Translations under genes and position numbers: made by a program
Shown here: positions 1-64,000 of the stretch, piece after piece
How positions within the stretch are numbered: position 1 is the first letter of the stretch
Layout: the number at the start of each line of letters is the position of its first letter
Assembly (NCBI GenBank): GCA_006386115.1
Contig: VFIW01000006.1
Coordinates: 1,570,706-1,634,705 of the forward strand
Length of the DNA: 64,000 nt
Source of the DNA: Globisporangium splendens
Lineage: Eukaryota > Oomycota > Peronosporomycetes > Pythiales > Pythiaceae
Direction: 5' to 3'
Notes under the pieces: model-generated
What the model saw: only the letters and a program-made list of their open reading frames with translations
Told to the model about the DNA's origin: nothing
Databases searched by the model: none

Positions 1-75
1 CGCTCTCTTGGGCTTGATCTTGAGCGGCGTGGCCACGAAGCGCTCGTAAATCGCGCTCGCGTCGTCGCTCGCCAT
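1..75 (-). CDS. N-terminus of an unknown protein (partial)
   Basis: An ATG on the minus strand at 73-75 opens a frame that runs without a stop to the left edge of the window (25 codons, beginning MASDDASAIYERF). I do not recognise the family from so short a piece. It is divergent to eIF5, with 752 bp between the two starts, so the gap probably holds both promoters. Confidence 0.5.
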   Translation of the reverse strand, partial: MASDDASAIYERFVATPLKIKPKRA

Positions 76-827
76 GCTTCTCGTGCTTTTGCAATGGACA
101 CTCGCGCATTTTTGAATTCGGAAACCACGGTACCCGCGCTCAAAATATCTATATTCCATCCAATCAAGAAGCGAATTGCAAAAAGGTTACTCTTACTGGC
201 TGAAAACCAACTACAGAATTAATGGAACCGAGAATGTTGGTCCATTTTAAGCAGTGTGTCGCTACGTGTTGTGAACTTTCGCATACGACCCGTGTTGATC
301 CAACTCACGAACGAGTGGTGTCTAAAAATACATGTTTCATTTCCTCTTGTCTCCAACAAGTGTACAAAACAGTCGAGGACGCACAGCCTCAAGCATACAA
401 ATTTCAAGTGCGCTCCTGTATTTTATCGCTCCTCAAGGTCCGCATTCGCACTAAACAGTGCCTGTCGCGACTGTTTCTTTCCCTCGTGATCGCTTTCTCT
501 CCCTCTTTTGTCGGACCCTCTGCTGGTTTCTGTCATTCCTGTATTGCTGGCCGTTAAGCACCGTCGCGTTGCTGCTGCTGCCATCTACAGCTCGACCGCG
601 TTCGCTCTCGCTGCTCGCTCCCGCCGCTCGCCCCTTCCGCCAGACCCCGTTGCGCTCTCTGCAGCTGTGCATGCGTTTGAAAATTCAGTCGCGTCAGTTT
701 GAAACGAGTTTTGCTGCCCCCTGGAAGAGAAAAAAGAGTAATCACCATCGGCAAAAGCACCTGGTGACCTTATAACGCCTCTTTCCCCCAAAGTTTGTAA
801 GAGAAATTCGACCAAAAATAAGACACG
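76..827. other. Divergent intergenic region, no gene seen
   Basis: There is no supportable coding frame. The stretch at about 420-780 is pyrimidine-rich on the plus strand, and an A-rich leader (accaaaaataagacacg) sits directly before the eIF5 ATG. Confidence 0.5.
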
Positions 828-2135
828 ATGGCGACGATGAACATTGCCGGCACCCAGGCGGTCGACGACCCCGAGTACCGTTACAAGATGCCGCGTCTGC
901 TGGCCAAGATCGAGGGCCGTGGCAACGGCATCAAGACCGTGGTTGTCAACTGCCAAGACATCGGCACGTCGCTGCATCGCTCGGCGGCCGAAGTGTGCAA
1001 GTTCTTTGGCTGTGAGCTCGGCGCGCAGTCCAAGTACGACGAGAAGACCGACCGTGCGGTCGTGAACGGCGCGTTCGATGCGTCGATGATGCAGACCCAC
1101 CTGTCCAAGTACATTGAAGGCTTCGTGCTCTGCCCGCAATGCCGTCTCCCGGAAACCAAGTACAAGTTCAAGGGCCAGATGATCTTCCACAAGTGCTATG
1201 CGTGTGGTGCCGTGGAGCCGGTCGACATGAACCACAAGCTCACGACGTTCATCTTGAAGGAGCACACGGCCGTGAAGCGCAACAGCAAGGACAAGGACAA
1301 GAAGGATAAGAAGGACAAGAAGAAGAAGAGCAAGGACGAACCGGAGAAGGAGGAAGGCGCCGAAAAGAAGGAAAAGAAGGAAAAGAAGGAGAAAAAGGAG
1401 AAGAGCAGCAGCAAGGACAAGGACGGCAAGAAGGAGAAGAAGAGCAAGAAGAGCAAGGACAAGGAGGCCGACGACGACGATGTTGAGTGGCACACGGACC
1501 TCTCGCCTGAAGCCGTCGCGGCCCGTGCTGCCGAAGCCGAAGCCATTGAGGCTGCTGCTCGTGCTGCCATGCAAACGTCTGCCGAGGAAGAAGAAGTCGT
1601 TGCTACCTTGGACAACTTGGAAGTCGACGATGAGAACGCGCTTGAATCCGCGGTCTCCAACTTGCAGCGCTTCTTGGAAGGCAGCCACTCGGAAACCGAG
1701 ATCTTCGAGGAGCTCTGCCGTCAGCAGACGTACACGGCGCTTCCGATCACGGACCGTCTCGTCATTTTCTTCCGCGCTGCGTTCACGAACCAGATCCTGT
1801 CGAGCAACCAGGTCGCCAAGTACGCACCTGTGCTCGAGAAGATCATCGACGGCCACCACTCGCAGTACCAGCTCATCGCGCTCAGCGAGCACTTCTGCGC
1901 CGTGCAGCACACCGAGTTGATGTCGTCGTTCCCGATCCTGTTGAAGCTGTTGTACGACGAAGACTTGTTGGAAGAGGAGACGCTGGTCGCGTGGGCGAAC
2001 GGCGGCGTGCGCAAGGAGTACGCGCACTGGGAGGTCTCGGACAAGAGTGCCGCCAAGCTTGGCGCTCTGCTCAAGCCGTTCATTGAGTGGCTCGAGAACG
2101 CCGAAGAGGAAAGCGACGACGATGATGACGAATAA
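828..2135 (+). CDS. Translation initiation factor eIF5
   Basis: A 435-residue intron-less protein. eIF5 is the GTPase-activating protein for eIF2 in the 43S pre-initiation complex and bridges eIF2 and eIF3. In order: an eIF2B/eIF5 N-terminal domain (about 1-130), opening with the family pattern DPEYRYKMPRL; a C2-C2 zinc finger (CPQC ... CYAC, about 103-125); a long Lys/Asp/Glu-rich linker (about 145-220); and a C-terminal W2/HEAT domain (about 265-425) ending in an acidic tail (EEESDDDDDE). These are the known elements in the known order, and the length fits the family. The lysine-rich linker is longer than in yeast or human eIF5. The start is the first ATG of the frame. Confidence 0.96.
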   Translation: MATMNIAGTQAVDDPEYRYKMPRLLAKIEGRGNGIKTVVVNCQDIGTSLHRSAAEVCKFFGCELGAQSKYDEKTDRAVVNGAFDASMMQTHLSKYIEGFVLCPQCRLPETKYKFKGQMIFHKCYACGAVEPVDMNHKLTTFILKEHTAVKRNSKDKDKKDKKDKKKKSKDEPEKEEGAEKKEKKEKKEKKEKSSSKDKDGKKEKKSKKSKDKEADDDDVEWHTDLSPEAVAARAAEAEAIEAAARAAMQTSAEEEEVVATLDNLEVDDENALESAVSNLQRFLEGSHSETEIFEELCRQQTYTALPITDRLVIFFRAAFTNQILSSNQVAKYAPVLEKIIDGHHSQYQLIALSEHFCAVQHTELMSSFPILLKLLYDEDLLEEETLVAWANGGVRKEYAHWEVSDKSAAKLGALLKPFIEWLENAEEESDDDDDE

Positions 2136-2380
2136 GCTTCTTTCTCTCTCTTCACTGCATGCGCACTTGCAAACTGTGGCACAGAGCAAGTAATGCGCTT
2201 TACATAGTCTCAATGCATACATAGCACTGCCATCTTCGTTAATACGAACTAAATGCATTCATTTTCTTTTCTTTTCTTTGAATATCCGCTTGCACCTCTC
2301 TCTTTCTCTATTGCCCCCATACTCCATTTGCTCCTTCCTATTGGCTCAGTTGCCATCTTTCAGTTTGTGTTTTTGAGAGA

Positions 2381-3751
2381 ATGACGAGTACGTGTGTGGT
2401 CCGCATCCTCGTGCTCGGCAACGCAGCTGCAGGCGCCGAGAAGCAGGCGCTGGCGCTCGCCGCGCGTCTCCAGCAGCGCCTGCGCGCACAGCATCCGGAG
2501 GTATCCGTGGCGTTGACACACGCTAGAGGCGACAACGACGACAAAGGCGTGCAGTGCGTGCGCGTGCCGCTGCGCAGCGGATCAATAGCGCACCACCTGC
2601 CGCCGTTGCTTCACGTCGCGATGGCGCGTCTGCGCGGCGACGCGTTCTTCGGGTACGACCTCGCAGAGCCGCACAAAGAGCTGCTTCGACCATCCTCACA
2701 ACAGCATAATGAGAAGATGGTGGAGCGCGCTCCCCTTCATGTGGTCATTGGCTGCGGACGAACGACCGTGGCGCTGTGCGCGACGCTCAAGCTCATGGCG
2801 CGCGACCGCGACGACGTGTTCAACATCCAGATCCAGCATCCGCGCGTGCCATTCGCATGGCTCAATGCGATTGTCGCGCCGCGTCACGACTTCCCCATGG
2901 GATCAGCGAATAAATTGCCCAAGCAGCTCCATTTGACGACCGGTACGGTTTACGCCGCTGACACCCTCATCACCCAAGCACGCGACTGGAAGGATGAAGA
3001 GCTCGCCGTACAAAGATGCCTACAGTTTAGCGACCGCCGCGTGGCGTGGCTGATTGGAGGTCCATGTCGCGGGTTTGCGTTTACACCCGAGGACGCACAG
3101 CGCATGGCCAAAGCGTTTGTGGACGCGCTGCGCGACCAGCACGCGTCAGTCTTTGTGACGTTTTCGAGACGAACACCAGCAAAGGTACGTCGACGCTACT
3201 CAATTGTGGCACTAAAGCGCATGATAACTGAGTATTTATTGTGATTCTTATGTCATTTAGGTGGTTGAGATCATTGAGCAGCACCTCCGACATGGCTTCC
3301 CAGAGCCCGACCGGTTGTTCATCTGGGACGGAACAGGACTAAACCCGTACGATGCGATGCGTGCAAACGCGACGGTTATCGTCACGACGCCCGACTCGAT
3401 CTCGATGACGACCGAAGCCATCGCCGCCAAGAAAGCCGTGCTCACGATCAGCGCTGATCGAGCCGAGGTGAGCCTATCAACTTGGTCATACTCGATATTC
3501 GCAGTACACAAACTTATCTCAATGAGCGCTGCTTTTAGGGCAAATTCCATCGGTTCCACCAAGCGCTTTTTCAGGCTAAGTTCACGGCGCCGTTCACGCG
3601 CGACATCGTGGCTGCTGTTATAAATGGTGAGGACTTGCAGCGCCAGAAGCGGAATCAGTGGACACCTGCGGATGCATTAGAGCAGGAGCTGACGGCGATC
3701 ACAGACGAAATCGCAAAGCAGATCGTCAGCAAGACAGTCCCAGCGTCATGA
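2381..3751 (+). CDS. ELM1-like mitochondrial fission protein
   Basis: Three exons: 2381-3184, 3261-3467 and 3539-3751. Introns of 76 and 71 bp with GTACGT and GTGAGC donors restore one 407-residue frame. It resembles the ELM1/DUF1022 family, glycosyltransferase-B-like proteins; the plant member ELM1 recruits the dynamin DRP3A to mitochondria. Supporting features are a nucleotide-sugar-binding-like core (IGCGRTTVALCATLKLM, near 127), a QIQHPRVPF segment near 151 and an LFIWDGTGLNPYDAM stretch in exon 2. Exon 2 ends at a complete codon, and exon 3 (GKFHRFHQALF...) continues the homology to a TGA. The role in mitochondrial fission is inferred from the plant family; in bacteria the homologues are uncharacterised. 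Confidence 0.8.
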
Positions 3752-3910
3752 GCTAATAGACAGCAAGAACGTCTCATCCAGCTGTGCACTTCAACCTACA
3801 GGGCAGGCTACGGACATCCGCATCAAGGTTCTCAAGTTGGTATGGAGAAGCGACAAATGCCTTTTACATGGTACCAGTTCTGTATTAATTCCACGTAGGT
3901 TGTGCTACAT

Positions 3911-4980
3911 TGATTTGTGCTTACACTACAACTTCCCAACGGCATTTACGAAGGTAGAACCACGTATCTCACACAGACGCTCAGTAATTGTAGTAGTAGC
4001 CATACGAGTACGGGTAACCACCGTAGCCATCATAGCCACCATAGCCACCATAGCCACCATAGCCACCATATCCGCTGTAGCCATCGGCATAGTAGCCCTT
4101 GCTGTAATAGTCGCCACTATACTTCTTCTTGTCATAGCCATAGTCAAAGCCGTAGCCGTAGCCATAGTCGTTGTTGTAGTCGTTGCCACAGCCGTAGCCA
4201 CCGCCATATTGCTTCCCGCAGCCACCGTACCCATACCCAGGTCCGTAGTTGCCGTAGCCGTAGATACCATAGGATCCATAGTCGTCATACTTGTTGCCGT
4301 GATCCTTGTCCCGATAGCCACCGCCATACTTCTTGCCATGGCCGTAGTCCTTGCCATAGTCATTGCCGCCCGAGTCGTATCTATTCTTCTTCTTCTTGCC
4401 ATAGTTGTAGTCGTCCTTGCCGTGCTTCTTGGGCTTCTTGCCGTAGTCATAGGAGTCGCTCGAGTCGTAGCCTTCCTGCTTGTCGTCAGTCTTGACAGAC
4501 ACCGAGCTGGCACTTTCCGCCTTGTCGCTCGTTGAGGCAACCGACGTCGTGGAAATGGACGCTGGGCTACTCTGCCCACCACCTGCGGTTCCCACCAACG
4601 ACGACGTTGGTGTCGTGCCCTGCGCAGCGACCTCGACACTCGAAATGACGGCGAAGAGAGCAGCAGCGGCAAATCCGAGACACTTGACAGTCTTCATGGT
4701 CGAAATGGTCTGCAGCAGAACTTGACAATGCGCTGGAATTGGAGAAAATCACTTGCTTGGTTGAGCGGAAAACGCAGAATGAGAGCAAGAGCCACTCGAG
4801 CTCAACACAAAAGAGCTGCCGTCGTTGGAATGAAGGAGAGCGCACGTGGTAAACTGGCAACGATGGACAAGAGAAGCGCACAAGGTCACCGATTTCTTGG
4901 GTCCATCACTTGTCTGCAAAGAGACCATGGACTTGCATTTGGTGTCTTTACTGAGGCGGCGAGGATGGTTGATGACCACA
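3911..4980. repeat. Inverted repeat, left arm (1,070 bp)
   Basis: This arm is the reverse complement of 8741-9810 with no indels: the paired coordinates always sum to 13721. I count about four base differences, all inside the Tyr/Gly-rich gene. Identity stops abruptly at both ends (4981 and 8740 no longer pair). The 3.76-kb spacer contains two unrelated genes. Confidence 0.95.
3981..4697 (-). CDS. Secreted Tyr/Gly/Lys-rich repeat protein, copy 1
   Basis: A 238-residue protein with a clear signal peptide (MKTVKCLGFAAAALFAVISS, cleavage probably after about 26), a Ser/Thr-rich segment (27-75), a Tyr/Lys/Asp-rich middle (KKPKKHGKDDYNYGKKKK) and a C-terminal run of GYG and GGY repeats ending in YYYNY. 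It has no cysteine-rich or RXLR effector motif. The composition resembles structural or adhesive secreted proteins whose tyrosines can be cross-linked, but the function is unknown. It differs from its inverted twin at 9024-9740 by three residues (Gly/Asn, Gly/Asp and Asp/Gly). Confidence 0.85.
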   Translation of the reverse strand: MKTVKCLGFAAAALFAVISSVEVAAQGTTPTSSLVGTAGGGQSSPASISTTSVASTSDKAESASSVSVKTDDKQEGYDSSDSYDYGKKPKKHGKDDYNYGKKKKNRYDSGGNDYGKDYGHGKKYGGGYRDKDHGNKYDDYGSYGIYGYGNYGPGYGYGGCGKQYGGGYGCGNDYNNDYGYGYGFDYGYDKKKYSGDYYSKGYYADGYSGYGGYGGYGGYGGYDGYGGYPYSYGYYYNY

Positions 4981-5206
4981 GCTCAAGAAGCGCACTCATC
5001 AGCAGAGGTATTAATAACATCCATGTCGCTCGGCAGTTTCTCTCTCGTTGTGACATCCGTGCTTCAGTTTAGACAACTTGGCATCCAGGTGCAAGCAGTG
5101 AAATGGGTTCAAAGTCAACCCATCCTTGAAAGAAATTGCCACGCACTCAACTTTTAGTCTTGCGCTTTAACAAGGAAAAGTCCAAGGCTGTTCGCGGTAG
5201 TCAACG
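4981..5206. other. Short intergenic region before the C2 gene
   Basis: Unique sequence directly inside the left arm of the inverted repeat. Together with 4698-4980 (inside the arm) it separates the divergent secreted-protein gene and C2-domain gene. No coding frame is supported. Confidence 0.4.
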
Positions 5207-6123
5207 ATGCATGCAAAGAACATGGTCCTGCAAGTCGTTTTCGACATGCACATCGTCGTGCATTCGTGCTCCAACATTCCGCATCCAGGCGCACGCATCT
5301 ACTGGAAATGGAAGCTTCCGCCGGCGTCTCGAGGTCTCAGCGAGTCACAAGAAGTCACGGTAGAGAACGCTGTGACGTGGAATTCCGAGGTCGCGATCCC
5401 GAATTGCGTGTTCAAGCTCGACGATGAGACCAAAGTGCTGAAATCGAGTCTCTTACGGCTCTCGATTCGCCAGGAAACGCGACCGACTGGAGGCATGAAC
5501 GGGTATCTGCGCCTTGGGGTCGTTCATATCGACCTCGCAGAGTATACCGGCGTCAGCGAGGTACCAGTGTTAAACATGACGATGTTGGTGGACTTGCCTG
5601 CATGGACGTTTACGTCGCTGTCGCTCTCTCTCGATATTGTTTTCATGGTGAACAGATCACCCGAACGTACCTGCTGGAGCACTCGCGACTAAACTCGACT
5701 CTCAGAGTACGTCACTTGACGAGATTGCTGTGCAGCGTTCTGGTTGCCCTTGACACTTTTATTCGTCGACACAGATCACCATTCGGTCGGATCAAGTGCG
5801 AGGCGATGTCATGTTTCGACGCAAATCTATGAGCGGACAGCAAGAGTCCAATGGTATGCGATAAGAGAGCAAAGGAAACGATTGCACGTTCATTTGGGTG
5901 GCTCGTTGGCTTCTTATCCTCACTTTCTATTGTTTTGGACCATATCCAAGCAGCAAAAGAGCAGAGCACGCGGAAAAGGAGCGTCGTTGCAGCAAACGCA
6001 GTCAAGCGGCAATCAGTGTATCAAGTTGTAAACGATATCGTACGTGTGTCAGAAGAAAGTCGAGCTCGATCTCTCGGTTCCACCTACGGCAGCGACCCCG
6101 GCACCTTCTCCGATGCAAGCTGA
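5207..6123 (+). CDS. EEIG1/EHBP1 N-terminal C2-domain protein
   Basis: Four exons (5207-5560, 5656-5706, 5775-5853, 5954-6123) restore a 217-residue protein. Residues 5-150 match the NT-C2 fold of the EEIG1 (FAM102)/EHBP1 family: beta strands, then NGYLRLGVVHIDLAEYTG, then TRTYLLEHSRLNSTLRITI across two splice junctions, which is the family's conserved LAE...LL...NS.L...I pattern. The tail (about 150-217) is basic and serine-rich. Such C2 domains bind membranes or partner proteins. Exons 2 and 3 are only 51 and 79 nt, so the single-exon frame ending at 5692 is misleading. The family call is good; the cellular role is unknown. Confidence 0.75.
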
Positions 6124-6137
6124 CTGACTTACTCCAG

Positions 6138-8417
6138 CTACTCCTCCATTGGAACAAACGAACGATCGCCGTTGCCCACGAAAGCAGACACTGCGAGCAA
6201 TGGAACACTGCTGCTGGAACCAGCGACAACAGTCGCTCCTCTAATCGACGCCAATGCCCCTGTAGCGCTTGCGGCTTCGGCGAGAATCGCTTCTGACAAA
6301 TTACGCGCCAGCAACTTCTCCACCCGTTCCTTCAGCTGCTTGTTGGCAGTCGATCGGTAAAAGTCTTGGCGGTCAAACGAACGATCAAGCTGGTGGAGAT
6401 ACGCCATGAGCGAGTGAAGGTACTGGGAAGAATAGACTGTAGGCTGCGCGACGAGGAGCTTTTCGGCTTCTCGCAGTAGCACCGCACGTAGTTGTCGTGG
6501 CGCCGCAGGCGAACTAACCAGCAAATGAATGCGTTTCGCTGCCTCGTTCAGCACAAACCGACGCTTGGTCTCGAGCTCTGCGCGTTCCTCGTCGCCACGT
6601 TGCTGCTGCTGTTGTTGCTTCAAAGACTCGCTGTCATCCAGCACTAGGTAAAGCTCTCGGTAGCGAATGAGCCATCCGAGCTTCGGGGTTCGAGCCATCT
6701 CTGGGTGCATCTCCAGAAACTCGACGGTTTCGTTTAATGGCGACAACGATTTGGTTTCTTCGCATTTCTGGAGCACGAGGTCACAGATCGCATCGATTTC
6801 GTCCAGGTGGTTGCCTCGCAGTAGCCACATCAGCGCAGCTCCGTAAGACTTCTGCTTGCAGACCATCGCGCGTCGGTACGCGATCTTGCGCTGCAATTGG
6901 GCGAGACCACGTGTGCTCTGGCAGTAAGTCAACAGTCGATTTGCCTTGTCGTCCGTTGGCACAGGTTCGCGCTCAAGTGCCGAGCGAGTCGCAATCAAGC
7001 CAAGGCGAGGGCATCGCTCGTAGTAGCCCACAGCGAACTGCCACATGCCACTGCTGGCACCGATATCCATCGCGTAATGCAGGTAGAAGTATTCCTGCAA
7101 GGACACATCGATCCGCTCCAGCACGTCGTCGGAGATCGCATTGCTTTTCGTCAGGAGATCCGACAAGTGGGCAGCCATCCATGTGAACCCGAGCGCGTTG
7201 ATATCCTGAAGCGCGCTCTGCACGTCATACTCGAGAATCGCCATGATGATGCAGTCGAAGTTGCCCATTGAGTTGATGTCGGCGTTGTACGTGCGGAAGC
7301 AGCTGGCCATGAGAAACTCGAAGCGATGCGCGACGCGCTTGGGCTCGTCCAGGAAAAGCCGTGCCATCATCAGCTCGTACCACGTGGTCGCATGGCGAAC
7401 GAGCACATCTTCATCGGCAGCCATGATGCGCAGCAACTTGGACAGACCGGGGCTCGACTTGATGTAGGAATCCGTGTTCACCAGGTACTGGCACGCGTCG
7501 TGCCAGTTGGTCCATTCGACAGCTTCTTGTTGGCGGCTTCCATCCGGGTGCAACATCGCTTGTCCCGACTTTCCTGGCATACACAGCAGAAGCCGTTGAA
7601 TGGACTGAAAAGACGACAGCGTCGACGAACTCGTGAGCGACGCGATGTCGCGTCCAAAAAGCGCCTTGTAGCTGGAGTGCGCTGACAGCAAGTTCCATGC
7701 GCTGTTGCTGCAACCCGCCATCACAAGCGAGTGGACGGTCGTCCAAAACGCTGGGTCTTGCTCCGGTTGGCTCGCCGTTTTAAGCGTTGCGCTCGCGGCA
7801 TCCAATTGCTCCATGAGCGCGCTCGCGAAATGCTCCTGCAGCCACTGCGCGAGGTCGTACGCGATCCATTTGTCATCGCGAGGACGTCGTTGCAGGAACA
7901 GCAGCTCGCACAAATGCCAAATCGCGAGCGACACCTTGAGCAGATCGACAAACTCTTCATCGTCGTTGTCGTCACTAGCAGTGCTATTGCCATTTGGAGC
8001 TTTCTTTCGCTGCTGGAGCTCCACGCGGTCTTCAATCGCGAAAATGCACGTCTTGAGCGCTTCACGGTACTCGCGACTAGCCTTCACGACCTCGAATGGC
8101 GACAGATCTCTGTCCGTTTTCTTCTTCTCGTCGTCCAGGCGGTTCACGCGCATAAACACGTCGTACGAGGCGCCCACGAGCGTGCGCAGCTCGCGCGGCA
8201 TCTCGTCGCTAAAGTAGGCGTCGTCGGCAGGTGCTGCAGGCGTTTGCCTCCATTGGCGCGCGCCTTTTCCCCACGCAGACGCCGCCGTGGACTTGTGCTT
8301 CTGGCTCAGCGGCGCGCCGAAGGGTGAAGAGGATGGGGGCGCAGGTCTCTCCAGCCGCGGGAGCTGCTTCTGTGCCTTGAGGAACGCGAACGCGCTCCAT
8401 CCGTCGCCACTCGCCAT
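6138..8417 (-). CDS. Nucleoporin NUP85 (Nup107-160 complex)
   Basis: A 759-residue, largely alpha-helical protein read from MASGDGWSAFAFL. The frame is open 144 nt further upstream (to 8561), but that extension looks like leader. The central region has the Nup85 signature: FEFLMASCFRTYNADINSM, IIMAILEYDVQSALQDI, then W-x-A-A-H-L-S-D-L-L. This is the alpha-solenoid element of the Y-shaped scaffold of the nuclear pore. The C-terminal half continues as solenoid helices. No introns. It lies tail to tail with the C2 gene (14 bp between stops). With the NUP214-like gene at 11.3 kb, two pore components lie within 10 kb. Confidence 0.85.
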   Translation of the reverse strand: MASGDGWSAFAFLKAQKQLPRLERPAPPSSSPFGAPLSQKHKSTAASAWGKGARQWRQTPAAPADDAYFSDEMPRELRTLVGASYDVFMRVNRLDDEKKKTDRDLSPFEVVKASREYREALKTCIFAIEDRVELQQRKKAPNGNSTASDDNDDEEFVDLLKVSLAIWHLCELLFLQRRPRDDKWIAYDLAQWLQEHFASALMEQLDAASATLKTASQPEQDPAFWTTVHSLVMAGCSNSAWNLLSAHSSYKALFGRDIASLTSSSTLSSFQSIQRLLLCMPGKSGQAMLHPDGSRQQEAVEWTNWHDACQYLVNTDSYIKSSPGLSKLLRIMAADEDVLVRHATTWYELMMARLFLDEPKRVAHRFEFLMASCFRTYNADINSMGNFDCIIMAILEYDVQSALQDINALGFTWMAAHLSDLLTKSNAISDDVLERIDVSLQEYFYLHYAMDIGASSGMWQFAVGYYERCPRLGLIATRSALEREPVPTDDKANRLLTYCQSTRGLAQLQRKIAYRRAMVCKQKSYGAALMWLLRGNHLDEIDAICDLVLQKCEETKSLSPLNETVEFLEMHPEMARTPKLGWLIRYRELYLVLDDSESLKQQQQQQRGDEERAELETKRRFVLNEAAKRIHLLVSSPAAPRQLRAVLLREAEKLLVAQPTVYSSQYLHSLMAYLHQLDRSFDRQDFYRSTANKQLKERVEKLLARNLSEAILAEAASATGALASIRGATVVAGSSSSVPLLAVSAFVGNGDRSFVPMEE

Positions 8418-9023
8418 CCCCGCGCTGTTGCTTTGTTCGCTTGCTGTTGTTTCGAAGGCGGGGGTTGGAGGACAAACCAATCGGTGGCACATGACATTTT
8501 TGAGCTTTTGTATTATCTCTTTATAGAGGGTTTGTGACATATAGATCGTGGTAATAGTCAAACGACTGTTGAGTTTTGGGTCACAACGTCGACTTAAGAT
8601 TCATTTAATCAAAGAGGGTGCATTTGGAATAATAAATAAGTTTATTGACAGATTGAGACCACGACGACCGATTCAGAGAAATAGCTCAAGGCACTAATTT
8701 GGTGTTGAGGATTTTCGCTCAGGCGCTAGTCTCTACATCGTGTGGTCATCAACCATCCTCGCCGCCTCAGTAAAGACACCAAATGCAAGTCCATGGTCTC
8801 TTTGCAGACAAGTGATGGACCCAAGAAATCGGTGACCTTGTGCGCTTCTCTTGTCCATCGTTGCCAGTTTACCACGTGCGCTCTCCTTCATTCCAACGAC
8901 GGCAGCTCTTTTGTGTTGAGCTCGAGTGGCTCTTGCTCTCATTCTGCGTTTTCCGCTCAACCAAGCAAGTGATTTTCTCCAATTCCAGCGCATTGTCAAG
9001 TTCTGCTGCAGACCATTTCGACC
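8418..9023. other. Intergenic region including inner end of the right repeat arm
   Basis: 8418-8740 is unique and AT-rich around 8570-8700. From 8741 it is the inverted-repeat arm, which supplies the upstream region of secreted-protein copy 2. No other gene is seen. Confidence 0.4.
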
Positions 9024-9810
9024 ATGAAGACTGTCAAGTGTCTCGGATTTGCCGCTGCTGCTCTCTTCGCCGTCATTTCGAGTGTCGAGGTCGCTGCGCA
9101 GGGCACGACACCAACGTCGTCGTTGGTGGGAACCGCAGGTGGTGGGCAGAGTAGCCCAGCGTCCATTTCCACGACGTCGGTTGCCTCAACGAGCGACAAG
9201 GCGGAAAGTGCCAGCTCGGTGTCTGTCAAGACTGACGACAAGCAGGAAGGCTACGACTCGAGCGACTCCTATGACTACGGCAAGAAGCCCAAGAAGCACG
9301 GCAAGGACGACTACAACTATGGCAAGAAGAAGAAGAATAGATACGACTCGGGCGGCAATGACTATGGCAAGGACTACAACCATGGCAAGAAGTATGGCGG
9401 TGGCTATCGGGACAAGGATCACGGCAACAAGTATGACGACTATGGATCCTATGGTATCTACGGCTACGGCAACTACGGACCTGGGTATGGGTACGGTGGC
9501 TGCGGGAAGCAATATGGCGATGGCTACGGCTGTGGCAACGACTACAACAACGACTATGGCTACGGCTACGGCTTTGACTATGGCTATGACAAGAAGAAGT
9601 ATAGTGGCGACTATTACAGCAAGGGCTACTATGCCGATGGCTACAGCGGATATGGTGGCTATGGTGGCTATGGTGGCTATGGTGGCTATGGTGGCTACGG
9701 TGGTTACCCGTACTCGTATGGCTACTACTACAATTACTGAGCGTCTGTGTGAGATACGTGGTTCTACCTTCGTAAATGCCGTTGGGAAGTTGTAGTGTAA
9801 GCACAAATCA
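8741..9810. repeat. Inverted repeat, right arm (1,070 bp)
   Basis: Partner of 3911-4980 in inverted orientation, gap-free and about 99.6% identical by my count. It includes the whole secreted-protein gene with 283 bp of upstream and 70 bp of downstream flank. Terminal direct repeats and transposase genes are absent, so segmental duplication is likelier than a transposon. Confidence 0.95.
9024..9740 (+). CDS. Secreted Tyr/Gly/Lys-rich repeat protein, copy 2
   Basis: Twin of the gene at 3981-4697 in opposite orientation: the same signal peptide, Ser/Thr-rich segment and Tyr/Gly repeats, 238 residues. Because upstream sequence is duplicated with it, both copies should share proximal promoter elements. 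The three amino-acid differences lie in or beside low-complexity repeats. Confidence 0.85.
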   Translation: MKTVKCLGFAAAALFAVISSVEVAAQGTTPTSSLVGTAGGGQSSPASISTTSVASTSDKAESASSVSVKTDDKQEGYDSSDSYDYGKKPKKHGKDDYNYGKKKKNRYDSGGNDYGKDYNHGKKYGGGYRDKDHGNKYDDYGSYGIYGYGNYGPGYGYGGCGKQYGDGYGCGNDYNNDYGYGYGFDYGYDKKKYSGDYYSKGYYADGYSGYGGYGGYGGYGGYGGYGGYPYSYGYYYNY

Positions 9811-9968
9811 TGTCAACATGTCTCGAGCTTATAATCATAGTGTCTTAAGACGCTTCTTTGCGTTATTATAGGAGTCTCGCTCTGCCTTCAGCCTCGTAGC
9901 TATACCTGGATGCATATTCTCATTCTACAGGGGTGACAGCATTTCAAACACGGTTCAGAGACCAAGCA

Positions 9969-11056
9969 TTAGCAAAAGCGAGTCATCTCAAGATAAAATG
10001 AACTCAACGTGCTTTCTTCGCCGAGTAAGTCTAACACATCAGCCATGAAGTCGCCTCCTTCTTTCTTGAACTTCATCGCCGCCTTGGCGGCATCTTTGAA
10101 CACTTTGACGACATTTGTACCGTCGGCAGCCGATACAAAGCTGAACTCCAGGTTGTGGGTCTCGGCAAACTTGAACTTTTTGCCCGTGACCTGTGCGAGC
10201 GAAGCAACGATTTAATAAAAGGCATCTCTGACGCAATGCAAGAAACCAAAATCTCGTACGCACCGCCATATCCACGTCGATCTTGTTCGCGACCAGGAAG
10301 CAGGGAATGTTTTCGCAGTACTCACGAAGCTCTTTGTACCAGTTGGCGAGGTTCTGGTACGTCACCTTCTGTGTGACGTTGAAAACCTGTCCAGTGACAC
10401 CAATAGTCAGCACACCATGGCGACTTCGACATCGCCAACAAGCAACGAATGGCGGCTCTGTAGAATACAATACCAGGATGTAGACAGTTGCGCCGTAGTA
10501 GTACGATGGATGCATGCTCGAGAAGCGTTCTTGGTCTGCTGTGCCCCAGAAATCTGTTCCAACACCATTTAGCGAAACAGTCCTCTTTATTCTTTGTTTC
10601 AGCCCATTCAGCTCAAAGCCAAAAGCCAAAATGCCCGACATATCAACTTTCGCGACTTTTTTGTCCTTGCCTTCGTCATCCTCGAGCTCCACTTCTTTCC
10701 GAAACATCGTCAGAGCAAACGTAGAGAACTGCACACGCGCATTCACATGGTACATGCCTATTAGAGGTATCACTGTATCTTCATTACACAACGGCTTGAA
10801 ACGTACCTGCCGTGGCTAAAATTCGCTCATCATGAAGCGCTCCACGAGCTTGGACTTGCCCACGGCCGAGTCGCCCAACAAGATGATCTGTGGATGTCCA
10901 CAGACGTATATATATAGAGAGAGAGAGCAGCAGCAACCGGTGTGAGCTCCATCCAATGCTACATACGTCGCCTACGCACCTCTCTTAGCACAGACGCACC
11001 TCCACGTCCGGCTCGCCGAGCTCCTCCACGAGCGCGTCTCCCTTCGCGTCTGCCAT
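9969..11056 (-). pseudogene. RABL2-like small GTPase, decayed
   Basis: Six exons rebuild a 216-codon RABL2-like frame: 11000-11056, 10807-10887, 10644-10728, 10474-10553, 10264-10386 and 9969-10190. RABL2 is a Rab-like GTPase that works with the IFT-B complex in building cilia. Matching parts are the P-loop (LLGDSAVGKSKLVERFMM), STFALTMF, HPSYYYGA, VTYQNLANWYKELRE, NKID and SAADGTNVVKVF. Lesions: an in-frame TAG at 10816-10818 where relatives have Gln; the exon-3 donor reads ATATGT (exon end 10644) where GTATGT would restore the frame exactly; and the G3 box W-D-T-A-G-Q reads W-G-T-A-D-Q (10531-10548), losing both invariant residues. Other splice sites are canonical. Pseudogene status is inferred from this single sequence. 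Confidence 0.75.
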
Positions 11057-11328
11057 CTTCCGCTCCTGTTGCACTTCATTTCCTCAAATGCCGTCGCAAT
11101 CTTGAACCGACGCGAGATGTCTTTTATTTTAGGTACTGTACCAGTCCCTAGTTAGGATCTTTCCGACAATCAAACTGAACCGTGAACTCTCGGTCCGGAC
11201 CGGTCCAGGAGTGGTTCAACCCAAAGTCAGAATGATGGTCTGCAGCTTTCGAGACCACTCGCACGCACGCTCGTTGCCAAAGCAGATTTTGGCTCGGGAT
11301 TGCACGTGGAAAGCAGACAGCAGTCAAA

Positions 11329-14300
11329 ATGGCGGAGCGCGAGTCGGAGCACGTGCGCATGATCGACGCCGGTCGCATGCGCGCGTCCTTCGCGTCGCCC
11401 ATCACGACGGACTGCTTCCGCAGCGTGCGCGCCAAGAAGTTCCACTGCTACGCGCACGGCAACACGTTCGGCCTGAGCTTCGTGGCGGCGGAAAAAGGTG
11501 CGATAATGGATGGGCTTTCACTCAATTTTCCCCTGATGCAGCAATAACCTTTTGTTGCTTGCGGATAGATGAGTAAATGATGGATGGCTTGCGTTGTTAT
11601 TATGCGTGTGCTTGTAGGCTTTACGATGCTCACGAATGGCGACTATGAGGAGTCTTGTCGCGACTATGTGAAGCGCAAGCAGATCGCGATCGATCATGGC
11701 CAGAATGCGACCCATGTCGACTTGAAGCCGCTGCCGTCGTATAAAGATATCAGTTTGTCCTCGATTGCGTATAATCTGGCGCTCTCAGTGGATGAAGTGT
11801 ACCTCGCGGTCGCTTACGGAGATAATCTGGCAATCTATGAAGTCGCAGAGATCTATCATTCGGTACGAGTGGTGGTTATCGTGGTTGTGAGCGGATAGTC
11901 TTGACTGTTTCTGATAGTTTTGATGTTGCCTTTCTCCATTATGGTTAGGCTTTACCCACTGCTTTCCGCACGTTTTCAAATGTATCGGTCGAAGAGATTG
12001 CGTGGTGCACATCTGCAAGCAACACTTTTGCGGTATTGGCTTCGACCGGACAAGTTACCGTTTATTCTACCGATGGAAAGACACGCAGCGTTGATTTATC
12101 TTCAGGAGCGTCGTCTGGTAAGCTGTGCTTGATCTGATGCTGAGTCGATCGATTTTGAGTCAAACAGGATGTGACCGGTGTTGTGTCTTGTTTAGTGTGT
12201 TGGAGTCCATCTGGAAACTCTCTCGCAATAGGCACAAGCAATGCGGAAGTGGAAATTTACGCTCAAGCATCCCTCGAGCTAGAGAGAAAGATTGACGCGC
12301 CAGACTGCTGTGCGGACGATGATTTTGAAGGTACACCTCAGTTCCACCAGCGCCGAATCTGAGTACCTTGAATTACAAAGAGATATATCTTATGCGCTAA
12401 CCTACTTTGCCATGTCGTGTAGCCCACCATATTAACTGGGCTGAGGATGAATTGATTCTGGCTGGATTCAAGAAGTTCGACGAAGATCAAGAAGAAACAA
12501 CAGCGCTGGCTTGCCTGTTCGAAAACGATAACTGGCTTGAGCTTGAGGAAGTTGTCGCATTTTACGACGTGGAAAACCGTACCCATCAGTATTACTCGGT
12601 GTTCTTGGCCGACTGGTATGTATTTCCGTTGCTACTACCAACATACTGCAAACGTGTCTCTCTGTTCACTAACTTTTGGTATGAATGTACTGGCTAGGCG
12701 AATGTTTTTTGTCGGGTGCTCACTGAGTGCTGATGTAGAGCTGCTTGTTTCGGAGCCTGAGAGCGGTGAGTGGGAGATCTGGAAGCCATCCGAGAAATAC
12801 CAGGCTCGACTTCCCATGAACGCTCAAGACGAAGAATCGTACCCGTTGAGTTTGGTGCTCAACCTGAACTCAGTTGACCAAGTGGAAGTGGATGAAAGTG
12901 CCTTTGCTCCTGCCCCACTTGTTTCGTGCGCCACAACCGAAGGACTTCTCGTCAATTTTGCGTTTATTGACACGACTGTTTTCGATGAGCTCGAATTCGT
13001 CAAGAAGCCTGAGGAGTTCACTCTGACCGCAACCCAGAAAGTAGTTCCTTCCACCGCAACGCCGAGTTTTTCCTTCGGTGTTAGCTCAACAACCACTTCG
13101 ATAGCCGCTACCATCAGTGAGAAGAAAGAGGAAGACAAACAAGCGTACGGCAAAAACGACGAAAACGAGTTCGCAGAATCTGACGGAGAGGACAGTGACG
13201 AGGAGGCTGAACGCAAAGAAGAGGAAGACAGAGCCAGAGACGCCTTCCGTGCGATCTCACCGGACGACCCTGAGTCCATCGACGCGGCTGATTTTCCGAA
13301 GCTGTTTAAGAAGCTCGGGTCTACGTACAGTGACGAAGAGCATTCGGGTACGCTGAAGAAACTCAACAAGGGGGGAAAAGTGAACGTGGAAGACTTTGTG
13401 TCGTGGTATCTGGGTTGGTTGTTTGCCGAGGACAATTCAGACGATGAAGAGGATGAGTCTGCGGCTGAGTCTACGAAACCTGAGATGAAATCTGCGTCTG
13501 AAATTGCGAACGCAATGGCGAAGTTCAAGCCGGCGGAAGGTTCGTGGAAGTGTAGTGTGTGCATGGTGAGCAATCCGGATCCGAAGGCGCAGAAGTGCGT
13601 GTCTTGTGGTAGCGCGAATCCAGACGCACCAAAGGTAACTGCAGCGCCTCAGGCATCGGGTGCTGTAGCGGCGTCACCCACCTTCACGTTCAGTGTTCCG
13701 TCTGCACCTTCTGTTACCCCGAGCACGACGACATCACCGTTTACTTTTGGAGTTGCACCTGCAACCTCTGCTGCTGCTGCGGCGTCGCCGTCAGGCTTCA
13801 CTTTCGGCGTGTCGAGTGCGCCTTCTGGTTCCCCTTCCACCGCAACGCCGAGTTTTTCCTTCGGTGTTAGCTCAACAACCACTTCGATAGCCGCTACCAT
13901 CAGTGAGAAGAAAGAGGAAGACAAACAAGCGTACGGCAAAAACGACGAAAACGAGTTCGCAGAATCTGACGGAGAGGACAGTGACGAGGAGGCTGAACGC
14001 AAAGAAGAGGAAGACAGAGCCAGAGACGCCTTCCGTGCGATCTCACCGGACGACCCTGAGTCCATCGACGCGGCTGATTTTCCGAAGCTGTTTAAGAAGC
14101 TCGGGTCTACGTACAGTGACGAAGAGCATTCGGGTACGCTGAAGAAACTCAACAAGGGGGGAAAAGTGAACGTGGAAGACTTTGTGTCGTGGTATCTGGG
14201 TTGGTTGTTTGCCGAGGACAATTCAGACGATGAAGAGGATGAGTCTGCGGCTGAGTCTACGAAACCTGAGATGAAATCTGCGTCTGAAATTGCGAACGCA

Positions 14301-17300
14301 ATGGCGAAGTTCAAGCCGGCGGAAGGTTCGTGGAAGTGTAGTGTGTGCATGGTGAGCAATCCGGATCCGAAGGCGCAGAAGTGCGTGTCTTGTGGTAGCG
14401 CGAATCCAGACGCACCAAAGGTAACTGCAGCGCCTCAGGCATCGGGTGCTGTAGCGGCGTCACCCACCTTCACGTTCAGTGTTCCGTCTGCACCTTCTGT
14501 TACCCCGAGCACGACGACATCACCGTTTACTTTTGGGGTTGCTTCCACCACCCCAACGTCAGCATTCAGTTTTGGTGTTCCTCCAAGTACGGCTACATCA
14601 CCATTTACTGCTCAGTCTACAAAGCCTCCAGCGTTCGGCGTGTCGAGTGCTTACCCCCGCCAGACACGTCGTCGAAGCCAAAGCCTCCAACGTTCGGCGC
14701 GTCGAGTGCTTACCCGCCAGACATGTCGTCGAAGCCAAAGCCTCCAACGTTCGGCGCGTCGAGTGCTTACCCGCCAGACACGTCGTCGAAGCCAAAACCA
14801 CCAGCGTTCGGCGCGTCGAGTGCTTACCCGCCAGACACGTCATCGAAGCCAAAGCCTCCAGCGTTCGGCGCGTCGAGTGCTTACCCGCCACACGTCGTCG
14901 AAGCCAAAGCCTCCAGCGTTCGGCGCGTCGAGTACTTACCCGCCAGACACGTCGTCGAAGCCAAAGCCTCCAGCGTTCGGCGCGTCGAGTGCTTACCCGC
15001 CAGACACGTCGTCGAAGCCAAAGCCTCCAACGTTCGGCGCGTCGAGTGCTTACCCGCCAGACACGTCGTCGAAGCCAAAGCCTCCAGCTTTCAGTTTAGC
15101 CTCGTCAACCTCGTCTCATGTTTCTGAAAAGGCTGGGAGTTCTGGTATTGCTCAGCCAGCATCGTCATCGTTTTCATTCAGCAACTTCGGTGGAGGCTTG
15201 TTTGGTGCAAAGGACGATTTGGCGTTATCGACATCTTCCACACCAACGACTGCGACGGCTACTAGCATTTTCGGTAAAGCTTCTGCCGCAAAGTCACTCT
15301 TTGGAGCAAAGGACGCTAAAGAGACAATGTCTGGAGCCCAGGCGCCATCTCCTTTTGGTATTGTTCCAAAGTCAGATGGAAAGAGTACTTTCGCGTTTCC
15401 AGCATCTTCTGGAAAGACTGCTGAATCCAGTGCGAGTAAACCTGCCTTCTCGACGTCGGGACCATCTTTTGGAGCAAGCGGAGCAAGTGAAGGAAGTAAA
15501 CCGTCCCAGCAACCAGGAAGTCGATTGTCTCCTTCTCAAGAAGCCAAGCATGCTGGCGATAAAAGCACTCAGAAGAGAACCCCAAAGACGCCGCTTGAAG
15601 GACAACTATGGAAGCTGATCATCGACTTCGATAAATCTTTTCAACGCGTGAACGAAAACTCAAAGTCTATTCAATCTGAAGATGCCAGTTTCAACAAGAA
15701 GGTTACGTCGCAGCTGCGCGAGCTCCAGACTCAAGTTTCCAGTCTGTGCAATGATATTAACAGTTTGGACGATTCGCGCGATCAAATTGAAAAGGATGTT
15801 CTGTTTGTCATTGGGAGTGACGGAGACGTTCACGAGCAGCTTGAATACGGCCGAGAGATTCTGGCAAGTTTTAAGGATGAGACTTTGAAGCGCTCATTGG
15901 AGGAGCAACCCCTCGACCAACGATCCGCAGAGACCCGTCAAGCACTCAAGGATAAACTGGACGAAGTTGAACGAAGCTGTATTGATCTAGAGAATCACTT
16001 GACATCGGGATCAGGATCCTTTGGAAGTGGCGGAGCGTCGGCCCTAAACAGCGTCGTCTCAACAGCGCATCTGTTCCGGGTTTTGAAGCAAACGTATGAC
16101 AATTCGAAATTGCAGTATAATCGCGTATCCAGTTTGGCTCAGCAAATAGATGACATCACGCTGGGAAGTGAACGAGCGCTGCAGTCTACTCTCAGAAGCA
16201 ATGTCTCAACGTTCGAAGCGAATGCTTCTTTTGCAAAGTCGAAAGTGGATATGGTGGAATTAATCACGGATGCTGAAGAACGTAGTCAAGCAATGCGTCA
16301 GCACTTCTTGTCGTTATGCAACAATGTTGTGACCCCACGGGATGTGTTCGTGGCTCCACGTCGCAAACTGACCGCAGCATCCGCCTCCGGAAGCTCTTCT
16401 CCACTCCGCATCAAGGCTTATAGCAAGCTTATGCCAAGGACTCAGCTCACTGTTGCGTCTCCGATGAGCTCAACGAAGTCGTCGAACTCAGTCTCATTTA
16501 AAGGAACCGATGTGAAGTCAGGATCCAAGTTGTTTTCTCTCGCAGAAGACAAGGCGTCAAAAGAGCCAGCAAGAATTATACAAACCCCCCAGCGAGCGAA
16601 ACCCAGTGCGGGCCAAGCACCAGAAAGACCTGCTCTTTCTAGCTTCACTGCACCATCTACATCGATGGCAGTGATGAAGAAAGAAGAGGGTGAGAAGATC
16701 GGCGAGAATCCGTCTCTAGCAAAACGCAGTGCTTTTGGTTTTACTAGTTCGTCAGTATCGGGACCTGTGAAGGCAGGTACGGGTGGTACCACATTCTCGT
16801 TCAATACTGAAAGCAAATCTACTCAACAAGAATCGGAAAAAGCTCCAGTGACGCTCTCGCTAGGTTCAGTACTGCCCCCGAAACCAAAGACGCCTGCATC
16901 TACTGGCTCTGAGAAGAAAGATCCATCTACTCCAACCAAACTCAATTTCGGCTCCAGTTTCTCTCTTGAGAAGAGCGATGTGACGACGGACGAAGGCAAG
17001 CAGATTGCAGCGAAAAAATCCAATGAATCTGCTGATGCTGACTACAAGGGATTGCTGGTCAAATTCTATCAAGAATACAACCCGTCCAAGGTGTCTGATG
17101 CGGAAAAAACTTTGGGAGAATACGTCGGCAAGGAACAAGAGTTGTTCTCAAAGTTGTTTGCGAAGTACATTCCGTCCTCTAATTCAGAAGATGTGAAGAA
17201 ATATCTGGCAGGTGGACCTTTGCCAAAGAAGCAAGCGGGTTTTGGAGCTCCATCAGCTGCTGTTGCTGATTCAAGCAAAACTGCGTTCTCGCCATTCGGA

Positions 17301-18587
17301 GCACCGAAGCCAGCTACAACTGCAAGCGACGCGAGTAAGAAGCCTAGTCCATTCGGTGCAACTTCGTCTTTTGGTCTTGGAACTGCTCCTAGTCCGTCGT
17401 CAAAACCCGCTGCACCAGCGAGCGGCTTTGGAGCATTTGGATCAACCGCGACTAGTGCTTTTGGATCCACATCTAGCACATCTCAGGCGCCTCAGTTTGG
17501 CCAAGCTTCGGTTGACTATCGGCAAAAGTTGGTGGATTTTTACACGAAACATAATCCTGGCAAACTGGGGGATGTGGATTCTACGTTAGCAAAATACAAG
17601 GGCAACGAAGAAAAATTGTTCCAGAATTTGGCGATCAAGTACAAGACTACTGTGCCTGGAGTGCCTTCTAGCCCAGCTATTCAACCTGCTAAACCGAGCG
17701 CTGCTTCAAGTCCTTTTGGCAATGCGGGATCTTTCTCGTCCATTGGAACATCAGGGAGTGCTCCATCTACGACACCAAGCTTTGGTGCAACAAATCCAGT
17801 TGGCTTTGGTGCCAAGGCTGCTGCTGCACCATCTCAGTCTCCATTTGGGACTACAGCCCAAACTAGTGGATTTGGTAATACTGGCGGAGTGCAGCAACCT
17901 GCATTTGGTACTACGGTAACTCTCGGCTCTGGTGGCTTCGGCAAATTTCAGGCAGGCGGAGCGAGCACCGGGACTGGATTTGGATCATCAAACCAATTTG
18001 GCGCAACCGGAGTTTTTGGTGCGCAAGCCAATAATCAGCATCGGGAACGATTGGTCAAGTTTTACCAGCAGCACAACCCAGAGAAGCTGAAAGACGTGGA
18101 CTCTACGCTAGAGAAGTACAAAGGTCAAGAGGCGAAGCTCTTCGCAATGCTCGAACAAAAGTATTTGGGGAAACCAACTGCTCCAGCATTTGGCGTTGCC
18201 AGTACACCGTCGTTTGGTGGTGGGTTTGGTGCATCAGCCACGCTTGGAGCTACGAGTGCGACTCCAGCATTTGGATCAGCTTCGGCATTAGGAGGCGCGG
18301 CTCAACCGGCATTTGGAGGCACAAGTCAACCTGCATTTGGCGCTGCGTCGGCCTTTGGTACAGCTGCCCGAGGCGGAGGTGGGTTCGCAGCTCCGGCGTC
18401 CTCAGGGACAGCGACGACTGGCTCTGGTTTTAGCTCGTTCAGCTCGCAAGGCACTGGTTTTAGCGGATTTGCAGCCCAGGCGAGCACAGGAGCTTTCGGA
18501 GGTGCGGGGTTTGGAAGTGGCGCCACTCCAAGTGGCTTTGGCCAACCTTCAACGTTTGGCAGCTCCAGTTTCACGCAGATGAGATAA
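11329..18587 (+). CDS. NUP214/Nup159-like FG nucleoporin
   Basis: Six exons (11329-11497, 11618-11862, 11949-12117, 12196-12330, 12423-12615, 12698-18587) give 2,266 residues. The N-terminal ~440 residues have blades of a beta-propeller (VCWSPSGNSLAIGTSNAEVEIY), as in Nup159/NUP214 on the cytoplasmic face of the pore. FG-repeat domains with TFGV/AFG motifs follow, then a coiled coil (about 1240-1500) that would bind the Nup62/88 partners, and a second FG domain. Unusual parts: a 235-codon block present twice (acidic stretch, EF-hand-like segment, RanBP2-type zinc finger WKCSVC...CVSCG), a 57-bp minisatellite read partly out of frame, and three ~40-residue FY..xNP..KY motifs in the C-terminal FG region. 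Confidence 0.85.
13047..13751. repeat. 705-bp in-frame duplication, copy A
   Basis: Copy A matches 13833-14537 at an offset of exactly 786 bp, with no difference that I could find. It is 235 whole codons, so the nucleoporin frame is kept. It encodes an acidic linker, an EF-hand-like segment (FRAISPDDPESIDAADF) and a RanBP2 zinc finger. Confidence 0.95.
13833..14537. repeat. 705-bp in-frame duplication, copy B
   Basis: Second copy of the block at 13047-13751. An 81-bp FG-coding spacer separates them. Identity ends at 13752/14538, within an FG-type codon run (TTTTGG). This suggests unequal exchange between FG repeats as the mechanism. Confidence 0.95.
14631..15097. repeat. 57-bp coding minisatellite, about 8 units
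   Basis: Units encode DTSSKPKPPAFGASSAYPP in the FG frame. The first Tyr-Pro junction (about 14653-14660) carries two extra bases and the unit at about 14884-14890 lacks two. The four units between are therefore read in another frame as an Arg-rich RQTRRRSQSLQRSARRVLT repeat. The frame is then restored. Confidence 0.9.
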
Positions 18588-19796
18588 GTTGGCGCACAAC
18601 TGCACGCGATTTATCATCGATCGGAAAGATATCACAAACGCAACAAGCAAGGTAGTCGAGAACGAGGACAAGAGAGTGAGAGAAGGACACACAAGGTGTA
18701 GTAATTGGCAAAACGAAATGCATCCGTTGATTGAAAAGGAAATGATGACACGCACATGGATTCAAAATGGCCACTGGAGTCAGATTAAAGAGACTTGACT
18801 GTAGTGGTACTGGTTACGCTTTCAAGCATAACCCATCAACTTGTACCCAGAGCGCTATCTAGAACACCCAATAGGTCCGCTTCAAAATACTAGTTGCACT
18901 CCACCAGTCATTTTTCAAGTGTAGCTGTTGATGTGTGCCACGTCAATGAAGCACAACCGTTTTGTGAAGCTGCCTCATTCGCGAATATTCCTTCAGCTTC
19001 CTAGTGGTGTCGACTGTTCAGCAGATGCATGTGTGTATGTGTGGAAACGGAAGGAAGAGAAGGAGTCGAGCGCACGAATGCGTTGTTGTTCGCTCTCGTT
19101 CTCTCCGCAGTCCTATTTGCGACAGATGTGATATGCTTCCCCAGTGCATTCAGATCTTACAAGCGACTGCAATAGTGACCGTTTATACCAGCGGCCCGTC
19201 CTGTTGAGTTTGTGTTCTTGCTCCTCCCAGAGAGATCACGCAATTGAGGATGATACATACCAACAACGAAAAAAACAATTCCATTCAATATGTAGAACTC
19301 CGTGTATCCCTGCATGCAGTATGCGCTCAAGTCTCACTAAAAGCAAGAGTGAAACCAACAAAATCTAGAAAGAGTGGTGCAAAGGCGCTCATTCGCTTAG
19401 TCTGCCCATAGGCTCTGCACCAAAGCATTCTCTCTATGCCAATGGCGGATGGCTCGTTCTCCCCGTACCTACAAATGCAGCACTTTAGCAGAGATGCAAG
19501 CATGACAGTGTATGAAGCAACGACTCTTTATCAATTACCCCGTGAAAGGTGTAAATGCACGCCATCCGCTGATGTCCATTTAATAAAGAGTCCACGACCT
19601 CTATTAAAGATCGCGGATGAGCCGACAGGAAACAAAAGAAAACCTGACGGCCAATCCACTGACTGCTCGCTGCTCTCCCTCAATCAATCAGCTGACTAAT
19701 ATGCAGAGCGCAAAAGGTGAACGGACCGCTGCACGACGGCGATCGAGCCCAAGAACCGTGTCGTCGCCGTTCTGCATTCGGTGGCTGACTGGTCGC
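18588..19796. other. Intergenic region, 1.2 kb, no gene seen
   Basis: 3' flanks of two convergent genes (the nucleoporin and SKP1). Short frames here have no recognisable domain and no coding-like continuity across splice sites. Confidence 0.4.
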
Positions 19797-20667
19797 CTAC
19801 GCTTCTTCGCACCACTTGTTCTCCTCGCGGATTTGGCTCTCTTCCTCGGGCGTGAAGTCGTTCACGATGTTGAAAGTCTCGCGAATCTCCTGTGGGGTCT
19901 TGCCCTTGATCATGCTCGCGACCTTCGCGCACGCCAGGTCGAGCAGGCTCTTGATGTCCATGTAGTTGGCTGCCAAGATCAGCTCGAAGAGGATGTCCTG
20001 CTCAATGTCCACAAAGTTGGCGTCCCAGTCCGAGACCACGTCGTGCATGTCCGAGCTCTTCAATGGCTGTAAACACACAGAGTTCATAATAGTGAGCCAA
20101 CCACTCATTCGGGATTCAAGTCAACCCACATCAGGCAGTCAATACTAACTCGTATTCGTACCTTTTCGATCTCACGCATTGGGTTGTTGTGGTGGTGGCT
20201 GCAGAACTCGATGACCTTCGAGAGCACTGTGCTCTTGACGTTCGGCAACGGGATCTCCTGCACTTCATCGTCGTCCTGTTCATCTGTAAATAGTAATTAC
20301 ATGGAAACAACACACACAAGATCAGCATCAAATCGACAACCTCTCTCTCTCTCTCTCTCTCTCTCGTCCCACCACTCCATAGCTCCATGCATAATCACAT
20401 CCCTCTCTGCAAGAGAACGCATCCACGCATAAGTGCACATATACGCATATACTCAAACGTGGAGAGGAGGAAACGGATGTACGCGACAAGACGCCGCTTC
20501 ATTCGTTCTCACGTGCACGTACCAGAGATGAGCGTCTTGACGAGCTCGCTCATGGACGCGACGCTGCGCGAGACCTCGAAGCTGTCGCCGTCCATGGATA
20601 CGAGGTTGACCTTGTGCGTGTCCTCCTCCTGGCGAGGGGCGTCCGGCGCGGGGGTGGTGTCTGCCAT
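19797..20667 (-). CDS. SKP1, SCF ubiquitin-ligase adaptor
   Basis: Three exons (20523-20667, 20162-20283, 19797-20066) give 178 residues. The N-terminal half is the Skp1 POZ fold ([18 protein letters not shown] ... [25 protein letters not shown]). The C-terminal half carries the F-box-binding dimerisation helices with the family signature [20 protein letters not shown] and the ending [10 protein letters not shown]. It links cullin-1 to F-box proteins. Intron 1 contains a (CT)n run near 20341-20366. The start ATG at 20665-20667 is followed by a variable leader before the POZ domain. Confidence 0.95.
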
Positions 20668-20760
20668 GGTTGTGAGTCTCTGCTGTCGCGTTTGTGTATA
20701 TGGACTTTTTTGGCTCTGAAGGAAGGAAAAAGGAAGGGGAGTGAGGGAAGGAAAATGAAT

Positions 20761-21025
20761 ATCTATTAAAACCGCTTTCTGTCTTTTGTTTGCCAAAAGG
20801 GGACGATATTTCTTCCTGTTCTGTCATGACTCAGCACAACTATCTCCTAAAAACGTTTGTAGTGTTGCCAAAATAGGGCATATTTGTGTCCTCTTCTGTC
20901 TTTCCTGGTCTTGTCAGAACGTTGTGCAGCACTGCATGCAATCACACCTTTCTACTAAAACCGCTTTACAAAATGTGCCAGATCAGGAAGCATTTTATTC
21001 CTCTTCTGTCATCTCTTCTCCCATT
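20761..21025. repeat. Diverged tandem repeat, three units of about 80-110 bp
   Basis: Units begin near 20761, 20842 and 20951. Each has CTAYTAAAACCGCTTT-like and TTTGCCAAAA-like blocks and ends in TTCCTSTTCTGTC. They lie upstream of both SKP1 and the GATA-like/PHD gene. The sequence from 21026 to 21189 is the C-rich leader of the latter. Confidence 0.6.
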
Positions 21026-21189
21026 ATTGTCCCTAAATTCGGATCCATTCGGGATCTCTCAAAGTCAGTCAGCTCAGGATCAGGAACAGTATTTGTACCC
21101 CTCCCTCCCCACCCCCGTTTTGCCCCCCCTCTTAGCAGGTTCGTTATCCTTTCGTAAGTTATTGGTCGCTGCGAGAGAACCCCCTACAA

Positions 21190-23570
21190 ATGAACAGCAG
21201 CAGCGACGCCAGTCGCGCGTTCCGTCCGCCGTGGCTGCCGCTCCAAAGCACAGTCTCATCCGCTTCTTCGTCTTCTTCTTCATTGGCGCATGCGGTCGCC
21301 GCTGTCCGTCCCACCAAGGCGCCGCCCGTAGCGGAGAAGCCGCCGGCCGCAGGCGCCGTGCCGCTTGTCAGGATCTCGAATGCGGGGGACGGACTCCCGA
21401 GCCACGCGCGCCGCTGCTCCGTTGCGCCTCCCTCTCCTGCTACGTTTGATGGCGATGCACCGTGGCCTCATCATGGCGATGCGATGACGTTCGTGGACGT
21501 GTATGGCGATGTGAGCTCCCGCGACGCGGTGCGGCAGCAGCTGCTGCGGTTCTATGAAGACACCAAGCAGATCGCGCCTGCTACGGGTATGGAGAAAGGA
21601 GACGCAGCGCTGACGACGACAGCAATGGTGGGCGACGGGATCTCAGAGATGACGCTGCGTATCGATACGGAGCTGGAGCTGTTGCGGCGCCAGTGCTTTG
21701 CCGAACGCAATGCGCAGTGGAACTACTACACGCCCGACATGTTCACGTACGAGCCCGTCGCGGAGCCGCAATGGCTCCCGCAGCAGTCCGTGAGCAACCG
21801 CAAACTCGCATGGACACGCCAGAACAAACAGGACGCGAGCGAGAACGGCGATGAGAAGGACAGTGTTGGCGTTATTGGTATGATGGACGGCCACAACAAA
21901 CGCGGGGTCTCTGTGGGCGAATTCGCGCGCGATCGACCATGGCCGCCCAAGGAGTTTACGCAGAAAGCGAATACGCGACCACCGCGCGCTCGCGGCGGGA
22001 AACGCAAGGCACCGGCTGCTGTGATGGAGGAAAAGTCAGTGTTCTCGAGACTCTGTGCCGAGTGCCAGACGCAGACGACGCCTTTGTGGCGCAAGGTGCC
22101 GCGTGAAGTTGTCACTTCCGCTACAGCGACAGCTAATGGTCAGAAGAAGGCAGGAAAGCAGACAACAGCAGTCCCGGTTACTCCCGCTGTTGTGGCGCAG
22201 CCGACGGATCCCCTCGTGCCTTCGGACGACACCTCCACGCCGCAAGAGCAACCAGAACCAGAACAGGTGGACGTCTGTTTGACGTGCTACTTGAAGTTGC
22301 AGCGACGCGACGTGTTCGAGCGCAAGAAAGCTGAAAAAGCCAAGCAAGCGCGCGAGAAGAAAGAGCGAGTTGCGGCCCAGGCGCTCGCGGAGAAGAAGCG
22401 GCTCAAGCAGCAGATCCAATTGCTGAAAAAGCAGCAAGCACAAGTCCAAGCACTAGCAAAGAGCAGCAGCAAGCAGCATGTGAAGCGGCAGGACGATGCT
22501 GAGGTGCCAGTGCCGCCCATCAAGATCGTGATCAAGTCGGAGGCGTTCGTCGACCAGGGCGAGGTTGCCAACTTTGGGAATAGCAATGGAGGGGATGCCG
22601 CACAAGATAATGGCGACGAACACGACAGCAAGGACAACGTGCAATGGCTCGCTGAGGCGTCTGCTGCCAAGCGCAAAGACAAGAAGAAAAGTAAAAAGGA
22701 CAAGAAGAAGAAGAAGAAGAAAAGTAGTAGCAGCAAAAAGAGCAAAACACGCGATGTTGAGGACGAGGATGCAGGAGAAAGAGGAGACGAGGACGATAAT
22801 GCATCGGAAAGCGACAGCGGCATGCCTGCGATGCCGTCGCCACCTCAGAGGGAGGGCTCGTACGAACATGCCGATCGTGCGTCGCGTGCGGCTGCAGCAC
22901 CATCCGTTGCATCGGATCAGGAGGAGGAGGCGATACGACAACGACGACGTCGACACGAAGTCAAACAAGAAGTTGACACAGCAGCAGATACCCCATCAGT
23001 GACGTCGTCCTCGCGAATCCGAAAGGGACGCTCTGAGAGCGTCGTTAGCGTGACCACGTCGACTGGTGATGCACCACCAGCGCCACCAAGCTCCCGCAAA
23101 CGGAAGAGCTCGATTGTCGCAGCCGCGGCGGCAGCATCCGTTGTTGCATTGACAACAAAGGACGCGTCCAGTGCGCGCGCGTCGCGATCCAAAGCCACTC
23201 CTGCAGTGGTCTCGTTGACGGCAGCAACCCCACCTCCTGTGGTGGTGTTGGCGCCGCCACGGAAGCGCGTGCGTGCGAAGGAGACTGCTCGCGAGCGCGA
23301 GCTGCGAGCGCTGGGGCAGTACTGTCCCGTGTGCAACCTGACGTACGAAGAAGATGACGAGAGCAGCTTTGTGTGCTGCGACTCGTGCGAGATGTGGGTC
23401 CACGCGGCTTGTGATACGGCGCTGACTCCGTACGTGCATTGCTTCTTTGCTTGCTTGACATTGTTGATTATCGACGCTCACACCATTCTTTTTGTTTCCA
23501 CAGGGAATCAATTGCGGTGCTTGCGGACTCGAGTGAAAAGTACATTTGCCCGCTCTGCGCTGGACGATAA
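21190..23570 (+). CDS. GATA-like zinc finger and PHD finger nuclear protein
   Basis: Two exons (21190-23429, 23504-23570) give 768 residues. Around 286-370 there is a split zinc finger, RLCAECQTQTTPLWRK ... VCLTCYLKLQRRD. Its first half is the GATA signature (C-x2-C...TPLWR) but the two cysteine pairs are about 70 residues apart, against 17-20 in true GATA fingers. A Lys-rich NLS follows (about 495-520). The C-terminal 60 residues are a PHD finger (YCPVCNLTYEEDDESSFVCC ... CEMWVHAAC) whose last cysteines (YICPLC) lie in exon 2; stopping at the single-exon frame would lose them. It probably reads chromatin; targets are unknown. Confidence 0.8.
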
Positions 23571-23895
23571 AGCGAGGCCAGGAGCAGACGAGAAGCGTAC
23601 AAACGCGCTCATTATTTATTCCGTTTGGACGGAGCTGTGGTTGCGATGTAGAAGGAGAAGCCCGTTCGACACACTTTCTCGTCCATATTTTGCATGCTGA
23701 TGATAGAGAAAAAGCGAGAAGAAGCAGAAAAAAACAAATCGACAAAAGAGCGGATAGAGAACCACAAACAAACAGAAAACAAAAATGACACCCGAGATAA
23801 CCAACAAACACGAGAACAACTCGAGAGAGAGAGAGAGAGAGAGAGAGAGCTGCGTTTACTTATGTGTGGGATGATCGCTACGCTCGCACGCTCCC
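23571..23895. other. Convergent 3' flank with (GA)n microsatellite
   Basis: A-rich sequence between two convergent genes. A GA dinucleotide run spans about 23825-23849. No gene is seen. Confidence 0.5.
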
Positions 23896-25090
23896 TCATA
23901 TCTGGTTCGTCTTGGTGTCTTTGCTGCTCCATCGTCTCAAGTCCACCAGCACAGCACCAGCACCAGTGGCAGCGCGATCGTTTTTGTTGAGCATCGTCTC
24001 GCGTGGAGCTGCTGCTACATCTGCCGTCGCACCGCCAGCAGCAGCACTTGAATCAGGAAGAAGCCGCAATTTCGCGACCATGGCACGCGCGCTCTCCTCT
24101 TTCGCGCGTTCACGCTCGACGAGCACGTGGTCCTGCACGTCCTTGGGCATCGACGGGATCACGACCATCATCCACACCTTGACGGCGAGCAGGACGTGCT
24201 CGACGCCAAACGCGACCCACACTTTCGTGGTTGTCGTCCCAGAGCTGCTACTGCTGCTGGCGAGGTCGTCGACGAAGCTCATCGTGAACGCGATGTGCAG
24301 GCAGTTCGTGAGCACGGCGAGCACGCTCATGGGTTGCAGCACGTGGAACCAGACGCCGATGCCGCTCGCCTTGCGCGCGATCGGCCGCTGCTTGGCGTGA
24401 CAGAGCTTGAACGCGTCGGTGCGCAGCTCGAGCACGTTGTTGGCGAGCGCAAGCAGCGGCGCCAGAGGGAACGCGAGCGAGAAAAACGACACGTACCCAA
24501 ACTGGATGAGCATCTCGGTGTAGTCCTCAAACATGTCGTAGGGCTCGAGCTCGGCTTCCTCCCACGCCTTGTCGGACGCCTGCTCAAGCCACACGCACTG
24601 CTCGTGGATCGCGGCGTTCGTGTTGTGCAACTCGATGCCCGCGAGCAAAACCGAGTGGTGGTTGCGCTGTACGCCGCCATTGCTGGCCGTGCCGTTCGCA
24701 CTGTTGTTGAACACGGTCGAGTGCGTGAACTGCGCATTGGTCGCGCGTTTCTTTTGTCGCTGCCGCCACTTGCGTTGCACGAACGGGAGGAGCGTCTCCA
24801 TGACGTTCTTCCAGAGCTGACCGGCGACCATGAAGCCCGCGAGTTGGATCACGACGCGCAGCAGATTGTCGCTCTTGTGCGTCGTGAGGTCTGCGAACGC
24901 GTAGTAGTAGAGCGACGCAAACACGTGCACAAACCGGAACGCCACCACCTTGAGGATCAGATGCGACTGGTACCGACTCGTGGTCTCGTGGTTCTCCCAG
25001 TTCGTCATAGCGCGCGCATCGCGTGAACACTGTGTCGAGGATCGGGATCAGCAGACACTTGTTTGGCGCAAACCGCCGAGCGTTTCGCCG
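23896..25090 (-). pseudogene. Anoctamin (TMEM16), 5'-truncated
   Basis: The 370-codon frame from 25008 is the C-terminal membrane region of an anoctamin: TNWENHET matches the family's DWENHRT motif, followed by SHLILKVVAFRFVHVFASLYYYAFAD and several later hydrophobic helices. Anoctamins are Ca2+-activated chloride channels or lipid scramblases. Homology continues upstream in a different frame (PNKCLLIPILDTVFTRCAR, about 25012-25075), so one frameshift sits near 25010 in a GCGCGC run. It ends at a stop near 25096. The several hundred residues that normally precede this point are not found upstream, where a kinase fragment on the other strand begins instead. Confidence 0.7.
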
Positions 25091-25345
25091 ACTGCGTTAT
25101 GAGCCGCGCTCGAACCGGTGGCTGCACTACTCGGCTGCATGTAGGGGGATTCGTGCCTTGTGCACTGGTGCAAATGGCAGACTGGTTTGGTGCTTTGCTT
25201 CTCGCATTGATCCGTTTCATTGTGGAAAATGAGCTGCTAAATGACATCTTGAGGATGGAAATAGCCACACATCCATGTGACAGCCCTCCGAATGTAGCCA
25301 CTTACTCCAGTCCAAAGCGTGTGGGCACCATTCGACTCGCCCAAG

Positions 25346-25955
25346 ATGCGTATCTCACTGCCACATTCTCCTAGTGACAGCTACAATATGCAGCAGCGTC
25401 CACCCGACGCTATTGCTGGTCGCGGATCCACATCACGATGCGAAGCGAGGAATGCTACCCCAAAGCCCTTGTCATCTGCAAACGCAGTCGTGTCCGAGGC
25501 ACGGCTGATGAAGAAAAGCCGCCTTCAGCATGCGCTGACGGATGCTGAGCGCTTGCAAACCATCGACTGCTGCCAAGGCACGAAGAAGACGGCAAGTAAG
25601 GACAACCAACGGACCAGTGGATCCGGTTCGATCTCACCATCGTCTTCTCCTCTCTCGACATCGGAAAATGCGCTCGCATGCGACGCGATCCACGATTCAG
25701 TGCTCGCCAAGATGCATCTGATCATGGGGAACGCGGCGAACACGCCGCTCTTGGAGCGTGTGCGACTCGCGTGGACCCACGAATTACCGACTTCTACTGC
25801 ACTGAGTACCCCGTACAAGCGCTTGAAGGAATCCGACGTACGCTGCTGTTATGCAATCGAAAAATGCATCGGGAAGGATTCCTTTGGGCGTGTGTACGCG
25901 GCGAAACATCGCGTGAGCGGGAGTCACGTGGCAATCAAGAGCTACGTCCGCGAGC
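25346..25955 (+). pseudogene. Protein kinase, 5' fragment only
   Basis: A Ser-rich N-terminal region leads into the start of a kinase domain: YAIEKCIGKDSFGRVYAAKH (glycine-rich loop) then HVAIKSYV (catalytic lysine). Directly after this, near 25950, the sequence becomes the antisense of the transporter at 25938-27274. The HRD and DFG motifs are therefore missing. This is an abrupt junction rather than gradual decay. A fully antisense 3' exon is very unlikely. Confidence 0.65.
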
Positions 25956-27274
25956 GCGGCGCGCCGCGGTGCTGCCATCCATCGCAGACACCCAGGACAG
26001 CGAGATCGCGGCCGTGAGCACCGCGAGCTTCCAGACACCATCAAAGTGACCCTGCTCCAGATCTGGGAGCTCCACGGGCCAGATCGCGAGCAACAGGTTC
26101 GAGATCGTGTGCGCGAACGCGACGCCCTCTTGCTGTTCGGGACACACACTCACGAACATGAGCGCGAGCGGCAGGTACTGGAAACCCTTGGCGAAGGAGA
26201 TGACGGCGACGTCGCCGGCGGCGAACCAGAATGCTGGGATGCCCCACATGTCGTTCACGTGCCACACGAGCAGCACGTTGAGCGCGGAGAAGAGCGAGAT
26301 GACGACACCCGTGAGCAGGTACACGTAGTGCCACGGGTTATCAAAGCGGCCCAGGATGCAGTGCTTGTAGATCAGGATCGCGAGGAACGTGACGCTCGCG
26401 CCGATCGCCGGCATGGCGCCGTACTGGAACGCGTCGAAGTGGAACACAACCTTGAGGTAGTTGCCCCACGCGGCGCTGCAGCATGAGCCAGAGCTGCTCG
26501 AGCTGCACTTTGACTGGGTGCACCGTCGTGATGCTCGGCTCGTGCATGATCCAGATGCACGGCAGCACCGTGAGTAAGGGGAACACTGCGATCAGCGCAA
26601 ACAATTGGCTCATGGAGATCCCAAACCCCAGTGGCTGCGGTTGCTGATCAGTGCGCCGCCCCAGTACCCGCACATCTCGCTCACGAAACGGCACAAGTAC
26701 ACGACGGACCGCACGTGGCCTGGGTACAACTCCTGCTTGCGCAGCACGCGGTTGGCCACGAGCGCGTCGCTCATGACGTCGGCCATGACGATGCCGACCA
26801 TTGAGCCCAGCAGCAGCAGTGTGAAGGACACGATGGAGAGCGAGTCGTTCGCCGCGCTCAACCGCAAGTGGAAGCACGAGCTGATGAGGCATCCGCGCAG
26901 CAGGTACGGCTTGAAGTGGAGCTGCTGGATCGGGAACCGGTCGGGGAACACGCCGAAGAGCACCTTGAACGTCCACGGCAGCGAGCGCACGATCGAGATG
27001 GCGCTCAGCTGCGCGTCGCTGGCACCGAGCTGTCGAGGAAAGTACTCGATGTACGCCGTCGGGAGTGACGAGAGCAACCCGTGTAAATGTACGTGATGGG
27101 GATCGCGACGTTCTCGGGCGTCCAGAGCGATGAAGACGAGGAGGATGGCGGCGACCGTGTGGACGGCAGGAGAGCGCTCTGCAGCTTGCTCTTGTGGGGC
27201 TTTGGGCTGCAGTCCACGAGCTCCACGTAGCACGCAGCAGAGTCGCCAAGCGGAGCCACCGAAGCGCGCTTCAT
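25938..27274 (-). pseudogene. Folate-biopterin transporter family protein, frameshifted
   Basis: Membrane transporter of the FBT/BT1 branch of the MFS. Recognisable parts in order: NVAIPITYIYTG, LGASDAQLSAISIVRSLPW, FKVLFGVFPDRFPI, ADVMSDALVANR, FVSEMCGYWGGALISN, FGISMSQLF, then FHFDAFQYGAMPAIG and PAFWFAAGDVAVISFAKGFQ. The reading frame changes near 27085, 26630 and 26475. In each case one G, or one GC/CG unit, is missing from a short run, and no splice sites explain the shifts. The 3' end abuts the kinase fragment. It may be a pseudogene; assembly indels would produce the same picture. Confidence 0.65.
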
Positions 27275-27843
27275 CTTGGCTCTGGCAATGATGGTCTCAG
27301 TGGAAGTGTCCTTTCAGGGAACTGACATGCATTCCTGCTGGTGTGGGCCACACAAGTTTCTAACAAACACGCAATTGCAGATAGAGAGGTACGAAAAGCT
27401 CTTGTTCTGTGAAGGAATCAAGTATTATTTCGTAGTACTAGGTAAGGACCATCAAAGGTAGTTTGTCGCAGCGCGCGTTTTGCTTTGGCCACCATGTGCA
27501 TCTTTTCGTGTTTTCGAAATGGCTGGCAAATGCTGGACGACAGCGTGTGACAGATGTGAGCAAAAAGAACGCACCACGAGAGAAAACGTATGCAGCGGAA
27601 ACGAGGTTGCTTCGTGGCTTTGTCGTACGGCAACGACACTCTGCACGGAAAGTGATAATTGTGGATGTGATGGGTTATGCGCGAGAAATGGTGTGCTCAC
27701 TGCAAAGACGCGCGGGTACCTCGCTCTACACATGTTTTGTCGCCGCGTCCTCTTTGGTGCAGTGCAGAGTGACTCCGATCCTGTCATCATTCATGCTTCA
27801 GCAAGCCTCTCTGTGTCGCCTTGCCGTTGTTGTGGGAGTCTGT
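27275..27843. other. Intergenic region before the retroelement
   Basis: No supportable gene. The bases just before the LTR (GTCTGT) do not match those just after the distal LTR (GTGATC), so no target-site duplication is visible. Confidence 0.4.
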
Positions 27844-28492
27844 TGTAAGAGGGCGCTGTTAACAACAGTCCCTCAAACACGGCACACACGCTTGTGCCAG
27901 AGGAAGCGATCTCCCGACTTGGAGGGAGGAAGAAGACTTGAGTACTTGGAGGAAAATTTGCAACTGAATTGAAAAGGTTATGGTTCCTGTCGCTACTTGC
28001 TAATGAACCCCAAGGGATCCTACACGTTTTATAACTAAAACCTAAACATACACAATAAAACCTATGAATCTGATATATAAAACCTTGGGTACACTGAGGG
28101 TGAACCTACGGGATCTTCTAGAAGCTTGAACTTCAAGTCTTGTATAAAATCCCTGCAAAGTGATTGGCTCGTGCCACTCACTCCAGGTGGCAGAGACACG
28201 TCGGTCTCGTCGCCAGTCCAGTTTCCCAAGCAGGAACCATCACTCAGTACTTGATTAGTACATGGATGTCATTGCTCTGTACTGATTAGTACATGAGAAC
28301 AACATTCTGCACTGATCAGCACAGAGAACGTTCGTGACGTCATCGAATGACGTCACACGTGCATGTGGGGACTGTATTACCGTAATCCCTTTGTTATTTG
28401 TGTCTCCACAATGCACGCTGAAGGTGGTGTGTGCCACACTATATCTGGGAACAGATCCACCTTCATGTAATGGCTGGCTATGGGCCATTACA
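27844..28492 (-). repeat. 3' LTR (649 bp)
   Basis: TGTAA...TTACA ends. Near-identical to 34853-35502. Contains two TGACGTCA-like half-site pairs around 28337-28353 and a repeated YTGATTAGTACATG motif (about 28250-28293) that may be promoter elements. Confidence 0.93.
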
Positions 28493-28568
28493 TCATCCCC
28501 TCCTTAAAGTCACAAGTACCTTGCGTACTTTTGCAGACCTTTCGGAGCAGTTCACTTTGCAATTGGCA

Positions 28569-29636
28569 ATGAAGCGACCAAGTGACCAAGTGAACCGAGA
28601 AGAAAGTCCGTCGTCCAAGCGACAGCGGACAGCTCCAGAACTCTTCGACATTTCTCCCATTCTGAAGAAGAAGGGGGAGCTCGAGTTCTACAAGGAGCGG
28701 TTCTTCAGTCGGCGTCGGATCAACGATCGCGATGATCCGAACCAACACATCGCAGCCCAGAGAGACTCATGGCGAACATTTGTTCGTCTTGAGAATGAGA
28801 ACAAGATGGAGCGTCTTCTTCGTCGTGGCAATGCTCGTGCCGAAAGAAGAACTCCTGCTGACGACAGAGCGAATCGTAGCTCTGGTCGTCGTAGTGTCGC
28901 CCCTGGCGACGCTACAAGCAGTTCTCATAGCTGCGGACCACGTCGGGAACATCAGACTCCAATGTCTGACGAGGTTCCCACGTGTCCGAGCTCGGTGGAT
29001 ATCCACGCCACCGAACTCTGTAGAAGCGTTGATGGTTCAACTGCTTCTTTCCTCGACGATGAGTCGGTCGATCTTCATGATCAATAATCGACTCAACCAC
29101 CCAGCGATGCTCTCCCTGAGAGTCTAATAACGGGGGTGGGGCTGAACGAGAAAACGATTGAGCGACTCTGGAAGTGGAAGAGTGCTCATCGTGGGCAAAT
29201 CGAGGCGCTGCAGCAGCGTTGTTCGACACTTGAGGAACGCTGCGAGAGTCTCGAGAACCTTGTCGCCGATCACGAGTCGAAGATCGACGATCTGACAGAA
29301 GGTTCTGCCCAGTGTTCGGCTTTGGAGTCCCGTTACGAGGAACGGTTCCAACAGGTTCAGGACGAACTTGTTCGACTCCAGAAGAACGAGAAGTCTCGTG
29401 AGTTGGCTCACGATCGCCTGTTGCGCTCTGTGGAAGAGGCAGGTTCGGCTCTCGAGGTACTTCGTGGTGAGTACCATTCTCGTCTTCAAGCGTTGGAGTC
29501 AGTGAAGGACCAATCCTTCGACGTCCTGCAACTCCTGTACGCCGAGAAGAATCTCCAGAGCGATGAGCTGTTTGCTCTTCGCAATCAAGTGTAGAAGCTT
29601 CACGACCAGCTCGGTCGTTTGCGGAAGATCTCGTAG
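28569..29636 (+). other. Plus-strand (antisense) ORF at the 3' end of the chromovirus
   Basis: One plus-strand frame runs from an ATG 76 bp inside the LTR to a TAG at 29634-29636, broken only by TAA at 29085-29087 and TAG at 29592-29594. The first part is basic with an NLS-like SSKRQR and KKKGELEFYKERFF. The second part (29136-29633) has strong heptad character (EALQQRCSTLEERCESLENL; KLHDQLGRLRKIS continues past the second stop). It overlaps, antisense, the chromodomain and the disordered pol linker, and starts in about 340 bp of non-pol sequence. It may be an antisense extra ORF, known from some plant gypsy elements, or a coincidental frame. No homologue is recognised. Confidence 0.5.
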
Positions 29637-31035
29637 GATCCGCAGATCCACTTGGAAGGTAAGGCTTCAGTCTACCCACATAAAATGTTGGGTGTAGACG
29701 CATGCGTGTAGGTATGTCTAGCGTGTAGGCATCGCCATTGCATTTCACTACCTTGAACGGTCCGACGAACCTTGGCAGAAGCTTCGAGCTTCCCAAGTTG
29801 GACACTGCATGTTCAGGCAGGTTCGCCGTGCTAAGTAATACAAGATCATTGATCCTATATACTTGCTTGTTCTTCCTTCCGCTCTTGTCTGCTTGTTCCT
29901 TTTGCAGATCCTGAGCCTTCGCGATTGCGTCTCGAACAAACCTCACAACGGCTTGTCTCCTCACAATAAAGTCATCGACTTGCTGCTCTTCACGACTTGT
30001 TAGGTCGTCGAGGGGTTTCATCGAGTCAAAATTGGCTTTCAACTCGGAAGCAGCATTCAGGTCGTAAGACGACTTCGGCTTGTTACCATGAGCCGGAGTC
30101 CCTCCCCCACTTAAGGTAGAGACCTCACCCATTATGGAAGCAGGCATTCGAGGATGAATGCCATAGTTCACATAAAATGGAGAGTGACCTGTCGAGACAT
30201 GCGTGGAGTTGTTCAACGCAAACTCGGCAAGAGGGAGAAACTCACTCCACTCTTTGAAAGACGTTGCGTAGCTGCGCAACACGTCTTCGAGGACGCGATC
30301 CACTCGCTCTGTTTGACCGTCCGTTTCAGGGTGTGCCGCTGTTGACATGGACAACTTGGTGTCCAGAAGTCCGAACAGTGCACGCCAGAACTTGGACGTG
30401 AAACGGGTGTCACGGTCAGACACGATCTCGACTGGTAGTCCGTGTAGACGGAATACGACGTCTACAAAGACCTTGGCAGTCTTCTCAGCAGAGATCTTGT
30501 CCGAAACAGGCGCAAGATGAACCATCTTGCTGAATCGGTCCACAAACACAAGGATGCCATTGCGTCCACGTGTGTCTCTTGGAAGTCCGAATATGAAATC
30601 CATACTCACAGACTTCCAACTGTCCGATGGGACAGCCAATGAACGAAGGGGTGCCTGCGTGGAACCAGAAGGTTTCACTCGTTGGCAGATCTCGCAAGTC
30701 CTCACATACTTGCGCACCCACTTGTACATGTGTGGCCAGTAGTAATCTCGGGAAAGACTGAGAAATGTTTTCTCACGTCCGAGATGGCCACCCGAAGGAC
30801 TGTCATGGTACTCATACAAGAGTCGATGACGCAGACCTTCGTCGTTGGGAACAACAACCCTTGCTGTATCCCCTTGTTCGACCGCGTAGTACAACAACCC
30901 ATTGTGTACTCGAAAGCGGTGAACTCGCGATCTTGTGCGCGACGGAAGACCTTGCAGTGCTTTGTCGGAAGGGTCCTTGAAGTACTTCAACAAGTCCTGA
31001 CATGTTTCGTCAGACTTGTACCCTTCGACGATCTC
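28912..31035 (-). pseudogene. Chromovirus pol, integrase and chromodomain part
   Basis: This is in frame with the upstream RT region, separated only by the TAA at 31036-31038. It has an integrase zinc-binding HHCC module (YHDSPSGGHLGREKT ... CEICQ), a catalytic core with D-D-E residues in VSMDFIFG, VSDRDTRF and TDGQTERVDRVLED, a GPYF-like module (LPRFVGPFKVVK), a long Ser/Arg/Pro-rich linker and a C-terminal chromodomain (HRWVVESIIDH ... FYRVRWRGYPPSSDTWEP). Chromodomains guide integration to marked chromatin. It is open from the TAA to its own stop, so it is intact apart from the separation from RT. Confidence 0.9.
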
Positions 31036-33864
31036 TTATCGCACTGTAGTCGCAGCTCGCACCGCGATCGCTTGAACATCTTCACAGAGTCGACACGCTC
31101 CGTCCGTGTCTCCACTCTTGGTCTTCGGATCGTAATCCGGACGTCTTGACAGCGCATCGGCTAAGATGTCTGTCTTGCCTGGCTTGTAGTGTACAACAAA
31201 GTTGTACTCTGCAAAGAAGGAGAACCATCTCGCCATTCTTTGCGACAGATGAGGAGTCTTCACTGCCGTACGCAGAGATGCGTGATCAGTGTAGATAGCA
31301 AAGCGCTCCTCGCCAAGCAGATACACACGGAACTTGACCAAAGAATACTTCATCGCCAGAAGTTCCTTGTCGTGAACTGGGTAGTTCCGTTCTGCGGGTC
31401 GGAGTTGTCGTGACTGATACAACACAACTCGCTCATGACCCTCACCATCGTGTTGCATTAAGGCGCAACCGATGGCATAGTCGCTCGCATCACAGACGAC
31501 GTGGAACGGCTTGTCGTGGTTTGGCAGAGCCAACACGGGAGCTTCTCGAAGACTCCTCTTGACTTCTCCGAACGCCGTCTGATGGTCTCTCGACCATTTC
31601 CACTCAACGTCTTTCTTCAAGAGCTGTGTGAGGGGTTGCACCAACGCTGCATAATTGCGCGTGTACTTGTGCAAGTAGTTGGCTAGACCCAACCATTGTC
31701 GTAGCTGTTTGACATTCTGAGGCACTGGCCAATCGTCAATAGCTTTGACCTTCTCCGGATCAACTCGAACACCGCTCTTGCCCACAAAACAACCGAGAAC
31801 AGGGATCTCGGGGGCGAAGAACATGCACTTCTTCAAGTTTGCGTAGAGTTTGTTCTCACGCATGACCTGGAAAACCTGACGAAGATGATCGAGATGAACA
31901 TCGACATCAGACTTCCCATTCGTGGTCTTACTATGAACGAAAATATCGTCCAAGTAACTTGGTGCAAATGTTCGCAGAGGACGAAGAACGTTCGTGACCA
32001 TTCGATTGAAGGTCGCAGGAGCATTCTTCAGTCCCTGTGGCATCACTAACCATTCCCACAGCATACCACTCGGGGTGCTCACTGCGGTTAGTGGGACATC
32101 GTCTTCGCGCATTCGAAACTGATAGAACCCATCTTTCAGATCGATAGCACTAAAGACGGTGCTGCCAACCATTCCATCAAGGATCATGTCCTTGCGTGGA
32201 ACCGGAGTCTGGGCTGGAATTGTCGCGTCGTTCAGCTTGTTGAAAGCGTGAACGATGCGCCAACCTCCAGTTGCCTTCTTCACACAGAAAGTGGGGCTGC
32301 AATGCGGAGACTTGCTCTCTCGCACATGACCAGCCTTAGCACGTTGTGAAAAGAACTCGTCGATCGCCTCGACTTGTTCCTTTGGCAACGGCCACTGTCT
32401 TGTGATGCAGTACTTCGTGCCAGGAAGTACATCAATCTCACGACGAATGCCTCTGTCGAATGGCAACTCGTCCGGCACCTTGTCAGGGAAAATGTCTTCA
32501 TATTCCCTGGCAAGCGCATACACGGGGTTCTTCTTGAGGGCGTCCCACGACTGCTCCTCGAACCTTTCCTTCCGTGTCTTTTCGTCCAACACATCTGCAT
32601 CCGCACTTGATGCTGTGTTGACGAAGCCTTCGTCGACCATTTCGACGATCGCACACACCTGTGCAATATCGCCTCTCGCTAGGCTGCGCTCCAGTGTCTT
32701 CTTGCTCATCGGTGGCAAGGAAATCAACTCTTCGACTGAACTTGGAGGATTTTCAATCTTCACGTGACGGATTACATCCACGCCACCTTCTTCACTGTAG
32801 ACCGCGATATTCACAAACTCGCTTGGAATGTCTTGTGCTTGGACACTCCCTTCGTCATCACCACTTGTACCTTGATCGGGGGTACTCAAAACTCTTGACG
32901 AAAAACTTCTCTTGCTGGTCTTCTTCTTCTTGTCTTGTTGGGAAGGGTGTCTGTTCCTCTTCCATTCACTCTTGTCAACGCCATCGCGAACCTTCTCGTC
33001 GTCGATGGCAAAGGAGACAGTCTTTTTCTGGCGCCTGACTGCTCCACCTCCGTTCATCTTCTTCAAAATGGGTACCACTTGTGAACATGGGGGGCCATCG
33101 CATACCGCAATATCACAAGGGCCATCTGGGATCTCTTCCACAGATGTATACACCCATACCACTTCATCCGTTGTTGTGCAGCACAAGTCAACATCGCGTG
33201 ACTTGGCAACGGAGATCTTCATCTTCATCCAGTCAATGCTAGGTTGGTAACGCTTCAACCACGGCATGCCCAGGATGATGTCAAACTTGTCATCGAGGTC
33301 GAGTAAAATAAACTCGTCTTCACCTCGGAAATCTTCACACTTGATTGCCAAGCGCACCACGCGCTTCGGCATCTTCACAGTTGGCCCATTTGCCAACCGG
33401 ACAATCATCGTCTTCTCTTCATTCGCATCAGGCACGAAGACGTCATGCCTGACGATCACTTCATTTCGAACAAAGTTGTTCGACGCACCAGTGTCAACCA
33501 AAGCTCGTAGAGGCGTTGCAATACCGTCTACATGAACTCTGTGAATGATCAAACTTGACGTTTGACTGACACTCTTCTCACTCATAGTGGAAACTGCATG
33601 TGCTTGATGCACATAGGGGCCAGAGTCCTGTGTCTCCACAACGTCCACAGTCCTCTTTTCCTGGCCAGTAGGAGACCCCTCCCCTACTGTCCATTCCCGT
33701 TTTTTGGCCCAGGTGACCGCTCGAACCGACGACCGTAAGAACGGTCGTGGCTGTTCGAACGAGCACCTTGTGTCGTTTGCCGACCCGGCAAAGACACCTT
33801 GCAGTTCCGAGCAATATGACCCGGCTTCCCGCAACGGAAACACTTCCCATCGTTGCGAGGACAC
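31036..33864 (-). CDS. Chromovirus pol, protease/RT/RNase H part
   Basis: A 942-codon frame overlapping the end of gag by about 180 nt in the -1 frame, as expected for frameshift expression. Aspartic protease ALVDTGASNNF; reverse transcriptase with FSAIDLKDGFYQF, MPQGLKNAPATF and the catalytic YLDD; RNase H with VVCDASDYAIGCAL and YTDHASL. It ends at TAA 31036-31038 where integrase sequence continues in the same frame. It belongs to the degraded element and is probably not functional as a polyprotein. Confidence 0.92.
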   Translation of the reverse strand: MSSQRWEVFPLREAGSYCSELQGVFAGSANDTRCSFEQPRPFLRSSVRAVTWAKKREWTVGEGSPTGQEKRTVDVVETQDSGPYVHQAHAVSTMSEKSVSQTSSLIIHRVHVDGIATPLRALVDTGASNNFVRNEVIVRHDVFVPDANEEKTMIVRLANGPTVKMPKRVVRLAIKCEDFRGEDEFILLDLDDKFDIILGMPWLKRYQPSIDWMKMKISVAKSRDVDLCCTTTDEVVWVYTSVEEIPDGPCDIAVCDGPPCSQVVPILKKMNGGGAVRRQKKTVSFAIDDEKVRDGVDKSEWKRNRHPSQQDKKKKTSKRSFSSRVLSTPDQGTSGDDEGSVQAQDIPSEFVNIAVYSEEGGVDVIRHVKIENPPSSVEELISLPPMSKKTLERSLARGDIAQVCAIVEMVDEGFVNTASSADADVLDEKTRKERFEEQSWDALKKNPVYALAREYEDIFPDKVPDELPFDRGIRREIDVLPGTKYCITRQWPLPKEQVEAIDEFFSQRAKAGHVRESKSPHCSPTFCVKKATGGWRIVHAFNKLNDATIPAQTPVPRKDMILDGMVGSTVFSAIDLKDGFYQFRMREDDVPLTAVSTPSGMLWEWLVMPQGLKNAPATFNRMVTNVLRPLRTFAPSYLDDIFVHSKTTNGKSDVDVHLDHLRQVFQVMRENKLYANLKKCMFFAPEIPVLGCFVGKSGVRVDPEKVKAIDDWPVPQNVKQLRQWLGLANYLHKYTRNYAALVQPLTQLLKKDVEWKWSRDHQTAFGEVKRSLREAPVLALPNHDKPFHVVCDASDYAIGCALMQHDGEGHERVVLYQSRQLRPAERNYPVHDKELLAMKYSLVKFRVYLLGEERFAIYTDHASLRTAVKTPHLSQRMARWFSFFAEYNFVVHYKPGKTDILADALSRRPDYDPKTKSGDTDGACRLCEDVQAIAVRAATTVR

Positions 33865-34811
33865 TCATTTCCAGGCGTGGAAATGTACGAGATGTCCATG
33901 GGCTCGGGACCATCATGCGCAACATTTGATTGCCGCATTGGTCTCGACGCAAACCCATGGAATTTCGCTTGCTTAATGCTGAACTCTTCTTGCATCGCAC
34001 GTTCGATAGCTTCGTCCAGCGTCTTCGGATACTCGCGGAACAGTTGGTTCCGAATCGGACCATCGTTCAGACCCGTCACGAACGTCACGACTTGCGTCGG
34101 AACGTCAATCGGCTCGTCAACGATGCTCGACACCAAGTAACGAGCACGTTGTGCATACGAGTGAAGGTCAAAACGGCCTTGACGAAGCTTGAGGAACTCG
34201 GCGCGCGCACGGAACTCACTCTGTGGAGGTTCAAACGCCTTCTTGAGTTCGGTCTCGAAGTGGTCGTAGCTGGGGAAGCAGTTTAGATCGGCTAAACGCT
34301 TACCATACGCCCAGCTCTTCGCACGACCCGCAAGGTTGGACATCGCGAACAACACTTGCTGCGAAGGGTCTCGCAGTTGTCTTGCAGCGATGGCTGCATC
34401 CAACTCGACGAACCATCATGAGAGGGGTTCGTTCTCTCCGCCGCGATACGGAGAGACGTCAAGCTTCAGTGGCACCGTCCTGATTGAGGAAACAGGGGTT
34501 GCTACCTGCTTCCGGGAGGACATGATCTCGTGGTGCATGAAGCTGACCACCGCGCTCTTCTGGTCCTCCGGAGATGCCGATCGAAGCAGACTGACCACGG
34601 CAGCCTCTCCGATGACATCTCGCATGCGCTCAAGCGCCATCCACTCATGAGAAGACAGATGAGGGAAACCCTCAATAGTCAACTCGACAGTTTCCGGTAC
34701 TGCTGGACCGAGTGGGGTTCCTGTAGTATCCATGTTCCAAACAAGGATGCTCGCAGGGTCTTGGACAGGAATCCTTGGCGTGCTTAAAGCCGCGTCGTCA
34801 AACCTCTTCAC
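33684..34811 (-). pseudogene. Chromovirus gag with one in-frame stop
   Basis: The capsid-type region (QVLFAMSNLAGRAKSWAYG, FEPPQSEFRARAEF, LKLRQGRFDLHSYAQRAR) is followed by a CCHC zinc knuckle (CFRCGKPGHIARNC). A TGA at 34416-34418 interrupts the frame early; sequence on both sides reads in the same frame as a normal gag. Confidence 0.85.
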
Positions 34812-34852
34812 TTCACTGGGTCGTTGGAAGGACCGCTCGAAGTGCTACCAGG

Positions 34853-35502
34853 TGTATGAGGGCGCTGTTCACAACAGTCCCTCAAACACGGCACACACGC
34901 TTGTGCCAGAGGAAGCGATCTCCCGACTTGGAGGGAGGAACGAAGACTTGAGTACTTGAGAGAAAATTTGCATCTGAATTGAAATGGTTATGGTTCCTGT
35001 CGCTACTTGCTAATGAACCCCAAGGGATCCTACACGTTTTATAACTAAAACCTAAATATACACAATAAAACCTATGAATCTGATATATAAAACCTTGGGT
35101 ACACTGAGGTTGAACCTACGGGATCTTCTAGAAGCTTGAACTTCAAGTCTTGTATAAAATCCATGCAAAGTGATTGGCTCGCGCCACTCACTCCAGGCGG
35201 CAGAGACACGTCGGTCTCGTCGCCAGCCCAGTTTCCCTAGCAGGAACCATCACTCAGTACTTGATTAGTACATGGATGTCATTACTCTGTACTGATTAGT
35301 ACATGAGAACAACATTCTGCACTGATCAGCACAGAGAACTTTTGTGACGTCATTCGATGACGTCACACGTGCATGTGGGGACTGTCATACCGTAATCCCT
35401 TTGTTATTTGTGTCTCGACAATGCACGCTGAAGGTGGTGTGTGGCACACTAGATCCGGGAGCAGATCCACCTTCATGTAATGGCTGGTTTTAGCCCATTA
35501 CA
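34853..35502 (-). repeat. 5' LTR (650 bp)
   Basis: Same sequence family as 27844-28492, with about 4% differences and one 1-bp length difference. The internal end is TGTATG where the partner has TGTAAG. Confidence 0.93.
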
Positions 35503-35803
35503 GTGATCCAGAGTCACACACCTTAGCAACCTCGTTATGAAGCGAATCTCGCTGATCGAAGACACTGCATCACAACGCAAAAGCCAAAAGGTATTGAACG
35601 ATGAGTGGGATCGATTTGATGCCAACAGCGCCATGTGCGAACAAAACAGTGCCCAACTGATCGCAAATGTGCAAACAATAGCGATCATCGCAAACAAGCA
35701 AACACATCAGAAGATGGCTATCACATGAACACTTGTCACAAGAAGCTTGCTGTCGAAGAAAAGCTCGCTCAAGGCACGTGAGGCGTGCAAACAACTTGCT
35801 AAA
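35503..35803 (+). pseudogene. Coiled-coil gene fragment beside the retroelement
   Basis: A frame is open from the LTR border. It contains LIEDTASQRKSQKVLNDEWD and similar charged helix-like sequence, continues through one in-frame TGA (35726-35728) into TLVTRSLLSKKSSLKAREAC and stops at 35801-35803. I do not recognise the family. It looks like the tail of a gene whose upstream part was removed or separated by the retroelement. Confidence 0.35.
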
Positions 35804-36196
35804 TAGGAACAAAAAATGGTTAAAGGGAGGTGCTGGACAATATTCTTCCCAGATGAACACTTTACCGTCGAGTTAAGGACCTCTCCGATAGCAACAGCAG
35901 AGAGTCGATAAAATTAGCACAGCAGATAACGACTGATGGATCACTAAGCAGAGGCAAAATAACTTTGGACCCTCTATATGCGATAAAATGGAGCTTCGCC
36001 AAATATATGCTTACTTGTAGAGGCAATATGTGTGCTATACAGGATATAGAACTCCCGTTTCAAGTTCAAGATGAAGTGAGTTCCTGGGGATGAGCGGTTG
36101 TGAGCGCCATGGTCTCATGGCGGCAGGCAGTCATCACTAACTGCCCCACATCTCGACAGGAGCGCAGAGCAGCAGCAGCACTAGGAGACAGACAGC
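35804..36196. other. AT-rich intergenic region
   Basis: Upstream region of the first SDR gene. No other gene is seen. Confidence 0.4.
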
Positions 36197-37186
36197 ATGG
36201 GAGCGAGTAGCAGCCACGATGCGGCGCCGTGGGACGGCTCGCAGATCCCGTCGCTGAGCGGCAAAGTGGCCATCGTCACGGGCGGCAACTCGGGCGTGGG
36301 CTTCGAAGCCGCCAAGAAGCTCGCGGAGCGCAACGCCATCGTGGTGCTCGCGTGTCGGAGCGAAGAGCGAGGTCGAGAGGCGCAACAGAGCATCCTGCAG
36401 CACGTGCAGCAGCAGCGCAGCACGCTGAGTGGCAGCGAGAGGGAGGCGCTGGCGCCACCGCAGGTGGAGTTCATGCGGCTGGACGTCGGCAGTCTCGCGA
36501 GCGTCGCGGCGTTTGCAACCCAGTTCCGCGAGAGCTTCCACCGTTTGGACCTGCTGATCAACAACGCGGGCGTCGGTGTGGTGTACAACCAGGTCACGGA
36601 GGACGGCTTTGAGGCCTCCTTTGGGATCAACCACCTTGGCCACTTCTATCTGACGAAGCTGCTCTTTGACTTGCTCGAGAAGGCGCCGTCGGCACGCGTC
36701 GTGAACGTCAGCAGCCTGGCGCATCGCCGCGCGACGATTAAGTTTGACGAACAAGGCCAGTTGAGCATGAAGACGGGCTACGGCGTCTCGAAGCTCGCGA
36801 ATCTGCTGTTCACGTACGAACTGGAGCGCCGATTGCGGGCCAACGGCATTCGAAACGTGATCTCAGTGGCCGCGCACCCGGGGATTTCCAACACCGGCAT
36901 CTTTGCGAAATCGATCTACGTGTCTGCGCCAAAGATCCTTCAGTGGATCCTCGTCAAGCTGACTGCATTGTTGCCTCTCCAGAGCGCGGAGATGGGGGCA
37001 TTGCCGACGCTGTACGCTGCGACCGCGGAGAATGTGCAAGGCATGGAGTACTACGGCCCTGCGCGGCTGGGTCGCTGGGGGTACCCGGTGCGCGAGATCT
37101 CGTCGGTCGAGAGCTACAATGAGGACAAGGGCAAGAAGCTCTGGACGCTGAGCGAGCAGCTCACAAAGTGCAAGTTTGAGTTCTGA
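36197..37186 (+). CDS. Short-chain dehydrogenase/reductase, retinol dehydrogenase-like
   Basis: 329 residues, one exon. Classical SDR features: Rossmann motif VTGGNSGVGFEAAKKLA (TGxxxGxG, about 29-45), VVLACRS after beta-2, LLINNAGV, catalytic Ser (VNVSSLAHR) and Y-x3-K (YGVSKLANLLFTYEL). The C-terminal segment (YAATAENVQGMEYYGP...) is typical of the RDH/WW-domain oxidoreductase-like group. It is NAD(P)-dependent; the substrate cannot be told from sequence. Paralogues lie at 39199 (dead) and 40451 (intact). Confidence 0.88.
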   Translation: MGASSSHDAAPWDGSQIPSLSGKVAIVTGGNSGVGFEAAKKLAERNAIVVLACRSEERGREAQQSILQHVQQQRSTLSGSEREALAPPQVEFMRLDVGSLASVAAFATQFRESFHRLDLLINNAGVGVVYNQVTEDGFEASFGINHLGHFYLTKLLFDLLEKAPSARVVNVSSLAHRRATIKFDEQGQLSMKTGYGVSKLANLLFTYELERRLRANGIRNVISVAAHPGISNTGIFAKSIYVSAPKILQWILVKLTALLPLQSAEMGALPTLYAATAENVQGMEYYGPARLGRWGYPVREISSVESYNEDKGKKLWTLSEQLTKCKFEF

Positions 37187-37356
37187 GACGATCTCACACA
37201 GTGGGAAATGCACGACAAAACGGCATGATTTGAATGGAATTTCTTATTGAATGGGATTATAGGCTTTCTTGGCCAAAGTTATATGCAAAAACACGACTTG
37301 AGGATGCATTGGCCATTGCGTCATATGCGAGAAGGTGGTGCCAATGCAGTCGTACT

Positions 37357-37959
37357 TTAGGCTGAGAGCTTCTTGGCGACCTGCGCGAACGACTCGCCCT
37401 GGACCTTGGCGACGTCCAATTCGAGCGTGGATGGCTGGCGCGAGCCGTCTGGACCGGCGTAGGTGCCCGCGCCCCATGGCGAGCCGCCGTGGATCTCGTC
37501 GAAGCTGAAGAGCAATGGCGAGCGGTAGCCGAGCGGCACAAACGTCAAACCCTGGTGCGTGAGGAACGTCACGGCCGTGAACGCCGTGGTCTCCTGGCCG
37601 CCGCCCTGGGTGCCTGTGGAAAAGAAGAAACCAGCAGGCTTGCCGACAAGCGCACCTGTGGACCAGAGACCACCCGTGGCGTCGAAGAGCGCCTTGACTT
37701 GCGCTGGGAACGTGCCGAAGCGCGTGGGGAAGCCGAAGAGGATGCCGTCGGCGTTCTTGAGCACGTCCGGCGTGGCGATCGGGTGATCCTTCTTTGGCGC
37801 CGCGTGCATCTTGGCGAGGATCTCGTCCGAGAGCGTCTCGGGCACCTGGTAGATGGTGGCGGTGACGCCGGCGACGGACTCAACGCCCTCCTTGACCTTC
37901 TCGGCCATCTTGGCGATGTGACCGTACGTCGAGTAGTAGATGATGGCGACGTTGGTCAT
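37357..37959 (-). CDS. WrbA-type NAD(P)H:quinone oxidoreductase
   Basis: 200 residues from MTNVAIIYYSTYGHIAKMAE. The upstream frame is open to 38133, but its composition is leader-like and the normal WrbA start is here. Flavodoxin-like fold with the FMN phosphate loop (YYSTYGHIAK), the WrbA core GILFGFPTRFGTFPAQVKAL.DATGGLW, then STGTQGGGQETT and a C-terminal GGSPWGAGTYAGPDGSRQP. WrbA enzymes carry out two-electron quinone reduction and protect from redox cycling. Convergent with the SDR at 36197. Confidence 0.92.
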   Translation of the reverse strand: MTNVAIIYYSTYGHIAKMAEKVKEGVESVAGVTATIYQVPETLSDEILAKMHAAPKKDHPIATPDVLKNADGILFGFPTRFGTFPAQVKALFDATGGLWSTGALVGKPAGFFFSTGTQGGGQETTAFTAVTFLTHQGLTFVPLGYRSPLLFSFDEIHGGSPWGAGTYAGPDGSRQPSTLELDVAKVQGESFAQVAKKLSA

Positions 37960-39198
37960 GGTGGCTTGGCTTGAAGTGGGGCTTGTGCACTGGAGTGGAA
38001 CTTGCGGAATGAGGGAAACGGCAGCAGCGACGGAAGGGGAAGTGGGGACCGCGAGTGCGCACCAAGCACCGCCATTGGCGCGCACCCATGGCGCTCCTAG
38101 TGGCGCGCTTTCTGCAGCAGAAAGACGCGGCACATGCGTCTGAGATCATCATTGGCGTAGGGTATTCGCGCTTGCATACTGTCATGTGGCACAGATCTCA
38201 AACGCTGAACCTCTATTATTTAGTGAGACCTCATATATGATTGAATGCATATTGAATGGTACTCTGTGAGTGCCATGATAGCTGATATCCTGCTGAGAAT
38301 GATATGTTTGACAAGTTGATTACCAATCAGCTGTGCAACTGTGACGCAGCTCTTCAAGTTGCCTCCACGTGCCGTGATTGGCGCTCGCTTCCATCAGCTG
38401 ATCATAGAATCCTGAACGAGCCCACTTGCGAAAAGAGCCACCGGATGCGATATCTTAAGGCATGCGCGCACGCTTGATACACGCCCAGGCGTGCGAGTAA
38501 GCACACCCACCTCCTCCCACCGCATGTGGACGTGAATGTGGGGGGACATGACCGCAATCACATTCCAGATTCTCCATGCGCTGTCGCTCAGAGCCACTGG
38601 AGGCTAATGCTAACCACTGCTTCTCGCCAGCGGACGATGCAGGTTCTGGGAGTTGGCGGCTCCGGTGCCAGTGCTAATTATGCTCGCGCATAAAAGGCGC
38701 CAAGCGATCGAGGTGCAGGTGGCGTATTCAATGAGAGCAGCAGGCAAGTAAGTTCCAGGTTCTCTCTTGTGGACAACGTGCTCAGAATTCTCCTCACTAA
38801 CCCGCTTGGTTCCTACTGAAATGCCGATGCACGTCTAGTGTGCATGGCTTGCGCTAACCTAAAAATTCACGATCTACAGGTGGCAATAGCAGTTCGCTAC
38901 ATATCCCGGTGATAGAAATGCTTGTCGTGTGCGAGCAGCGCTGCGATGCCAAATTCAAAACTCCCTTTCGAGCACTGCAGGTGCCGAATATGCGACCATG
39001 GTGCATCGTCAGTGCTCCTGTTGCCAAAGGACCGTCATTACCTGCCGCATCATGACGAGTGGATGGCATTCCGTGTACCCATGGAATAACGGACGAGTAT
39101 GCGAATGAGGAATCATTCCATGTGTGTACTTTTTTCGTTCACTTTTCTAGATTTCTTTTTTTTCGCTGGTCATTCGCTCATCAGATAGATCACCAGCC
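37960..39198. other. Intergenic region, 1.2 kb, no gene seen
   Basis: Short frames only; no domain, RNA gene or repeat is recognised. Confidence 0.4.
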
Positions 39199-40130
39199 AT
39201 GGACGGCTCGAAGATCCCGACGCAGCGCGACCGTTGTGCTTGCGTGTCGGAGAGAGACTGGCCGAAGCGAACATTCGACAGTACTTGCGGCAGCTGGAGC
39301 TCAACGATGACGATAATGGCGAAGGCGGCTCGGTGGTGTTCATGCAGGTTGACATGGGCGACCGCAAGAGCATCTACGCATTCGCCAAGCGGTTCCGCGA
39401 ACGCTTCGACCGCCTCGATCTGCTCGTGAACAACGCCGGCGTGTCGATGCCTGCGACGGAGTTCACGTCCGACTGCCTCGAAAGCCAATTTGGCGTCAAC
39501 CACATCGGCACATTCTGCCTCACGCGACTGCTGTTCGATCTGCTGCAGCGCGCACCTGAGGCTCGTGTTGTTGCAGTCAGCAGCATCGCGCACCGGTCGG
39601 CAAACACCGATTCCCGCACTACCGCAAAGGGCGACGATGTGTCCTGGGCAGATTTCCGCGGCTACGCCAACTTCAAGATGGCCAACCTGTTGTTCACGTA
39701 CGAGCTCGACCGCAGCCTTCGCGCCAAGCGCATCCACAACGTCAAGGCTGTGACCGCGCACCCGGGACTGACGCACGCGGCGATCTTTGCGAAACTCATC
39801 ACCGACTTTATGCCTTGAGTCCTGCAGTGGGTAATGCTCAAGATGCTGTTTGCGCTGCCGTTCAATACGATCGAAATGGGGACGTTGCCCATTTTGTACG
39901 CTGCGACCGTGGAGAGTGTGGCAAGCGGCGAGTACTACGGGCCGAGTCGATGGAGGAGCCGTCTTGGATACTCCACGCGCGAGATCTCGACACCCGCGAG
40001 CCACTCGGACGAAGACGTGAAGACACTCTGGACGCTCAGCGAAGATGCTCTGGACGCTCAGCGAAGAGTTCCTGGAGACCAAGTTCGACGTGCAGTTAAG
40101 CAATGTGCACGTGCGAATGAGTGAGCGTGT
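39199..40130 (+). pseudogene. SDR paralogue lacking the Rossmann motif
   Basis: Clearly related to the genes on either side: VNNAGVSMPATEFTSD, FGVNHIGTFCLTRLLFDLLQ, VAVSSIAHRS, then FRGYANFKMANLLFTYEL (Tyr kept in Y-x3-K). After MDGSKIPT it jumps to ATVVLACR; the 60 or so bases coding the TGxxxGxG coenzyme loop are absent. A frameshift follows within about 40 bp, an in-frame TGA lies at 39816-39818, and a 22-bp tandem duplication near 40022-40066 disturbs the C-terminus. It cannot encode a working SDR. Confidence 0.85.
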
Positions 40131-40450
40131 ATGTGCGTTTGGCAAGGGAGGCGTGTAGATTTGCTTAGCGAACAGCCGATAACGAACGGAAGAAGCAAAT
40201 TCAATGGGCATTGTTGCACACTAGGTAGGTGAGCAACCATGGAGCCATTCCGTTGACATGCATGACCTGATGATTGACATGGATCGCATAAATTTAGGGC
40301 ATGATACATTTAGGACAGCAGTCTCCTACAGATAAGGTGGGCCACACTATTCACGTATGCGACACGCCATTCGTTGTAATCGTTCCATTTTGGCGCAAGA
40401 CGATCGCTGCCGTAACGAACAGAAGCAAGCGCCATTGAGTGAACAACCAA
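40131..40450. other. Intergenic region between SDR paralogues
   Basis: 320 bp, presumably promoter of the next SDR. The frame before 40451 begins with GTG, so the ATG at 40451 is taken as the start. Confidence 0.4.
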
Positions 40451-41464
40451 ATGGCGACGTTTGCGCACAGGGAAGACGACGCGGCGCTGCTCGCGTACCG
40501 CGCGCAATGGAGCGCGGCGAGCATCCCGTCGCTCAAGGGCAAGATCGCGATCGTGACGGGCGCGAACTCGGGCATCGGCTTCGAGACGGCGCTCGCGCTC
40601 GCGCGCAGCGGTGCCCACGTCGTTCTCGCATGCCGAAGCGATCTGCGTGGCACGACTGCGCAACAGAAGATTGAGGACGCCATCGCGTCCGTCGAAGGGA
40701 GAGGCACGACCGAGTTCATGCAGATGAATCTGAGTCGGTTGGAGAGCGTGCACGGGTTTGTGCAGGCGTTCAAGAAGAAGTTCGACCGCGTCGACATCCT
40801 GGTGAACAATGCCGGACTGATGTACCCGGCGGAGACCCACACGGCGACCGGGTTGGAGACCCAGTTCGCGGTGAACCACTTGGGTCACTTCTACTTGACC
40901 CAGTTGTTGTTCGACTTGCTTAAGAAGAGCGAACACGCGCGCATCGTGAATGTCAGCAGCGTGGCGCATCGCATGGCGCGGATGGATTTCAACACGCTCG
41001 CACGGTCCACCGGCAACAAGTGGCTCTACTTTATCGACTACAGCAACTCGAAGCTCGCGAATTTGCTGTTCACATACGAACTGAACCGACGCATCGAAGC
41101 CGCAGGTCTTTCGGGCAAAATTCTGTCCGTCGCGGCGCATCCAGGCGTCACCTCGAGTGATCTCACCCCGAAAGTCGTGGAAGGGTACCTGCCAACGTTT
41201 CTCCATGCGCCGCTGCGCAAGCTCCTCGAGTGGGTGCCTGTGTTTCAAAGCGCAGCGTGTGGCGCATTGCCAAGCGTCTTTGCAGCAACGGATCCGTCGG
41301 TGAAAAGTGGCGATTTCTACGGTCCTGGCGGCTTCCAGAGCGTCTGGGGCAAAGTGCCTGCGCGAGAGATCTCGAGTGCTGCGAGTTACTCGGAGGAGAC
41401 CGGCGCTGCGCTGTGGAAGCTGAGCGAAGACGTCGCAAACGCCACGTTCACCGTGACCGCATAG
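40451..41464 (+). CDS. Short-chain dehydrogenase/reductase, retinol dehydrogenase-like
   Basis: 337 residues, one exon. Rossmann motif VTGANSGIGFETALALA, VVLACRSD, ILVNNAGLMYP, NHLGHFYLTQLLFD, catalytic VNVSSVAHR and YSNSKLANLLFTYEL. It shares the layout of the gene at 36197 with about 20 extra residues before the Rossmann fold. An intact NAD(P)-dependent oxidoreductase with unknown substrate; it is the downstream member of a three-gene tandem family. Confidence 0.88.
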   Translation: MATFAHREDDAALLAYRAQWSAASIPSLKGKIAIVTGANSGIGFETALALARSGAHVVLACRSDLRGTTAQQKIEDAIASVEGRGTTEFMQMNLSRLESVHGFVQAFKKKFDRVDILVNNAGLMYPAETHTATGLETQFAVNHLGHFYLTQLLFDLLKKSEHARIVNVSSVAHRMARMDFNTLARSTGNKWLYFIDYSNSKLANLLFTYELNRRIEAAGLSGKILSVAAHPGVTSSDLTPKVVEGYLPTFLHAPLRKLLEWVPVFQSAACGALPSVFAATDPSVKSGDFYGPGGFQSVWGKVPAREISSAASYSEETGAALWKLSEDVANATFTVTA

Positions 41465-41875
41465 CAAGGAAGTGTTTGAGAATGCAGTTGCAGCAGAAGT
41501 ATGCGAGGAAAAGCGCAGGAGCCAGTAAGTGTGATGACTCTTTCCCATTCATGTGCATGGTTGAAATGTCTTCCGTCATCATGTTGGAGCTTTTCGTTTG
41601 TTTACGTCTTACAGGAGCGTTTGCGTCGGATATAAGAGCCACGACTCACTTTCCGTGCGCCTAATTGGCAGAAACCATTGCTTACGTGCTCATTTTTGCG
41701 TTAGCAACTCTGCAGCAACGATCTTGTTTTATACACTACTTCAACTTCTAGGTGTATAAAAACATCTAGACTCGCATTTTTATTTTTTTCCGCAGGCAAC
41801 AGCCACTGACCGCACAAGCGAACTCGCACCGCCGACACCAAGCCCAATCAGTATCTCTCCTCCCCCTCTGCCAGA
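41465..41875. other. Intergenic region upstream of lumazine synthase
   Basis: A TATAAA (41755-41760) lies about 120 bp before the ATG; whether it is used is unknown. No other gene is seen. Confidence 0.4.
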
Positions 41876-42523
41876 ATGACCGGAGACATCAAGAAGAACG
41901 CGCTCGCGGCGCTGAGCTCCCGCAAGCTGGACGGCAAGGGGCTACGCATCGCCATCGTGCACGCCAAGTGGAACATCGAGATCATCAGCGCGCTCGTGTC
42001 GGGCGCCAAGAACGAGCTGAAGAAGGCTGGCGTCGCAGACCACGACATCGTCGTGCTCGAAGTGTCGGGTGCGTACGAGCTGCCGTATGCTGCGAGCCGC
42101 GTGATCGCGTCACAGAAGATCGATGCGGTAATCTGCATCGGCTGTTTGATCAAGGGCGACACGATGCACTTTGAGTACATCTGTGAAGCCGTGACGCAGG
42201 GCATCATGCGCGTGCAGTTGGACTCGCAGGTGCCTGTGCTCTTTGGCGTGCTGACTGTGATGAACGAGCAGCAGGCGAAGGACCGCGCTGGTTTGTCGGA
42301 GAAGGGCCACAACCACGGCGTCGAATGGGCGCAGACCGCGATCGAGATGGCGCGTCTTCGTGAGATCACGCGCGCCGGTGGCTGCCCAATGCGTCCTCGC
42401 GAAAAGAGCCCATACCACGACCTCACGTCGTGCCCATTCTTCACGGTGTCTGCGTGGTTGCACGTGGGTACGATCTCCATTCTGGGGCTCGCGGCTGCCG
42501 CTGCGTTCAAGCGATTCTCGTAG
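41876..42523 (+). CDS. RIB4: 6,7-dimethyl-8-ribityllumazine synthase with hydrophobic C-terminus
   Basis: 215 residues. The enzyme condenses the ribityl-aminopyrimidine with dihydroxybutanone phosphate in riboflavin synthesis. The core matches the family: [18 protein letters not shown], the substrate loop [32 protein letters not shown] and [17 protein letters not shown]. Lumazine synthases normally end soon after an E.A...A..M helix (here [12 protein letters not shown], to about 162). This one continues for about 50 residues: a proline-rich hinge, then about 22 hydrophobic residues and a short basic end (KRFS), which looks like a tail anchor. The enzyme is normally soluble and forms pentamers or capsids. 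Confidence 0.9.
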
Positions 42524-42764
42524 ATTGCTTTCAACGGATCCAGAAGGTAGATGCGGACGACATTACTCGACATGTGTTTCTGCGAGAAACACAGTATGAC
42601 TTGAATGAATGAAGATAGTGTACACTTTATCGGTTTTGTATACGTTCGCATTCACGTGGTCGATGAAATCTGCGATATCAGGAATCGAAGTTAGCAAATA
42701 GAGTTGATGTGGACGGGATGGCACTTGTAAAGAAAATGTGTGCGTGTTCCAGATAAAGGAAACA

Positions 42765-45700
42765 TTAGAAGCCAATGCGAACTTTGCTCACGGGCGCTGC
42801 CATGCGAATACTCGACACGCTACCTCCACTTCGCTGCGACGAATTGCTTCCAACGCTCTTCACCGACCGATCGCTGAGCGAACAAAAACACAAGTGAGAC
42901 CATGAATTCTTGGTAAGGAAGACAACAACACGAGCATTGCAGACAAAAAGCACCTTTTGTCACTTCTCGCAGACATGGGGCGTGGGAGTCCGTAGTCTCC
43001 TGCTGCTTGGTTCGCGCGAGCCGCGGCTGTTCGTCCGGGAGGCATGGATGGAATGTTGAGTCTACTCTCGCGCACCGATACCGTCAACGTATCACTGATC
43101 TCAGGAAACTCGTTCGCTAGTTGCCCCAAGGTGTACAAGAGACTGCTGCTGATTTCTTCCAACTTGTATGCTTCGAGCATGATTTGCTCCTTCGGCTTGG
43201 CTCCATTCCCGCTGCCCGTAAACTTCTGATGTTCGCGCACCATTTTATCCAGTTTCTTGACCACTTTCCCCCACTTGGAGCGCTCGTGGAGCACCTCCTT
43301 TTCCACTTGCTGGAATGCACTCTCCAACTGCATCACGTTCTCTTTCGCAAACTGTTTCTGCAACTCGATCTCTTTCAGCCGGTTCGTCTCGCTTTCTAGG
43401 TCCATCTCAATACGCGTAACCTCTTTCTTCTTTTTGAAAAACGTATCCTCTGCCTGTTTGGCTTGATCTTCAAGTGCCATCATCTTCATCGCATCGTCTC
43501 CACCGATATCAGTGCGGTGGAAGCTCTTACGGTAATCCGAATTTTGGTCTTCCAAATGCTGGAGTGTTTTCTTCAGCGCACGAACTTCTTTCTCAGCGAC
43601 CCGAATCTTATCATCGAGTTCGTCGCCTTCCCGTTGTAATTTATCTCGTCTTTGGGCTGCTTTGATCACAAAGTACGCCTGGCTGCGTTCTTCACCATTT
43701 GCATCTTCACTCCCGTAGCCACTCATTTTACACAGCGTCTCAAACTTGGTTTGCAATTTCTTCACTCGATTATCTCGCTCAGCGAGCTCCACTGATACTT
43801 TATGACGCTCTTCTTCGATCGCCTTGTTCGTCGCACGCTGAATTTCACGATGCATAGCAATCTCCTTTTTCTGTTCTTCCATACTCTTCTTCAGTTGGAA
43901 GTCGCGGTTTTCAAGCGAAAACACTTCATCAGCGCGCATGTCCAAAATCTCTTTCAGACGTTTGACTTCGAGGGACTGTAAATCGTGCTGAACCAACAAC
44001 TCTTCTTTCTCCTTGAGCGTCTGCTTGAGTGAACTCGAACAACTGTCATTCGCAAGCTCCAGCTCGGTGATCCTGGCAGTGATTTCTTCACGCTGTTTCA
44101 CCAACGCCTTCTTCACACGGTCTTGGGCTCGTTTTTCCTCTTCAAGCTTCTTACACTGAGCTTGCAGCATACTTTCTTCGGCTTTGACACGGTCGAGCTC
44201 CATCTGAAGCACTTGAATCTGACTCTGGAGCACTTTAGTTTCCTCTGCACTTCGCTCACCACTTGTGCGAGACACTTTTCGCTCCATTTGTTGAATCTGG
44301 AACTCGCCATTGTATACAAGCTCTTGCTGTCGCAGTGCCTGCTGATCAAGAAGCTTGAGCTTTGTACGCAAGTTCTGAATCGCAGCTTTGGATCCAGAAA
44401 TCTCTGCGATCAGCCTGGCTTCTTTTTGGCGCAGGTTGAAAAGGTGCTGATTTTTGCGAAACATGTGCTCTTTCTGCAATGTAATCTCTTTATCAATGCG
44501 CTTCAACTCGTTTTCCATCGCGCTGAGGTCCTGTTCAGCCTCTTTCGCCAAGGTCTCCGCATCCGCGGTGGAGTTCATGCACTTTTCCAGTGCACTTTTC
44601 GTTGCTTTGTACCGAGCACGCGCATTCTCAAGATCCTGCTTCATGCTTTCCAAATGCTGGTCCTTGTCGGTGTTGTACAGCGCTGCTGGTTCAAGTGCGT
44701 GACGGCACTGGACAGCTGGTTCTTCAATATTTCGACTTGATCTCTGAACTCCTGCAGCCTTGCCATCGTCTGCTGGAACTCCTGTTGGACCCTGGACTGC
44801 TGGCGTTCTTTCCCGCTTATCTTTGCCTGCGTTTCGTTGTTTTCTTGCTCTTGCAACTTTAGGCGGCTCTTTTGCTCCATCAACATATCTTTCTTAGCCT
44901 GCAGACCCTGCTGTGCAATCGCGTATTGTTCACTAGCAGCTGCGATTTCTTCGTCGCGGCGCTTCATGGCTTCAATAGTATCTTGCCACTGCTTGGCGAG
45001 CTTTTGCCGCTCATCGTGGAGCTGACAGAACTCTTCTGCGGTCTTGTCCAACTCAATTTGCTTCGCCTGAGTCTCGGTAAACTCGTCTTCCAGCCTGCGC
45101 TTATGCTGCTGCAACGCCTTGGTCAGTTTCTCAATCTCAAGGTTTAATTCTTTGATCTCGCTCTCATCAGCACGACGGTACCGCTCGAGTGCCATCGCGT
45201 TTTCTTCTTTCTGCTTGGTTGCCATAGCCCATTGCTCCATTTCGTCTTGGTTCCAGTTCATTTGTAATTTGAACTTGTTCATTTCTTTATCTCCCTTGAA
45301 TAAAAAGTTCTGGATCGTGCTCAACTTGTTTTCCAAATCAGTGCACTCGGCATCAAAGCGCCGCATTTCTTGGGCGATGCGGCCAATCTCTCTCTCCGCA
45401 AGCTGCTTTATGTGCTCTTCGCTCGTGACTTCCTTGAGTTTTGCAGTGTGGAGCTCTTGCGTGTGCAGCAGCTCCTGTTTCACATTCTTGAGATGCTCCG
45501 TCATGATCTCGACGCGCGACTTGTTCTCCGCGATCTCGGTCTCGACCGTGTGGAAAAGCTTCTCCTTGGCTCGGATCTTCTTGTGGAGCTCCTTGTTCTT
45601 GTCATCTGCAAACAAAGGGAGATCGTCGATTCCCGACGCAATCGACCGTGCACCTCTTGTCGTCTCAACGCTGCTCTGTGCGCGGCTTTCACTTGCATCA

Positions 45701-46041
45701 TCGTTGTCATCTCGATCACTATCGTCGTTCGCATCCTCGTTGTTCTGCTGTCCGCGCTGCTTGCCGTCCGCTCACTTCCAGCTGTAGGCGTTAGCTTGCT
45801 GCGTCTCCTCGGGTTCGTCACCATCTCCATCGTCTCGTTTCGCGCCAAACTTGCGGCTCCACGTCGGCGTCTGTCCTTCCGTGTCGTTATCTGCGCCTTT
45901 GCTGTTGTCCGTCTCGTCGCCCCATCCGGAGCTCAGTAAATGTTTCTCCATGCTCTTCACTGGTGCATTCTCTTCCGGCGACGACGCAGCAGCAGCGCCA
46001 ACCGCGCCTGCGTACTCATCATCGTCTGGACTGGTAGCCAT
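42765..46041 (-). pseudogene. CCDC39/FAP59 axonemal ruler protein, interrupted
   Basis: About 1,065 codons of coiled coil matching CCDC39, which with CCDC40 forms the 96-nm ruler on motile flagella. Family landmarks: MNWNQDEMEQWAMATKQKEENAMA, ELDKTAEEFCQLHDERQKLAKQW, KLLDQQALRQQELVYNGEFQIQ (split here only in description), QAYFVIKAAQRRDKLQREGD. An 80-bp intron (42874-42953) leads to the last exon ending KVRIGF. Two problems: an in-frame TGA at 45772-45774 (a GTGAGC donor overlaps it, and a weak 84-nt frame-keeping intron is possible), and a frame change near 44690 where one G seems missing (NQQ to ALYNTDKD). Either real decay or sequence error; otherwise well conserved. Confidence 0.75.
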
Positions 46042-47117
46042 CGCTCTTCACCCACACGCGCGCTTCCCTTTTGCACTCTGCGAACTACGAATGCCGCTCA
46101 TTCTCCGTGTCATTTGCCGCCGCGCGCGCGCATTTATAGCTTGCGTTCTCCGCATCGCATCGGTTTCGAGGTTGAAGTGCCAAGCATCACTCTTGGTGGC
46201 GTGCAACTTTCAGGTGACACACGTACTCAACTAAGTGCGAAAGACCTTCGACAACTCGTTTTTGTCGCTTGGATTCTGACACCATGCAGCACGCACGCTG
46301 CGGGATGATTTGCAACGTCGATGGCGGGTCCGTAGTCTGTCGATTACTTAGGAGACTGCCATCGGCTGGTGGAGGAAACGGGTCTGCCCGTCCCTGTCTG
46401 CTGCTTCATTCTCGAAGTTGAACTTTGAGCGTGAGCGTGGCCTGCACTCCCTCCTGCCGCTCTCCTTCTGCACCTAACATCACCTACCATGCGTGCGCAC
46501 ATGGTACACAGCAAATCCATTGCATGCAGGTGAATGCACACACAATCAATCCACCATGCGCTTCTTGAGACCAGGCGCCTATGGCCGTGCCTGGACAAGT
46601 GGAAAAGCCGTTTGCATTGTCGCTTTACTGTCTTCAGTGTGGAAGTGGAGTCAACGTTGCAAGGTCAGGTGCTGGTCAGAGTCTGGTATTGCGTGGCATT
46701 AGATGGCGTTCGAGAACAGAAGCACGCAAAAAGCTCAAGCACTCGCATAGTTGCACAGCAGAGTCATCACCCCCATAGAGTTTGCTATTTCCCGATTAGG
46801 TACGTTTTATGCGACCCCTTATAGATGGGTTGAAGTTTCGAACAGATTTATAGCTCTATGATTGGATGATTTTACGAAACGGTGCGGCATGACGTCAGCG
46901 CGTCACGGAGTGAACCAAATGATGGCACCTGACGAGCCGCGTCACTGCTCCCAATGCTACATGCCGACGGTGCGTCGGGGCTTTTTAACAGCACCTCATT
47001 CCGCAATTTGCGCCGCCCAAGCAACAGCTCAAGAGCCACACGAGAGACGCGCCAGTGCTGCCAGTGCTGCTTGGTCTGCTTACCACCCCACCCATCCACA
47101 CCCTCCATCAAAACACA
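46042..47117. other. Intergenic region, 1.1 kb, divergent promoters
   Basis: Lies between the divergent CCDC39 and GAPDH genes. No supportable gene. The frame upstream of the GAPDH ATG is open for only 21 codons. Confidence 0.4.
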
Positions 47118-48716
47118 ATGGCTGAAGCGAAACTCACCGGCGACGAGATCAACGCGCTGCGCGACATCGAGCTCGAAGCCTGGAAACAGCAGGAGCACGC
47201 CGCGGACCTCATGGTGCCGCTCATCGGCCACCTCTACCGTCAGTGCAACGTCATCATGGTGCTCTTTGGCAAGGGCCTCGTGCACAAGAACAGCATCGAC
47301 ATCATCCGCGCGCACAACTTTGTGTGCAAATACGTCGGTAAGCGTATGCAACCGACGGACTCGGAGATCGTGCTCTCGGCGTTGACGCAGTATGCGCCGA
47401 ATGCGCGCGACATGCGTATTGATCTGGGACGCACGTTTCTCATGGTTGAAGATCTTGTGCGTGATGTGCAATCCGAGACATCGGAAGAAGGCAAAGACGC
47501 AAAGGTGAAGATCATCGGCGCGCTCTTGAACGACAAAATGGCGCACATCACGCCACCACTGTCGCCAATGGGCGGCATCGTGTCCATGACGAAGCCGAGC
47601 GACGTCGTTCTCTACGGTTTCGGTCGTATTGGCCGCTTGCTCGCGCGTTTGCTCATTGAGAAGAGCGGTCCGGGTGTGAAGCTGATGCTGCGTGCGATTG
47701 TCGTGCGCAGTGGCACGAAGGAGGACTTGGCCAAGCGTGCGAGTCTGCTGCGCCGCGATTCCGTGCACGGTCCATTCAACGGCACGATCCAGTTCAACGA
47801 GGAAGCGAACGCCATTATCGCGAACGGCAACCTCATTCAGATCATCTACGCGAATGCCCCAGATCAATGCGACTACACAAAGTACGGCATCCACGATGCT
47901 GTGGTCATCGACAACACTGGTATCTGGCGTGACAAGGACGCGCTGGGCTTGCACTTGAAGTCGCCGGGTGTCTCGAAGGTGATTCTGACTGCTCCAGCAA
48001 AGGGCAACGTTCCAACGATTGTTGCGGGCGTGAACAACCACCACATTACGGCTGAGGACAGCATTTACTCGGCTGCGTCGTGCACGACGAACGCGATTGC
48101 GCCATCGCTCCTGGCGCTTGATCAAAAGTACGGCATCATCGGTGGCCACATTGAAACGGTCCACTCGTTCACGAACGACCAGAACTTGATTGACAACTAC
48201 CACATGAAGGAGCGTCGCGGGCGCAGTGCCGTGCTCAACATGGTTATCACGGAAACGGGTGCAGCAGCTGCGGTCGTCAAGTGTCTTCCGTCGCTCAAGG
48301 ACAAGTTGACGGCGAACGCGATCCGTGTGCCGACGCCAAACGTGTCGCTCGCGATTCTGAATGTGCACTTGGACCCGACGAAGGCGCACGGCATCACCGC
48401 GAAGGAGATCAACTCGTACATGTCGAAGATCTCGCTCAACTCGCCTCTGCAGAACCAGATCGACTTCGTGGACTCGGCCGAAGTTGCATCGTCGGACTTC
48501 GTCGGCAGCCGCGCGTCCGGCACGGTCGACGGCAAGGCCACGATCGTCAAGGACAACAAGGTCATCCTGTACGTCTGGTACGATAACGAGTTCGGCTACA
48601 GTTGCCAGGTCGTGCGTCTGCTGCAATCGCTGCAGGGCATCAACCACCCACGCTTCCCGGACCAAAGCCATGTGGAAGAGATCGACCGCGCTCTCAACTT
48701 GACCTGGAACCTGTAA
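47118..48716 (+). CDS. Long-form GAPDH of bacterial type
   Basis: 532 residues, intron-less. The C-terminal ~370 residues are a glyceraldehyde-3-phosphate dehydrogenase: VVLYGFGRIGRLLARLLIEK (NAD-binding), catalytic Cys in SAASCTTNAI, HSFTNDQNLIDN, and WYDNEFGYSCQVVR. The N-terminal ~160 residues (DLMVPLIGHLYRQCNVIMVLFG, GKGLVHKNSIDIIRAHNF) are the extension known from long GAPDH-like proteins of gamma-proteobacteria and some others, and are absent from ordinary eukaryotic GAPDH of about 335 residues. Residues such as KRASLLRRDSVHGPFNGTI also follow that bacterial subgroup. A bacterial origin is inferred from this pattern; timing and donor cannot be judged. No targeting peptide is evident. 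Confidence 0.88.
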   Translation: MAEAKLTGDEINALRDIELEAWKQQEHAADLMVPLIGHLYRQCNVIMVLFGKGLVHKNSIDIIRAHNFVCKYVGKRMQPTDSEIVLSALTQYAPNARDMRIDLGRTFLMVEDLVRDVQSETSEEGKDAKVKIIGALLNDKMAHITPPLSPMGGIVSMTKPSDVVLYGFGRIGRLLARLLIEKSGPGVKLMLRAIVVRSGTKEDLAKRASLLRRDSVHGPFNGTIQFNEEANAIIANGNLIQIIYANAPDQCDYTKYGIHDAVVIDNTGIWRDKDALGLHLKSPGVSKVILTAPAKGNVPTIVAGVNNHHITAEDSIYSAASCTTNAIAPSLLALDQKYGIIGGHIETVHSFTNDQNLIDNYHMKERRGRSAVLNMVITETGAAAAVVKCLPSLKDKLTANAIRVPTPNVSLAILNVHLDPTKAHGITAKEINSYMSKISLNSPLQNQIDFVDSAEVASSDFVGSRASGTVDGKATIVKDNKVILYVWYDNEFGYSCQVVRLLQSLQGINHPRFPDQSHVEEIDRALNLTWNL

Positions 48717-49259
48717 GCAGCAAGCAAAGATGATGATAAAGACCCGTGTTGCATCCACGTATCTCCCTTGATGAGGTCGAGCACACTGCTAGCGTCCGTT
48801 TAATATGTTCCTTCACACACATAAAAAGCAAAATATAGTTGATTTGTCTGATTCTCCCACGCTCCAGGCTGAGCATTTTTGTCGACATGCAGGCATTTTC
48901 CATTCATGTGGGCTGTGGGTTGCGTCGTTTCGGGTTCCTCATGCGTGCACCCTGTTTATATGCAACGGGGTGAATGGAAGTGGCCGTGGAAAAAAGAAGG
49001 AGAGCGGACCAGGTTCCACAAGTATCGTTAGCATTTTTCGTTCTCAAGAATGCCCACGAGGAGCTGTGAGGAGCCAAAGAAGCATCATGCCGTTCGCCCC
49101 GTGGCAGCGGCGACTCGAGAGGTAGCGAGCTCAAAGCAGGACGGCGTCGTTCGCCCGACTTCAACTGCGCGCATGTTTGACACGAGAATTGAAGGTAAGG
49201 CTCGCGTTTCCAGACTTAGTCCGATTTTCACTTGAGTTACATACCTTGTGCTGGATTCG
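48717..49259. other. Intergenic region
   Basis: 3' flank of GAPDH and upstream region of a coiled-coil gene. Frames at 49050-49192 could be an upstream exon (GTAAGG donor at 49193), but joining it to the next exon gives an immediate stop, so I leave it out. Confidence 0.35.
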
Positions 49260-51180
49260 ATGCAGGCAGATATGAAGAAGCGAACGAGTGGCGTCGTCCG
49301 TGACTGTTCTTCGATCTCACATACTCAGCATTCAACTGGGATCGTCTGCTCTTCCGTCTCACAATCTCGGCATTCAAGCGTCACGCGTTTGTCGAGTGTG
49401 GATGACTCCCTCAGCTCCATTTCACCGACAAGTTCGCCGCGAGAGCTCTTCGTACCCACGACGAAACCTTCACCAGCATATCTTCACGACAACAAAAGCA
49501 GACCTACGAGCCATACCAGCAACAACAATCATTCGTATCCAGACCACGAATCTCCACGACGGCGTCGGTCTCCTGAGAAAATGAAAAGACCGAACCATTC
49601 GGAGGTACTTCACCTGGGTACGCTGCTGCTTACGACGAATCCCCGTCCGAATTGAGCCAAATCAAGCACTCCGTGCAAAGACTACGGGCTCAGCGTGCAC
49701 ATGTGAGAGTTCTTTTCTATGACATGGCAATTGACACGTACTTGAGTTTTTACCTGTGATTTCGCTTGCTTCTGGTTCTCTTTGTGCAGGTGGAGCAACT
49801 TCGACAGCACAATGAACGCCTTGAGCTTCTAGTGGGCGAGCGGACGAAAGAAAACGAAAGCTTGCGACGCGAACTTGGATCGTTACGCGGTGTCGAGAGA
49901 GAGAATGTCAGCTTGCTGCAGAGCTTCAGACTCTTGGAAGAGCGCTTGCGAAACCTGGATGAAATCCGCCACGAAAAGCGCCAAGAGCTTAAAGCGATGC
50001 ACGAGAAAGTGTCAGCGGTTGAGGCACAACGCGATCACCTGCACATGCAAATCGAGGAGATCAAGCGAGAGCACCAAGACCGCGCGGACGCATTCAAATC
50101 CAAACAGTTTGACATGATCGACCGCATCAAGAGCTGGAACGCGACCGCGTCACTTTCCAGGACAAACAACGGCGCCTGGAAGACCACTGGAAGGAACAAA
50201 CGCACAAAGCGCGCCAAGATATGCTCCTTGAGCAGCAGGAATGCCGACAGGAGCTGGAGCTTACACGCACGGAGAACCAACGACTGGGGTCCGAGGTCGC
50301 TAACTTGCAAGCTCAAGTCCAGAAGCTGCTGGCTACGACGGTCCGACAGACGGCGATGATCGAAGACTGCGATCGCGTGCTCTCCAACACGAAAAAGCAG
50401 CAGCAGTCATCAAAAGCGAGCTACCACGATCAGCTGCAGTTCAACGGCCAACTCAAGGAGCAAGTTCAGCGGCTGGAATCCCAAGCAGCGGCATTTCAGT
50501 ACAGTCTGGAAAGCGAGAAGAGTCACTACGAGGAGAGCATATTCGAGCTCGAAGCCAAGTTGACCAAGCGAAAGAATCGAATTGAGATGACGCAAGTCGC
50601 CTTGCATGAAAAAGACAAGCAGATCGATGCTTCGCAACGCGAAAATGCACTCCGAGATCGCAATTCCGCCCATATCGACGAGGTACGTGGAAGAAAAGCA
50701 ATCCATTGTCGCATTTCATGCCGACTCTCTTTTTTGATAACGCTGGTGTTGGATGTAGCTGAATCACGACCTGAAAAAGTGGGAGAAGCCGCTGACGAGT
50801 GAGGTTTCGGAGTTGCAGATCGCTCTTGGGGTACGTGCGATGTGGCATTGGCTTGGAGCTGCAGCTGCAACAAAGTATCCATGGCGGTCTCCCTCACATG
50901 TGTTACCTGCTTGTGCTTTGCCACAATCAACAGGACGTGACCGACGAAAAGAATATCCTTCACGAGAAGATCTTGGCACTTCAAGGTAGGCTAGGCTGTC
51001 AGTGCCCTTCATCGAAGCTGCACCGGAAAGCTCCATCTGCGCACAAGCTGTACAACTCATCCCTTCTTTCTCTTTTTCCCCCATGTAGAGCAACTAGAAA
51101 ACGAGCGTAGGGATCGGTCGCGGTGGGCAACGGCACGACTCAAGCTCCTTGCGGAGTTTTGCGACGAAGAAACAAGTTGA
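49260..51180 (+). CDS. Coiled-coil protein with a frameshift
   Basis: Exons 49260-49604, 49790-50682, 50759-50830, 50934-50985 and 51089-51180, all with GT-AG borders and matching phases. The N-terminal ~115 residues are Ser/Pro-rich and disordered. The rest is nearly continuous coiled coil (QHNERLELLVGERTKENESL, RLEDHWKEQTHKARQDMLLE, EKSHYEESIFELEAKLTK), ending LAEFCDEETS. Within exon 2 the coil changes frame at about 50130: restoring one G would join MIDRIK to ELERDRV. About 515 residues if so. I do not recognise the family. The first exon is the least certain part; another frame there is also consistent in phase but contains three TGAs. Confidence 0.55.
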
Positions 51181-51472
51181 GCTCTGCCTTACGCTTCACA
51201 ACAGTCTTCGACGGTAAGATGAGCAGCGAGGGGATGAGGGTGTGCATGAAGAGTTGGACGATGTGGGTGACGACGACGAACACCACCACGGTCATCGAGG
51301 GTCCATCGTCTTTGGTTAGTCGTCAGCTTGTGTAGCGACAAAGAAATGATGCAGCCATAGTTTTTGAACAACACAGATAGACACGCTCGGCATGCAAACA
51401 TACAACTCGACACACCTGCTTTGACTTTGGTCACTCACAATTCGAATTACCGCATTTTGGTCAGCACTCTAT
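51181..51472. other. Region between the coiled-coil gene and the Fanzor hairpins
   Basis: No gene is supported. It contains a 10-bp perfect palindrome (AATTCGAATT, 51439-51448). The right end of the Fanzor element should lie here or just beyond, but I could not define it. Confidence 0.35.
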
Positions 51473-51537
51473 ATTGTGGATTTGCACAATGCTCGAGTAA
51501 ACGAGCTATGTAGATGCCGCCTGTTGGTGCATCTACA
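51473..51537 (-). ncRNA. Three tandem hairpins: candidate Fanzor guide-RNA scaffold
   Basis: Read on the minus strand from 4 bp after the Fanzor stop: a hairpin with a 9-bp perfect stem (51509-51517 with 51529-51537, 11-nt loop), one with a 5-bp stem (51491-51495 with 51502-51506, 6-nt loop) and one with a 6-bp stem (51473-51478 with 51485-51490, 6-nt loop). Hairpins 2 and 3 abut. In TnpB and Fanzor loci the guide RNA (omega-RNA/fRNA) comes from the 3' end of the nuclease gene and the flank beyond it, so the position fits. Function is inferred; transcription is not shown. Confidence 0.45.
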
Positions 51538-51541
51538 CACA

Positions 51542-53044
51542 CTAGCGACTGCGACAAAATGCTACCGGGCGATTGACGCCTGGTATTTCACACTCCAGCA
51601 ACAGCAAAATATTCCGAGACGCGTTCGCATCACGATTCACAGTCATACCGCGACAGCCATTGTGTGTACAATGGAGTACACTGTGAACTTTCATGACGCG
51701 ACCTTCTCCGTCTCGGCAAAGCTTCTTCGAATACTGATTCTTCAACTCTCCATGACATACAGAATGAAGTTTGCTTGATCGATGTTCATCCACGGCAATA
51801 ACAGTGCAATAACGTTTCAGTTGATGTTCGAAACGCTTCAGTGGACCAGCGGGAGATTTCTTGATGAAACCAACTTGATCTCGGTTGCTCCAGTCACCAA
51901 ACCCAACCAGAGTTCTTCCGCTTGTTCCATCAGTCAACTTCCGGCAAAGAAGCTGGAGTTTCTTCCGAGCGAAGACGTGCCGCTTGAACTTCAGACCACG
52001 ACAATCTTTGTGGATATGAGAATCCAGCAAACGATCCAAGCGAGGGAGGAGAAACTGAACGTATTGTTTCAGTTTTGTCACACTTGCAGTCTTCTTCGTT
52101 GGCAAGTTCTGGATACCTTCGAGAATATCAGGGTCACTGTCTTGCCAACGCTTGATTTCTTTCAAACTCTCTGTGCAGCGAGCGTCTTCATAGAACTCTC
52201 GAGTTGAGCACGAAACTTTTGTACCGCTCTCGTTACTTGCCACGAACACGTCCTTCCTTCCAGGATCCAATCCCCACACTTGAGAGTAGTCGCTCAAATC
52301 GATTCGTCGAGACGCAACAGTCTTCTTTGGTTTCCTCATCGCAATACTGACTGCTTCGCCATCCGTCAATATCTCCCCCGCAAACTTGCGATTCGATGTC
52401 TCAAATCGATCAATACGAAATAGCTTTCTCCACCAAGAATCAGCCTCTTCTCGCCATCGAGAATCACTTGGAGGAACTTGTAATCCACCCTGTTTCAATA
52501 GTCCATGGAGACCATTGCTGCGCATTTTGAGATGGCTGCACGCGAACCCTCGTTTGAATGGAATCAAACTGAACAGACGTGACTGCTTCGCCTCCTTCGT
52601 ATACTCGGTGACTGGATGCCGAGATTCAAAATATGTCAGGAACTCGTGTAGCAACGGTATGTATAAATGAGGTTCACGTTCAATCTTGGAATGTCTGGGA
52701 AACTGGCACGATATTCGAGAATGAGTGTGTCAGACATAAGCTTCTGCGATGGTCTTGTTCACTTCTTTGAGAACTGTTGTCCATGGAAGTGCCTTGGTCT
52801 CCTCCATACAGAAAGTGTTGAGCGTCGTTTTGACAACACTGAATTCTGTTGTCTTGTTGCGTTCACGCCTCACTGCCACATCGGGTCGAACGCGCTTGGA
52901 TTGTTGCTGGTTATCACTGGTTGGAGGACGCTTGAAACCGGAGTTTGGGACAACATTTTCTGATTCGTAGTCAGATTCAGGAACAATCATATCCTTGAGA
53001 TGCTCTTCGTCAGCTTCTGGAACCACTTCGTCCCCGTCGCGCAA
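51542..53044 (-). CDS. Fanzor, eukaryotic TnpB-like RNA-guided nuclease
   Basis: About 500 codons in one frame with a single TGA at 52730-52732. The C-terminal RuvC domain is clear: RuvC-I Asp in VWGLDPGRKDVFVASN; GRTLVGFGDWSN; AVDEHRSSKLHSVCHGEL, holding the relocated catalytic Glu typical of Fanzors; a zinc-ribbon remnant (SVCH ... LHCTHNGCRG, first Cys replaced by His); and RuvC-III Asp in VNRDANASRNILLLLE. The N-terminal ~100 codons are acidic with an NLS-like KRPP...SKRVRPD. No ATG begins the frame; the first in-frame ATG is at 52991-52993, so an upstream exon or a decayed start is possible. From the TGA onwards 396 codons are uninterrupted. No other transposase gene is adjacent. Confidence 0.85.
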
Positions 53045-53308
53045 GTTTGAAAATGGGGAGAAGAAATGTGGCTGTGTGCAGGTGACATCTATATGTGTTG
53101 GAATATCGGTACTGCAACGATGTCCGTGGAGAGTTGCGGAAGCATGCAGGTTGATGCAGTTGGTGTGTGCATGTGTATGAGCAGCGAGCAGCCACTAAAA
53201 GCATTTATCTATAATAGTATATTTAAACCCCTCGAGTCCTGGATTTTATTCCCACTGAGGAAAGAAGGCACACGGACATACAGAATATTATTATTTTCAC
53301 AATCATCA
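53045..53308. other. 3' flank between Fanzor and the copper ATPase
   Basis: The left boundary of the Fanzor element probably lies here. AT-rich around 53200-53230. No terminal repeat is recognised. Confidence 0.3.
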
Positions 53309-56300
53309 TCACTGACGAGGAGAATGGTGCGTTTGCTTTACCTCATCCACGTTCGACAGAGGCACGTACGGCTGCTTGGCAGTGTTCAGACGAGTGCGCA
53401 CCATTTTCTTCAGTTCGATCACCTTGGTGTCCTCGTCGTACTTGGAAGGCTTGTACTCGCACACTTCAGGTGCTCGATAGCGTTTCAGCAGAAGCGACGA
53501 GATCACGACTGAGACCGACGAGAACGCCATCGCGAGACCAGCACAAGCTGGAGGCATGGTCGAGTGCAGGATTGGGAAAAAGATGCCTGCAGCCAACGGG
53601 ATGCCGACAAAGTTGTACGCGACCGAGAAGAAAAAGTTGAGACGAATTCGGAAGAACACTACCCGAGCAAGGTCTAATGCCACAACAACGTCAGTTAACT
53701 TGCTCTTGACCAAGATCATGTCGGCTTCAGCTTTCGCAATTTGGGTTCCGGCACCGATGGCCATGCCGATATCTGCTTGAGCCAGTGCTGGAGCATCATT
53801 GATACCGTCACCCACCATGCACACCACGCGTTGCTTCTTGGTAACAGGCGAAACACGGGACTGCAGGGCCTTGATCTGGGCAGCCTTCTCACCAGGAAGA
53901 GCAATAGCCTTGACGTGATCGATGCCCATCTTGCGAGCGATAGAACTGGCCGTACGAATGTTATCACCAGTGATAAGCCACACATCCAGACCCATCGACT
54001 TCAGGTACGACACAACCGCCTTCGACTCAGGGCGAGGCGTGTCAGCCATTGCGATGACTCCGCACAGTTTATCTTCGATGCACACGCACACCACCGTCTT
54101 GCCCTCCATCTCAAGCTCATGCATTTGCTCGCGGATTTTGGCGCCGATTTCGATTCGCTTCTCTTCGCAGTACTCAGGGTTGCCAACCATCACATTCACA
54201 TCTGGTCCGACTGCCTTTTCTTTCCAGCGTGGAACGATACCTTCAATGCCACGGCCAGGAACGACTTGAACTTGAGCCGGCTCCTTCAACTGCAGCTTCT
54301 CCTGTTCGGTGGCCGTAATGACAATCGCTTTGCCAAGAACGTGCTCACTGACACATTCCAAAGATCCACCGTAGTACAAAACTTCACGAGGAGAGAAGCT
54401 TCGATCTGAGATCACGACATCGGTCACAGATGGGTGACCAACAGTAAGGGTACCCGTCTTGTCAAAGACGATCGTGTCGACGTATTTGGCAATTTCGAGA
54501 GCACGACCACCCTTGATCAAGACACCTTGCTTCGCGCCAACACCACAGCCAACCATCACAGCAGTCGGAGTCGCGAGACCGAGGGCACATGGACAAGCAA
54601 TCACGACAACCGAAATCGCGAACAGAATGGAGATGAAGAGATCGTTCGTGTGGCCATCTTCAGGATTTAATCCCAAATCAAGCTTCCACTGGTGCGGGAT
54701 CGAGTCGGTCGTCAGCAAAATGTACCAAGAAAAAAACGTCAGCATCGAAACGCCCAACACAAATGGCGCAAACACAGACGCGAGACGATCTGCATACGCC
54801 TGAATCGGCGCTTTGTGCAACTGAGCATCTTCGATGAGAGAGCAGATTTGAGATAACGCACTGCTCTCGCCGCCAAAGCAGCTAGACTCAATCACCAACG
54901 TTCCTTGCTGATTAATCGTGGAGCCGAACACGTAGTCGCCGACAGTCTTCGCCACAGGCATACTCTCACCCGTCAGCATGGACTCGTCGCACGCACTTGT
55001 GCCATTTTTGACAATTCCATCCGTCGGAACATTGGCGCCTGGCGGGACACGCAACAAATCGCCACGCTGGACCAACTCAATCGGAATCTCACGATCACTT
55101 TCTCCTTCCACAATCAGGATAGCAGTCTTTGGCTGAAGTTTCGCGAGTTCGGACAGAGCGTCAGCAGTTTTCCCTTTCGCCATCGATTCCATGTATTTGC
55201 CGAGGGTAACGAACGTCAGCAGCATCGTCGACGACTCGAAAAAATGGTGGCCGTGGTAGTCCTTACTCAATCCGGAGCCCACGAACGAGACAAAGCTGTA
55301 GATGTACGATGCTGTCGTTCCGCAAATGATCAAAAAGTCCATACCCATCATGCCATGTTGAAGACCCTTGAAGGCTGCAACGTAGTACCGCTTCCCGATC
55401 CAGAATTGAACCGGCGTCGCCAGCAGGAACATCAACAACATTTTCAGGTTGATGGCATTGACAATCGGCGTCATCAGGAAGTGGTGCACGAATGGAATGT
55501 ATCCCAAGACCATGTGAATCATCATCGCAGGGAGGGAAAACAGCAACGCGGTCAGCAACAGCTTTTTCCACTTTTTCACCTCAGATTTGCTCATCGATTC
55601 CTGATCCGAAGTGCCAGTGTCAATGTCGGCTGTGTAGCCCAACGAAGTGATGCACTCCATGACATTACGCGGTCCGGTGGCAGACATTTGCTGAATGTGG
55701 ACGTGGGCCTTGTTCAGCGGGAGGTTTACTGCAACTTTCGCGACACCCGGAAGCTTTCCAACTGCTCGCTCGATCTTACCGACACACGCTGCGCAGCTCA
55801 TGCCCATGACAGTAAACTTCAGCTCAATCGTGTCGCCTTCACCTGATTCGACAGTGTGTGAGTACGTAGCTTTGTAACCAGCCTCCTCGATGCATTTCGC
55901 AAGCTCCACTTTCTCGTCTCGGATCAAATCGCGATCGAATACGATTTCCGCCTTCTGACTGATCAACCCCACGCGGCAATCGAGCACTCCTTGTTTCTTG
56001 CGCAAGAGATCTTCGATCGCTTTCACGCATGCGGCACAGCTCATGCCTTCGACTTTGAAATACACGCGCGGGTTCGGCGAATCAGCCAGCTCAACCACCA
56101 CATCATCTTTTTGCGCCTCCTTCTTCGCCTGGTTGATGAGCTTCATCGCTTTCACGGGGTCGTATCCACTCGCAGAGAAGCCAACGCACTCAACCATGTC
56201 GATCAGCGCTTCCTCGTTCGTGCTGCCTTCATGTGTCAGCGTAACCGTCGCCATGCGCTTCTCAAAGCTCACGACAGCACTGAGCACGCCATCCGCATTT

Positions 56301-56677
56301 CGCAGCGCGTTCTCGACCGTCGTCCCACAATTCTTCTGGCACATCATGCCTTCAACGAGCAGCTCCACCACGAGCGGATCTTTCTTCTTACCGCCATTTC
56401 CACTCTTCAACGCCGCGCCAAAGCCGACGCACTCCACGGCATCAATCAGATCATCTGCGGTCACGTGTGCGCCAGGCGCGACAACGACGCGCGCGCTGTG
56501 GGTCTCGAAGCTCACGACCGCCGACTGCACGCCCTGCACACCGCGCAGCGTGTTCTGCACCGTCGTGCCGCAGTTCTTCATGCACATCATGCCTTCGATC
56601 GCGAGCTCGTACGTCGTCGTCGCGTCTTGCTGCATGCTGCCGGTCTGCACGCCGTTCTCTGTCGTGCTCGCCGTCAT
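53309..56677 (-). CDS. Copper-transporting P1B-type ATPase (ATP7/CCC2 family)
   Basis: 1,122 residues, intron-less. Four N-terminal heavy-metal-associated domains: the first two have GMMCMKNC and GMMCQKNC (C-x3-C), the last two the standard GMSCAAC (C-x2-C). Then eight predicted membrane helices with the CPC metal site (IACPCALGLATP), actuator TGES (MLTGESMPVAK), phosphorylation site DKTGTLTVGHP, and the hinge GDGINDAPALAQADIGMAIG. The usual SEHPL nucleotide-binding motif reads SEHVLGKAIV. ATP7-type pumps load copper into secretory compartments and export excess copper. It is intact. Confidence 0.95.
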   Translation of the reverse strand: MTASTTENGVQTGSMQQDATTTYELAIEGMMCMKNCGTTVQNTLRGVQGVQSAVVSFETHSARVVVAPGAHVTADDLIDAVECVGFGAALKSGNGGKKKDPLVVELLVEGMMCQKNCGTTVENALRNADGVLSAVVSFEKRMATVTLTHEGSTNEEALIDMVECVGFSASGYDPVKAMKLINQAKKEAQKDDVVVELADSPNPRVYFKVEGMSCAACVKAIEDLLRKKQGVLDCRVGLISQKAEIVFDRDLIRDEKVELAKCIEEAGYKATYSHTVESGEGDTIELKFTVMGMSCAACVGKIERAVGKLPGVAKVAVNLPLNKAHVHIQQMSATGPRNVMECITSLGYTADIDTGTSDQESMSKSEVKKWKKLLLTALLFSLPAMMIHMVLGYIPFVHHFLMTPIVNAINLKMLLMFLLATPVQFWIGKRYYVAAFKGLQHGMMGMDFLIICGTTASYIYSFVSFVGSGLSKDYHGHHFFESSTMLLTFVTLGKYMESMAKGKTADALSELAKLQPKTAILIVEGESDREIPIELVQRGDLLRVPPGANVPTDGIVKNGTSACDESMLTGESMPVAKTVGDYVFGSTINQQGTLVIESSCFGGESSALSQICSLIEDAQLHKAPIQAYADRLASVFAPFVLGVSMLTFFSWYILLTTDSIPHQWKLDLGLNPEDGHTNDLFISILFAISVVVIACPCALGLATPTAVMVGCGVGAKQGVLIKGGRALEIAKYVDTIVFDKTGTLTVGHPSVTDVVISDRSFSPREVLYYGGSLECVSEHVLGKAIVITATEQEKLQLKEPAQVQVVPGRGIEGIVPRWKEKAVGPDVNVMVGNPEYCEEKRIEIGAKIREQMHELEMEGKTVVCVCIEDKLCGVIAMADTPRPESKAVVSYLKSMGLDVWLITGDNIRTASSIARKMGIDHVKAIALPGEKAAQIKALQSRVSPVTKKQRVVCMVGDGINDAPALAQADIGMAIGAGTQIAKAEADMILVKSKLTDVVVALDLARVVFFRIRLNFFFSVAYNFVGIPLAAGIFFPILHSTMPPACAGLAMAFSSVSVVISSLLLKRYRAPEVCEYKPSKYDEDTKVIELKKMVRTRLNTAKQPYVPLSNVDEVKQTHHSPRQ

Positions 56678-57639
56678 TCTGCTTATGTGCGTCTCTGTGT
56701 ATTACTCCCCTCCTCAGTGCGGAGTGGAAGCGTGCGTGCGCGCGGGAGCCGGCCGAACGGAAAGTGTCCTGATGTGTGCGGAATGGAGCAGCGCGTTGGC
56801 TGACGTTTCAATTCTCACTGCGGGTTTGTATTTTGTATTGAGTGCTTTGGCTGTGATCTGGTCGTCAAACGAGAGAGCGAGAGGGAGAGAGAAAGGAGGG
56901 ATAACCTCCCAGAAACCAGTTGGGGTTGCGTGATGAGGGTAGTTTCACTGGTCATCTCATGAGTGTGCGGGTGTTGGAACAGCGATTCTGAATGGGCAAC
57001 CGCCATCTGGGTAGGTTCGGTGAAGCCAGATGGTTTTCTGGGTGTGGTCGGTCTTGTGATGAGTTGCCGTTGCTTCCGTTCGCGTCGTTATGAGGCGAGC
57101 GCGAAGAAGGCATCCGTCCATGCGGTTTCCGACCATATCGGTAGTATTGTTGATTGAGTGTGCACACGATGCGATCGGCAATGCGAACATGGACACAGTT
57201 TCTATGGCAATATGCACACAGCCGCAGCAACGTTAGCTGGAAGCATACGTGTCATCCGCAGTCGCCCTTCTCAGCGCCGCCGTCCATGATTCGCACCCAT
57301 CCACACACCGCAGCGTTTTGATTGGGCAGAGCCACACACTCTCAAGTAGTTTGGGTGAAGCTGTGCTGTAGTGGGGTTGTCATTTGGCAGCCACATTCTT
57401 GACAGAAGATGGAAAGGTGGAGGAAATGCGTCAATCGGCATGCATGGACTCTGTTGACACTCAGCATCTCTTTACGGCATTTCGACATACAGTACCAAAC
57501 AATCCTTCCTGACTCTTCTTCACGAAACGCTACTGCATTATCCTGAATACAGGACCATTTTGGACAGACATTTGTGTGTCGAACGTGTCGAAGTCGGAGT
57601 GTTGCAATCGACAAGTGTCGAAAATGATGACTTTTTGGG
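56678..57639. other. Intergenic region, about 1 kb, no gene seen
   Basis: Includes an AG-rich stretch near 56870-56900 upstream of the ATPase. No coding frame is supported. Confidence 0.4.
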
Positions 57640-58500
57640 CATTTTCGTGTCACAATCGTGTCAGTGGACCGTGTGGACACCCAGTCGATGACTGGGACGC
57701 CGTATTCCGAGGCTGCACAACGCTGTTGCGCCTCGATCTGTCGCTTCACAGTAGCCAACTTGGCGCGATATTGGATGCCGTATCCACGCATTGTCCACGA
57801 CTGCAGGCGAACCTGGTCGACTCGGGCAATGCGTTTCTCGCGGCAGTCTTTGCTCCAATATCGAGTACCTGGACGGATGGAAAGCTTCGTACACGAGCGA
57901 CGAATACCAGCATTGCGACGAAATGCTGTTTGTCTCGATCGAGGTGTGGAAGCAGTTCTGCGCGTCCTGTTCCAGCCTTCGCGAGTTTACCTGGTTCATC
58001 GCACCGTTCGATTCCACGTTCCTACATGCGTTCCGGCGCACTGTCAAGCCCCAGTTAGCGACAATGATGATCGTGTGCGGCAGTGAGATGAAGGAGTCTG
58101 CTTACTTTGCGATGGGTGAGTATCTGCACAGAGACGGATTCCAGACTGCACCCGAAGATATCGTGTTGACGCTCAAGAGCTGTCCTGCGTTGCGCCACCT
58201 CGATGTGATTTCTACGTACAGCTCAGAGCGATCCGAGTTGCTCGGGAAACATATCATGATGAGTTTTAGGTGGCGCTCTTTAGTTTCTGTCCCCGACTCG
58301 AGACGCTCGTGATCAAGGAGCTGAACAGAGGCATCCCCTCCTGAAGATGTCAAACGTCATGAACGAAGGGTTCATCGCACTTGCCAAACTGGAAAACCTT
58401 CGGGAGCTTTACATCAAGGGCACCCATGCAACTGGGAATGCCACATTTCCGCGATGCATGCACAGCTTTACCCATTTGAGCTACTTTCCAGCACACACAC
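57640..58500 (+). pseudogene. LRR-like protein remnant
   Basis: Pieces in different frames resemble a leucine-rich-repeat protein: CTTLLRLDLSLHSSQLGAIL and THCPRLQ (about 57710-57810), CSSLREFTWFIAPFDSTFL, LKSCPALRHLDVIS (about 57970-58215), ETLVIKEL (about 58300) and LAKLENLRELYIKGTHATG (about 58378-58435). No splice sites join them into one frame. A degraded member of the large oomycete LRR families is likely. Confidence 0.45.
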
Positions 58501-58553
58501 ACATATATTTCAGTCTTGTTCATTGCGCTTTTCATTGTCTAAAGGCGCAGAAA

Positions 58554-60001
58554 TTACGGGGAAAACAAGCTCGAGTTGTAGTCTGTGGACACTTTGGACC
58601 AAATGTCGTCCGACGCGAGCAACGACGACTCAACGCTCATCTTGCGCTTCCTCAGCGGCACAGTGGACGCGTCGTTGCTGTCGGAAGCGATCTGCTGCAT
58701 TTCGGCGACTTTCTTGCGCTTCCTCTTCTTGCTGCTTTTGGATAATGGGATTCGATCATCGGGATTAACGCATTCCGGTTCATCTTCGGTGACTATTGCT
58801 TTCGTCTTCTTCTTCTTCTTGATATGGATCTGCATTAGCTGAAGGATGTCGTCATCGGCGCCCTTGGCTTTCGTTTTGTTCTTGTTCACCTTCTCCTTGG
58901 GAGCAGGGACTGCAGAAATCGATACTGGCGGTGCAATCGATGGATCCGTTTCAGTGACAGAGAGCGAACGCTTCCGTGAGGCAACCGTTCGCTGCTGGGT
59001 CGTTGTCGTCACCATCGCTCGACTTCCGCCTTCGCTACCTGCTTCGCTGCACTCGGACACATGCTGCTGCATCGCCGCGGGAGTCATGAGTTTCTTCTCG
59101 TCGCAACTCACGCAAATATCGAGCGTGCGCACATTCTGAGCGCAAATCTTTCGATGTGCTTTCAGCGTCTTGAGAGAGTCGAAGCATTCAAAGCACAAGT
59201 TGCACTTCGGCGCTGGTGGAACGTGCACATCGAGCACATTCATGACCGACTCCAGCTGGAAATCGTCGCGTTTCGCCGCCATGAGCTTCATGAGCTCATC
59301 GTACAAGTGGATCAGTACGAGCGCATCGGCGGCGGCATAGTGTAATTGGCTCGGCGCAAGCGGTCGGCGGTTCCAATTCGACGTCTGCTGGGTCTTCGTC
59401 AGCTTGCGGTGCAGATACAGGAACACGAGCTTCTGGAGACTCAGCGGGTGGTGGCTACCGACGAGCGAGATCGACAGATCGTTCACTTCGACGACGCTCT
59501 TCGCAACGCGGAAGCACGACGCCTTCGGATACGACTGCGCCAGTTCCTTCAGGTCCTGGTAGAAGCCCTGCCCGAGCTTCAAGATGTTCTTGGACAGGAA
59601 TACCTCGGAGAGTGTGCTGTTGTACATCTTGGGCGGCATCGTGAGCAGGTCGAGCACGAACACTTCCTCCTTGTTTTCCGCATCGCGCACCGCGATCTGC
59701 AGCAAGCTGCTCGGATTTTGCTTTAGCGTCTTGTAAAACACGGGCTTCGTCTCCTATAGTGTATGAAAACATACATGTATCCCTTCGGTCATTCAACAGC
59801 GTACAGCCTGATAGACAGATCGATAACTAATAGTGTACGTACCGTATCAAAGCCCATGACGACGGCCTTGCGCAGCCGTGACTCGCAGTACGCCCACTTG
59901 TCCTTGGACGCGACGAAGTGGATCGTCTCGCTCGGGTTCTTGATCGCGTACGGCGTGCTCTGGTTGATCATGTGCGAGATGACCGGCTTCATGGACACCA
60001 T
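58554..60001 (-). CDS. 3'-5' exonuclease (DEDDy, RNase D/WRN-like) with zinc-finger tail
   Basis: Two exons, 59843-60001 and 58554-59753, give 452 residues. The splice joins VVMGFDT to ETKPVFYK, creating the exonuclease I motif D-x-E. Exo II and III regions follow: ILKLGQGFYQDLKELAQSYP, then WNRRPLAPSQLHYAAADALVLIHLY, where YAAADA holds the DEDDy Tyr and Asp. After about 230 there are two zinc-finger-like modules (CNLCFECFDSLKTLKAHRKIC; CVSCDEKKLM...HVSEC) and a Lys-rich tail with NLS-like KKRKRKK, suggesting a nuclear role. The start MVSMKPVIS is the first ATG close to the domain; an upstream exon cannot be excluded. Confidence 0.82.
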
Positions 60002-61321
60002 CTTGGCGCAGATACGTCGCGTTAGACAGCGGGAAGAAGCGGGTGCCGGAGCTGACGCTGCTGCTACTGCGTGTGGTGGTGAAGGCGGCCGGTAGCTCGT
60101 ACACAAGTCACTTCTTCTTCTTCCTCCTCTTCCTCGTCGTCCGTCGGCAGCGCGTCGTCCGCATCCGCTGGTGGCAGAGCAAGTGAGACTGCATGGCACC
60201 AATGAGTGGAGACTGTACTGTTGGCATTTCGAATAGTGAGCTCTGTGTCCACAGACACCTTTCCGAGATTGTTCTGTGCGGACAAGTGATGTACGGTACT
60301 GTAGATGTTCCTGTGGAAATGAATATTGTGGTTGTGGCAGGCATGTGAGTGATGGCCGAGCAATGAATGGTGATCATGCGACTCGAGAGGATACGAACAA
60401 GTGCACGATCAAAGAGCAATTGGCGCAACCAAACGAAAATGCAATGCGGCGCCACCGCCATGCTGCACGCTCTCTTCACGCTGCTGTTTGTGCTTCCGCC
60501 ACTGTGAGACGGCAGCAAAGAATGGACAAACGAGCGGTTATGTTCGTTTAAATGCGCGCGGAAACCGACCAGTGCGTGCATTATAAACATGCAGCAAAAC
60601 GCAGGTGCCAGTTGGTCATCGATGGTTAACAGTGATTGTCCCTTTCTAGATGGCACCCTTCGTCTGACAGCCAGCTACAATATCTGCGTAAAATGGGGGA
60701 ACATGACCTCAATCAGTGCGTTCGACATTGCCATCAGAAGGACCCACAATTGCGACAATTGACGTTTATGCCCCACTCGGTGTATCTATCTGTCTTCGAG
60801 AATCCACCTCTCCTGCGTCTCGAGAATCTTGCAAATTGTTGTTCAACATGCTGCGTCTTTGCCGCCGTCCAGATTGTTCCACAGTGTTTCTGATTGAAGC
60901 AGGTGGGTACACTGAGGAAATCCCTTTAGTATACTGCACACTGCCAATGAATGCAATTTTAAAACTGTCTTGTTGATAAAGTGCGCCGCATACAATCAAG
61001 CTCGGTGCAAAACTGTCAATTCTAATTTCCATCCAACTGGTGGTGGTACGATGCGGTACCTACTCCCGTGCGTGTCTTTGCCGATTAATCTTTTTCGAAG
61101 TTGCAGTTGAAGCGTCGGGCGTGATGCCACTCGCGTGGAAACGCGTCTGCGGCGGCAACGCGTGGGCACTAGCGGCGCTTCTCCTTCCAGCGATCTCCCA
61201 CAAGCAGCAGAAGCGCTCGTCATATAGCGTTCGCGTCGCGCCGTCCTCAGTCTGCTGCTCATTCCGCAATTGGAGCAATTCGACACACACCCCAGCAACC
61301 AACAGCTCAGTTCCCACAACA
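60002..61321. other. Intergenic region, 1.3 kb
   Basis: Divergent upstream regions of the exonuclease and azoreductase genes. An 85-codon frame at 60636-60893 has no recognisable domain. The frame through the azoreductase ATG is open from 61040 but looks like leader. Confidence 0.35.
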
Positions 61322-62128
61322 ATGGCCGTAGACCAAGTGGACAGCTCCGACAAGGTGCGCATTTCCTATTGCTGCTATGTGCGTGCACGTCCATTGCGCT
61401 AATGCTCTCTCTTTATGCGCATGCTCTAGCAAACGATTCTGCACATCAATGCGAGCATCACGCCAGATTCCGTGACAGCGCGCGTGGCGACCGCGATGGT
61501 CAACCACTTGACGCACCACTACCACCGCCACGTGCAGAACGGCGGCGTCGAGAAGCCCGTCGAGAACCCCGAAGACGTGCTCAATATCGAGGAACTCGAC
61601 GTGTGGAGCAGCAAGCTGCCCAAGTTCGACCGCGAGACCATGCAGCGCGTGTGGCGCGCGCGCAACAACAGCGAGGACGAGGCCGATGTGGCCGCGTTCA
61701 AGCCGATTCAGGAGCTCGCGGCGCAGCTCGTGCGCGCCGACTTCCTCATCGTGACGTGCCCCGTCTGGAACTTCAGCATCCCGTACGTGCTCAAGCAGTA
61801 CATCGACTGCATCGTGCAGCCGGGGCTGACGTTCCGCAATGCCGATGCCGAGGGTCCGTCGCGGCCGTTCATCAAGGGCCGTCCATTGATCATCATCTCG
61901 TCGTCAGGCGGGAAGGCACCGCCACCGAACGAGGACTTTGTGTATCCGTTCATCAGCAAGATCTTTGCGATGTGCGGCTTTGACGACCCGCACCACGTCG
62001 CGATCGAGGGACTCGCGAACCACGACAAGCAAATCTGCTACGACAACGCCGTGCACGAGGCCAACACCATCGCCGACCAGGTCGTGCGCAACCACAAACT
62101 GCGATTAGACGCGAACAACGAGGACTAA
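61322..62128 (+). CDS. FMN-dependent NADH-azoreductase-like flavoprotein
   Basis: Exons 61322-61354 and 61430-62128 give 243 residues. Flavodoxin-like fold of the AzoR/quinone-reductase family: ILHINASITPDSVTARVA (FMN phosphate loop), NIEELDVW, the family motif TCPVWNFSIPYVLKQYIDC, and LIIISSSGG. Such enzymes reduce quinones and azo compounds by two-electron transfer. The first exon supplies only 11 residues (MAVDQVDSSDK), so the intron sits just before the first beta strand. Confidence 0.85.
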
Positions 62129-62404
62129 TGCGTAAGGAGAGGTGCAACACAGTACAAGATCGAGAACTCAAGTGAAAAGGTGGAAATAGACCGCTGCGTA
62201 GTCAGTGTGAATGATGTTGTGTACATATCTAATCGATATTTTTCCAATATTGTTGCCGTCTTTGCCTTGTTTTTTGTCGTTTTGATTGCTGTTAATACGC
62301 TTTCGAGATAAAGGCAAATCAATCATTGGTGCGGTAGAATCAAGTATCTGCGCTCTGTTTCAATTTGGCTTTACTGTTGATTGTTCACAGAATGCCGTCT
62401 TCAT
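62129..62404. other. Convergent 3' flanks
   Basis: AT-rich; no gene is seen. Confidence 0.4.
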
Positions 62405-64000
62405 CTACTCGGCTTTGGTTCGCTCGTTCGGCACCAATTGCGCGACTTTTCCCTTCATAAACAGAGGCGAGAACGTGTGGTGGCGCATCAGCGTCGCCAG
62501 GATCCCGGTATTCACGAAAAAGAACACGAGACCAGCGATCCAGAGCGGGAAAAACGTATTCTCGCCCTTCATCTCGAGGTGGAACGCCCAGAACAGCCAG
62601 TGGAGCTACGAGCCAATAGGCAATACCAAACACAGGAGATTATGAGCCATGCGTTCACGAGAACCAACCAATTTCACATGCAATGCATGCACGGGTACTT
62701 TACCTCACTGCCAAACCAAAGCGCGATCATGAACGCACCCTTCGATCTCAAGCGCAAACTCGTCAGTGGGAACACCAAGGGCAGGAACGCCGTGTACCAC
62801 AAGAAATACTGCAAGAACCAACAAATCAGCATGTCCTCGTTAAAGTCAGCGTCGTGCACGCTTCCCATTTTAAAGAGTGGACTCACCTGGGCCGTGCACA
62901 CTTTATTAAAGATGACAAACACCATCGTCAGCGCAAAGAGCGCAAAGGTGATGTCTTCTCCGTACACGAGCGAGATCGTCACCAGCGACACCAGTTGTGG
63001 CAGGAATGCGAGCAGACCGACGCCAAAGCCCGACGGTGTATTGTATCTGTTGCAACAACGACGAAGAGGGCATGACTATGAGAAAGAGAGGAGAGACACA
63101 CCCTGAAACAAAACGGTACCTGAGGTAGAGATCGTAAAAGTAGACGGAGAAATTGTGGCGATTGTCGGTGCGCGTGAAGTGGTACAAGTATGCTTCGTAC
63201 AGGAACTGGAAGCCATAGAGTCTGTAAAAGGCAGCGATGAGCGCGAGGAAGAGGCCGCCGCTGATCAATCCGAAGAGCACGCGATCGCGGTTCAGCCAGC
63301 CGCCCAGGTGGACCCAAAAGCAGAACGACGACGAACACGACTGCGACCACTTTGCATTCGACACATTGTAGCGTCCATTGAGGAACTGCATTGCCACACG
63401 TTGTAGCATAGTAAAGAGAGAAAGTGAGTAAGAGAAAGTGATTTACTGGTATGACCTGACACAAGGACGTACCACAAGAAACGCGAGCGCGTATACAATC
63501 GGATAGATCTTGAAATGCACAGCAGCACCGTAGCTACATACACACATCCCATCCACGTATCGTTGAGTACCAGTGTGCGTGCGTTTGATGAGGAAGCTGA
63601 GCATGTCAACAAGGCTCTCACGTGATCGCAGCGAGTACGAGCTGTTTGCGCATGAGGAAGAGCAGCGTGAGCAGCACGAGCAGCACCACGATCGAGTCCG
63701 CGTTGCCTCGCGTCGAGATGTTGATCGAAAACGGGTGGAATAACCACACACTGCACGCATCCGCATTGCACAAACACATACGCTATGGTCAAGTACTCAG
63801 CTCGCATGATGAATAAATGCTCTGTGTTGCAAACCTGGAGTAGAGAGCAGCACCTACATACAAGGCAAGGAGTGGCCAACTCTCAATACATTACAAACAC
63901 AGCAACTGCAAAGGTCCACACACACAAACGCACTCTTTTCTGGAAGTCCACGCAGCCGCAGAATCTGAAACAGCACGTGGCCGGCGAGCAAATCGCAGCC
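62405..64000 (-). CDS. PIG-M, GPI alpha-1,4-mannosyltransferase I (partial)
   Basis: Eight exons in the window: 63934-64000 (continues off the edge), 63835-63853, 63622-63750, 63473-63533, 63120-63385, 62887-63046, 62704-62808 and 62405-62605, all with GT-AG borders and consistent phases. PIG-M adds the first mannose to GPI anchors in the ER. Diagnostic segments are [76 protein letters not shown] and [15 protein letters not shown]. Multiple membrane helices. The N-terminus with the catalytic loop is outside. One exon is only 19 nt. It is by far the most intron-rich gene in the window. Confidence 0.9.

Follow-up and report, generated by a model that had tools for sequence, protein, structure and literature searches.

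A decayed Fanzor1 transposon copy in Globisporangium splendens with a putative two-stem-loop guide-RNA scaffold at its right end

Fanzor1 proteins are defined, among other features, by a DPG motif in RuvC-I (PMC10711439). The RNA of SpuFz1 is encoded behind the nuclease gene, with a 75-nt scaffold that lies over the right-end repeat and a variable tail of 14-15 nt as the guide (PMC10432273). A common order of SL1, one further stem-loop (SL2) and guide has been described for the RNAs of SpuFz1 and of PpFz1 from Parasitella parasitica, the SL2 of the latter having four pairs (PMC11423790). Fanzor1 elements with Mariner-type ends and TA duplications include some of the PUl series of Pythium ultimum that encode Fanzor1 only (Bao and Jurka 2013, PMC3627910). 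In the literature on oomycete Fanzor, mostly non-subscription papers, we found no published report of the locus described here.

We analyzed a stretch of 64,000 nucleotides of the Globisporangium splendens genome, subsequently named the window, in which a sequence-only reading had recognized a Fanzor locus with three hairpins behind the gene. Copies were searched for across all 195 contigs of the 53.3-Mb assembly. Our main reading, to which we assign a probability of roughly 0.8, is that the locus is a decayed copy of a Fanzor1 transposon and that the right end of its ancestor specified a guide RNA with a two-stem-loop scaffold. The features of the locus are:

53309..56677, minus strand: host gene for a heavy-metal P-type ATPase, a neighbour outside the element
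53189..53202, minus strand: 5′ truncation point of the window copy; the copies on contigs C122, C146 and C151 are longer
52733..52990, minus strand: N-terminal piece of the same gene, beginning at the earliest in-frame ATG
52730..52735, minus strand: out-of-frame internal deletion junction that makes the TGA, placed by comparison with the C122 copy and the protein P0002, an intact relative of 636 aa
51545..52729, minus strand: surviving C-terminal 395 codons of Fanzor1 (remaining REC side, WED, RuvC and zinc ribbon/TNB, by position)
51480..51544, minus strand: right end with the proposed guide-RNA scaffold region, reaching from the stop codon as far as the point where copies cease to match
51507..51539, minus strand: hairpin 1, proposed SL1, 9 perfect bp, or 11 including two outer fold pairs
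51491..51506, minus strand: hairpin 2, proposed SL2, 5 bp, then ATT
51473..51490, minus strand: hairpin 3, 6 bp, straddling the element end and overlapping the place of the guide

Counted in frame, 395 codons are open from 52729 to 51545, and the TAG at 51544-51542 of the minus strand makes the 396 of the earlier claim. Clear homology begins about 15-25 codons into this frame. The RuvC landmarks that had been seen in the minus-strand frame are all present: D155 in GLDPG, the DPG motif of RuvC-I (D155 in 83 of 84 sequences, G157 in all 84), the relocated catalytic E315 in DEHRSSK, six residues ahead of the zinc motif starting at residue 322 (Glu in 83/84), and the RuvC-III D367 in NRDANASRN (81/84). 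The putative zinc ribbon consists of H322, C325, C354 and C359. His at the first of these positions had been named as a reservation. A reading of it as decay is ruled out by the same His in 64 of the 84 sequences against Cys in 20, a share that is biased upward by a His-bearing query. Since His is common here, motif searches that require four Cys will miss such Fanzor relatives. The 395-codon protein is predicted to fold (pLDDT 85), and structure comparison of the model shows the Fanzor fold. The N-terminal (REC) part is incomplete, as residues 84-213 of P0002 remain unmatched and the open frame aligns to no more than residues 139-633 of SpuFz1. FI667_g581 of G. splendens is a homologue. The ancestor was a Fanzor1, and the window copy is its remnant. 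Pattern stretches turned up in prokaryote genomes (10) and viral contigs (20), and none of them was confirmed as a relative. P0003, a Fanzor with 58% identity from a contig of 3.3 kb, is assigned to a Thermoplasmata archaeon bin, which may be a binning error.

The upstream part of the gene is broken. The codon at 53044 is TTG, the earliest in-frame ATG was counted at 52990, and homology of the N-terminal piece to P0002 residues 25-83 sets in at about 52903. The window copy matches P0002 over residues 25-83 and 214-601 with nothing in between, and the C122 copy (L012) holds the missing stretch of about 380 bp precisely at the position of the window TGA; about 130 residues have been lost. The junction is out of frame and thereby created the TGA at 52730. 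This codon had been read earlier as a hint of decay. Comparison with the C122 copy and the gap in the P0002 match identify a deletion junction and rule out a recoded or point stop. Just behind the junction the frame that resembles the relatives differs from that of the 395-codon ORF, which implies at least one further frame disturbance. At its 5′ end the window copy stops near 53202, where the copies on C122, C146 and C151 continue. The allele on C129 is 97% identical and carries the same deletion.

The genome contains at least 30 DNA matches, self included, several being pieces of one copy and some belonging to a second family on contig C78; protein matches number at least 31 and at least 35 in two listings. 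No full-length uninterrupted gene was found among the genome matches listed. For the C122 locus an open frame of 598 is listed beside two TGA codons inside the match, and the ORF list gives none above 226 aa. A working nuclease is very probably not made from the window copy.

The sequence-only reading had allowed for a shortened nuclease that could still be made. A protein of 395 codons (WED, RuvC and zinc ribbon) might still have a use, such as binding RNA or exerting a dominant-negative effect, and the absence of a stop, the predicted fold and an annotated partial gene on the allele (P0001) would fit such a use. However, the open length is unremarkable, since only about 4% of random changes would yield a stop, and the copy on C193 is open over a longer stretch (407 codons stop to stop, 377 aa from the first start); the 395 codons of the window copy and its allele are the longest frames besides. 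Conservation at codon positions 1-3 is equal in six aligned copies (0.912, 0.908 and 0.910), as drift predicts. Pairwise comparison of the window copy with five siblings yields dN of 0.058-0.101 and dS of 0.109-0.202; the resulting dN/dS of 0.38-0.66 speaks for the shortened protein but may be a trace of constraint that preceded the death of the copies, and some later constraint may have acted as well. Changes private to the window copy (51545-52080) comprise 12 nonsynonymous and 6 synonymous ones, against 0.70 and 0.26 expected at random, and the ORFs of the two alleles differ by 8 nonsynonymous and 3 synonymous changes. With some 130 residues missing, the frame shifted and the codon positions of the copies equally conserved, we see no support for a working shortened nuclease and regard a continued use of the protein as very improbable.

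A further point in favor of that use is a stretch of 1.2 kb (51284-52491) that is identical in haplotypes C162 and C129, while the surroundings differ by 0.7% (coding part of the ATPase) to 5.7%. However, a longer identical tract of 1,967 bp (45912-47879) occurs within the same 24.6 kb haplotype alignment, so the identity is not special to the Fanzor gene, and the idea that gene conversion in the nuclease region indicates activity is unsupported. Most of the remaining alignment differs between the haplotypes, and both tracts may reflect gene conversion or assembly merging. Elsewhere in the window, positions 47055-48716 encode a GAPDH-domain protein with about 180 residues before the domain that carry no Pfam name, and positions 14620-15092 hold a 57-bp tandem repeat (8.3 copies, 94% matches).

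Behind the stop codon, three perfect stems of 9, 5 and 6 bp begin after four bases and span 65 nt, as had been described. In a scan of 70-nt windows at a step of 10, with those over the Fanzor locus included, three disjoint stems of at least 5 bp occurred in 7 of 6393 windows. Single stems of at least 6 bp are frequent, with 4.06 per kb; of those with at least 9 bp, two were found in 20 kb, where shuffled sequence gave 1.25 on average. The predicted fold of 51480-51544 has a z-score of -4.0 and that of 51470-51560 one of -3.7; for the tighter stretch 51489-51541, which was picked afterwards, the values are -25.5 kcal/mol and z -5.4. None of 200 shuffles was as low in any of these cases. The flank alone (51440-51479) gave z -0.2. 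Rfam yielded no match in the 64-kb window.

Copies of the transposon cease to match the window between 51489 and 51480; matching reaches 51480 in three copies and 51482 in one. Of 18 loci whose right end is strong, six retain enough gene for alignment, and in these identity drops from 0.907 (51488-51512) to 0.355 (51463-51487). Of the two element ends that the copies had been expected to reveal, the right boundary was found, but the left end of the window element was not. Hairpins 1 and 2 lie inside the element and move with it. The 3′ arm of hairpin 3 is flanking DNA, other copies have unrelated sequence there, and this hairpin is probably due to chance. A three-hairpin scaffold is ruled out, as its third hairpin leaves the element; of the earlier proposal, the first two hairpins stand, located in the right end and arranged as SL1 and SL2. 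All three can be folded in one stretch and could form a single structure that has nothing to do with Fanzor, for instance a terminator or 3′ UTR element; the boundary already disfavours this, with hairpins 1 and 2 travelling with the transposon and hairpin 3 entering flanks that differ among copies, and we give it hardly any credence.

We then compared 15 aligned right ends, excluding the allele, a duplicate locus, the second ends of L022/L023 and L080. Standard pairs were found in 95.7% of the pair cells, and in 17.7-49.2% when the partners were slid; the 95.7% level was reached in 183 of 500 shuffles. Covariation of the hairpins among genomic copies had been suggested as a check, and it is not seen: the covariation score of the 15 right ends is 0.119 versus 0.108 in shuffled alignments (128 of 500 shuffles as high), and the RNAalifold covariation term is -0.19. 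Conservation in the right end does not exceed that of the gene body (0.88-0.95 versus 0.81-0.97 in 25-nt bins). Within the genome, shared descent alone therefore suffices to explain the conservation of the hairpins.

This absence of covariation would also be expected if the hairpins were only transposon-end DNA, i.e. palindromes in terminal inverted repeats that are bound by a transposase, with no RNA scaffold involved. Two further observations fit this explanation. The hairpin stretch of the second family on C78 also occurs inverted at the other element end (79 bp, 91%), and two ghost-like elements of about 830 bp, L022 (C150) and L023 (C112), carry the right-end repeat inverted at both ends, with no Fanzor protein match among the matches listed. 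Terminal inverted repeats are seen as inverted ends in these two cases; in the window copy the left end is lost. However, both the position right behind the stop and the SL1/SL2 arrangement agree with the Fanzor guide RNAs described in the literature, and the SpuFz1 guide RNA spans an inverted repeat too (PMC10432273), which indicates that DNA-end and RNA roles can coexist. We consider a pure DNA role unlikely. By eye, a TA was present where similarity ends in 8 of 13 right ends (counted without the allele, duplicates, second ends and one locus missing the end), the window copy having none; this is a hint of Mariner-type insertion. A two-sided target duplication was not found.

The C78 family is 50% identical over the longest match, and its longest open frame on the gene strand has 294 aa. 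Behind its stop, a long stem is followed by a short linker, a second stem of 4-5 bp and ATT; the stem letters differ, and the fold z-score is -2.6. The covariance model built on the window family gave this site as the only match in its 4-kb locus, at 14.9 bits with an E-value of 0.0047. For the whole 139 kb searched the E-value is 0.16, and an unrelated-looking stretch of the window (15217-15257) scores 15.7; that the C78 match sits immediately behind the gene reduces the likelihood of chance. We take the match, weak by its score, as moderate support for a two-hairpin plan that this second Fanzor family of the genome appears to share. On C78 itself, loci L026 (42000-46000) and L027 (54500-58500) are inverted duplicates of each other over at least 3,612 bp with 100% identity; each arm contains a broken Fanzor of the other family and, at both ends, the 79-bp inverted repeat that includes the hairpin region, and further inverted similarity lies outside the duplication. 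The model found no match at E-values up to 1 in ten other, distant loci (L071-L079 and L082), some of them without a gene end. In seven of them (L071-L076 and L079) hairpins are present behind the gene end, and a match to the plan was not obtained. L073, L074 and L076 (on C33, C15 and C71), which belong to a distant Fanzor group, have a common stem behind the gene, CGTGGA...TCCACACGG, perhaps another scaffold type.

Under the main reading, the living ancestor would have produced a guide RNA by transcription of the right end downstream of the Fanzor stop. The two stem-loops at 51507-51539 and 51491-51506 would form the scaffold, and the guide would consist of the first bases past the boundary, starting at about 51487-51479 of the minus strand. 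Fanzor would bind this RNA and cut DNA that matches the element's own flank, which may help the element to persist, and movement would depend on a Mariner-type transposase supplied elsewhere. It is also conceivable, though improbable, that the pool of right ends from truncated copies and ghosts is still transcribed into guide RNAs that a Fanzor from a different family takes up, or that the scaffold present in inverted form at both ends of the C78 type of element allows one element to write guides from both flanks.

The locus is ordinary, but for a Fanzor1 family of an oomycete it defines a clean element boundary and offers a scaffold model with two hairpins. Its order of stop, 4 nt, hairpin 1, hairpin 2, ATT and element end corresponds to the plan of SpuFz1 and PpFz1. 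With PpFz1 it shares the proposed succession of SL1, one short SL2 and then the guide; stem lengths and letters differ. SpuFz1 (Spu-1) of Spizellomyces punctatus is about 20% identical to the window protein in structural alignment; unlike SpuFz1, the latter has His in place of the first zinc Cys and is broken upstream of the part that aligns to residues 139-633. Pythium ultimum is now Globisporangium ultimum, and its PUl elements are thus from the same genus and likewise of the Fanzor1 type. Unlike them, the window copy is truncated, with no left end found. Fanzor1 in Pythium ultimum has been in print since 2013, and the window locus is a further, broken member of this known type.
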